Shown here: piece after piece, positions 1 to 42,811 of the stretch
How positions within the stretch are numbered: the stretch's first letter is position 1
Layout: each line of letters starts with the position of its first letter
From: Gammaproteobacteria bacterium
GTDB lineage: Bacteria > Pseudomonadota > Gammaproteobacteria > SZUA-229
Reading direction: 5' to 3'
DNA length: 42,811 bases
Assembly (NCBI GenBank): GCA_029882355.1
Contig: JAOUKV010000025.1
Location: 1 to 42,811 of the forward strand
Program-made: the position numbers and the translations under genes
Notes under the pieces: generated by a model
Told to the model about the DNA's origin: nothing
The model's database searches: none
Seen by the model: the letters and a program-made list of their open reading frames with translations, nothing else

Positions 1-453
1 AATGCATGCATTGCAGGAGTCAGCACAGGCTTTACATGCGGCATGTTTCTTTTCATGTTTGCGGCATTCCTTTTCACATTCTTCACAAACAGAGATGCAT
101 AGTTTGGCTAGCTCGGGCAAATGTGAAGATTGTGCTGAGGCCATTTGAGATAGTGCGGTACACATGGCTAATGATTCAGTCAAAATATCCATGCAATCAG
201 CAATTGAAGTGTCGCCAGTTTTTACTAATTCAATACAATGATCATTGCAGGCCTGACCGGTTTTGATGCAGTCCAGAGCTGCATCAATAATTTCGTTGTT
301 GCTGTTTGTATGGTGTTTATGGCCGCTGTGATCGTGTTCGCTGGCTGAAAATGCTGTGGTAGAGGCCAGTGTAGTGGCAGCAGCAGCGGCGCCCAGTAAT
401 ATCTCTCTGCGACTTTTGCTATCTATTAAGGCTGAGGTTTTATCGGTTTTCAT
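1..453 (-). CDS. Tat-exported four-helix copper-storage protein (Csp1-like), 3' end cut off
   Basis: The reverse strand reads 151 codons from the ATG at 453 without a stop and runs off the left edge of the window. Residues 14-21 (SRREILLG) followed by an Ala-rich stretch form a twin-arginine signal. A His-rich linker (about 40-48) follows, then a helical domain with 13 cysteines at 62, 69, 73, 87, 98, 119, 123, 126, 130, 140, 143, 147 and 150, many spaced C-x3-C or C-x2-C. This is the pattern of the four-helix copper-storage proteins (Csp, formerly DUF326), which bind many Cu(I) ions inside the bundle. AGGA lies 8 bases before the ATG. Probably only a few C-terminal residues are missing. The gene lies downstream of the sigma-54 regulator on the same strand, 137 bases away. 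Family assignment is from cysteine pattern and leader. Confidence 0.85.
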   Translation of the reverse strand, partial: MKTDKTSALIDSKSRREILLGAAAAATTLASTTAFSASEHDHSGHKHHTNSNNEIIDAALDCIKTGQACNDHCIELVKTGDTSIADCMDILTESLAMCTALSQMASAQSSHLPELAKLCISVCEECEKECRKHEKKHAACKACADSCNACI

Positions 454-590
454 CTTTAGAGTCCTGATCTGAGGTTGCTAAGGGAATAATAGAGTAAATA
501 CATATATGAATAAGGGATATTCGTTGTTTTTAGTGAAGATGTAAATAAAGTTTGTTAGATCGGAATGAGTTTTGTTCATTATGTCCTGAT

Positions 591-1913
591 TTACTGGTCC
601 AGCTGTTCGAGTTTTCGATACAAAGTACGTTCACTGACACCTAGTTTATTAGCCAGCTCGATTTTATTATCTACACGATGCATGGCCCACTTTAAATAAC
701 GTTTTTCGAGTTCTTTTAAACTGATTAAATCAGAAAAACAGGCCTTGTCTTTGTTGTTGTCATCTATATTGCATTCTTCCGGTAAGTGTTGAGTTTCAAT
801 AACATCCGTATCAGCCATTAATGATGCGCGTTGTACGATGTTAATCAGTTCACGAATATTTCCCGGAAAAGCGTAGAGCTGTAGTTGTTGTATAGCCTCG
901 TCTGACATTGTTATTTCGTATTCAGAATAGAATCGTTTTAACATTGACTCAACCAGCAGAGGGATGTCTTCAGTGCGCTCTCTCAATGCTGGCAGGTGCA
1001 GTGGGAATGCGCTTATTCGGTAATAAAGATCCTTTCTAAAATCACCGTCGTCGACCATCGAGCGTAAATTTCTATGTGTGGCAGAGACTAATCGAAAGTC
1101 TGCTTTTAAAGACTCGACACCACCGACACGTCTGAAGGTACCAGTTTCAATCAGGCGTAGTAACTTGGTTTGTAGGTTAAGTGGAATATCGCCGGTTTCG
1201 TCCAAAAATAAAGTGCCACCGCTGGCAGCTTCAACCAGACCTATCTTTCTTGATTGTGCGCCGGTAAATGCGCCTTTTTCATGACCAAATAATTCGCTTT
1301 CGAAGAGACTCTCTGCCAGCCCTGAACAATCTACCGGGACAAAAGGACCTTTGGCGCGGCTGCTGGACTTATGAATGGCCTCTGCCACCAGTTCCTTACC
1401 AGTGCCAGACTCTCCTTGTAATAAAACACTGACATCGCTACAAGATACACGCTGAACCATTTCAATAACGGTGTTAAAGGCAATGGAGCGCCCGACCAGG
1501 CCTTCAGCCTGTGGTTTTGTGCTGGCACATTTAACCGCATACATGGTCTCCAGAAAATAAGCGATTTCACCCTGTTCATCATGGATGGGGCTAAGTTGAA
1601 CATCGACATGCTCTTCGCCAAATTCAGTATGGTGAACATGTAAGGAGCGCTGTGCCGAATTGCTCTCGAGGCAGAGTTTTAATGGGCAGGTCTCGCCAGC
1701 CTGGTCACAGGGCTTTTTATAATGGTGGGATATTTCATAACAATGGCTTTTACCATCAACCTTAAAACCATATTGTTTTTGATAAGCCTCGTTGGCAGCA
1801 ACTATGATGTAATCTCTGTTCATTAATACCGTTGGATTGGCGTTACTATTGAGTAGACCGTCCAGAAACATGTCATCACCCATGCCTATTTTTGTTACTT
1901 TATTTAAACTCAT
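591..1913 (-). CDS. fisR: Sigma-54-dependent activator with FisR-type three-cysteine sensor domain
   Basis: This is a 440-residue bacterial enhancer-binding protein. The N-terminal PAS-like domain (about 15-120) carries Cys58, Cys69 and Cys76, spaced 11 and 7 residues apart, plus Cys81. That spacing equals Cys53/64/71 of FisR from Cupriavidus, which senses sulfane sulfur and activates sqr and pdo. The AAA+ domain has Walker A GESGTGKE (167-174), the sigma-54 contact loop GAFTGA (214-219) and Walker B ending Asp238-Glu239. The C-terminus is a Fis-type helix-turn-helix. The start is uncertain: ATG 1913 is used, an in-frame TTG lies at 1919, and ATGs lie at codons 11 and 15. It diverges from sqr, with two palindromes and a sigma-54 promoter between. 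I infer that it activates sqr in response to polysulfide. Confidence 0.85.
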   Translation of the reverse strand: MSLNKVTKIGMGDDMFLDGLLNSNANPTVLMNRDYIIVAANEAYQKQYGFKVDGKSHCYEISHHYKKPCDQAGETCPLKLCLESNSAQRSLHVHHTEFGEEHVDVQLSPIHDEQGEIAYFLETMYAVKCASTKPQAEGLVGRSIAFNTVIEMVQRVSCSDVSVLLQGESGTGKELVAEAIHKSSSRAKGPFVPVDCSGLAESLFESELFGHEKGAFTGAQSRKIGLVEAASGGTLFLDETGDIPLNLQTKLLRLIETGTFRRVGGVESLKADFRLVSATHRNLRSMVDDGDFRKDLYYRISAFPLHLPALRERTEDIPLLVESMLKRFYSEYEITMSDEAIQQLQLYAFPGNIRELINIVQRASLMADTDVIETQHLPEECNIDDNNKDKACFSDLISLKELEKRYLKWAMHRVDNKIELANKLGVSERTLYRKLEQLDQ

Positions 1914-1947
1914 AATCAATGTGCCAAGGTTAAATCAGCCATAAGTA

Positions 1948-1961
1948 TGCCATATTTGGCA
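1948..1961. promoter_or_regulatory. Palindromic activator site 1 (TGCCA-N4-TGGCA)
   Basis: This is a perfect inverted repeat of five bases around a 4-base spacer (TATT). It lies about 150 bases upstream of the expected sqr transcription start, the usual range for an enhancer-binding protein, and 35 bases upstream of the regulator ATG, so it could also serve autoregulation. A near-copy lies exactly 31 bases further right. Binding by the neighbouring FisR-like protein is inferred. Confidence 0.65.
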
Positions 1962-1978
1962 AAGTGAAATGAGAAGAC

Positions 1979-1992
1979 TGTCATAAATGGCA
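1979..1992. promoter_or_regulatory. Palindromic activator site 2 (TGTCA-N4-TGGCA)
   Basis: This is a second copy of the site at 1948-1961 with a single change in the left arm (TGTCA for TGCCA) and an AT-only spacer. The 31-base period corresponds to about three turns of B-DNA, so two activator dimers would sit on the same face. It is centred about 120 bases upstream of the predicted sqr start. Confidence 0.6.
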
Positions 1993-2079
1993 GTATAGTA
2001 GTGCTTCTAACGGTAATAAAGGTCGTGAATAAGGCGTACCAGTAAATAAGTCATTGTTTTTATTCCAATTGTATGAGGC

Positions 2080-2095
2080 TGGCCTGAACATTGCT
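2080..2095 (+). promoter_or_regulatory. Sigma-54 (-24/-12) promoter of sqr
   Basis: TGGCCTG, four bases, then TTGCT gives the GG-N10-GC core of the RpoN consensus (TGGCACG-N4-TTGCW), with the element preceded by C as in the consensus YTGG. Transcription should start near 2106, about 30 bases before the sqr ATG at 2137. The position downstream of two palindromes and next to a sigma-54 activator gene supports it. Confidence 0.8.
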
Positions 2096-2136
2096 TTGTT
2101 GATGAATACGAACAACATAAGATGAGGAAAAAGAAT

Positions 2137-3408
2137 ATGGCACATATCGTCATAGTTGGAGCGGGTGTAGGGGGATTGCCTTGCGCTTATGAAATGAGAG
2201 AAACGCTGAGTAAGGATCATCAGGTCACCATAATTAATGAGCGAGATCATTTTCAGTTTACGCCCTCGAATCCATGGGTGGCTGTTGGTTCACGTACGCA
2301 AAAGGATATATCGGTTCCACTTTCGCCAGTACTCGCCAAGAAGAAGATTAATTTTATTCAGGACAGCGTGACTAAAATTGATGCTGAAAATAACATACTG
2401 CAGTTAAAGGAAGGTAATGCGGTTAATTATGATTATCTAGTTATTACCACTGGCCCACGCCTCGCTTTTGAAGAAGTGCCAGGTTCTGGGCCAGATGGTT
2501 TCACCTCATCTATTTGTACTACAGAGCATTCAGTTACCGCTTTAGATGCCTATAACAAGTTATTAGAAAACCCTGGCCCTGTGGTTATTGGGGCTATGCC
2601 TTTTGCCAGCTGTTTTGGCCCAGCCTATGAATTTGTATTTATTCTGGATTGTTTTTTACGTAAAAAGAAAATGCGCAATAAAATACCTATTACATTTGTA
2701 ACTTCGGAACCGTATATCGGACATTTAGGTTTAGGAGGTGTGGGAGACTCCAGAGGTATGCTGGAAAGCGATTTACGTAATCACAACATCAAATTTATTA
2801 CTAATGCAAAAACAACAAAAGTTGAAGATGGCATGATGTTTGTTGATGAATTAGATGATGCTGGTGAAGTTAAAAAGCAACATGAACTACCATTTAATTA
2901 TTCAATGATGTTGCCAGCATTCAAAGGTGTAGATGCGGTAGCAGCCGTTGAAGGATTATGCAATCCACGTGGATTTGTTTTAATTGATGAATATCAACGT
3001 AATCCAAAATATCAAAATATTTATTCAGCAGGTGTCTGTGTTGCTATACCACCAGTAGAAGCTACGCCAGTGCCAACTGGAGCACCAAAAACAGGTTATA
3101 TGATTGAAACCATGGCTACTGCCATTGTGCACAATATTGCGCATGAACTGGCTGGCGAAGAACCAGAAACGTGTGGTACCTGGAATGCTATTTGTTTGGC
3201 TGATATGGGGGATACGGGTGCAGCGTTTGTTGCGCTACCACAAATTCCGCCACGTAATGTTACCTGGTTCAAGAAAGGTAAATGGGTGCATCAGGCGAAA
3301 ATTGGGTTTGAAAAATATTTCATACGCAAGATGAGAAAGGGTTACACAGACCCACTGTATGAGCGCTTTATTCTTAAAGTATTAGGTATAAATAAGCTAG
3401 AAAAGTAG
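2137..3408 (+). CDS. sqr: Sulfide:quinone oxidoreductase (type I)
   Basis: This is a 423-residue membrane-associated flavoprotein that oxidises sulfide to polysulfide sulfur and passes electrons to quinone. The FAD-binding motif GAGVGG lies at 8-13. Cys127, Cys159 and Cys353 match the three catalytic cysteines of type I enzymes such as those of Rhodobacter capsulatus and Acidithiobacillus. The C-terminal 40 residues are basic and amphipathic (about 377-415), as in the membrane-anchoring helices of the family. The start is the ATG at 2137, which has GAGG 9 bases upstream; an in-frame ATG at 2122 adds five residues but lacks a good ribosome site. Expression should depend on sigma-54 and the divergent FisR-like activator. 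Flavocytochrome c subunit is the main alternative, but the cysteine triad favours Sqr. Confidence 0.92.
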   Translation: MAHIVIVGAGVGGLPCAYEMRETLSKDHQVTIINERDHFQFTPSNPWVAVGSRTQKDISVPLSPVLAKKKINFIQDSVTKIDAENNILQLKEGNAVNYDYLVITTGPRLAFEEVPGSGPDGFTSSICTTEHSVTALDAYNKLLENPGPVVIGAMPFASCFGPAYEFVFILDCFLRKKKMRNKIPITFVTSEPYIGHLGLGGVGDSRGMLESDLRNHNIKFITNAKTTKVEDGMMFVDELDDAGEVKKQHELPFNYSMMLPAFKGVDAVAAVEGLCNPRGFVLIDEYQRNPKYQNIYSAGVCVAIPPVEATPVPTGAPKTGYMIETMATAIVHNIAHELAGEEPETCGTWNAICLADMGDTGAAFVALPQIPPRNVTWFKKGKWVHQAKIGFEKYFIRKMRKGYTDPLYERFILKVLGINKLEK

Positions 3409-3529
3409 AAAGAACAATTCAATAGGCTGAACAAGGATAAAAATAGCAAGGACGCTATACGCCTCATTTCATTTTATAGAAAATTCCAGTAGAGTAGCGA
3501 ACAGTTACAAACATACAAAGTAAGTTTTT

Positions 3530-3919
3530 ATGAGAAGTATCAAAGCCGTTCTTGTGGGCAGCCTGTTTATTGTTATTGCCATTTTATTAATGCAGCTGGC
3601 CTATATCTTTATCGCTGTAGCTTATAACTCACTGGCAAAAGATTATGCTTTACTAAATGATATTGCAGGTTCTTTTAGATACCTTGTTGGTATACCCCTG
3701 TTTATGGTGATTATGTTTTTCGGCGGTTACGTTACTGCGGATTTCGCCAGAACAAAGGTAATACCACATTGTTTAGTAGTGGGTATTATTACTGCCAGTG
3801 GCATGATTGTTCCTACATTGGAAAATTCGAACCTGACGATCACCGGGATAGTAATATTTATCATGGCAATAGGTGCAAGTTCAGTTGGCGGGCTTTATTG
3901 GCAAAGAGCGAATAAATAA
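3530..3919 (+). CDS. Small four-helix membrane protein of unknown function
   Basis: The 129-residue product is almost wholly hydrophobic, with about four membrane segments near residues 5-32, 50-70, 77-95 and 101-124 and a short basic C-terminus. I do not recognise the family. It follows sqr on the same strand after 121 bases, with no clear terminator in the gap, so readthrough from the sqr promoter is possible. No ribosome site of note precedes the ATG. It converges on the cupin gene. A role linked to sulfide oxidation is only suggested by position. Confidence 0.7.
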   Translation: MRSIKAVLVGSLFIVIAILLMQLAYIFIAVAYNSLAKDYALLNDIAGSFRYLVGIPLFMVIMFFGGYVTADFARTKVIPHCLVVGIITASGMIVPTLENSNLTITGIVIFIMAIGASSVGGLYWQRANK

Positions 3920-3958
3920 CAAGTAGTAAAATATTTTGGTGTTTCTGGTTGAGCGACG

Positions 3959-4270
3959 TTAATAATGAACAGCTAACCAAATAGTTTCTCTGTCAGGATC
4001 AGTCCATTCTACTTTGTGTTTTTTATGTGCCGTAATATTAACAAAATCACCGGTTTTTAATTTAATCGATGGCTCATCTTCAAATGACAAGATAGCCTCG
4101 CCCTGTAAAACCATAACCCATTCGTTTTTATTCTGATCGTGCCAGCCAGTATCAGGGGATGTATGCCCTTTTGAGATAATGCGTTCGATAGTTACATCAT
4201 CGCTTTTAATCAGTTGTTCAAAGACTTCAGCATCAAGGTTTTTTGGAATGGCATTGAATATATTATTCAT
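3959..4270 (-). CDS. Small cupin-domain protein
   Basis: The 103-residue product is a single beta-barrel cupin. The first motif region is around GWHDQNKNEWVMVLQGEA (about 42-59), and the second is around the loop GDFVNI-HKKHKVEW (about 74-89). Such one-domain cupins bind a metal or small ligand and are found in many contexts, so the substrate cannot be named. The gene converges with the upstream membrane-protein gene and lies 20 bases downstream of the MlaC-like gene, so it may be cotranscribed with it. The family call is good; the function is unknown. Confidence 0.75.
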   Translation of the reverse strand: MNNIFNAIPKNLDAEVFEQLIKSDDVTIERIISKGHTSPDTGWHDQNKNEWVMVLQGEAILSFEDEPSIKLKTGDFVNITAHKKHKVEWTDPDRETIWLAVHY

Positions 4271-4290
4271 ACCAATTAAATCAGCCTGTC

Positions 4291-4872
4291 TTATCGGTAC
4301 TGACGAAGAGTAGAGATAAAATGACGGCGGTAATATAGCGCGGCGCTGAGACCGTTAGCAGTTACATCAATAATTTTCCAGTGATCACCTTGTGCTTGCA
4401 TACGAAAGTCTAGTCGGTCTGGTCGCTGGTTAGAGCCAAGAAGTAACGTAGATACAGTGACATCATTAGGGCCACGATATTGTGCGCTTCTGATGTTCAT
4501 TCTAGTGGAGCTGGCATTGTAGCTGCTCAGATGTTTATCAAGACTGGAGAGAAAAGTTTTTTTCACCCTGCTTTCAAGTTCAGCCATATTTGAAGTGTTC
4601 ATGTGTCGCGCATAAGGGCCAGCTATCCAGTAAGTCATCTGGTCGAAAGCAAAGTGTGGAATAATTTCGTTTTCAATAAAACGCCTAAGTAGTTCCGGTC
4701 TGGTGTTGTCTTTATTTTCACTAAATTTCTGTAGCTTATCTAGTGTGTTCTGGATAGTCTGGACAGGGTTATCTTGTGGTTGATTTGGTTGCGAGTGATA
4801 GTTATTAAATGCGTGTGTAGTACTAGTGATACCAAGTAGCGTAAGAAATAAAAGAGTTAGATGGCTTTTCAT
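4291..4872 (-). CDS. MlaC/Ttg2D-like periplasmic phospholipid-binding protein
   Basis: This is a 193-residue protein with a signal peptide (residues 1-21, cleavage near THA). Features of the MlaC (Tol_Tol_Ttg2) family are the FAFDQMTYWIAGPYAR region near 75-90 and a C-terminal HWKIIDVTANGLS segment followed by YRRHF. MlaC carries phospholipid between the outer membrane and the MlaFEDB transporter. No mlaE, mlaD or mlaF lies nearby, so this is an orphan copy that may have another role. The ATG at 4872 has GGAG just upstream and the signal peptide starts there; a longer in-frame reading back to 4941 lacks both. Confidence 0.75.
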   Translation of the reverse strand: MKSHLTLLFLTLLGITSTTHAFNNYHSQPNQPQDNPVQTIQNTLDKLQKFSENKDNTRPELLRRFIENEIIPHFAFDQMTYWIAGPYARHMNTSNMAELESRVKKTFLSSLDKHLSSYNASSTRMNIRSAQYRGPNDVTVSTLLLGSNQRPDRLDFRMQAQGDHWKIIDVTANGLSAALYYRRHFISTLRQYR

Positions 4873-4990
4873 AAAATCTCCGTTTGTAATATTGGTGCAA
4901 GGATTGTGTTCTATTTTGGATAAATTAAAAGACCGTGCCAATTTAAATGTTTCAATATCTATAGATGAATAAGCATAAAACCGTCAGACG

Positions 4991-5404
4991 TCATTTACAC
5001 GCTCCAATGTAACTGCCGAGAATAGTGCTAGATATTGATGAGTTTCCAAAGCTAATTGTTGATTCTCCCATTGCAGTAGTAGAGTTATAGATTAGGTGTC
5101 CATCGATAAGAGTAGGTGAGTCAGTGTTACCGCATTGGATTTGCCAGTCAACACGATCGTCGTCAATTTTCTGGCTGCTAGGCTTGCAGTGGTCGTTGTC
5201 AGGTGATTTTGGGGAGAGATCTTTTAGAGTGATGCATGACTTATAAGCTGAAACAGGAATGCCAGCGGGGCCGCCAGGAATGGTTAAAGTTGTAGTCCAC
5301 TCCCACATGCCCGGTTTAGCATTTATAGCTAATGCTTGCGTTGATGTCACAACTAGAAAAAAGCCTATGGTGGATAAAGTAAGGCTACGTAGAAAAAGAG
5401 GCAT
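4991..5404 (-). CDS. DUF3617-like exported protein
   Basis: The 137-residue product has a clear signal peptide (about 1-26, ending ALA) and begins its mature part with KPGMWEWTTTLTIPGG, the hallmark of DUF3617 proteins. Four cysteines (KSC, DHC, IQC, GAC) probably form two disulfides in the periplasm. AGGAG lies a few bases before the ATG. The function of the family is not known. It sits in a leftward run of small envelope genes, between the DUF3817-like and MlaC-like genes. Confidence 0.75.
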   Translation of the reverse strand: MPLFLRSLTLSTIGFFLVVTSTQALAINAKPGMWEWTTTLTIPGGPAGIPVSAYKSCITLKDLSPKSPDNDHCKPSSQKIDDDRVDWQIQCGNTDSPTLIDGHLIYNSTTAMGESTISFGNSSISSTILGSYIGACK

Positions 5405-5427
5405 AATGTACTCCTAAGGAAGATAAA

Positions 5428-5724
5428 TTAAGCTTTAGCTAAAGCCAGTTCTTGTTTCAGCTTGCCATCGAGGAAGAAGCAGGCAAAGGGAACAATAGAA
5501 GCAAGCAGTACCAGCATCCAGAATATAACAGACCAGCCTCGTTTGTGGCTCAAAGGAAGCGATAACGCAATATAGGCTAACCAGAGCAGGCCGTGAGTCA
5601 TGCCGACTTGCCAGACGAAATTGTAGCCAAACTGGTATTTGGCAGGCATAGCGATGAAAAGCAGTGTAATGAGTGAGATGCCTTCGATGAGGCTAAGTTT
5701 TCTAAATGTATTTAGCATAGTCAT
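5428..5724 (-). CDS. DUF3817-like inner-membrane protein
   Basis: The product is about 98 residues with three membrane segments (about 13-30, 37-56 and 64-85). The sequence around FRKLSLIEGISLITLLFIAMPAKY and MTHGLLWLAYI is typical of DUF3817 proteins, small membrane proteins without assigned function. ATG codons at 5724 and 5718 are both possible starts, and neither has a strong ribosome site; an upstream TTG at 5730 is less likely. It is followed after 23 bases by the DUF3617-like gene and is probably cotranscribed. Confidence 0.72.
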   Translation of the reverse strand: MTMLNTFRKLSLIEGISLITLLFIAMPAKYQFGYNFVWQVGMTHGLLWLAYIALSLPLSHKRGWSVIFWMLVLLASIVPFACFFLDGKLKQELALAKA

Positions 5725-5817
5725 TGTCAATAGTATTTGATTCAGTGAGAGAGATGATACTTTACATCAGTGTTAAGCAAGTTTCGAGTGCATAATGATC
5801 AGTAGTAGAGACGATAA

Positions 5818-6240
5818 TTATAGGTTTTCTGAGTGCCTTCGGCAGCACGCTGTAGGTTGAGGGTTTTCTACAGCATCAGCGATAGCCGCAACAATCTGGC
5901 CAAATTCTTCGGGCGATATGGCGCTGATAACTTTACCTAATAAGGATGGGTCAACATCGGCATAAGAAATGGTGCCATCTTTTAGTGTCACAACGATACC
6001 TGCCATGTGATATCCCTGTTGGTTATCTTTTTCCTCATCATTAACAATCTGCTGATTCATATCCATTAGCGCATCATATTTTACATCGACTTCATTTTGT
6101 AAGTCGTCATCCAGATCTTCAGGGATTTTGATTAGATAATTATCTTCATCAATTTCAGTTTCAGGAGAGATACCTTTTGAATGTAACCAGTCGACAAATA
6201 ACTGAAATGGTTTTTCATGAAATAGAATGTATTCAAGCAT
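5818..6240 (-). CDS. Conserved-looking acidic protein of unknown function
   Basis: The product is a 140-residue soluble, acidic protein. The N-terminal part (1-70) is rich in Asp and Glu and looks helical. The middle (77-97) has a short strand-rich stretch, GIVVTLKDGTISYADVDP, and the end has a Cys-Cys pair in TACCRRHSENL. I do not recognise a family. AAGAG lies 11 bases before the ATG, and the GlcG/HbpS-like gene lies 38 bases upstream, so the two may share a transcript. It is cytoplasmic by lack of a signal sequence. Confidence 0.65.
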   Translation of the reverse strand: MLEYILFHEKPFQLFVDWLHSKGISPETEIDEDNYLIKIPEDLDDDLQNEVDVKYDALMDMNQQIVNDEEKDNQQGYHMAGIVVTLKDGTISYADVDPSLLGKVISAISPEEFGQIVAAIADAVENPQPTACCRRHSENL

Positions 6241-6278
6241 TGTATTTGAAGCTCTTAGTGTAATTGTGGTGCAAGGAC

Positions 6279-6785
6279 TTATTCATCAAAAGCAAAAGCA
6301 ATGCGTTCAGCCAGCTTTTTCAGTGCGGTACGTGCACAGGCGGCATCCTTATCGCCACCCGGAGCACCGCTGACGCCAACAGCGCCGATATTATTACCAC
6401 CAGAAACAATCTTCAGGCCGCCTTGCATGACGATAAGCCCGGGTATGTGATTCAGCTCCTGTCGTATATCCTCACGCGCATTTTTAAATGCACCGCTATC
6501 CATCCAGGCCATCACCGTCATATTCGCCTTGCGCTCGGCAATGTCTAAAGTAAAACGGGATGCCAGATCATCACGTAATGCAGCACGTATCGTGCCAGAC
6601 CGATCAACTACGACAGCGCTAATGTGATAACCATCATGACGGCATGCTTTGATGGTTTCGTCAGCAATATCACGGGCAAGCTCCATGCCTATATTGATAT
6701 CAGTGACAACGTCGCCAGCGTGTGCTGACATGGTAAAAAGTAAAAGCACAAATGTAATTGTTTGTTTAAATGTAGATTGAATCAT
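6279..6785 (-). CDS. Exported GlcG/HbpS-family protein
   Basis: The product has 168 residues with a signal peptide (about 1-23, ending AHA). The body matches the GlcG/HbpS fold, including MELARDIADETIKAC, SAVVVDRSGTIRAALRDD and the C-terminal GAVGVSGAPGGDKDAACAR. Members include the extracellular haem-degrading HbpS of Streptomyces and GlcG of glycolate loci; many exported copies have no known role. No glycolate genes are nearby. AGAGG lies 9 bases before the ATG. It starts a leftward series of small genes running to about 3959. Confidence 0.8.
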   Translation of the reverse strand: MIQSTFKQTITFVLLLFTMSAHAGDVVTDINIGMELARDIADETIKACRHDGYHISAVVVDRSGTIRAALRDDLASRFTLDIAERKANMTVMAWMDSGAFKNAREDIRQELNHIPGLIVMQGGLKIVSGGNNIGAVGVSGAPGGDKDAACARTALKKLAERIAFAFDE

Positions 6786-6834
6786 GGCGCTTACCTCTTT
6801 GGGTTAGTGATAATAGAGAAAGTTTGATTGCTAG

Positions 6835-7608
6835 TTAACTTAAATTAAAGAGCTTTTTTGTGTTTTCTGTTGTTTGTTTCGCAATATCTGTTTTTGTTTC
6901 TTGTCTCAGTTTGCACAAGGTATTGAATACTTCGACAAGATAGGCAGGTTCATTGCGTTCATTTTGATGTGCAGAATCCGGTTGATCCGGTGCGTCGGTT
7001 TCTATGAGTATTGAGGTTAGCGGAAGTTTGCTGGCAGTATCACGAAGTTTGTTGGCGCGATCGTAGGTGATGGCACCACCAAAACTGATATAAAAACCCA
7101 TTTCAATGAGTTTTAGTGCTTGCTCGTAGCTGCCGGAGTAGCTGTGTATCATGCCTGTTAGTCCAGTGTGATTACGTAATTGCTGAATGACGTCTTCAGT
7201 GGCGCGTACGGAGTGAATGACGACGGGGAGTTCATTTTTCTCAGCAATATCGAGTTGTGCTTCAAAAAAATACTGCTGCTTTTTTTTGTCTGCCTGTTTG
7301 GGGCGGTAATCGAGACCGCATTCACCGATGGCAATGCATGGGATTTGCTTAATCAATTGTTCTAATTTTGTTAAGTCTCTATCATTGTGTTGATTTACCC
7401 AGTATGGATGCAGGCCATAACAGGGATGCAGTTTTTTGTTTTGTTCACAAAGTGAGGTGATTTTCTCCCAGTTGTTGACGGATATGCCAGGGATGATGAT
7501 ATCGCTGATGCTATTTTGTTTTGCGCGTTCGAGTACTTCAGCCCGGTCCGTATCGAAGTTGATAAAGTCGAGGTGGCAGTGGGCATCGATTAGCGAAGAT
7601 TTTGGCAT
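6835..7608 (-). CDS. TatD-family metal-dependent hydrolase
   Basis: The 257-residue product shows the TatD amidohydrolase motifs in order: DAHCHLDF (8-15), GECGLDYRP (near 95-103), a metal-binding His in VVIHSVRATEDV, and IETDAPDQPD near 202-211. TatD enzymes are metal-dependent nucleases or deacylases of the TIM-barrel class; the substrate here is not predictable. The gene lies beyond the terminator that follows prk, so it needs its own promoter in the 36 bases between, or limited readthrough. Confidence 0.85.
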   Translation of the reverse strand: MPKSSLIDAHCHLDFINFDTDRAEVLERAKQNSISDIIIPGISVNNWEKITSLCEQNKKLHPCYGLHPYWVNQHNDRDLTKLEQLIKQIPCIAIGECGLDYRPKQADKKKQQYFFEAQLDIAEKNELPVVIHSVRATEDVIQQLRNHTGLTGMIHSYSGSYEQALKLIEMGFYISFGGAITYDRANKLRDTASKLPLTSILIETDAPDQPDSAHQNERNEPAYLVEVFNTLCKLRQETKTDIAKQTTENTKKLFNLS

Positions 7609-7644
7609 GGCATAAGTGTACTACGGAAAATAACGTAGACATAA

Positions 7645-7671
7645 AAAAGGCCAGCATTAAGCTGGCCTTTT
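7645..7671 (-). terminator. Rho-independent terminator after prk
   Basis: GGCCAGC (7649-7655) pairs with GCTGGCC (7661-7667) around a 5-base loop, flanked by an A run on the left and a T run on the right. Read leftward from prk, the stem is followed by a U tract. The symmetric flanks mean it could also work in the other direction. Confidence 0.9.
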
Positions 7672-7702
7672 AGTATTGCGATGATGATTCAATCTGGCGG
7701 TT

Positions 7703-8578
7703 TTATTTCGCTTTTTCGATCATTTCGTGAATGATTGGGGTCAGGATTAATTCCATCGCCAGTCCCATTTTTGCACCGGGAACAACCAGTGTGTTGCGGC
7801 GAGACATGAATGAGTTTGGAATCATGCTCAGCAGGTAAGGGAAGTCGGTGTCGAACTTACTAACATCGCGGAAACGAATAACGATGAAACTTTCGTCTGG
7901 TGTTGGAATATCACGAGCGATGAATGGGTTTGAAGTATCAACTGTAGCAACACGCTGGAAGTTAATGTCCGTACGCGAGAACTGAGGTGTGATGTAGTTG
8001 ATGTAGTCAGGCATGCGACGCATGATGGTGTCTACAATCACTTCTTCTGAATAACCGCGCTCGGCATTGTCACGGTGAATTTTCTGAATCCACTCAAGAT
8101 TCACACTGGGCACAACACCAACCAGCAAGTCTACGTGTTGAGCAACGTTCGCTTCCTCAGAAACCACGCCGCCATGTAGACCTTCATAGAACATCAGGTC
8201 AGTGTTAGTTGGAATGTCTTCCCATGGAGTGAACTGACCAGGAGTCAAGCCTTCATAAGGTACAGCTTCTTCATCACTGTGCAGGTAAAGACGTCGTTGG
8301 CCTGTGCCATTTTCACCGTAGCTTTTGAATAGACCTTCGAGTTTGTCGAAGACATTAGCGTCTGGACCAAAGTGACTGAAGTTGTTATTACCTTCGCCTT
8401 CGGCTTTTGTCATGGCTTCTTTCATTGCAGCACGGTCATAGCGATGGAAGCTATCACCTTCGATCACTACAGGAGTGATTGCTTCGCGGGTGAAGATTTG
8501 TTCAAAAGCGTGTTTTACGGTTGATGTGCCAGCGCCTGATGAACCAGTAACGGCAACGATTGGGTGTTTTTGAGACAT
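7703..8578 (-). CDS. prk: Phosphoribulokinase
   Basis: The product is a 291-residue bacterial (class I) phosphoribulokinase, which makes ribulose 1,5-bisphosphate from ribulose 5-phosphate and ATP and is specific to the Calvin cycle. The P-loop is GSSGAGTS (12-19); EGDSFHRYDR and the MFYEGLHGG segment match the substrate-binding and catalytic regions of the family. The protein contains no cysteine, so the thioredoxin control of plant enzymes is impossible. GGAG lies 6 bases before the ATG, and a strong terminator follows. It lies 139 bases downstream of a BicA-like transporter on the same strand. Its presence implies an autotroph; RuBisCO genes are not in this window. Confidence 0.96.
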   Translation of the reverse strand: MSQKHPIVAVTGSSGAGTSTVKHAFEQIFTREAITPVVIEGDSFHRYDRAAMKEAMTKAEGEGNNNFSHFGPDANVFDKLEGLFKSYGENGTGQRRLYLHSDEEAVPYEGLTPGQFTPWEDIPTNTDLMFYEGLHGGVVSEEANVAQHVDLLVGVVPSVNLEWIQKIHRDNAERGYSEEVIVDTIMRRMPDYINYITPQFSRTDINFQRVATVDTSNPFIARDIPTPDESFIVIRFRDVSKFDTDFPYLLSMIPNSFMSRRNTLVVPGAKMGLAMELILTPIIHEMIEKAK

Positions 8579-8717
8579 GGTCTGCTCCTGTTATATCTTT
8601 AAGAATCTAGTATTTGGCGGAAACGGGAAATTTGTATTGCTGATGAGTCTGCCCGTAAAAAGGACGATATTGTACCTGTTTTTGTTCTTTTCAGCGAGAG
8701 TCGTGGATGATCTTGAT

Positions 8718-10424
8718 TTAGTTAACCTGTTTGATGAGCTGTGCAGCATTCTGTAGCGCGTCGAGACGGTTTCTATACATCTGTGCAGAATCGAGATGGC
8801 GTAGTATATTTTGCTTCTTCAGGATGTCATATACATTTTGACGTGCACCGACCAGGAATACCTGGCGTCCTGCAGCCTTAGTATCAATAATGATATCTTC
8901 GATGGCTTTGGCTGAGGTGAAGTCAATAATGGGCACGTCGCTTAGATCGAGCAGCATAAGGTCATAATCTTTAATGCTGGCGTGATGCCTTGCCATGCCC
9001 TTGGCGGCGCTGAAGCTCATGGGTCCGCTGATATGGAACAGTAAGATACGGCCTTCAGCAGCGGCAAAGATTTCCTTCTCTTCATTATTGAGTGGCAGTT
9101 CTTCACCATTGCTCTTTGTAGCGGTAATGCTGTCCAGTTGTAAATCAGACATGCGCTGCATAAACAGGAAGCTGGCCATGACCATGCCAATACCAACTGC
9201 CAGTAACAGGTCGATGGCGACGGTGGTGCATAAAACGACCAGCATAATAACGACACCGGGTTTGGGTGCGCGCGGCATAAGTTTGAGGTAGTCCCAGTCG
9301 ATAATATCGGTGCCGACTTTGATGAGAATGCCAGCCAGGACGGCATTAGGGATATTGCTGGCAAGCGAGCCCGCACCCAGAACGATGGCGAGCAAAATCA
9401 CGGCGTGTAACGCACCAGAAATGGGCGTGCGACCACCGGCTTTAACATTGACCACGGTGCGCATGGTTGCGCCTGCGCCGGGCAGGCCGCCGAAGAAACC
9501 AGCCACCGTGTTGCCGATGCCCTGACCAATCAATTCGCGATCCGATTTATGCTGGGTGCGAGTGATGTTATCGGCGACCAGCGAGGTTAGTAGAGAGTCG
9601 ATGGTACCAAGACCTGCCAGCGTCAGGCCGGAAAGGATCATCATGCCGATGAGTTCAGGGTCGTAAGTAGGTAGCATTAATTCGGGGAAGCCTGTGGGGA
9701 TATCGCCGATAATGGGTGTGTTGCTGCCAGAAAAAAAGAGCAAATAGCTGCCAGTGCCGACGACCAGCGAAAGCAGTGGTGAAGGCACAAGTTGGTTGAG
9801 GCGGGGGATGAAGCTGGGTACACCATAAACAACAGCCAGGGCGATAATACCGAGTATAGCGGAGTTTGTGTCAATGCTACCCAGAAAGTCCGGCAAGGCG
9901 GTTACTGCTGCAATTGGTTGGGAGACGGCTTCATGTCCGAGCAGGGGGCCGAGCTGGAGCAAAATAATAATGATGCCAATGCCGCTCATAAAACCCGAGA
10001 CTACAGGGTGCGGTACCAGTTCGATGTATTTGCCGATACGCAGGATACCAAACAGAATCTGGAATAATCCACCCAGAACAACCACGGTAAAAGCGAGCGC
10101 TGCACCGTGACCGGGATTATCAGGAAACATGCCAGTGTACTGCATAAATATGGCCGCCATCACCACTGTCATCGGGCCGGTGGGGCCGGAGACCTGTGAC
10201 GGCGTGCCACCAAATAATGCGGCGAAAAAACCAACAAAAATCGCGCCATACATGCCAGCGATAGGACCTACGCCGGAGGCAACGCCCATCGCCATCGCCA
10301 GTGGAAGTGCAACAACAGCAGCGGTTAAGCCGCCATAAATGTCGCCACGGAGATTGTTGAAGTGAAGCCCGTTGATGTGCTGCATAGTTAGATGTTTATT
10401 GTGGGAATTTGATTCGTTAGACAT
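8718..10424 (-). CDS. SulP-family transporter, probably BicA-like bicarbonate importer
   Basis: The product is about 568 residues with around 12 hydrophobic segments (about 30-415) and a C-terminal STAS domain (about 450-555). The N-terminal region NLRGDIYGGLTAAVVALPLAMAMGV and the run up to SGPTGPMTVVMAAI closely resemble cyanobacterial BicA, a sodium-dependent bicarbonate transporter, and similar SulP proteins serve inorganic carbon uptake in sulfur-oxidising autotrophs. The position directly upstream of prk supports bicarbonate as substrate, although sulfate or another anion is possible. The start is either ATG 10424 or GTG 10430. It diverges from a second SulP gene; the two share about 135 bases for promoters. 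Confidence 0.85.
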   Translation of the reverse strand: MSNESNSHNKHLTMQHINGLHFNNLRGDIYGGLTAAVVALPLAMAMGVASGVGPIAGMYGAIFVGFFAALFGGTPSQVSGPTGPMTVVMAAIFMQYTGMFPDNPGHGAALAFTVVVLGGLFQILFGILRIGKYIELVPHPVVSGFMSGIGIIIILLQLGPLLGHEAVSQPIAAVTALPDFLGSIDTNSAILGIIALAVVYGVPSFIPRLNQLVPSPLLSLVVGTGSYLLFFSGSNTPIIGDIPTGFPELMLPTYDPELIGMMILSGLTLAGLGTIDSLLTSLVADNITRTQHKSDRELIGQGIGNTVAGFFGGLPGAGATMRTVVNVKAGGRTPISGALHAVILLAIVLGAGSLASNIPNAVLAGILIKVGTDIIDWDYLKLMPRAPKPGVVIMLVVLCTTVAIDLLLAVGIGMVMASFLFMQRMSDLQLDSITATKSNGEELPLNNEEKEIFAAAEGRILLFHISGPMSFSAAKGMARHHASIKDYDLMLLDLSDVPIIDFTSAKAIEDIIIDTKAAGRQVFLVGARQNVYDILKKQNILRHLDSAQMYRNRLDALQNAAQLIKQVN

Positions 10425-10559
10425 TATCACAGAGCGTTTTTGATATCACTACTTGGGACGTTGTATGGTCCAAATTGTGCATATGAGACAGTTCGTGATA
10501 ATGTCAAACGACGATTTTATCGCCTAATTTATTCGTTAATAGCTGGATGCAGGTTAAAA

Positions 10560-12410
10560 ATGACTGATTTAAAAGCATTGTTGTCGAACCCCCTTCGTTT
10601 GTTGCCTTTCATGGCATGGATTGGAAATTGTACAAACCCCAAAGTTTTGCAGGCCGATATTATCGCCGGTATTACCGTGGCGCTGGTGCTGGTGCCTCAG
10701 TCGATGGCGTACGCGCAGTTGGCGGGGCTCCCTCCCTACTACGGTTTATACGCCGCATTTTTACCCGGCATTGTTGCCGCCCTGTTTGGTTCTTCGCGCC
10801 AGTTAGCAACGGGGCCGGTGGCGGTGGTTTCCTTGATGACGGCGGCGGCACTGGAGCCATTGGCTTTGTCGCCGGATTTATATATGGCCTACGCTATATC
10901 AATGGCCTTGATGGTTGGTATGTTCCAGTTAGCGCTGGGTGTTTTGCGAATGGGTATGTTGGTGGATTTTTTATCCCATCCAGTGGTCATCGGTTTTACC
11001 AATGCAGCGGCGATTATTATAGGTACATCACAGCTGAGCAAAATATTTGGTGTGGTGGATTTTGAAAAGGGTGAATTTCAGTATGAAACTATCTGGAATG
11101 TGATTGCAGCGGCAATGACCGACACGCACATGCTGACCTTGATGATGGCGACGCTCGCTATCGGTATCATGGTGATTCTGAAACATTTGCTGCCGAAGTC
11201 GCCTAATATATTAATCGCGGTGGTAGTGACGACACTGCTGTCATGGAATATGGGGTTTGCAGATAAGGGTGGCCTTGTTGTTGGTTACGTGCCGCCGGGC
11301 ATTACCATGCCGCAATTACCTACAGGTGTTGATTGGGACACGCTGGTCCAGTTAGCAACGACAGCAATAATTATTAGCATCATTGGCTTTATGGAGGCGA
11401 TATCCATCGCTAAGGCCATGGCGACGCAAACTCGGCAACGGCTTGATCCTAATCAGGAGTTAATCGGACAGGGTCTGGGTAATCTAGTCTCTGGAATGTT
11501 TCAGGGTTATACCGTTTCTGGTTCATTTTCACGATCGGCGGTCAATATTAGTGCAGGCGCGATGACGGGTTTTTCGTCGGTTGTCACGGGTGCGGTAGTT
11601 GGTATCACATTGCTGTTTTTAACACCGTTACTTTTCCATCTTCCGCAAGCTACTTTGGCGGCAGTGATCATAAAAGCGGTGATCAATCTGGTGAAAATTA
11701 GCCCAATCATCGATGCCTGGAAGGCGCAGCCACATGACGGGATTGTAGCGGTGGTGACATTCCTGCTTACGCTGGTCGTCGCGCCACATCTGGAAACCGG
11801 TATCGTTGTCGGTGTCATTCTCTCCTTAGGCTTGTTTCTTTATCGCACCATGCGTCCGCGTATTTCAATTTTGTCGCGTGATCTTGATGGCTCATTGCGA
11901 GATTCAGAGCGGAATAAGCTCGATACCTGTGACTATATTTCGGTGATTCGTTTTGATGGCCCCCTATACTTTGCCAATACTGGTTATTTTGTCGATACCA
12001 TTCTAAGTAAAGTAGCAAAGAAGCCAGATCTTAAATTTGTGGTGATTGATGCAGAAGGCATTAACGAGATTGATGCGACTGGTAAGGAAATGTTGCACGA
12101 GCTGGTTACTCGCCTGGACTCGCTGGGAATTAAGATGCTGATAGCGCGTGCCAAGTTGCAGATTATGGAGGTGTTTGAGCGAACGGGGTTTGTTGAACAT
12201 TTGGGCAAGTCACATTTTTTCCGCATACGTACCCACGCGATAAATTATGCCTGGAGTCAATTAGAGGAAGGGCATGCAGAAACCTGTCCTCTGGCTGAGG
12301 CAAAGCTATTGAGCGATGAGGAGTTCGAGGAAATAGCCGATGCCGAAGAAGAAATTCAGGCAACAATCAGGCTGGCTGTAGATAATACGGGAGATGAGCC
12401 GAAAGAATAA
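10560..12410 (+). CDS. SulP-family anion transporter with STAS domain
   Basis: The product is a 616-residue SulP protein of the classic sulfate-permease type, distinct from its divergent neighbour. The N-terminal signature is QADIIAGITVALVLVPQSMAYAQLAGLPPYYGLYAAFLPGI (about 31-71), the GQGLGN/SGSFSRSAVN region is near 341-365, and the STAS domain lies about 470-585 with the VVIDAEGINEIDATG segment. An acidic tail follows. The ATG at 10560 is chosen because the conserved part begins just after it and AGGT precedes it; 40 further codons are open upstream. Sulfate (export or uptake) or bicarbonate are both plausible substrates in a sulfur oxidiser. Confidence 0.85.
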   Translation: MTDLKALLSNPLRLLPFMAWIGNCTNPKVLQADIIAGITVALVLVPQSMAYAQLAGLPPYYGLYAAFLPGIVAALFGSSRQLATGPVAVVSLMTAAALEPLALSPDLYMAYAISMALMVGMFQLALGVLRMGMLVDFLSHPVVIGFTNAAAIIIGTSQLSKIFGVVDFEKGEFQYETIWNVIAAAMTDTHMLTLMMATLAIGIMVILKHLLPKSPNILIAVVVTTLLSWNMGFADKGGLVVGYVPPGITMPQLPTGVDWDTLVQLATTAIIISIIGFMEAISIAKAMATQTRQRLDPNQELIGQGLGNLVSGMFQGYTVSGSFSRSAVNISAGAMTGFSSVVTGAVVGITLLFLTPLLFHLPQATLAAVIIKAVINLVKISPIIDAWKAQPHDGIVAVVTFLLTLVVAPHLETGIVVGVILSLGLFLYRTMRPRISILSRDLDGSLRDSERNKLDTCDYISVIRFDGPLYFANTGYFVDTILSKVAKKPDLKFVVIDAEGINEIDATGKEMLHELVTRLDSLGIKMLIARAKLQIMEVFERTGFVEHLGKSHFFRIRTHAINYAWSQLEEGHAETCPLAEAKLLSDEEFEEIADAEEEIQATIRLAVDNTGDEPKE

Positions 12411-12412
12411 GA

Positions 12413-13111
12413 CTAGTCTTTTCTTTCGTAAACCATATCCCAGACACCGTGACCCAGTTTCAGGCCGCGGCGTTCAAATTTAGTTTCAGGGCGCAAGTCT
12501 TTGGGTGAGACGAAGTGTTCTTCTCCTGCGACATTAAAGAAATGAGCTTGCTGCTGCATGTTATTGAGCATGTGCTCGGCATAGTTCTCCCAGTCGGTCG
12601 CCATGTGAAAATGCCCGCCGATGCACAAATGTTTTCTAATGCTTTCGACGAAATCATCTTGCAGGATACGTCGTTTGTTGTGACGTTTTTTATGCCAGGG
12701 ATCGGGGAAAAACAGCTGTACACGATCAAGCGTGTTTTCTGGGATTTGTTTGTCGAGCACTTCGATGGCGTCGTGGCGTATAACGCGTAAATTGCTGATG
12801 CCTGCCTTCTGCGCACCTGCAATTAAAAGACCGACACCGGGGGTGTGAACTTCAATGCCGAGAAAATTGCGTTCGGGATTATCAATCGCCTGTTTCAGCA
12901 GGGACTCACCATTACCAAAACCGATTTCAAGCGTGATAGGAGCATCATTGCCGAAAATAGCATCAAAGTCCAACAATTTCTCGCTGAAATCAATGCCGTA
13001 GTCTTTCCAGTAATTATCTAGCGCGTTTTGCTGGGAGGGTGTGAGCCTGCCCGTGCGCAGCACAAAGCTGCGAATCGGGCGGTGGTATTTTTCTCGAAGT
13101 TCTTGCGTCAC
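12413..13111 (-). CDS. trmB: tRNA (guanine46-N7)-methyltransferase
   Basis: The 232-residue product has the AdoMet-binding motif EIGFGNGESLL (about 62-72) and the family signature FFPDPWHKKRHNKRR near 134-148, both diagnostic of TrmB. It makes 7-methylguanosine at position 46 of the variable loop of many tRNAs. The start is GTG at 13111, five bases after the thiG stop, so the gene ends a thiS-thiG-trmB operon as in many gammaproteobacteria. It converges with the SulP gene, leaving only two bases between the stops. Confidence 0.94.
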   Translation of the reverse strand: MTQELREKYHRPIRSFVLRTGRLTPSQQNALDNYWKDYGIDFSEKLLDFDAIFGNDAPITLEIGFGNGESLLKQAIDNPERNFLGIEVHTPGVGLLIAGAQKAGISNLRVIRHDAIEVLDKQIPENTLDRVQLFFPDPWHKKRHNKRRILQDDFVESIRKHLCIGGHFHMATDWENYAEHMLNNMQQQAHFFNVAGEEHFVSPKDLRPETKFERRGLKLGHGVWDMVYERKD

Positions 13112-13116
13112 AACTT

Positions 13117-13923
13117 TTAGAAGAATAAACCTTCGATCGGTGAAGAGGCTGAAGCAAAACGTTTGCGTGGCATACGGCCCGCCAAAAAGGCTTCGCGACC
13201 ACCTTCGATGGCTTTTTTCATGGCTGATGCCATCAATGGTGGATTTTGTGCTGCGGCAATCGCCGTGTTCATCAAAATACCGTCACAGCCCAGTTCCATG
13301 GCGATGGCAGCATCGGAAGCGGTGCCCACGCCGGCATCGACGATGATGGGTACATTGGCGTTTTCAACGATGGTCAGAATGTTGTATGGGTTGCGAATAC
13401 CCAGGCCTGATCCAATGGGTGCTGCCAGTGGCATAACCGCAGCACAGCCGATATCTTCTAATCGTTTAGCGATTAATGGATCGTCACTGGTGTAGACCAT
13501 CACGTCGAATCCATCCTTGACTAGTATTTCGGCGGCTTCTAGCGTGGCGGTGATATCGGGGAATAATGTTTTTTCATCACCCAGTACTTCGAGTTTTACC
13601 AGGCTGTGGCCGTCGAGCAGTTCGCGTGCCAGGCGGCAGGTACGAACGGCGTCTTCAGTGGTGTAACAACCAGCGGTATTGGGCAATAAGGTGTATTGGT
13701 CAGGGGGCAGGATGTCCAGTAAATTGGGCTCATCTGGATTCTGGCCAATATTGGTGCGACGAACTGCAATGGTAATGATTTCAGCGCCGCTGGTCTCAAT
13801 GGCCTGTCTAGTTTCTTCGTTGTCTTTGTATTTGCCGGTACCAACCAAAAGTCGTGACTGATAGGTTTTACCCGCAATGATCAGAGGGTTGTCGTTTATT
13901 GAGGCTGCTGTTTCTGTTGTCAT
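13117..13923 (-). CDS. thiG: Thiazole synthase
   Basis: The 268-residue product forms the thiazole ring of thiamine from deoxyxylulose phosphate, dehydroglycine and ThiS thiocarboxylate. The TIM-barrel protein has [10 protein letters not shown] near 25-34 and the phosphate-binding [18 protein letters not shown] and [11 protein letters not shown] segments typical of ThiG. It follows thiS by 54 bases and precedes trmB. The glycine oxidase gene thiO, which supplies dehydroglycine in the aerobic pathway, is 1.6 kb away on the other strand, so the thiazole branch is complete in this region apart from the sulfur-transfer and ThiF functions. Confidence 0.96.
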
Positions 13924-13977
13924 AGTGAGTTGTCTTTATAGTGGTGCTTTGTGGGGTCAGTTTGAGTTAGGAGAGAC

Positions 13978-14178
13978 TTATCCGCCGCCGATCGCCTGCA
14001 CGATCTCGACTTTGTCATCCTGTTTGAGTGTGTAGCTGGCATGTTCACTACGAGGCACAATTTCCTGATTGACCTCGATAGCCAGACGTTTATTCTCAAG
14101 TCCAAGTATTGAAATGAGTTGCTGGAGACTCAGTTTGTCTTCCAGTGTGCGTTGTTCGCCATTAATTGAGATGTTCAT
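13978..14178 (-). CDS. thiS: Sulfur carrier protein ThiS
   Basis: The product is a 66-residue ubiquitin-like carrier ending in AIGGG, giving the C-terminal Gly-Gly that is thiocarboxylated to deliver sulfur to ThiG. The start is ATG 14178 (MNISINGEQ), which matches the usual N-terminus; a GTG six codons upstream is open but unlikely. It is the first gene of thiS-thiG-trmB. No thiamine riboswitch was recognisable in the roughly 190 bases upstream. Confidence 0.95.
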   Translation of the reverse strand: MNISINGEQRTLEDKLSLQQLISILGLENKRLAIEVNQEIVPRSEHASYTLKQDDKVEIVQAIGGG

Positions 14179-14375
14179 GGGGAATGAATTGTACACGATT
14201 ATGCTATGTTGAAAGAGCTGCTCTGAGCATTCAGATTGACTATGGATGATTTATCAGGCGTTAAGGTAGAATAGGCGCGATATTGTGCTATACATTGATT
14301 TAATTAGGGTATTTTGTAAAACGATGTCAATTTTGAGACAATTAACGATCAACTGATTTTTGGTAAGTGGTAAAT

Positions 14376-15413
14376 ATGGAAAGACAAAGAATTTTAGCGG
14401 TAATAATGGCCTTATTAATATTTTCGCCAGGCTTGGTTTTGGCGAATGATAATCCTTTTGCAAAGGCGGTGATTATAGCCATAGGTAGCGATAAGGAATG
14501 GCTGATTAAAGATAAAACAGCGACTCGTTCGGGTGCTAATGCTGGTGATTTTTATCACTTATTTTATGATAGAAAGCAAGTACGCTTACGTATTACCGAT
14601 AGTGCAGAAGATAGCATAGCCTCTGCTATGCAGTATCAGAATTTTTCTATCGAAGATATTCAGGTAGACGGAAAGCGTTTGCCACTTTTTCAATGGTGTT
14701 TGAGTAATCAGCAAAAACATTCACGTTTTTTACAACAAGGTTTGAAGGTGAAGCAGGATGTGTGCAGCAATCAGGGTGAAAAGGGCACGTTCACATTACG
14801 TTTAAATGCGGCAACTCTCAACGCATTGAAAAATGGCAGTACGTTAAGCTTTAAGATAAAACCTTTTCGTTCATCTATTTATGTGAATTTTGATATTTCT
14901 GATTTCTCAGATATGGCTGAAAAATTAAACACAAAAGTAAAGTCGGTTAAAAAAACTCAAGCACCTGGGTCAGCTGTTGATTCCGACAAAGTGATTTCGG
15001 TAGAGATATGTAAAGCAAATCCACCAAAAGGTTATGCCAAAATTAAACCTGTTGAATATGTTTGTACTGATGCAGCTGCTAAAACAAAGGCTGAAGCAAG
15101 TGTTAAAGCCATTGTTGCAAAAGAACGTAAGCTTCAAGCTAAATTAGCCGCTGAAAAAGAACTCAGGCGTAAGCAGGACGACGCTAAAGCACTGGCTGAT
15201 AAAAAAGCGGCGGAAGAGAAGCTTGCCGCAGAGCAGGCGGCATTAGCTGAAGTAGAAGCGTCAAAACAAGTTGTTAATGCAGAAATCACCAACAAAATGC
15301 TAGCTGTCTGTATGAAAAAATGGGAGTCAGGTGAGCATCGTTGCTATTGTGAAAAGTTCATCAAACATGCGCCTGTAGGTATAGAGTCTGATCCTTCTTG
15401 TGCTGCACAGTAA
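14376..15413 (+). CDS. Exported coiled-coil protein with C-terminal cysteine motif, unknown function
   Basis: The product is about 345 residues. A signal peptide (1-25, ending VLA) is followed by a roughly 160-residue domain that I do not recognise, with a Cys pair in QWC-x20-VC. A second pair (EIC, YVC) lies near 208-228. An Ala/Lys/Glu-rich coiled coil (about 235-298) resembles TolA-like stalks. The end has the cysteine motif C-x10-C-Y-C in VCMKKWESGEHRCYCEKF. The start is ATG 14376; a GTG three codons earlier is possible. It is probably periplasmic, with disulfides or a bound metal. It diverges from thiS and is followed by thiO after 94 bases. Confidence 0.7.
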   Translation: MERQRILAVIMALLIFSPGLVLANDNPFAKAVIIAIGSDKEWLIKDKTATRSGANAGDFYHLFYDRKQVRLRITDSAEDSIASAMQYQNFSIEDIQVDGKRLPLFQWCLSNQQKHSRFLQQGLKVKQDVCSNQGEKGTFTLRLNAATLNALKNGSTLSFKIKPFRSSIYVNFDISDFSDMAEKLNTKVKSVKKTQAPGSAVDSDKVISVEICKANPPKGYAKIKPVEYVCTDAAAKTKAEASVKAIVAKERKLQAKLAAEKELRRKQDDAKALADKKAAEEKLAAEQAALAEVEASKQVVNAEITNKMLAVCMKKWESGEHRCYCEKFIKHAPVGIESDPSCAAQ

Positions 15414-15507
15414 TTAAAAATTTAGCGCTTGCCTTTACTGTTTCATTAACAGTATTTGGCATTAGTAGCGCGTAAAAGCGTCTTAATCTTTCTTATTTAA
15501 ATTCCTT

Positions 15508-16596
15508 ATGTCTGAATGTATTGTTATTGGTGGTGGCGTTATCGGCATGATGACGGCGCGTGCGCTACATCTTTCGGGAATGAAAGTGTTGTTACTGGAG
15601 CGCGGTTCACTGGGAGGCGAATCATCGTGGGCGGGTGGCGGTATTATTTCACCTTTGTATCCCTGGCGCTATCTGGAATCGGTTAATCGTTTGGCACAAC
15701 ATAGTAAAACTTTGTATCCTGATCTGGTCGCGCAATTAAATGATGAGAGCAATCTTGATTGTGAGTTAATACAAAGTGGTTTGCTGTTTGTTGGAGATAG
15801 TGAAAAAGAGCAGGCATTAAGCTGGGCCGAGCAGTGGTCTGAAAATATCCAGCCTGTTGATGGTAGAAAATCGATCTTATCTATTGAGCCTGTTTTGAAT
15901 GATGGGGTAGATCGAGCTTTGTGGATGCCGGATGTGATGCAGGTGAGAAATCCTAAAATCATTAAAGCGCTAAAGGCAAGTTTTGATCGTTTGGGTATTG
16001 CCTATCGTGAGCATGTATCTGTTCAGGATATTGTGGTGCAATCAGGCCGAGTTACAGGTGTGCGAGTTGCCGATGAGGTGATCGGCGCAGACCGTGTGAT
16101 AGTTGCCGGTGGCGCATGGAGCGCAGGCTTGATCGATGCGGTGCAGCACGTGGACGTTGAGCCTGTTAAAGGCCAGATGATAATGTTCAAGGGTGAGCCA
16201 GATTTGATAAAACGAATCGTGCTCTCAGAAGGGCATTATATTATTCCGCGACGAGATGGGCGTGTACTGGCTGGCAGCACACTGGAAAAAACTGGTTTTG
16301 ATAAAACCACATCAGAAGAGGCATTGCAGGCATTGCGTGAAACGGCAAGTGAATTAGTGCCAGCTCTCGGTTTACTACCAATTGAGCGGCAGTGGGCAGG
16401 CTTAAGGCCGGGAACTGAAAATGGTGTGCCGTATGTATGCGCTATCGATGAGGTTGAAGGCCTGTATTTGCACACCGGTCATTATCGCAATGGTATAGTG
16501 CTGGGGCCTGCTTCGGTGCAATTAATGGTAGAGCTGGTTCTGAATAAGGAAACATTTTGTGACGCTTCACCTTATAAGGTAGCTGCGACACATTAG
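15508..16596 (+). CDS. thiO: Glycine oxidase
   Basis: The 362-residue product is an FAD enzyme of the DAO family. The N-terminal Rossmann motif GGGVIGMMTARALHLSGMKVLLLERG (8-33) and the GGESSWAGGGIISPLYPW stretch are typical of ThiO, and WAGLRPGTENGVPYVC and HTGHYRNGIVLGP near the end match the substrate and FAD contacts. ThiO makes iminoglycine for thiazole synthesis by ThiG. The nearby thiS-thiG supports this over D-amino-acid dehydrogenase or another DAO protein. A weak hairpin lies in the gap before the gene. Confidence 0.92.
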   Translation: MSECIVIGGGVIGMMTARALHLSGMKVLLLERGSLGGESSWAGGGIISPLYPWRYLESVNRLAQHSKTLYPDLVAQLNDESNLDCELIQSGLLFVGDSEKEQALSWAEQWSENIQPVDGRKSILSIEPVLNDGVDRALWMPDVMQVRNPKIIKALKASFDRLGIAYREHVSVQDIVVQSGRVTGVRVADEVIGADRVIVAGGAWSAGLIDAVQHVDVEPVKGQMIMFKGEPDLIKRIVLSEGHYIIPRRDGRVLAGSTLEKTGFDKTTSEEALQALRETASELVPALGLLPIERQWAGLRPGTENGVPYVCAIDEVEGLYLHTGHYRNGIVLGPASVQLMVELVLNKETFCDASPYKVAATH

Positions 16597-16639
16597 GTCA
16601 TTTTGATATACTGCCAGTCGTTGGTAACATACGACGAAT

Positions 16640-16716
16640 GCCGGAATAGCTCCAACTGGTAGAGCAAGTCACTCGTAACGACGAGGTTGGGAGTTCGAGC
16701 CTCCCTTCCGGCACCA
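16640..16716 (+). tRNA. tRNA-Thr (anticodon CGU), structurally irregular
   Basis: The acceptor stem (GCCGGAA with TTCCGGC), the T stem (GGGAG with CTCCC), the T loop TTCGAGC and an encoded CCA are all perfect. The anticodon CGT (16674-16676) sits in a correct 7-base loop, CTCGTAA. The anticodon stem is poor: AGTCA opposite CGACG gives only three Watson-Crick pairs (28-42, 29-41, 30-40), with A-G at 27-43 and A-C at 31-39. The D-loop has nine bases and begins with C where A14 is expected. CGU isoacceptors are often non-essential because UGU can read ACG. It is probably a real tRNA gene, possibly decaying. Confidence 0.88.
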
Positions 16717-16732
16717 TTCAAATTTCTGATAT

Positions 16733-17281
16733 TTAGAAGTGTGGTTTAATAGGTGCATCCTTAAAGCGCTGGATACTATCAGTAATTTCCTGTTTTGCTT
16801 CTTCGGCCGGATACCAGCCTTCTATTTTAACCCACTTATTTTCTTCCAGGTCTTTGTAGTGTTCGAAGAAGTGTGAAATTTGCTTAATTAATAGCGGTGG
16901 TACGTCGTCCTGAGACTGGATTCGGTCATAGCAGGAAGACAGGCTGCTCAATGGTACTGCCAGTATTTTTGCATCGGGGCCAGATTCATCGGTCATCTTC
17001 AGAACACAAACAGGTCGACACTGAATAACAGAGCCGGTAATTAGGGGTACGGGTGTGATAACCAGAACATCAACAGGGTCACCATCTTCAGATAATGTGT
17101 GAGGAACGTAGCCATAATTGGTAGGGTAATGCATGGCGGTGTTCATGAACCGGTCAACGAACATGGCACCAGTTTCCTTGTCAATTTCGTATTTAACCGG
17201 ATCACTGTGCGCGGGTATTTCAATAATGACGTTGATTTCGTCAGGTATATTTTTTCCAGGATTGACTCGATCAAGGTTCAT
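16733..17281 (-). CDS. ppa: Inorganic pyrophosphatase (family I)
   Basis: The 182-residue cytoplasmic enzyme hydrolyses pyrophosphate to phosphate. It contains [16 protein letters not shown] (about 30-45), the [11 protein letters not shown] segment and the family signature DGDPVDV near 67-73, with further acidic metal ligands in [10 protein letters not shown]. Length and motifs match bacterial Ppa. It converges with the tRNA gene and diverges from the pilus operon. Confidence 0.95.
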
Positions 17282-17367
17282 AGCGGTCTCGAAGGCTGAT
17301 AAATGACCGCGACAAGTTTAACAGTAACTGCTTATATAGTAACCCCGTTGCGGTCGTGTATATCGCA

Positions 17368-17395
17368 TTGATGATACCAGCTGGTATGATATATT
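17368..17395 (+). promoter_or_regulatory. Candidate sigma-70 promoter with palindromic spacer, before the pilus operon
   Basis: TTGATG (17368-17373), a 16-base spacer and TATATT (17390-17395) form a plausible -35/-10 pair facing fimT. The first 14 spacer bases (17374-17387, ATACCAG then CTGGTAT) are a perfect palindrome, a natural place for a regulator dimer. The leader to fimT would be about 125 bases long. The promoter call rests on consensus match only. Confidence 0.5.
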
Positions 17396-17527
17396 TTACA
17401 AATAATTGACTGTCAGATAGGACGATGGGCTCTAACAATGATTAAAAACAGAAAAATAACCGCTTATCTGTTATATATCGCTCCTTATCTTATCTCCGTG
17501 GCAAGTCCTCTTTTTTGAGCTTAAATT

Positions 17528-18133
17528 ATGATCATGAAAAAGTATTCAGGATATTCTTTAATTGAGTTGATGGTGGCGCTAGTTGTGCTGGGCATTCTTT
17601 TGGCTGTGGGTGCGCCCCAGATGGGGGTGTTCTTCAAAGGTAATAGGATGGTGGCCAATGCCAATGATTTATTGGGCGGCTTATATTTAGCCAGAAGTGA
17701 AGCCATTAAGAGAAATAGTCGGGTAACTATTTGTCGAAGCGAGAATGCCGGTGATGCTATTCCTACGTGTTCGAGTTCTGCAGCAGGCTGGGAGAAGGGC
17801 TGGTTTGTTTATGTAGAGGTTGCGGGCATTGGTACATACTCTGAGGGCGTGGATGGTGATGTTTTGAGAGTTAATACGGGCGCTGAAGGTGAAAGTGATA
17901 ACCAGGTCACCATTACCGCTAGTGATATAGGTATCGATAAATTTGTTTCGTTTACTTCACGCGGCATACCTAAACAAAATAATGGTGCCACTCAATCGGG
18001 TGTTTTTCGAATATGTGACCCTCGTGGGCTGACCAATACAGCAGGTGGTGTGGTTGCACGAGGCGTAGTATTAAATGCAGCGGGTCGCGTACGTACTACA
18101 AAGGATGCCGCAAAAATTGGTACATGCCTATGA
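17528..18133 (+). CDS. fimT: Type IV minor pilin FimT/GspH-like
   Basis: The 201-residue prepilin has a short basic leader ending SG, then YSLIELMVALVVLGILLAVGAP, the type IV pilin helix with Glu at +5, so prepilin peptidase should cut after the Gly. The following LLGGLYLARSEAIKRNSRVTICRS is characteristic of the GspH/FimT domain, and two cysteine pairs follow. FimT proteins are minor pilins; some bind DNA during transformation. ATG codons at 17528 and 17534 are both possible; GAG lies 8 bases before the first. It is the first gene of the pilus operon and overlaps pilV by 4 bases. Confidence 0.9.
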   Translation: MIMKKYSGYSLIELMVALVVLGILLAVGAPQMGVFFKGNRMVANANDLLGGLYLARSEAIKRNSRVTICRSENAGDAIPTCSSSAAGWEKGWFVYVEVAGIGTYSEGVDGDVLRVNTGAEGESDNQVTITASDIGIDKFVSFTSRGIPKQNNGATQSGVFRICDPRGLTNTAGGVVARGVVLNAAGRVRTTKDAAKIGTCL

Positions 18134-18663
18134 AGCAGCAATATAAAAATACGATGTTTAGGCAGAGTGGCTTTAGTTTGATTGAGGCTTTGGTTGCGTT
18201 TCTTATTCTCTCTATCGGCTTGTTAGGTATCGCATCGCTACAGATGATTTCGCTTAAGGCTGGAAAAACGGCTGAAATGCGTACAGTAGCCGTGATAAAG
18301 GCAGAAGAAATATTGGAGCGAATTCGTAATAATCCTGTGCAGGTGATGGCTTATATTTCTGGTGCTGGCGATCTTGGTGTCAATAATGGCTGTAATGATG
18401 GAGGTGGCGCAGTCACCATGTGCACTGCCGCACAGATGGTGGAGGACGATATATATAACTGGAAAGCAGATTTATTGACCAGTCTGCCAAATAATACGAC
18501 GACCAATGCGGTAGTAGAGGTTGTGGCACCAGTACCGGGTACAGACCCTACTGCTAAAGTCACGGTAACGATAAATTGGCAAGAAAGGAACACGGAAACA
18601 AAAACCATGGATGCTATGAATTATAGCGTTTCAACGCAAATATGTAATAACACAGGGTGCTGA
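18130..18663 (+). CDS. pilV: Type IV minor pilin PilV
   Basis: The product is 177 residues; the cleavage site is SG then FSLIEALVAFLILSIGLLGIASLQ, with Glu at +5. The following KAGKTAEMRTVAVIKAEEILERIRNN stretch is typical of PilV. PilV is part of the minor pilin complex that, with PilW, PilX and PilY1, primes pilus assembly. The ATG at 18130 overlaps the fimT stop (ATGA), suggesting translational coupling; an in-frame ATG six bases earlier is also possible. Confidence 0.92.
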   Translation: MKQQYKNTMFRQSGFSLIEALVAFLILSIGLLGIASLQMISLKAGKTAEMRTVAVIKAEEILERIRNNPVQVMAYISGAGDLGVNNGCNDGGGAVTMCTAAQMVEDDIYNWKADLLTSLPNNTTTNAVVEVVAPVPGTDPTAKVTVTINWQERNTETKTMDAMNYSVSTQICNNTGC

Positions 18664-18679
18664 GGTGAGGTTTAACAGA

Positions 18680-19729
18680 ATGAATACTGCTTACTCAAAT
18701 TCTCGGCGCTCGGCAGGCTTTTCACTCATTGAGATGCTGGTGGCCATGTTGATTGGTTTGATTATTATGAGTGGTGTGATGCAGATATATGTATCCACTC
18801 GTGATACTCAGCGTGGTAGTGAAGACCAGTTGGAAATGTTGGGTAATGCACGTTTTGCTATTGAGGCGATAGCTTATGATTTACGTCATTCAAACGTATG
18901 GGGTCGCCACAATAATGGTGCATTAGTGCAATGCCAGAACACTGCGGCGACATCAGCTATACCGTGTTCGGGCACACCAATGCCGCCTGCTACTGGCGAT
19001 TGTGCCGATCAGGAATATATCAATATTGAGAGACCTGTATTTGCTGGTGATAATAGCAATCCTTATACAGGAACCTGCGCGACAGAATCTTACAAGGCGG
19101 GCACTGATATATTGACAGTGCGTTATGCGGATACCAATAGATTGAAGACGGATAAGTTAAGCGCAAATGTGGCTTATCTGCGCACCAGTCTTAGCGGTGG
19201 AATGTTATTTGTTTCTAGCGGGTCAAGTGTCCCCGATGCACCAATGATCCCAGGCTGGAAAGACGACACTCTTTCCTCAAACCATCTTCTTGTTTCACGC
19301 GCTTATTATGTCAGTGATTATAGCGATACACCTGGTGATGGTTTGCCATCATTGCGCAGGAGTGATTTGCTCGCAGGGCCAGAAATGGTTTCGGATGTAT
19401 TGTTAACGGGTGTTGAAGATTTTCAGCTGGAGTTTGGTGTTGATATCGGGACGAATGGTGTGAGGGGAGAAAGAGATGGACAGGTAGATTCTTATGTTAA
19501 AGCCAGCAGTGTTTCCAATTGGGCGCTTGATGTGCTTGCTGTAAGAATATGGGTATTGATGCGTTCAGAGCACACAGACAGAAGCGACATTGGCTCATCC
19601 CAGACATTCACCATTGCAGGTAACCCAGTGACCACGCCGAATGATGGGTATCGACGTTATCTAGTTTCTGGTGTAGTGAAATTGCGGAATACAACCCAGA
19701 AAAATGTAAGCACTGCAGGTGGTGGCTAG
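18680..19729 (+). CDS. pilW: Type IV minor pilin PilW
   Basis: The product is 349 residues with the leader ending AG, followed by FSLIEMLVAMLIGLIIMSGVMQIYV with Glu at +5. The helix continuation RGSEDQLEMLGNARFAIEAIAYDLRHSNVWG is characteristic of PilW, and the length fits. Several cysteines (LVQC, IPC, GDC, GTC) may form disulfides. The start is ATG 18680, with GAGG 9 bases upstream; a GTG at 18665 is in frame but less well placed. It abuts pilV and touches pilX. Confidence 0.93.
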   Translation: MNTAYSNSRRSAGFSLIEMLVAMLIGLIIMSGVMQIYVSTRDTQRGSEDQLEMLGNARFAIEAIAYDLRHSNVWGRHNNGALVQCQNTAATSAIPCSGTPMPPATGDCADQEYINIERPVFAGDNSNPYTGTCATESYKAGTDILTVRYADTNRLKTDKLSANVAYLRTSLSGGMLFVSSGSSVPDAPMIPGWKDDTLSSNHLLVSRAYYVSDYSDTPGDGLPSLRRSDLLAGPEMVSDVLLTGVEDFQLEFGVDIGTNGVRGERDGQVDSYVKASSVSNWALDVLAVRIWVLMRSEHTDRSDIGSSQTFTIAGNPVTTPNDGYRRYLVSGVVKLRNTTQKNVSTAGGG

Positions 19730-19731
19730 TG

Positions 19732-20262
19732 ATGACAAATAAAACCAATCAATCTTTTCATGTGAAAACGTGGTCAGTACCAGGCCGGCAGACGGGCATG
19801 GTATTGATAATGGCACTATTGATGTTGATGGTGTTGACGCTGATAGGTGTTTCATCGATGAGTAGCTCGTCACTGGAAATGAAAGTGGCCAGTAATATGC
19901 AGCAGCGCAATATTGCCTTTCAGGCCGCGCAATCACGCCTGGCATTTGCGGCTTCGCAGGACACTTCCAATCCACTAAATTATCTGATCAATATCCCCGA
20001 CTTGACGGACGAGAGCACATGGCCAGTGCAAACGTGCAATCCCCCGGGTTGTCCTGATGGCGCTGATTGGGTTGCGACTGCTGATGTTAAATATAGCGGA
20101 TGCGGTAAAGGCGTGGGTAACAGTCTGGAAGCCGGAAAAGGGTTTTCTTATCGCACATTTGAAATTAAAGCGACAGGTGAAACAGTAACAGGGTCATCGA
20201 GATCGGTTCAGGTCAGTGCGATATTGTACCCTGTAAAGGCTTGTGGGAATGAAACGATATAA
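19732..20262 (+). CDS. pilX: Type IV pilus assembly protein PilX
   Basis: The product is 176 residues. Like other PilX proteins it has a pilin-like N-terminus, here QTG then MVLIMALLMLMVLTLIGVSSM, without Glu at +5, and then the SLEMKVASNMQQRNIAFQAAQSRL helix. PilX belongs to the priming complex under PilY1. Its ATG begins two bases after the pilW stop. The protein ends with a short Cys-containing domain (CNPPGC, SGC, KAC). Confidence 0.92.
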   Translation: MTNKTNQSFHVKTWSVPGRQTGMVLIMALLMLMVLTLIGVSSMSSSSLEMKVASNMQQRNIAFQAAQSRLAFAASQDTSNPLNYLINIPDLTDESTWPVQTCNPPGCPDGADWVATADVKYSGCGKGVGNSLEAGKGFSYRTFEIKATGETVTGSSRSVQVSAILYPVKACGNETI

Positions 20263-20280
20263 ACTTGTGGGAATAACGAT

Positions 20281-20604
20281 ATGAAACTGTTTATCAATTT
20301 TAGTTGTGTATTAATGATGTTTCTTTCCCAGTATGCGATGGCTGAAGAGCATCCTTTTGTGCCGCATTCGACCAGGGCGTTAAGCATTAAGTTAAGCGAT
20401 GACCGAACTGGGATCATCAAAAATGTTACATGTACCGTTTGTGATTTTAAAATTGTAAATATCACAGCAAACACCAAAGCGTATAAAAATGGTGTAGAAG
20501 TCGATTTATTAGAGGCAAAGATGCGAGCTGGTAAGCCAGCATTGGTGTCATTTAACCCTGTAACCAGAGAAGTGCAAACCATTCGCTGGCATGAGTACAA
20601 GTAG
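20281..20604 (+). CDS. Small exported protein between pilX and pilY1, PilY2-like
   Basis: The product is 107 residues with a signal peptide (about 1-21, ending AMA) and a roughly 85-residue domain containing a CTVC pair, TGIIKNVTCTVCDFKIVNI. Its size, export signal and place in the operon recall PilY2 of Pseudomonas, a small poorly understood pilus protein, though PilY2 lies after pilY1 there. I cannot confirm homology by eye. It starts 18 bases after pilX and ends 28 bases before the pilY1 start, so it is part of the same transcript. Confidence 0.75.
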   Translation: MKLFINFSCVLMMFLSQYAMAEEHPFVPHSTRALSIKLSDDRTGIIKNVTCTVCDFKIVNITANTKAYKNGVEVDLLEAKMRAGKPALVSFNPVTREVQTIRWHEYK

Positions 20605-20632
20605 TTCGTTGGGACAGTCAAAGAGGTTCGTC

Positions 20633-23600
20633 ATGAAAAGCGTGTATAGAAGATTAAAGAAAACTTACATCGGATTTATACTGGGCTGTTGCATAGCAAG
20701 CTCGGCATTCGCTGACGATATTGAAATTTATACCGACGCCAATCTAATTGGGGCAATCGCACAGCCAAATATCATGTTTGTTTTAGATTCATCGGAAGAT
20801 ATGGGATCGACCTTGCCAGCAAATGCGCCCTATGAATATAGCAGAACGTATGCACTGGCTGGTGGATACGACCCAACAAAAGTTTATTTTAGCAGTGATG
20901 GAACCATTCCTGCGACAAACGGCGACTATTTTGACTGGGATGCCAATCACTGTTGGCATTCTCTGGAAGAATATGTCGCTGGAGTTTCGCAGGGCGCCTT
21001 CACTGGCTCTTTGTATACAACAGGCATGTATTCAGGACAGATCGCACAATATAATGATGCTGCCAACAAATTGGTTTGGCGTACGCCTGTGACCAATAAT
21101 GCCGCCGCAAGAGCACTGCTTATAGAGTGTGTTCAGGACCATGGTATACACGGTCAAAGGGGGGTCGGAAATAAACATTATATTATCAATGGGGTCGCTA
21201 ACTCACCCTGGTCAACCGCCGATTCTGGCCTGGCAGCGGTTATTTGGGCCAACAATGCAAACAACGTCGTGTTATATGCGGGCAACTATTTGAATTATTT
21301 GTTGGACCCCTCGATTGTTACCTCTCAAGTCCCCCTATTTGATCAATTGAAGAACGCCATTGCTACTTTGGTTGCTAGCACCAGTAATATTAATATCGGC
21401 TTAATGCAGTATGATCGAAGAATTAATGTAGTTGATGGAGTTGATTACGGCGGTGAGGGTGGTCCCGTTATTTATCCTTCACTGGATGTGAATTTGGGAC
21501 GTGCGGATTTTTATAATCGTTTAGCCAATATGCAAATAGGATGGGATCCTGTTATAGCAGAGACTTATTTCGAAGCGTTGAAATATTTTGGTGGAGCGGA
21601 AGCTCATTACGGCACTAGCTCGCTGCCCAGTAATCAGGTCGGGAGCATGGACCCCGGTAATGTTTTTTACGAAACGCCTATCACTGAAACCTGCCAGAAA
21701 AACTACATTGTTGTCGTTTCAAATGGGTTGTCCCGCTATGATTATTTAGATGCAAGCAAGCGTGCCACATTGCCTGGTTTTGATGTGGGCAGCTGTAACA
21801 CTGACCCTTATGCACCAGGCTGGGGTAATCTGGATGCTTTTCTCTCAGACACGTCAACCAGAGATAACTGTCTGGATGAAATGGCCGGCTGGGCATTAGT
21901 TAATGATATTGCAACGCGTGCAGATGTGCCTTCTCATGCGGGTGACCAGAATGTAACGACCTATACCGTCGGGTTTGCTTTTTCTAATGATCCCCTTGCG
22001 CAGGCTGAACTGCTTGATGGTGAGCGACTGCTACGAGATACGGCAGAAAAAGGCGGTGGCCGATTTATTGAAGCGAAAGATGAAGCAAGCCTGGTTAGTG
22101 AGCTGAATAAGTTGGTCTCGGAAGTGCTCAAAGTTAACGCGACTTTCTCTTCACCTGCAGTATCGGTAAACGCATTTAATCGCGCGACTAATCTGGAAGA
22201 CCTTTATTTTACCCTGTTCAAGCCAACCAATGGTGAGCGCTGGGAAGGGAATCTGAAGAAGTTCAAGTTGGAATTTGACGCAAATGATATCCCATTTGTT
22301 GCAGATGCAAATCATAATCCAGCCATTGATTCTGTCACAGGTTTCTTTAAGGATGCCTCACAAAGTTACTGGACGGCAGCGGCTGATGCACCGGATGGAG
22401 CAGAGACGGCGAAAGGTGGAGCTGCGAGTAAAATCGCATTACCGCGTAAAACATATACATATACAGGTGCGTATTCGGGTACTACAGGAGTGTTGATGCC
22501 GAGTGATGGCAATTTAACATCGGCTGCCAATGGGCTGAATGTATTCAATACTAGCCTTACGGATGCTTTGCTCGGGGGTGTGGTAGGGAAGCCTGCAGTG
22601 GCATTAAACTTTTTTGGATTTACTCTCATGACGCCATATGAAACGGCCTTAAGATTATGGGCGTCTGGCTACGATATGTTAGATTCAGATGCTGATGGTA
22701 ATTCATATGATACGCGACGCGAGATGGGTGACCCTCTCCACGCAGAACCAGCTCTGGTGCAATATGGTATGACAGCAGGAAATGTGCCTGATCTGGTGGC
22801 ATATGTTGCAACGAATGATGGCTATTTACATGCATACGACTCATTGACGGGTATAGAAAACTTTGCCTTTGTTCCTCAGGAAATGCTGCCAAAGCTACAA
22901 AATATTTTTGATAATACGGGAGTTAATGGTAAAGCGTATGGTTTAGATGGCAATGTTATACCGTGGATCAATGATGTAAATCGGGATGGCGATGTTAATG
23001 ATGCAGGTGAGCATGTTTATTTATATTTTGGTATGCGCAGAGGTGGTCGCTATATCTATTCCATGGATGTTAGCAATAGATATTCACCGACGCTACGTTG
23101 GGTGATAGAAGGAGGCACTGGCGATTTTGCTGAGTTGGGGCAGACCTGGTCAGCACCTAATGTTGAAAAAATAAAAACAGGTTTAGGCCCTGATGACTAC
23201 AAGACCGTACTAATTTTTGGCGCTGGCTACGATACTAATCAGGATGCAATAATCACACGCGGTACAGATAGTATGGGACGAGGTATTTTTATCGTTGATG
23301 CTGATACAGGTGCATTGTTATGGCGTGCAGGCCCAGATGGTGCAGCAGATTTACAGTTGACTGATATGCAATACGGTATTCCTGCTCGCATTAAGCCTAT
23401 AGATATTAATGGTGATGGTTACGTAGATCGTTTATATGCCGGGGACATGGGTGGCCAACTTTGGCGCATTGATATTGATAATGCTGCCAATACTACGTCT
23501 ACGGTTTCCGCAACAGGAGGACGCATTGCTGATCTGGCGGTAGATGCAAGTACTACAGAAAATCGCCGCTTCTATACATCACCAGATGTTGCTTTGATTA

Positions 23601-24232
23601 TTGAAGAAGGAAAGGCTCCTTACCTGTCTATTGTCGCTGCATCGGGATACAGAGCGCATCCCTTGCAAACCGCTACACGTGACCGTGTCTATATGATTAG
23701 AGATTACGACGTGTACCAGGTTCCGGCTGCATATACGACAGTGACAGAAGCAGATTTGTTTGATACGACTAACAATGCGATTGGGCAAGGTTCACAAGCG
23801 GTCATTGACGCCGCAGTTATATCCTTGGGTGAGAAAAAAGGCTGGTATATTACGCTTCAGGAGTTGGATGGTTCATTTGTTGGTGAAAAAGCGTTGGCTG
23901 AGCCACTTATTCTGAACGGTGTTGCAATTTTTACGACTTTCATTCCTGCTTCAGCAGGCCTGACCAATAATAGCTGTAAAGCGAATGATGGTACTGGTGC
24001 GATATATTTTGTAAATGTGGTTGATGGTACACCTACTGCTGATAATACGGGTGATGGTACTGAAACGAGAGAAGACCGAAGAATATTGCTGGCTCGTGGT
24101 GGTATTCCACCAACACCACGCGTTATTATCACAGAGGATGGTATTCCTACCTTATGTGTAGGTACCGAATGTACTACAGCCGGTGAAGTGGGTACCGTTC
24201 AGAAAATGTACTGGTATGAAGTTGAAGAATAA
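20633..24232 (+). CDS. pilY1: Type IV pilus tip adhesin PilY1
   Basis: The product is 1199 residues with a signal peptide (about 1-27, ending AFA). A von Willebrand A-like region begins NIMFVLDSSEDMGS (46-59), and the C-terminal part is the PilY1 beta-propeller (about 690-1170). An EF-hand-like calcium site, DINGDGYVD (924-932), precedes RLYAGDMGGQLWRIDI, matching the calcium site of Pseudomonas PilY1, and a second such loop, DVNRDGDVND, lies near 781-790. PilY1 sits at the pilus tip and controls extension, adhesion and surface sensing. The start is ATG 20633, with AGAGG 6 bases before it. The MIDAS-like motif is altered (D-S-S-E-D instead of DxSxS). Confidence 0.95.
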   Translation: MKSVYRRLKKTYIGFILGCCIASSAFADDIEIYTDANLIGAIAQPNIMFVLDSSEDMGSTLPANAPYEYSRTYALAGGYDPTKVYFSSDGTIPATNGDYFDWDANHCWHSLEEYVAGVSQGAFTGSLYTTGMYSGQIAQYNDAANKLVWRTPVTNNAAARALLIECVQDHGIHGQRGVGNKHYIINGVANSPWSTADSGLAAVIWANNANNVVLYAGNYLNYLLDPSIVTSQVPLFDQLKNAIATLVASTSNINIGLMQYDRRINVVDGVDYGGEGGPVIYPSLDVNLGRADFYNRLANMQIGWDPVIAETYFEALKYFGGAEAHYGTSSLPSNQVGSMDPGNVFYETPITETCQKNYIVVVSNGLSRYDYLDASKRATLPGFDVGSCNTDPYAPGWGNLDAFLSDTSTRDNCLDEMAGWALVNDIATRADVPSHAGDQNVTTYTVGFAFSNDPLAQAELLDGERLLRDTAEKGGGRFIEAKDEASLVSELNKLVSEVLKVNATFSSPAVSVNAFNRATNLEDLYFTLFKPTNGERWEGNLKKFKLEFDANDIPFVADANHNPAIDSVTGFFKDASQSYWTAAADAPDGAETAKGGAASKIALPRKTYTYTGAYSGTTGVLMPSDGNLTSAANGLNVFNTSLTDALLGGVVGKPAVALNFFGFTLMTPYETALRLWASGYDMLDSDADGNSYDTRREMGDPLHAEPALVQYGMTAGNVPDLVAYVATNDGYLHAYDSLTGIENFAFVPQEMLPKLQNIFDNTGVNGKAYGLDGNVIPWINDVNRDGDVNDAGEHVYLYFGMRRGGRYIYSMDVSNRYSPTLRWVIEGGTGDFAELGQTWSAPNVEKIKTGLGPDDYKTVLIFGAGYDTNQDAIITRGTDSMGRGIFIVDADTGALLWRAGPDGAADLQLTDMQYGIPARIKPIDINGDGYVDRLYAGDMGGQLWRIDIDNAANTTSTVSATGGRIADLAVDASTTENRRFYTSPDVALIIEEGKAPYLSIVAASGYRAHPLQTATRDRVYMIRDYDVYQVPAAYTTVTEADLFDTTNNAIGQGSQAVIDAAVISLGEKKGWYITLQELDGSFVGEKALAEPLILNGVAIFTTFIPASAGLTNNSCKANDGTGAIYFVNVVDGTPTADNTGDGTETREDRRILLARGGIPPTPRVIITEDGIPTLCVGTECTTAGEVGTVQKMYWYEVEE

Positions 24233-24250
24233 ATTATAGGTTAAAAAATT

Positions 24251-24655
24251 ATGAGAAAAAATCAAGGATTTACTTTAATAGAGCTAATGATTGTTGTTGC
24301 AATTATTGGCATACTTACCGCGATTGCAGCACCAAGTTATACAAGTTATTTGAGAGAGGCTGGGCGTAGGGATGCAATGGTGGGTTTGACAACAATTGCA
24401 GATAGGCAGGAACGCTATTACTTGCAAAATAATACTTATACTACGGCTCTTGCAGATTTGAATGTCTCTAGTACTTCTGAGCAGGGTTTGTATACTTTTA
24501 AAGTGACTTCAGCAGATGCGAGTGGTTTTGAGGTTAGTGCAACAGCAATTGCTACTGAAGCACAGGCAAAAGATACAGGTTGTACGACCATGACATTGAG
24601 TTCGACAGGCCTCAAGACGCCGAATGGTCCAGCGCCGGCAAAAGAATGTTGGTAG
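24251..24655 (+). CDS. pilE: Type IV pilin PilE
   Basis: The 134-residue pilin has a six-residue leader, MRKNQG, then [37 protein letters not shown], with Glu at +5. [14 protein letters not shown] in the middle and a C-terminal disulfide loop (GC to ECW) are typical of PilE of the minor pilin operon. It is the last gene of the operon, 18 bases after pilY1, and converges with ispH. No clear terminator was seen in the 17 bases between them. Confidence 0.93.
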
Positions 24656-24672
24656 TTATAAAGTAAAAGGTT

Positions 24673-25608
24673 TTATCTCAACTCGCGGGGTAGCTGGAAG
24701 CGTACAGTTTCTGCTACCCCGTTGTCGTTATGGATAGTTGCCAGAAATTCTTCCTGGAGTTTGTCCATAACTTCCTTAACAAGTATCTCGGGTGCTGAAG
24801 CGCCTGCGGTAACACCCACTGCATTGGCTGAATCAAACCAGCTTTGCTGAATATCGTTGGCGTCGTCGATTAAATAGGCAGGTACTCCCTGTTGTTCAGC
24901 AAGCTCTCGTAGTCTGTTTGAGTTTGAGCTGTTTGTAGATCCAAGCACCAAAAAAACGTCGACCTGATTTGACAGCTCCCTAACTGCATCTTGTCTGTTT
25001 TGGGTGGCATAGCAAATGTCATCTTTACGTCGTGGTCCTTCAATATCAGGAAAACGCAGGCTCAAAGCGTCGATAATTTGACGTGTATCATCGACTGATA
25101 AAGTGGTTTGAGAAACATAGGCCAGTTTATCTGGATGGCTTATAGTGAGTTTCACTACATCATCAATGGTTTCGATAAGATAAATTTGACTGTCAGAGGC
25201 TGTAATGTATTGGCCTAAAGTACCTTCTACTTCTGGGTGTCCAGCATGGCCAATGAGGATAACGTTAGTTCCAGTTTTTGCGTGCCGGGCAACTTCGAGA
25301 TGAACTTTGGTTACCAGTGGGCAGGTAGCATCAAAGATGCGAAGCTGTCTATTATTGGCCTCGGCTCGGACTGCCTGAGAAACACCATGGGCACTGAAAA
25401 TAACAGTTGAGTCATCAGGTATCTCATTCAAGTTTTCAACAAAGATCGCACCTTTTTCGGCAAGATCATTAACCACATAACGATTGTGTACAACTTCATG
25501 CCTGACATAAACGGGTGCGCCAAATATATCGAGAGCGCGCTCGACGATATCAATGGCGCGATCGACACCAGCACAGAATCCACGTGGGTTTGCAAGGTAA
25601 ATGTCCAC
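24673..25608 (-). CDS. ispH: 4-hydroxy-3-methylbut-2-enyl diphosphate reductase
   Basis: The 311-residue product catalyses the last step of the non-mevalonate isoprenoid pathway, using an iron-sulfur cluster held by Cys12, Cys96 and Cys199, all present ([22 protein letters not shown]). The FSAHGVS and SSNSNRL motifs are also intact. The start is GTG at 25608, two bases after the fkpB stop. It is the last gene of the murJ-ribF-ileS-lspA-fkpB-ispH run. Confidence 0.96.
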
Positions 25609-25610
25609 GA

Positions 25611-26075
25611 CTATTCGTTCTCTATGGGTAAAAAGGCATGTGCATTATTAATTTCTAGAATCTTCACAGAAAAGACCAAAGATAGCTCTGCCAGAGGATG
25701 GTTGAAGTCCACTTCAACAGCATCACTTTTAATGGCACGAATGGTTCCAGGTAAGTCTTCACCTTCAGGAGTCCCGAAGTTAAAGGTAAGGCCTATTTCT
25801 GGTTTTAATTCATCGGTAAAATTTGACAGGGGCATGTCATGAATATTGGCTTCATCGCGAAAACCGAAACATTGTTCTGCAGTTAGAGTGAGCGTTTGCT
25901 GATCGCCTTCTTTGAGTCCGATCAAGGCTAGCATCATGCCTTCGGGGAGGGAAGAGTCGTACATATTAATTTCAATAGGATCTTCATCAAAGCTACTTTC
26001 AATCATTGTGCCGTCAGTCAGAGCAAGACTATAGTGTAATAAAACAAGGCTGGTCTGGGTGATTTGTTCAGCCAT
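25611..26075 (-). CDS. fkpB: FKBP-type peptidyl-prolyl isomerase, SlpA type
   Basis: The 154-residue product belongs to the SlyD-like group of FKBPs: an FKBP half ([17 protein letters not shown] near 13-29), the insert-in-flap domain and the closing [21 protein letters not shown] stretch. It lacks the His-rich metal-binding tail of SlyD. FkpB between lspA and ispH is a conserved arrangement in gammaproteobacteria. It overlaps lspA by 8 bases. Confidence 0.93.
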
Positions 26076-26592
26076 TATTTTTTTCCTCGAAGTGTTCTTT
26101 GATCATGTCGATAATCAGCAGTGCTGCGCCTAACATGATTGCTGAGTCGGCAATATTAAAAGCTGGCCAGAAACATTGAGCTCCTGTGGATAAATTCCAT
26201 AAAGAAAAACCGGGCAGGCAGGCGTCGGCATGATAATAGTACTGAATAAAATCTATGACGTGACCAAATAAGGCTCGATCGACTAAGTTACCAATAGCTC
26301 CGCCAAGAATTAAAGCCAGGCCAGCGGAAAGTAACTTTTTATCGCTGCCAGTTTGTTTTAACCAGAAAAAAAGAAACAGACTGATGGTCGATGATAGCGC
26401 AATAAAAAACCAGCGTTGCCAACCGCCTGCATCGCTCAGAAAACTAAAGGCCGCGCCTTCGTTGTACATGAGTGTCCAGTTTAAATTGGGTATTGCGGGT
26501 ACAGCTTTGTGAACAACTAATGAGTGTTCAGCAAATTGTTTGGTGATCTGATCTATCACGGCGACAACCACTGTTAACCACAACCAGTTCAT
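26068..26592 (-). CDS. lspA: Lipoprotein signal peptidase
   Basis: The product is a 174-residue inner-membrane aspartyl protease that cleaves prolipoprotein signal peptides (signal peptidase II). It has four membrane segments, with the catalytic aspartates in GNLVDRALFGHVIDFIQ and FNIADSAIM, and the conserved MYNEGAAFSFL box. The ATG lies 9 bases after the ileS stop, and the gene ends inside the fkpB start. A likely client in this window is the lipoprotein encoded at 40312-40953. Confidence 0.95.
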   Translation of the reverse strand: MNWLWLTVVVAVIDQITKQFAEHSLVVHKAVPAIPNLNWTLMYNEGAAFSFLSDAGGWQRWFFIALSSTISLFLFFWLKQTGSDKKLLSAGLALILGGAIGNLVDRALFGHVIDFIQYYYHADACLPGFSLWNLSTGAQCFWPAFNIADSAIMLGAALLIIDMIKEHFEEKNNG

Positions 26593-26601
26593 AATCGTTT
26601 C

Positions 26602-29436
26602 CTAGGCAAAGCGGCGTGTTTCGCCGTCACCAGCTACGTTATCTACACAACGGCCACATAATTCGGGATGTTCGTCGTGTGTGCCAACATCTTCGCGATG
26701 GTGCCAGCAGCGTACACATTTAGTGTGTTTTGATGCTTTTGCGGTGATTTTAATATTGATGCCATTGGCAAGGCCGGCTTCAATGCAATCACCTTTTGCA
26801 TTACTGATATTGTCCACCCTGGCTTCAGAGGTGATAAGGACAAAGCGCAGTTCATCACCGAGTTGGTTTAATTTATTGTAAAGTTCGCCTTCACAGTAGA
26901 TAACAACGTCAGCATCAAGTGATGAGCCAATTTTATTTTCATTGCGCAGTGATTCAAGTTGTTTGCTGACGGCTGATCGAGTTTCAAGAATATCCTGCCA
27001 GAAATCCATGTTCATTGACTCATCGGAAACCAGTGAAAATAAATCCTGGTACCAGCCTTCAAGAAAAATAGATTTTTCGTGGTCACCAGGAATTTGCTTC
27101 CAGATGTCTTCGGCGGTGAAACTTAAGATCGGTGCCATCCAGCGAGACATAGCTTCGATAATATGATGCAGTGCAGTTTGTGCTGAACGACGCGCAACAC
27201 TGTTTTCCTGAGTAGTGTATTGACGGTCTTTAATGACATCAAGATAAAAACCACCAAGATCAACCGAGCAGAAGTTGTGTAGTTTCTGGTAAATTAAATG
27301 GAAGTTATAGTCGTTGTAAGCAGCAATAATTTCTTCCTGCAAGGCTAATGTTTTTGCAACTGCCCAACGATCTAGCGGTAACATATCTTTAGCATCTAGT
27401 TTGTCTTGCGTTGGCTCAAAACCAGTAAGATTGGAAAGCAGAAAACGCGCGGTGTTACGAATGCGTCGATAAGTATCAGCAGATCGATTTAATATTTCAT
27501 CCGATACCGTCATCTCTGCGCTATAGTCGCTACTGGCAACCCACAATCTAAGGATATCTGCGCCCAGCGAGTTAACAATTTTTTGTGGTGGAATAACATT
27601 GCCCAGTGATTTGGACATTTTGTGACCTTTGGCATCAACCGTAAAACCGTGAGTCAAAACACTTTTGTACGGAGCAACACCATTCATCGCGGTTGATGAT
27701 AGCAGCGAAGACTGGAACCAGCCGCGATGCTGGTCAGAACCTTCGAGGTATAAGTCAGCAGGGAAAGGCAGACTGTCGCGTTGCCCAAGAACGCAGGCAT
27801 GGGTGACACCAGAATCAAACCAGACGTCTAATGTATCTGTAGTTTTTTCGTAGTGTTCGGCATCATCACCAATGAACTCACTGGCTTCATGTTCAAACCA
27901 TGCATCGATGCTTTCTTCTTCAATGCGTAAAGCAATGGTTTCTATCAAGGCTTGTGTATCTGGATGTAACTCGCCAGTTTCTTTGTGCACAAACAGCGTG
28001 ATGGGAACGCCCCAGGTGCGCTGTCTTGAAATGCACCAGTCGGGACGGCTCTTGATCATGGTTTCGATACGTGCCTGACCCCAGTCAGGAATCCACTGAG
28101 TTTTTCCTACTTCCTTGAGGGCCTGGTCACGCAGACCATTTTGTTCCATGCTGATAAACCACTGTGGTGTAGCACGGAAAATAATCGGTGTTTTATGACG
28201 CCAGCAACAGGGGTAACTGTGTTGTAGTTTTTCGTGTTTCAGCAGTACACCATTTTCTGACAGTGTTTCAAGAATAACAGCGTTGGCTTTATGTACGTGA
28301 ACACCGGCAAACAATTCAGTATCGGGAAGGAAAACACCATTGCCACCGACCGGGTTATACACTTCTAAACCATAACGATTACCGACGATGTAATCGTCCT
28401 GCCCGTGACCGGGAGCAGTGTGTACCGCGCCAGTACCGGTGTCGGCTGTTACATGGTCGCCGAGAATGATAGGAACCTGTTTATCATAGAAAGGGTGCTG
28501 TAGTAATAAATTCTCCAGCTGCTGACCAATACAGGAACCAAGTACCGTATGCTCTTGAAAAGCGTAACGCTGCAATGCACTTTCTGCCAGAGTTTCTTCG
28601 AGCAGAAGACGTGCAGGTCCATTTTCTGTTGTCACTTGAATCAATTGATAATTGAAATCGGGGTGTAAACAGACCGCCTGGTTAGCAGGCAGTGTCCAGG
28701 GCGTGGTTGTCCAGATGATGGCGGCAACGGAACCTTCACCCTTACCTTCGCAACCACAGGCTTCGAGAATAGCCTGTTCATCAACAGCTTTAAACATAAC
28801 ATCGATGGCAGGAGATTCTTTGTCCTGATATTCGACTTCAGCTTCAGCTAGCGCAGAACCACAATCCAGGCACCAGTGCACGGGTTTGCTGCCTTTATGC
28901 AGGTGGCCTTTTTCTACGATTTTGCCGAGTGAGCGGACGATGTCAGCTTCAAATTTATAGTCCATGGTGAGATAGGGTTTGTCCCAGTCACCGAGCACAC
29001 CGAGGCGAATAAAGTCTTTGCGTTGACCATCAACCTGTTTGGCTGCGTATTCACGACATTTCTGACGAAATGTTTTTGCATCCACTTTGACACCAGCCTT
29101 ACCGATTTTTTTCTCGACCATTAATTCAATCGGCAAACCGTGGCAATCCCAGCCGGGCACATAACGTGCATCAAAACCATCAATGGTTTTACTTTTGATG
29201 ATGATGTCTTTGAGAATTTTATTTACCGCATGACCAATGTGAATGTCACCGTTGGCGTAAGGAGGGCCATCGTGCAATACAAAGGTTGGACGGCCTTTGC
29301 AGGCTTGACGAATTTGTTGGTACAAGCCATCTTCGTCCCAGCTTTTCAGAATCTGTGGTTCGCGGTTGGCGAGATTGCCGCGCATGGGAAAATCAGTCTT
29401 TGGTAAATTCAGTGTTGGCTTGTAGTCGATTGTCAT
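26602..29436 (-). CDS. ileS: Isoleucyl-tRNA synthetase
   Basis: The 944-residue class I synthetase shows the HIGH motif in [17 protein letters not shown] (about 57-73) and the KMSKS motif in [11 protein letters not shown] near 605-615, both intact. The C-terminal zinc site [24 protein letters not shown] has four cysteines. Length and layout match the bacterial enzyme. The preceding gene is ribF, and the run to lspA is the standard gammaproteobacterial order. Confidence 0.97.
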
Positions 29437-29456
29437 GTTGTCTTGATGTAAAAAGT

Positions 29457-30407
29457 TTATTTGTTGTTTGTTAAGCCGTGAAATTCACGTGCCTTATGGC
29501 AATCAAGCTGAATCTGGTTTTTGAGGTCATCAAAAGACTCAAATTTTTCTTCATCACGTATTTTATGGTGAAAGGCGATACAGACATTTTGCCCGTAAAT
29601 ATCCTTATTGAAGTCGAATAAATGAACTTCGAGCTGTACGCGTATTCCGTCTACGGTCGGTCGTCGTCCGACGTTGGCAATGCCTTTCACAGTGCCCAAT
29701 GTACTGGAATGCATGGTAACAGAATATACCCCATATAGTGGGGTGCTTGGGCGATGTAGATGAATATTTGCTGTTGGAAATCCGATGGTGCGGCCACGTT
29801 TGTCACCATGCGCCACACGACCACAGATTTGATAGGGTCTTCCCAGCATCTTTTTTGTGGCATCGAGCTGGTTTTCGATTAATGCGTTGCGGATGCGAGT
29901 GCTGCTAACACGGGTCTCGTCAATATGGTGGGTTGATAATGTTGCCACTTCAAAACCATATTTGGCACCGTATTCCTGTAGTAACGAAAGATTTCCCTTT
30001 CGGTCACGCCCAAACTGGAAATCGTCGCCAATAACCAGTGCCTTAATGGCGAGTGCATCAATAAGTATTTTTTCAATGAATTCAGCTGCAGTCATTGAAG
30101 AAAGTTCTTTATTGAATTTCATCAGTAACAGATAGTCAGGGCAAAGCACCGGTGAATAACTGGCCAGCGCGACAAGTTTGTCACGGGTGTTCATCAGGCG
30201 AGGTCGATTATGATCGCTGGAAAAGAATTCGTGCGGTAGCGGGTCAAAACTCATCAGGCAGCGTTTAGCATGATGTTTGTCCGCAATCTCAGTCAGTAAT
30301 TTGAGCAAAGCTTGATGGCCAAGGTGTATACCATCGAAGTTACCAATGGTTAGAGCGCAGCCTTTGTGTTTTGGCTTTAAATTGTGGAATCCGCGAATTA
30401 AATGCAT
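29457..30407 (-). CDS. ribF: Bifunctional riboflavin kinase / FAD synthetase
   Basis: The product is 316 residues. The N-terminal FAD synthetase half has [14 protein letters not shown] (about 22-35) and SSTRIRNAL; the C-terminal riboflavin kinase half has [20 protein letters not shown] and FNKDIYGQ. It makes FMN and FAD, which Sqr and ThiO in this window need. The ATG begins two bases after the murJ stop, so the genes are cotranscribed. Confidence 0.96.
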
Positions 30408-30409
30408 GC

Positions 30410-31966
30410 TTAAGATTGTTTCAACTGAGTAGGCCGCAAGCCTGTCAGAAATAGTGTTGCAAAGTAAACCAGTATGGCCAGAGCAATGATGCCAGTAATG
30501 TGACTGATTCGATCAGGAATAGCCCATTCTGTCCATTGTGTTAATTCAGGAGTGATCAGTGAAATGACAAAGGCCATGGTGATACCGGCGATTGTAATCT
30601 GCGCAAACAACTTAACCCAGCCTTTAATAGGTCGAAATACGTCTGCTTTGCGTAATCCACGATAGAGCATAAAGGCGTTCAAATATGCCGAACAGCTGGT
30701 GGCCAGTGCCAGGCCGACGTGGGGGGCTTCATAGTTATACATCACCAGAGGTACGACGAATAAAACATTGAGGCCCATGTTGCTGATCATGGCGATGATA
30801 CCGATGCGTACCGGTGTTTTAGTATCCTGACGGGCATAGAAACCGGGCGCTAATATCTTGATCAGAATGAAAGCGGGCAGGCCAGCGATATAAGCCATCA
30901 GGCTCAGGCTGGCGAGATAGGTATCGGAGGATGTAAATTCACCATACTGAAATAATGATGCCAATACAGGTCCGGCGAGCATGAACAGGCCAATGCAGGC
31001 AGGTATGGCGATGATAAACACTAATCGTGTTGCCCAGTTCAATGTTTGATTGAACTCATCGGCTGAGTCACGGGCATGTTGTTTGGATAAGGCGGGCAAA
31101 ATCACGGTAGCGATGGCGATGCCAAATATACCGAGCGGAAACTCAAGCAGTCGATCTGAGTAGTACAACCAGCTGACACTGCCTGCGACCAGGAAAGAGG
31201 CGATAACGGTATCGAGTAATAAATTAATTTGAGCTACCGATGAACCAATGATGGCAGGTACCATCAGTTTAAGTATTTTTGTTACACCGTCATGATGATG
31301 CTTGAATTGAGGCCTTGGGATTAGGCCGAGTTGTTTCAGAAAAGGCAGCTGAAATAAAAATTGTAAAAAACCTGCCAGCGCCACGCCCCAGGCCAGTGCC
31401 ATCAATGGCTCTTCAAGCATAGGTGATAGCCAGAAGGCGGCGGCGATCATGCAGAGGTTAAGCAAGACCGGTGTGAAAGCCGGCACAGAAAACTGATTAA
31501 AGCTATTAAGAATGCCGCCAGCGAAGGCCACCAGTGAAATAAAGAAAAGATAAGAGAAAGTAATGCTCAGCATCTCAGCGGTCAGCTGGAAGCGGTCAGG
31601 GTCATCATGGAAGCCAGGTGCAAATAACCAGACCAGCGCTGGTGCTGCAACAGATCCGATGAGGGTGATCAATAACAGGATGCCGCCAAGTTTGCCGGCG
31701 ACATGGTTGATCAGGTCTTGCAGTTCTTTGCGACTGCGTTTTTCTTTGTATTCAGAAAAAACCGGTACAAATGATTGTGAGAAAGCGCCTTCTGCAAAAA
31801 GACGGCGCATAAAATTAGGGATTTTAAAGGCGACCAGAAAAGCATCGGTGCCACCACTGGCACCAAAAAGTGTTGCCAGCGTGATATCTCGCAGCAAACC
31901 GAAAATTCGTGAAAGCAGGGTCATGCTACCCACAACAAGTGAGGATTGCAGTAATTTGGCGCTCAG
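30410..31966 (-). CDS. murJ: Lipid II flippase MurJ, probable CTG start
   Basis: The product is about 518 residues with some 14 membrane helices (MATE/MVF fold). Conserved pieces include LLSRIFGLLRDI near the N-terminus and LRRLFAEGAFSQSFVPVF around residues 50-70. The first ATG or GTG in frame (31933) would cut off the usual MurJ N-terminus. Reading back to CTG 31966 restores SAKLLQSSLVVGSMTLLSR, which fits other MurJ proteins, and AAGGA (31975-31979) is placed 8 bases before that CTG. A six-codon reading frame starting at ATG 31984 ends in a TGA overlapping the CTG. It flips lipid II for peptidoglycan synthesis. Confidence 0.93.
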   Translation of the reverse strand: MSAKLLQSSLVVGSMTLLSRIFGLLRDITLATLFGASGGTDAFLVAFKIPNFMRRLFAEGAFSQSFVPVFSEYKEKRSRKELQDLINHVAGKLGGILLLITLIGSVAAPALVWLFAPGFHDDPDRFQLTAEMLSITFSYLFFISLVAFAGGILNSFNQFSVPAFTPVLLNLCMIAAAFWLSPMLEEPLMALAWGVALAGFLQFLFQLPFLKQLGLIPRPQFKHHHDGVTKILKLMVPAIIGSSVAQINLLLDTVIASFLVAGSVSWLYYSDRLLEFPLGIFGIAIATVILPALSKQHARDSADEFNQTLNWATRLVFIIAIPACIGLFMLAGPVLASLFQYGEFTSSDTYLASLSLMAYIAGLPAFILIKILAPGFYARQDTKTPVRIGIIAMISNMGLNVLFVVPLVMYNYEAPHVGLALATSCSAYLNAFMLYRGLRKADVFRPIKGWVKLFAQITIAGITMAFVISLITPELTQWTEWAIPDRISHITGIIALAILVYFATLFLTGLRPTQLKQS

Positions 31967-32043
31967 TTTAGTTGTCCTTTCATGGTGTAATGGTCGTTTT
32001 TACTAAAATCTGTATGTTAATAGGGCATTCTATCGAATTTTGG

Positions 32044-32072
32044 TTGACAAAACCGATGAAAACTGGCAATTT
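32044..32072 (+). promoter_or_regulatory. Candidate promoter of rpsT
   Basis: A perfect -35 box TTGACA (32044-32049) is followed after 17 bases by a weak -10 candidate CAATTT (32067-32072). It lies in the 140-base gap between the divergent murJ and rpsT genes. The -10 assignment is uncertain. Confidence 0.4.
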
Positions 32073-32106
32073 ACGCGCTCTTTTTTAGATAGACAGGTCT
32101 TTATTC

Positions 32107-32367
32107 GTGGCAAATTCAGCATCATCAAAAAAACGCGCTCGTCAAGCAGTGGTTCGTCGTACTCGTAACGTGGGCGATCGTTCAATGATGCGCACAACAA
32201 TCAAGAAAGTTTATTACGCAATTGAAGCAGGTGATAAGTCAGCCGCCGAAACAGCGTATAAAGAAGCTTGTCCAGTTATCGATCGTATTGCAGGCAAAGG
32301 TCTTATTCACAAGAATAAAGCCGCTCGTCATAAGAGCAGAATGAACAATAACATTCGCAGCATGTAA
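32107..32367 (+). CDS. rpsT: 30S ribosomal protein S20
   Basis: The 86-residue basic protein binds 16S rRNA. The N-terminus [20 protein letters not shown] and the C-terminal [14 protein letters not shown] are characteristic of S20. The start is GTG at 32107, as is often seen for rpsT with a non-ATG start. It diverges from murJ, the standard arrangement, and is followed by a bidirectional terminator shared with proB. Confidence 0.97.
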
Positions 32368-32382
32368 GTCAGTCTTGCATGA

Positions 32383-32418
32383 GCAATAAAAAGCCGGTTT
32401 ATGCCGGTTTTTTATTGC
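32383..32418. terminator. Bidirectional terminator between rpsT and proB
   Basis: GCAATAAAAA at 32383-32392 pairs with TTTTTATTGC at 32409-32418, enclosing CCGG-TTTATG-CCGG. The A run and T run give a U tract in both directions, fitting two convergent genes. Confidence 0.88.
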
Positions 32419-32439
32419 ATGCTATCTTTTCAAAAAAAA

Positions 32440-33555
32440 CTAAAGCAGCACCAGGTTGTCTCGATGAATCAGCTCGGCTTCATCAACATATCCCAATAGT
32501 TTTTCAATCTCAATACTGGCCTTGCCTTTGATGAGGTCTACTTCCGAAGATTTATAATTTATCAACCCACGAGCAATCTCATGACCATCAGTGTTTAGAC
32601 AGCTAACCACGTCGCCACGTTGAAACTGGCCAGAGATTTTGCTAACGCCGACTGCAAGTAGGCTGCTTTTGCTCAAGGCGGCGCAGGCGCCGGTATCAAG
32701 TGTCAGGCTGCCTTGTACTTTAAGTTGATTTGCCAGCCACTGTTTACGGGTAGCGATGGGGCTGTTATCGGCAGTTAGTAGCGTACCCAATGTTTCACTA
32801 CGTGCAACCTTGAGCAATACGTCTTCTTCTGCACCCGAAGCAATGAGCGTCGCCGCGCCAGATCTCGCCGCACGTTGCGCAGCGGTAATTTTGGTGCGCA
32901 TGCCGCCGCAACCGAGAAGGCCGCCGTCACCGGCAACCTCAAGCAGCTCAGGATTGGAGGCGTGCGAGCTGGAAATGAGTTCGGCATCGCTATGGCTTCT
33001 AGGGTCTTTGTTGTAGACGCCCTGCTGGTCGGTGAGAATAATCACCGCATCGGCTTCAACAAGATTGGCGACCAGTGCTGCCAGCGTGTCGTTATCACCA
33101 AAACGAATTTCTTCGGTAGCAACGGTATCATTTTCGTTGATGATAGGAATCGCGCCCAGCGAAAGCAATGTACGTAAGGTGCTGCGTGCATTCAGGTAGC
33201 GTTGTCGGTCAGATAAATCTTCGTGCGTCAGCAGTACCTGAGCAGTATGAATCTTGTGTTGCTGGAAGCAGGATTCAAATTGCTGAATTAGGCCCATTTG
33301 TCCAAGCGCAGCGGCGGCCTGTAGATTGTGCAAAGCACGTGGGCGTTTTGTCCAGCCCATTCTGGCCATGCCCTCGGCAACCGCGCCGGATGAGACCAAT
33401 ACAATTTCTTTACCTTGATTGCGTAGCTCGGCAATTTGCTGTGCCCAGCCCTGCATGGCTTTAGTGTCAAGTCCCTGACCTTCGTTGGTAATCAGTGAAC
33501 TACCAATTTTGATAACCCAGCGTTTCGATTCAGCCAGTGCCTTCCTGTCAGTCAT
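32440..33555 (-). CDS. proB: Glutamate 5-kinase
   Basis: The 371-residue product catalyses the first step of proline synthesis. The N-terminal amino-acid kinase domain has [13 protein letters not shown] (about 14-26), [18 protein letters not shown] and [12 protein letters not shown], and the C-terminal PUA domain (about 278-365) is present. ProB is normally inhibited by proline. The gene overlaps the end of obgE by 8 bases, which is the common obgE-proB order. Confidence 0.96.
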
Positions 33556-34561
33556 CGTCGTGTTCCAGATGCTTCATAATATCGTAGACAATCTCCTGGG
33601 TACCTACTTTAGTCAATGCAGACATGGTGTAAACAGGGCCTGTCCAGTTCAGTGAATCAGTGATTTCTTTTACTTTTAGTGCTAATTCATCGGCTGGTAG
33701 AAGGTCAGTTTTATTAATCACCAACCAGCGTTCTTTTTCAAAGAGATCCTTGCTGTATTTTTCAAGTTCAATCAGAATTTTTTTGGCGTCATCAACCGGG
33801 TCGCTCTGACCAAAGGGTGCAACATCAACAATATGCAGCAAAAGGCTGGTGCGAGACAAGTGCTTGAGGAATTGAATACCCAGGCCTGCACCATCAGAAG
33901 CGCCTTCGATCAAACCTGGAATATCAGCGACTACGAAGCTCTGATAATTACCGACGCGTACCACACCGAGATTCGGCGCGAGCGTAGTGAAGGGGTAATT
34001 GGCTACTTTAGGTGTGGCTGCCGAGACGGCGCGAATAAAGGTGGATTTGCCAGCGTTGGGCATGCCTAGCAGGCCAACATCAGCTAGCACTTTAAGCTCA
34101 AGCCTTAAGTGTCGGCGTTCACCAGGTGTGCCGGGTGTGCATTTACGAGGTGCCTGATTAATGGAGCTCTTAAAGCGTATATTGCCCAGCCCATGCCAGC
34201 CGCCTTGCGCAACCTTGATTTTTTGTTCGTGTTCGACAATGTCGCCCAGCTGCTCGCCAGTATCATCATCAAAAACAAGTGTGCCAACGGGAACACGAAC
34301 TAGCAGATCGTCACCACCATGGCCTGTCATACCTTGACCAGAACCTTTTTTACCAGCATCGGAAGTGTAAGTACGGATGTGGCGAAAGTCAGCCAGGGTA
34401 TTTAGGCCTTCATCGCCGACGAGATAGACATCACCGCCATCACCGCCGTCACCACCATCGGGGCCACCACGGGGAATAAATTTTTCACGACGAAAGCTGG
34501 CGACGCCATTGCCGCCATCGCCAGCGATTACTTTGATTTTGACTTCGTCGATAAAGCTCAT
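33548..34561 (-). CDS. obgE: GTPase Obg (CgtA)
   Basis: The 337-residue product has the glycine-rich Obg fold at the N-terminus ([21 protein letters not shown] near 28-48). The G domain follows with [10 protein letters not shown] (G1), [16 protein letters not shown] (G3) and NKTDLLP (G4). It acts in 50S ribosome assembly and stringent-response coupling. The usual acidic C-terminal extension is short (EHDDD). It follows rplU-rpmA, but a terminator lies between, so it may have its own promoter as well as readthrough. Confidence 0.96.
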
Positions 34562-34623
34562 GATGTTGACCGTTCAGTAAAAACTGATGTGAGTATAGCT
34601 ATTTACTAGCTTTATTTGCGTAA

Positions 34624-34652
34624 AAAAAAAGCCCCTAAGCGGGGCTTTTTTT
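34624..34652 (-). terminator. Rho-independent terminator after rpmA
   Basis: GCCCC (34631-34635) pairs with GGGGC (34641-34645) around TAAGC, flanked by nine A on the left and seven T on the right. Read leftward from rpmA it ends in a long U tract. It separates rplU-rpmA from obgE-proB, probably as an attenuator of readthrough. Confidence 0.9.
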
Positions 34653-34675
34653 CACAAAACTGTAATGAAATCGCC

Positions 34676-34933
34676 TTATGCAGGGATGATATTAACAGTT
34701 CTACGTTTTCTTGGTCCGCTTATGGTGAAGTTGACGTGACCATCTGCCTTAGCAAATAAAGTGTGGTCACGACCCATGCCCATGTTGTCGCCAGCATGAA
34801 ACTTAGTGCCGCGTTGACGAACAATGATGTTGCCGGCTTTAACTACTTCGCCACCAAATTTTTTCACGCCAAGTCGCTTGGCTTCTGAATCTCTACCGTT
34901 TCTGGTACTACCGGCCGCTTTCTTATGTGCCAT
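34676..34933 (-). CDS. rpmA: 50S ribosomal protein L27
   Basis: The 85-residue product has the N-terminus [27 protein letters not shown], the highly conserved L27 tail that reaches the peptidyl-transferase centre, here without the cleavable extension found in Firmicutes. AGGAGT lies 9 bases before the ATG. It is cotranscribed with rplU 31 bases upstream and is followed by a strong terminator. Confidence 0.97.
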
Positions 34934-34964
34934 GGTGAATGACTCCTATAAATTTTTATTAAAA

Positions 34965-35276
34965 CTAACCGGCAATGCCAGTTACTTCAATTTCAGTATA
35001 TGACTGACGGTGACCAGTACATTTCTGATGGTGTTTACGACGTTTAAATTTCATGATCGTCACTTTTTCACCGCGACCATGTGATTTAACAACAACAGTC
35101 ACTTTTCCGCCTTCAACAAGCGGTGTGCCAATGTTCACTTTGTCGCCATCGGCGATCATAAGCACTTTGTCTAATTCGACAGAAGCGCCTTCTTCAGCGT
35201 CTAATTTCTCAACGCGAAGAAATTCGCCCTGAGTAACTCTATACTGTTTTCCACCTGTGCTGACTACAGCGTACAT
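34965..35276 (-). CDS. rplU: 50S ribosomal protein L21
   Basis: The 103-residue product begins [14 protein letters not shown] and contains [23 protein letters not shown], both diagnostic of L21. It is the first gene of rplU-rpmA. A strong promoter lies about 40 to 65 bases upstream. The gene diverges from ispB, as in many gammaproteobacteria. Confidence 0.97.
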
Positions 35277-35312
35277 GGTGTTTCTCCAAAATCGTTGACA
35301 GAAAGGGCGCAG

Positions 35313-35341
35313 ATTGTACCGGCAACATAGCCTCGTGGCAA
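35313..35341 (-). promoter_or_regulatory. Sigma-70 promoter of rplU-rpmA
   Basis: On the reverse strand TTGCCA (35341-35336) is followed after exactly 17 bases by TACAAT (35318-35313). Both boxes differ from consensus by one base. Transcription would start near 35306, giving a leader of about 30 bases. Confidence 0.75.
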
Positions 35342-35412
35342 GGGTGTAGGTGCGCTAAAAGCGAATATTTTTGATAAAGGCGACATATATCCAGTGTTTA
35401 TAGCGAGGGAAC

Positions 35413-35442
35413 TTGACACTATAGGCTTCAGCTACATAGGAT
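35413..35442 (+). promoter_or_regulatory. Candidate promoter of ispB
   Basis: TTGACA (35413-35418), an 18-base spacer and TAGGAT (35437-35442) form a plausible pair ahead of ispB. The -35 box is perfect and the -10 box matches four of six positions. Confidence 0.5.
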
Positions 35443-35474
35443 GTGCACTATTTTAAATGATTTATGGTATTTAA

Positions 35475-36470
35475 GTGTCTGAAAACAAGCCCGATTCCAA
35501 CTTAATCATCCAGCCGGTGATTGAGCTTTGTCAGAGCGATATGGAAGCGGTCAACGAAGTTATTCGTCAGCGATTAAGTTCAGAGGTCGCCCTGGTGAAT
35601 CAGCTTGGTCACTACATTATAGATTCTGGCGGTAAACGACTGCGCCCCATGCTGGCAGTGTTGACTGCTCGTGCTTATGGTTATGTAGGTGACAAGCATC
35701 AGCTGCTAGCCGCCATCGTGGAATTTATTCATACCGCGACACTATTGCATGACGATGTGGTCGATGAGTCAGATATGCGTCGTGGTCAGGAAACAGCGAA
35801 TGCATTGTTTGGTGATGCGGCCAGCGTGCTGGTTGGCGACTTCCTGTATTCAAGAGCTTTTGAAATGATGGTGGATGTGAATAGCATGCGGGTCATGGAA
35901 ATAATGGCGCAGACCACTAATGTGATTGCCGAGGGCGAGGTTATGCAATTACTCAACGTGCATGACGCGGAAACCACCGAAGCCCGTTATAGAGAAGTAA
36001 TTCACTGTAAAACGGCCAAATTATTTGAAGCAGCAACACGGTTGGGTGCGGTGCTGTGTAATCGACCTCAGGACGAAGAAGAAGCTATCGCCCGTTATGG
36101 AATACATTTAGGTGCAGCTTTTCAGTTGATCGATGACGTTCTTGATTACAGTTCTAGTAGTGAAGATATGGGTAAAAACGTGGGCGATGATCTGGCCGAA
36201 GGCAAACCCACCTTACCACTGATTTATGCTATGGAGCAGGGTAATAAAGCGCAGTCTGATTTAATACGTAAAGCCATCGAGCAGGGTGGGTACGATATGA
36301 TCGATGAGGTGCAGGCTATAATTAAGGAAACTGGTGCGCTGGATTACACGCGTAGCGTGGCTCAGGAAGAAGCGGATAAGGCAATTGAGCAACTGGCGCA
36401 TTTGCCAGAGTCTGAATACAAGCAGGCACTTGAGATATTGGCCTTGTTTTCTGTGCAGCGTAAAGCCTGA
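35475..36470 (+). CDS. ispB: Polyprenyl (octaprenyl) diphosphate synthase
   Basis: The 331-residue trans-prenyltransferase makes the long isoprenoid tail of ubiquinone. It shows the first aspartate-rich motif in LLHDDVVDESDMRRG (about 91-105) and the second in QLIDDVLDY near 217-225. The start is GTG at 35475; no earlier in-frame ATG exists. Chain length cannot be read with certainty. It supplies the quinone pool that Sqr reduces. Confidence 0.94.
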   Translation: MSENKPDSNLIIQPVIELCQSDMEAVNEVIRQRLSSEVALVNQLGHYIIDSGGKRLRPMLAVLTARAYGYVGDKHQLLAAIVEFIHTATLLHDDVVDESDMRRGQETANALFGDAASVLVGDFLYSRAFEMMVDVNSMRVMEIMAQTTNVIAEGEVMQLLNVHDAETTEARYREVIHCKTAKLFEAATRLGAVLCNRPQDEEEAIARYGIHLGAAFQLIDDVLDYSSSSEDMGKNVGDDLAEGKPTLPLIYAMEQGNKAQSDLIRKAIEQGGYDMIDEVQAIIKETGALDYTRSVAQEEADKAIEQLAHLPESEYKQALEILALFSVQRKA

Positions 36471-36489
36471 TTTCATCAGGTCGACAAGC

Positions 36490-36498
36490 TGCTATAAT
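36490..36498 (+). promoter_or_regulatory. Extended -10 promoter of gmk-rpoZ-spoT
   Basis: TGC immediately before a perfect TATAAT (36493-36498) makes an extended -10 element. No good -35 box lies 16-18 bases upstream, as expected for this promoter class. Transcription would start near 36505, about 23 bases before the gmk start. Confidence 0.7.
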
Positions 36499-36509
36499 GC
36501 CGAGCTTAG

Positions 36510-37151
<642 letters not shown>

Positions 37152-37187
37152 TGGTTTTTTTAGATATTATTGGAGTATGAATTTATT

Positions 37188-37448
37188 ATGGCTCGTTTAA
37201 CCGTAGAAGATTGCCTGGATTATGTAGATAACCGATTTGATTTGGTATTGGTTGCAACGCGTCGTGCGCGTCAGCTTGCCATGGGTGCAGACCCTTTATT
37301 GCCAGTGGAAAACGACAAGCCAACTGTATTGGCTTTACGCGAAATTGCAGAAAACCTAATTAATGATGAAGTGCTGGAAGGAGCCGTTATACGTCAGGAT
37401 GATGTCGAAGCATTGATTGAAGGGGATTTGCAGGGTTTCGACAAATAG
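37188..37448 (+). CDS. rpoZ: RNA polymerase omega subunit
   Basis: The 86-residue product begins [32 protein letters not shown], the conserved omega sequence with the ppGpp site 1 contact region at the N-terminus. The ATG at 37188 matches other RpoZ starts; a further six codons are open upstream. GGAG lies about 12 bases before it. It is placed between gmk and spoT as in Escherichia coli. Confidence 0.96.
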
Positions 37449-37467
37449 TATCGATGGTTAAATCGTC

Positions 37468-39645
37468 TTGAAGACAGAGCCGGTTGTCAGTGACAATGGG
37501 ATTGCAGAAGGCATTGATAGCCGGTTTCTGATCTCCGACTTATGTGAATTAGTCGGCAATTACATGGACAAGGAACAGGTCCAGGAAGTTTATCAGGCGT
37601 ATTTGTTTGGTGCGCAAGCGCATGAAGGTCAGGTTCGCCAATCGGGTGAGCCTTATATCTACCACCCACTCGCAGTAGCAAGAATTCTTGCATCCATGCA
37701 TATGGATGTAAAAAGCATTGTCGCCTGTATTTTGCACGATGTCATTGAAGACACACCGGCAACAAAAATAATTATTGAAGAACAATTTGGCGAGGATGTT
37801 GCTCACCTGGTTGAAGGCGTGAGCAAACTCACGCATATTAAATTTAAAAACAAGATTGAGCAGCAAGCCGAGAACATTCAAAAAGTATTGATGGCGATGG
37901 CGCAGGATATTCGCGTTATTATGATTAAGCTGGCTGATCGCCTGCACAATATGCGTACCCTCGGCGCATTGCGTCCTGAGAAGCGTCGACGCATTGCGCA
38001 GGAAACGCTGGAAATTTATATCCCCATCGCCAATCGTTTGGGCATCTATACCATTCGGCATGAGATGGAAGATCTTGTCCTGAAAGCAAAATACCCTTTA
38101 CGATACAAAATACTCGAGCATGCTGTGAATAAAGCCAGCGGTCATCGCAAGGAAGTAATAAATAAAGTTGATAAAGCGTTAGTCACCCGACTCAATGAAA
38201 TGGGCCTGGACGCCGAAGTACAAAAACGTAAAAAACATTTGTTCAGTTTGTATGAAAAAATGCGAGACAAGCATTTATCGTTCAATAAAGTATTCGATGT
38301 TTATGCTATTCGAGTGTTGGTTGATTCAGTGGATGAGTGTTACCGGGTACTGGGCGTGGTTCATAATTTATTCAAGCCAATCCCCGGGCGTTTCAAAGAT
38401 TACATTGCCATTCCCAAAAGCAACGGCTACCAGTCATTGCACACAGCTTTGTATGGCCCGCACGGCATTCCCATGGAAGTTCAAATTCGTACCGAAGATA
38501 TGGATGTTTTTGCGGAAAGTGGAATTGCTGCACACTGGGTTTATAAATCACCGGATGAGTCGGGTATGACTGGCGCCCACGCACGTGCTCGTGAATGGCT
38601 GACCGGCATTCTGGAAATGCAGCAGTCGGCGGGTGATTCGTTAGAGTTTTTAGAAAATGTAAAAGTCGATTTGTTTCATGACGAAGTTTATGTTTATACG
38701 CCTGAAGGTGACATTGTAAAGCTGCCGCGTAATGCAACACCGGTAGATTTTGCATACATGGTACATACCGATATTGGTAACGCCTGTGTTGCGGCTAAAC
38801 TGGACCACACTTTTGCACCGCTTAATACACCTTTGTACAGTGGTCAAACCGTTGAAATTATTACCTCTCCGACAGCGCGACCTAACCCCGCATGGTTAAA
38901 TTATGTGGTTACAGTAAAAGCGCGCAGTAATATTAGAAGCTACCTGAAAAATATGCAGGCCGATGAAGCGATTTCACAAGGTCGTCGATTGTTAGAGCGT
39001 TGTTTAAAAGTTTTGGGATTGCGGTTAGAGGACGTGCCTGAAACAGAAATGAATAGTGTGCTAGAAGAATATGGCTTCGAGACAATTGTGGAATTGTTGG
39101 AAGACGTCGGTATGGGTAATCGATCTGCTAGCCTGGTAGTAAGACGTCTGGCACCTGAACGGGTGGCACAAGGTGATTCAGAAGAAACGCGTGAAATGAG
39201 ATCGCAATCACCGCTGGCTATCGATGGTACCGAAGGTATGGTGGTGACCTATGGTAAATGTTGTTTCCCAATTCCTGGCGATGACATTGTCGGCATAATA
39301 AGCAGGGGTCGGGGAATTGTAGTTCACCGCGAAGATTGCAAAAACATTAGTCAGCTTCGCGTTGAAGTTGATAAGTGTATCGACGTGCAATGGTCGGATG
39401 ATGCTGAAGGCAGTTTCAGTTGTTATATTCGATTAGATGTTGCGAATAAACCCGGTGTGCTGGCAAGAACTGCGACCATAATTTCTGATGAAGGCGCAGA
39501 CATTGAGGACGTTGAAGTGGAAGATCGTGATGGCTTTACAACAACCATCACGTATCAAATTAGTTTGCAGGGACGTGACCACCTGGCCAGAATTATGCGC
39601 CGCTTAAGAAGGGCGCCAAATGCTTTGAAAATCTGGCGAGTGTAA
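37468..39645 (+). CDS. spoT: Bifunctional (p)ppGpp synthetase/hydrolase
   Basis: The 725-residue product has an HD hydrolase domain with the intact HDVIEDT motif (near 90-96), a synthetase domain with GRFKDYIAIPKSNGYQSLHT and VQIRTEDM, a TGS domain (about 405-465) and a C-terminal ACT domain (about 650-720). It sets the alarmone level in starvation. The only open start before the conserved region is TTG at 37468, which overlaps the TGA of a five-codon frame beginning at ATG 37454, so translation may be coupled. ATG 37564 would remove conserved residues. Confidence 0.95.
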   Translation: MKTEPVVSDNGIAEGIDSRFLISDLCELVGNYMDKEQVQEVYQAYLFGAQAHEGQVRQSGEPYIYHPLAVARILASMHMDVKSIVACILHDVIEDTPATKIIIEEQFGEDVAHLVEGVSKLTHIKFKNKIEQQAENIQKVLMAMAQDIRVIMIKLADRLHNMRTLGALRPEKRRRIAQETLEIYIPIANRLGIYTIRHEMEDLVLKAKYPLRYKILEHAVNKASGHRKEVINKVDKALVTRLNEMGLDAEVQKRKKHLFSLYEKMRDKHLSFNKVFDVYAIRVLVDSVDECYRVLGVVHNLFKPIPGRFKDYIAIPKSNGYQSLHTALYGPHGIPMEVQIRTEDMDVFAESGIAAHWVYKSPDESGMTGAHARAREWLTGILEMQQSAGDSLEFLENVKVDLFHDEVYVYTPEGDIVKLPRNATPVDFAYMVHTDIGNACVAAKLDHTFAPLNTPLYSGQTVEIITSPTARPNPAWLNYVVTVKARSNIRSYLKNMQADEAISQGRRLLERCLKVLGLRLEDVPETEMNSVLEEYGFETIVELLEDVGMGNRSASLVVRRLAPERVAQGDSEETREMRSQSPLAIDGTEGMVVTYGKCCFPIPGDDIVGIISRGRGIVVHREDCKNISQLRVEVDKCIDVQWSDDAEGSFSCYIRLDVANKPGVLARTATIISDEGADIEDVEVEDRDGFTTTITYQISLQGRDHLARIMRRLRRAPNALKIWRV

Positions 39646-39653
39646 AACGAAGC

Positions 39654-40235
39654 TTAGCCGTTCTTCTTGACGAACCTGGTCAGGATTACAATTCTCTGGC
39701 CTTCAACGCGTCCCTCAATGTGTTCCGGGTTGTCAGCAACCAGTGAAATTCCACGGACAGCAGTGCCACGCTTGGCTGTAAAGTTAGCGCCTTTAACATC
39801 GAGATCCTTGATCAGTGTTACCGTATCGCCAGCCTCTAACACAGTGCCGTTGCTATCAACATGCTTAATGGGATTCTCATCATTTGAAATTTCTCCTGAT
39901 GCTTTTGCCCAGGTTAAAGTGTCATCATCAAGATAAAGCATGTCGAGTAAATCCTGTGGCCAGCCTTCGGCGCTCAGTCGTGTGAGCATGCGCCACGCCA
40001 TAACCTGCACCGCGGGAATTTGGCTCCACATGCTGTCATTAAGGCAGCGCCAGTGATTGACATCAATTTTGTCAGGATTCTCGATTTGATCACGACAGGT
40101 CTGACAAACAAAAACGCAATCATCAGCACTACCATTTGATGTAGGAGGTACTTCATAGCTGCTCAGGTTTTCTGTTGCGCCACACAATTCACATTTAGAT
40201 TCGCTGCGTGTTTGTAGTTCTGTCTCAATGCTCAT
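39654..40235 (-). CDS. PhnA-family zinc-ribbon protein
   Basis: The 193-residue product has an N-terminal zinc ribbon with two Cys pairs (CELC near 15-18 and CQTC near 44-47) and a C-terminal PhnA/YjdM domain with LEAGDTVTLIKDLDVKGANFTAKRGTAVRGISLV (about 134-167). The family is annotated from the old phnA locus but is not phosphonoacetate hydrolase, and its role is unclear. It converges with spoT, with 8 bases between the stops. Confidence 0.85.
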   Translation of the reverse strand: MSIETELQTRSESKCELCGATENLSSYEVPPTSNGSADDCVFVCQTCRDQIENPDKIDVNHWRCLNDSMWSQIPAVQVMAWRMLTRLSAEGWPQDLLDMLYLDDDTLTWAKASGEISNDENPIKHVDSNGTVLEAGDTVTLIKDLDVKGANFTAKRGTAVRGISLVADNPEHIEGRVEGQRIVILTRFVKKNG

Positions 40236-40311
40236 TGCTTAGTCTCTTAAAATAGAAGGTCAAATTATAACGAAAGTACGACTCGCTTAGTATTGTAGAG
40301 TTAGTTAAAAG

Positions 40312-40953
40312 TTAAATTAAACCTTCATCATTTTTATTGCCGGAGCCAGATTCTGGTTTTTCCTGCTGCTCCTGGCGTTGCTTCATTTTTTCAACCGCTT
40401 CTTTAAGGGCGTCGTTCATTTTATTCATGCCCTTGAGTAGAGAGTCACTCATTTCCTTTGAGCCTTCTTGCATAAGCTTGTTAAGAATATCAGCACCTTC
40501 CTCAAGAGCATCATCCATAGTATTTAGGTTTTCCTGTAAAGAATCAGACAATGAGTTTTTTGGTGGTTCTACAGTTTTTATTGGCGCGGGTACTTGGGTG
40601 CGAGAAGCATCAATTTTCCACTGACCATTTTCCATAACTAATACAGTTTCAAAGCTAATGGATTCAGTATTATCAATAGTTGTTGGCTTGTCAGTAATGT
40701 AAGTGGTGACAGTAGCCAGTTCATCGCCTAAATCAATAATAGATAAAGGCATTTTTTCTTCATCAGGAAGGGTAAGGTAAGCATCCAGATTGGCTTGAGA
40801 ATTCGAGCTAACAAATTGTTTAGCGGCAGTGATATCACCAGTTTTTATTGCCTGCCAGTATTTCTCAGCTACAAGCTTGGGGTTGTCCGAACTATGTTGG
40901 CAGGCACTTAGGCTGATACAGGTTAACAGAATTAAAATCGTTGAGTGATTCAT
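40312..40953 (-). CDS. Lipoprotein with NTF2-like domain and repeated helical tail
   Basis: The product is 213 residues. The signal ends in the lipobox LSAC (Cys19), so the mature protein is lipid-anchored. Residues about 25-120 (LVAEKYWQAIKTGDITAAKQFVSSNSQ and VLVMENGQWKIDASRT) look like the DUF4878/NTF2-like fold of small lipoproteins. The tail (about 133-200) is an amphipathic helix containing two related units, SDSLQENLNTMDDALEE and SDSLLKGMNKMNDALKE. The function is unknown. It is alone on its strand, with about 200 bases of non-coding DNA upstream in which I see nothing definite. Confidence 0.78.
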   Translation of the reverse strand: MNHSTILILLTCISLSACQHSSDNPKLVAEKYWQAIKTGDITAAKQFVSSNSQANLDAYLTLPDEEKMPLSIIDLGDELATVTTYITDKPTTIDNTESISFETVLVMENGQWKIDASRTQVPAPIKTVEPPKNSLSDSLQENLNTMDDALEEGADILNKLMQEGSKEMSDSLLKGMNKMNDALKEAVEKMKQRQEQQEKPESGSGNKNDEGLI

Positions 40954-41156
40954 GGTTATCGCGTCTTAATTAGATGAGTGCAGAGCAGGACATTATAACA
41001 TTTATTGTAAAATATTATGGTTCTCCTTTGAGTGTTCAGTAAAATAGTGGCTGCTTCCAGGCAGTGCAGTAGCAAAAGATATTTCAAATTGAAAAGGACA
41101 ATAAAAACGCTGTGGCAAATCAGGGAGACATAAAATATAAATGTAGCAGGAGTTAA

Positions 41157-41462
41157 TTACGCGATTTTAATTCTGACAACCTTCATAAATTCAAATTCGA
41201 TGCCTGCAATTAACTCCTTGCTATGGTAATAAGTTAAGTTCACCCGTTGCCCAGACAAACTTTTGTACTGTTTTTTTCGTTTGTATTTGAAAGGTGCGTC
41301 GCAGCCATCAATCATGACAGTGTTTAAAATCCAGTCACCCTGACTCCTTTGTACGTGAGAAGTTACTTTCGCCATATCAGTATGCGTAAGTTGCTGGTGT
41401 TTTTTTATGAGTTTATCGGCGTCTGAATACAATGGATTTATAATTAGCAAATGAAAAAGCAA
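41157..41462 (-). CDS. Small basic protein of unknown function
   Basis: The product has up to 101 residues. The body, from SDADKLIKKHQQLTHTDMAKVTSHVQ through GCDAPFKYKRKKQYKSLSGQRVNLTYY to a final FEFMKVVRIKIA, looks like a compact alpha-beta protein, and the C-terminal half resembles a conserved hypothetical protein of other gammaproteobacteria. No ATG start exists: TTG codons at 41462, 41450 and 41432 are the options, and the first ten residues are doubtful. It has no signal peptide. No partner gene is evident. Confidence 0.6.
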   Translation of the reverse strand: MLFHLLIINPLYSDADKLIKKHQQLTHTDMAKVTSHVQRSQGDWILNTVMIDGCDAPFKYKRKKQYKSLSGQRVNLTYYHSKELIAGIEFEFMKVVRIKIA

Positions 41463-41536
41463 CTTTCTTAATGAAGTGCTGTAATTATACAGAATTAATA
41501 GATCGTTGTTAATTTGAAAAAAAGGGATAGCTACAG

Positions 41537-41561
41537 CATTAGAATAAGAAATATTCTAATG
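41537..41561. repeat. AT-rich 10-bp inverted repeat upstream of the yaeQ-like gene
   Basis: CATTAGAATA (41537-41546) and TATTCTAATG (41552-41561) are perfect inverted repeats around AGAAA. No T tract follows, so it is more likely an operator or RNA hairpin than a terminator. It lies about 125 bases before the YaeQ-like gene and about 75 bases upstream of the divergent small unknown gene. Confidence 0.6.
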
Positions 41562-41685
41562 GGTAATGGAAGCGATCTTTCAAGAAGTGCTTGCTTGGAG
41601 AGCTGCGATAGAAAATCAAGATTAGTAGTAAGTTGGTTTAAGAGCGCATATCATAAGTGACATTAAAACACTAAGGCATATATTT

Positions 41686-42219
41686 GTGGCAATCAAACCA
41701 ACTATTTTTAAACTAAAAATCTCACTATCAGATCTCAACAGAAATTATTATGACACGCTCAATATAACACTTGCGCAACATCCTTCTGAAACGGCCGAGC
41801 GAATGATGGTTCGGGTTCTAGCGTACTGCATCAACGCACAAGAATATCTGGTCTTTGCCAAAGGCATGAACGATATAGATGAGCCTGATATATGGGCAAG
41901 AACACTGGATAATCAAATAACACTATGGATTGATGTCGGCGAACCTGCTGTTGAAAGAATAAAAAAAGCCAGTCGAGTCGCTCAGGCGCTTAAAATTTAT
42001 TGCTTCAATTCAAAATCGGATGTCTGGTGGGATCAGGCAAAGGGAAAAATTAGTCAGCTTAAAACCTCAATTTTAAGATTTCAGTGGGCTGAAATTCAGG
42101 CATTAGCAATGCTGGTGCAGCGAACGATGGAGATTTCTGTCACCATTACCGGTGACTCTGCTTATGTGGCAACCAAACTAGGCGAATGCGAAATAAATTG
42201 GGAAATTTTACAGGCATAG
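41686..42219 (+). CDS. yaeQ: YaeQ-family protein
   Basis: The 177-residue product is recognisable from KPTIFKLKISLSDLNRNYYDTLNITLAQHPSETAERMMVRVLAYCINAQE (4-53), DEPDIWARTLDNQITLWIDVGEP and the KIYCFNSKSDVWW segment. YaeQ has a PD-(D/E)XK nuclease-like fold; the conserved acidic residues DEPDIW and WIDVGEP are kept. Its true substrate is unknown; early links to haemolysin expression were not general. The start is GTG at 41686. Confidence 0.88.
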   Translation: MAIKPTIFKLKISLSDLNRNYYDTLNITLAQHPSETAERMMVRVLAYCINAQEYLVFAKGMNDIDEPDIWARTLDNQITLWIDVGEPAVERIKKASRVAQALKIYCFNSKSDVWWDQAKGKISQLKTSILRFQWAEIQALAMLVQRTMEISVTITGDSAYVATKLGECEINWEILQA

Positions 42220-42385
42220 TGGGACGAAAGCCCGCGAAGTCACACAGCTAAATGGCGCGCTTATTTTATTTAAACACCAACGCTACGTCAAAACCCAACA
42301 AATTCTTCATGATTGAAAGTATTGCCCTATCTTGACCTATATCCCTGAGTAGGCGCACTACCTGTCTGTTATCATAAGAGCGTAG

Positions 42386-42811
<426 letters not shown>

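Follow-up and report, generated by a model that had tools for sequence, protein, structure and literature searches.

Two short palindromes in front of sqr very probably form a paired upstream enhancer of a sigma-54 promoter, bound by the FisR-type activator encoded next to it. They lie in a 42,811-nucleotide contig (the window) from a gammaproteobacterium of the SZUA-229 lineage. The distal candidate site, TGCCATATTTGGCA (1948-1961), has arms that are a perfect inverted repeat; it is followed by the proximal candidate site, TGTCATAAATGGCA (1979-1992), and both are conserved at their aligned positions in relatives. The starts of the two sites are 31 bp apart, just as a first-pass annotation had described them. 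A sigma-54 -24/-12 element, TGGCCTGAACATTGCT, is found on the plus strand at 2080-2095 and has the form TGG-N10-GC with TTGC. Transcription is predicted to start near 2106, which puts the palindrome centres ~151 and ~120 bp upstream; the annotation had expected such a promoter before sqr, with the sites about 150 and 120 bases upstream of its start, and this holds. A sigma-70-like promoter was seen on neither strand between 1850 and 2200.

The regulator gene, fisR, occupies 591-1919 on the minus strand. Its likely start is the ATG at 1913, the TTG at 1919 giving the longest reading. The product has the domains expected of a FisR protein, a PAS domain, an AAA+ sigma-54 activation domain and a Fis-type helix-turn-helix (Pfam PAS_4, Sigma54_activat and HTH_8). 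It also has the three cysteines of such a sensor, Cys60, Cys71 and Cys78 in the numbering of the 442-residue reading (C-x10-C-x6-C), and these are present in all 68 regulators aligned, those of the window and of Cupriavidus metallidurans among them. The regulatory cysteines of the published FisR are said to be numbered 53, 64 and 71. As is typical of fisR, the gene stands beside a sulfide-oxidation gene: sqr, encoding sulfide:quinone oxidoreductase (SQR), is divergent from it at 2137-3408 on the plus strand. Although the frame is open from an ATG at 2122, the start was placed at 2137 on the strength of its ribosome-binding site and of where the proteins of relatives begin. The product matches the solved SQR 3sz0 with 565.7 bits, and its Cys127, Cys159 and Cys353 align with cysteines of 3sz0 that we take to be its residues 128, 160 and 356. 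Catalytic roles of these cysteines are described in PMC6335251. Judged by its sequence, the enzyme is an SQR. The genome has a sigma-54 gene (PF04552, one match, 226.7 bits). Downstream of fisR, at 1-453 on the minus strand, a frame that exits the window encodes a cysteine-rich protein with a twin-arginine-like leader and a histidine-rich stretch; a Pfam search with it gave no match, and we presume a resemblance to copper-storage four-helix proteins.

Relatives were collected in three protein searches. The first matched the regulator in 52 of 58 genomes at E 1e-60, many of the lower matches through the AAA+ domain alone; the second gave 21 loci, and the third matched 61 of 369 genomes at E 1e-95. 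Five of six same-genus genomes have the regulator at 84-86 % identity, and none at this level was found in the sixth (G003, 89 % complete). The window and 14 of the 21 loci, in which fisR and sqr are divergent and the gap is readable, make up a set of 15; left out were L039 (the contig ends), L046 (the regulator is cut) and L051-L055 (matches partial or distant, and sqr not close by). L006-L010 are from the same genomes as L035-L038 and L044. A first distant set comprises 21 of 32 loci, hand-picked for having a sigma-54-like element.

The motif emerges without being preset. When every 4-base inverted repeat with gaps of 0-14 upstream of the promoter was counted, the top dyads in the 15 divergent loci were GTCA-N4-TGAC and TGTC-N6-GACA, each in 11 of 15 (shuffles 0.04 and 0.08, respectively). 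In the 21 hand-picked distant loci they were GTCA-N4-TGAC in four (shuffles 0.03) and GCCA-N4-TGGC in five (shuffles 0.15). The 27 exact sites in the 36 loci of both sets have A or T at 101 of their 108 centre bases, and the site is therefore best written TGYCA-W4-TGRCA. The first-pass annotation had read TGYCA-N4-TGGCA as the binding motif of the adjacent regulator; conservation supports the assignment, and it is the wording of the motif that has to change. The window holds a C/G-drifted version, the distal site being the C/G version of TGYCA-W4-TGRCA. Among six same-genus species the 20 half-site columns have a mean identity of 0.85 versus 0.41 over 112 other columns, a difference reached in none of 20000 permutations.

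The sigma-54 element is unremarkable by itself, since the window contains two exact matches and 42 at up to one mismatch versus 30.8 in shuffles; what counts is its conservation across divergent loci. TGG-N10-GC is present before sqr in all 15 loci (the script took the last one), and in the six same-genus species the element is 0.89 identical. Within the genus the sequence is TGGCCTGA-C-TTGC, altered in L044; L045 and L048 depart from TTGC. A T-rich tract, ATTGTTTTTATTCC (2053-2066, plus strand), precedes the -24 element by a constant distance; its columns are 0.69 identical in the six species versus 0.39 on either side, and many of the 15 loci show it too. It may serve as a bend or as a contact for the alpha-CTD. 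Sigma-54 enhancers and promoters commonly, though not universally, have IHF or bent DNA between them; of this sort the conserved T-rich tract is what was noted here, no IHF site being established.

Spacing is conserved as well as sequence. Two sites with at most one mismatch each are 31 bp apart in 11 of the 15 loci and 32 bp apart in one more (L045), and 300 shuffled sets gave no pair at 30-32 bp. In L042 and L049 the partner at 31 bp has two mismatches, and in L044 the second good site lies at 22 bp. The distant locus L068 appears siteless in the spacing count, which stops at 190 bp, short of its pair; the pair is seen in the 31-locus count given below. Other spacings among the 15 loci come from extra sites (22 bp in three, 33 in two, 64 in two and 40 in one). 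In L035, L037, L038, L044, L041, L042 and L050 additional sites are seen near -110 or -67 relative to the -24 element, some in a 9-bp register with their neighbours. Distances from the two sites to the promoter are mostly 132/101, 131/100, 130/99 or 130/98; in L043, L048 and L049 they are 120/89 or 121/90, about one turn shorter: the two sites shift together by about one helical turn. The paired palindromes thus hold their helical phase, as in an enhancer of the NtrC type. In the glnA enhancer NtrC binds two palindromes that are separated by about three turns and placed 100-150 bp upstream of the sigma-54 promoter; the layout is shared, whereas motif, signal and regulator differ. The first-pass annotation had staked its proposal on relatives keeping the palindromes, and they do keep them, together with the 31-bp spacing and the -24/-12 element.

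Does the motif follow the regulator or its target? A second distant set of 31 loci was taken without selection for a promoter; it is the best-scoring part of the search at E 1e-95, loci being given for at most 30 matches, plus L012 and three named plasmid records, L062 being excluded because its sites repeat those of L045. An exact site is present in 11 of the 31 (shuffles 0.06; next 300 bp 0/31) and a site at up to one mismatch in 22 (shuffles 1.72, largest 5; next 300 bp 2/31). Pairs are 30-33 bp apart in nine loci, 20 bp in two and 57 bp in one; the 20-bp pairs, two turns instead of 31 bp, are those of L083 and L085. In nine of the 31 no site was found at up to one mismatch, including L012 and L080 despite their sigma-54-like element. 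Among the loci analysed, that of Cupriavidus metallidurans comes closest to the published FisR, and its best site carries one mismatch. A group of still more distant loci (39-44 % identity), counted without a shuffle control, has a site at up to one mismatch in 9 of 21 members and an exact one in three.

What these regulators face varies. In five of the 11 exact-site loci sqr is nearby on the side that the regulator faces, directly in L071, behind a Tll0287-like gene in L063, L072 and L074, and ~5 kb on in L060; sqr is also found further on at L064. The Tll0287-like gene (PF11845) faces the regulator in L063, L072, L074 and L084, with sqr next in the first three; L084 has no site. The other six exact-site loci are without a close sqr in the DNA read, which was 6 kb for L068, L082, L083 and L085, 3 kb for L058 and 1.4 kb for L067, where the contig ends. 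In the 6 kb of L085 the sole sqr match is at 22 %. Instead of sqr, L058 faces cytochrome bd, L067 a globin, L083 a dioxygenase-like protein (below the cut-off), to which the L085 counterpart is 72 % identical, and L082 another protein of the metallo-beta-lactamase fold. Judging from these six loci, the motif seems to accompany the regulator; this is a tendency, and part of the distant set still has sqr in reach.

This bears on an explanation in which the palindromes belong to some other regulator, a Crp/Fnr-type protein or another dimer that also controls sqr, and the neighbouring fisR is a coincidence. Many Crp/Fnr-type sites are indeed short inverted repeats around an N4 centre, the FisR locus L069 faces a Crp-family gene, and a facing-side sqr, sometimes behind another gene, is there in five of the 11 exact-site loci. 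We nevertheless consider it unlikely, because in the six loci without close sqr the site is still upstream of the regulator and because the pair lies at sigma-54 enhancer distance and in phase with the promoter. That distance and phase to the sqr promoter also speak against sites acting mainly on fisR, by autorepression or autoactivation, with sqr activated through some other sequence; the distal site is 34 bp before the likely fisR ATG, which would suit such a role, but as the main function it is improbable, more so than a foreign regulator. A dual role is conceivable, in which the sites would serve sqr and also the autoregulation that the first-pass annotation had allowed for. Binding by FisR at an enhancer of sqr is the reading that we follow from here.

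In the organism's own genome (2.88 Mb) exact TGYCA-N4-TGRCA occurs at 40 places, compared with eight for a reversed-pattern control, and the 31-bp pair is unique among them, the next closest two being 734 bp apart. Two of the other 38 places lie in reading frames of the window, at 1214 (in fisR) and at 31849. Outside the window there are 36, 34 of them within open frames of 80 codons or more and two not. A sigma-54-like element stands beside two of the 36, at 45 and 48 bp, both of these sites being inside frames; at 50 to ~260 bp none of the 36 has one, so that the enhancer layout is absent from them. The A/T-centre form has seven exact places, two of them here, and at up to one mismatch 56 places, mildly above the control's 38 (50 of the 56 were listed). 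Within the window, a scan of both strands for TGYCA-N4-TGGCA at up to one mismatch gave 20 matches, with a mean of 8.9 and a maximum of 19 in shuffles. Chance palindromes in AT-rich intergenic DNA, for which the 40 single sites and the 56 against 38 could be quoted, have a negligible probability in view of the conservation against shuffles, the unique 31-bp pair and the same-genus footprint. By its exact sites the element looks like a local enhancer with one target. One candidate for a wider regulon, a gene of the metallo-beta-lactamase fold (L096), was at first promising, since in other loci fisR faces dioxygenases with this fold; it was rejected, as the site falls within the part of the frame that encodes a leader peptide, and the product is closest to SoxH-related hydrolases (below the cut-off) with no significant match to the dioxygenases.

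From this arrangement the most likely mechanism can be proposed. Each TGYCA-W4-TGRCA site would bind one helix-turn-helix dimer of FisR, and the three helical turns between the sites would place two dimers on one face of the DNA, favouring assembly of the AAA+ hexamer. By analogy with the published FisR of Cupriavidus, sulfane sulfur arising from sulfide would modify the cysteine triad of the PAS region and thereby release the ATPase. The DNA would then loop, and the hexamer would open sigma-54 polymerase at 2080-2095, leading to transcription of sqr.

The founding study of FisR from Cupriavidus pinatubonensis JMP134 is reportedly that of Li et al. 2017; the literature searched, which excludes this study and with it any FisR site it may have, contained no FisR operator of this form. 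Control of sqr by FisR and sigma-54 is already published (PMC7315123, PMC9774590, PMC8469610). The FisR of C. pinatubonensis JMP134 is described there as a sigma-54 activator that senses reactive sulfur by three conserved cysteines and activates sulfide-oxidation genes (PMC9774590, PMC8469610, PMC7315123). The window regulator likewise has a three-cysteine PAS region and sqr as target; unlike in Cupriavidus, no pdo frame directly adjoins sqr. In Acinetobacter baumannii sulfide induces the sqr operon via FisR (PMC7315123), and divergent activator, predicted sigma-54 promoter and target are as in the window. According to the account in PMC7315123, that FisR lacks the regulatory cysteines, which the sequences aligned here keep; since it still responds to sulfide, the cysteine step is apparently not universal. 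The nearest published sulfur-oxidation sigma-54 site that we found is that of TspR from Acidithiobacillus caldus, a palindromic upstream activator sequence, TGTCCCAAATGGGACA, with the ends TGTC/GACA (PMC6335251). TspS/TspR also acts through sigma-54 on sulfur-oxidation genes, but TspR is a two-component response regulator, the targets are sox genes and the arms are longer. A word search of the main text of the Desulfovibrio sigma-54 regulome (PMC4641369) did not find the motif. The kind of element is known, and the predicted operator is a useful addition.

It is tempting to ask how far this operator reaches. Five distant loci face cytochrome bd (L012, L057, in which the gene was named by eye, L058, L061 and L080); an exact site was found in one of them and a one-mismatch site in another, the remaining three having none, which makes them the weakest group. 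FisR-type regulators facing cytochrome bd suggest that respiration under sulfide is governed by the same kind of sensor. A single operator code, TGYCA-W4-TGRCA pairs three and sometimes two turns apart, might even serve all sigma-54 activators with the cysteine-triad PAS region and mark, at their promoters, the genes for SQR, persulfide-dioxygenase-like proteins, globins and perhaps cytochrome bd as members of a single reactive-sulfur regulon that could be read from sequence; this is a tentative extension, to which we give slightly less than an even chance. With the palindrome pair, FisR-type sulfur sensors have a predicted DNA operator that can be put to the test. It would make the reactive-sulfur regulon readable from genomes, those of uncultured gammaproteobacteria included, and it points to genes for respiration and for haem proteins that may be targets too.
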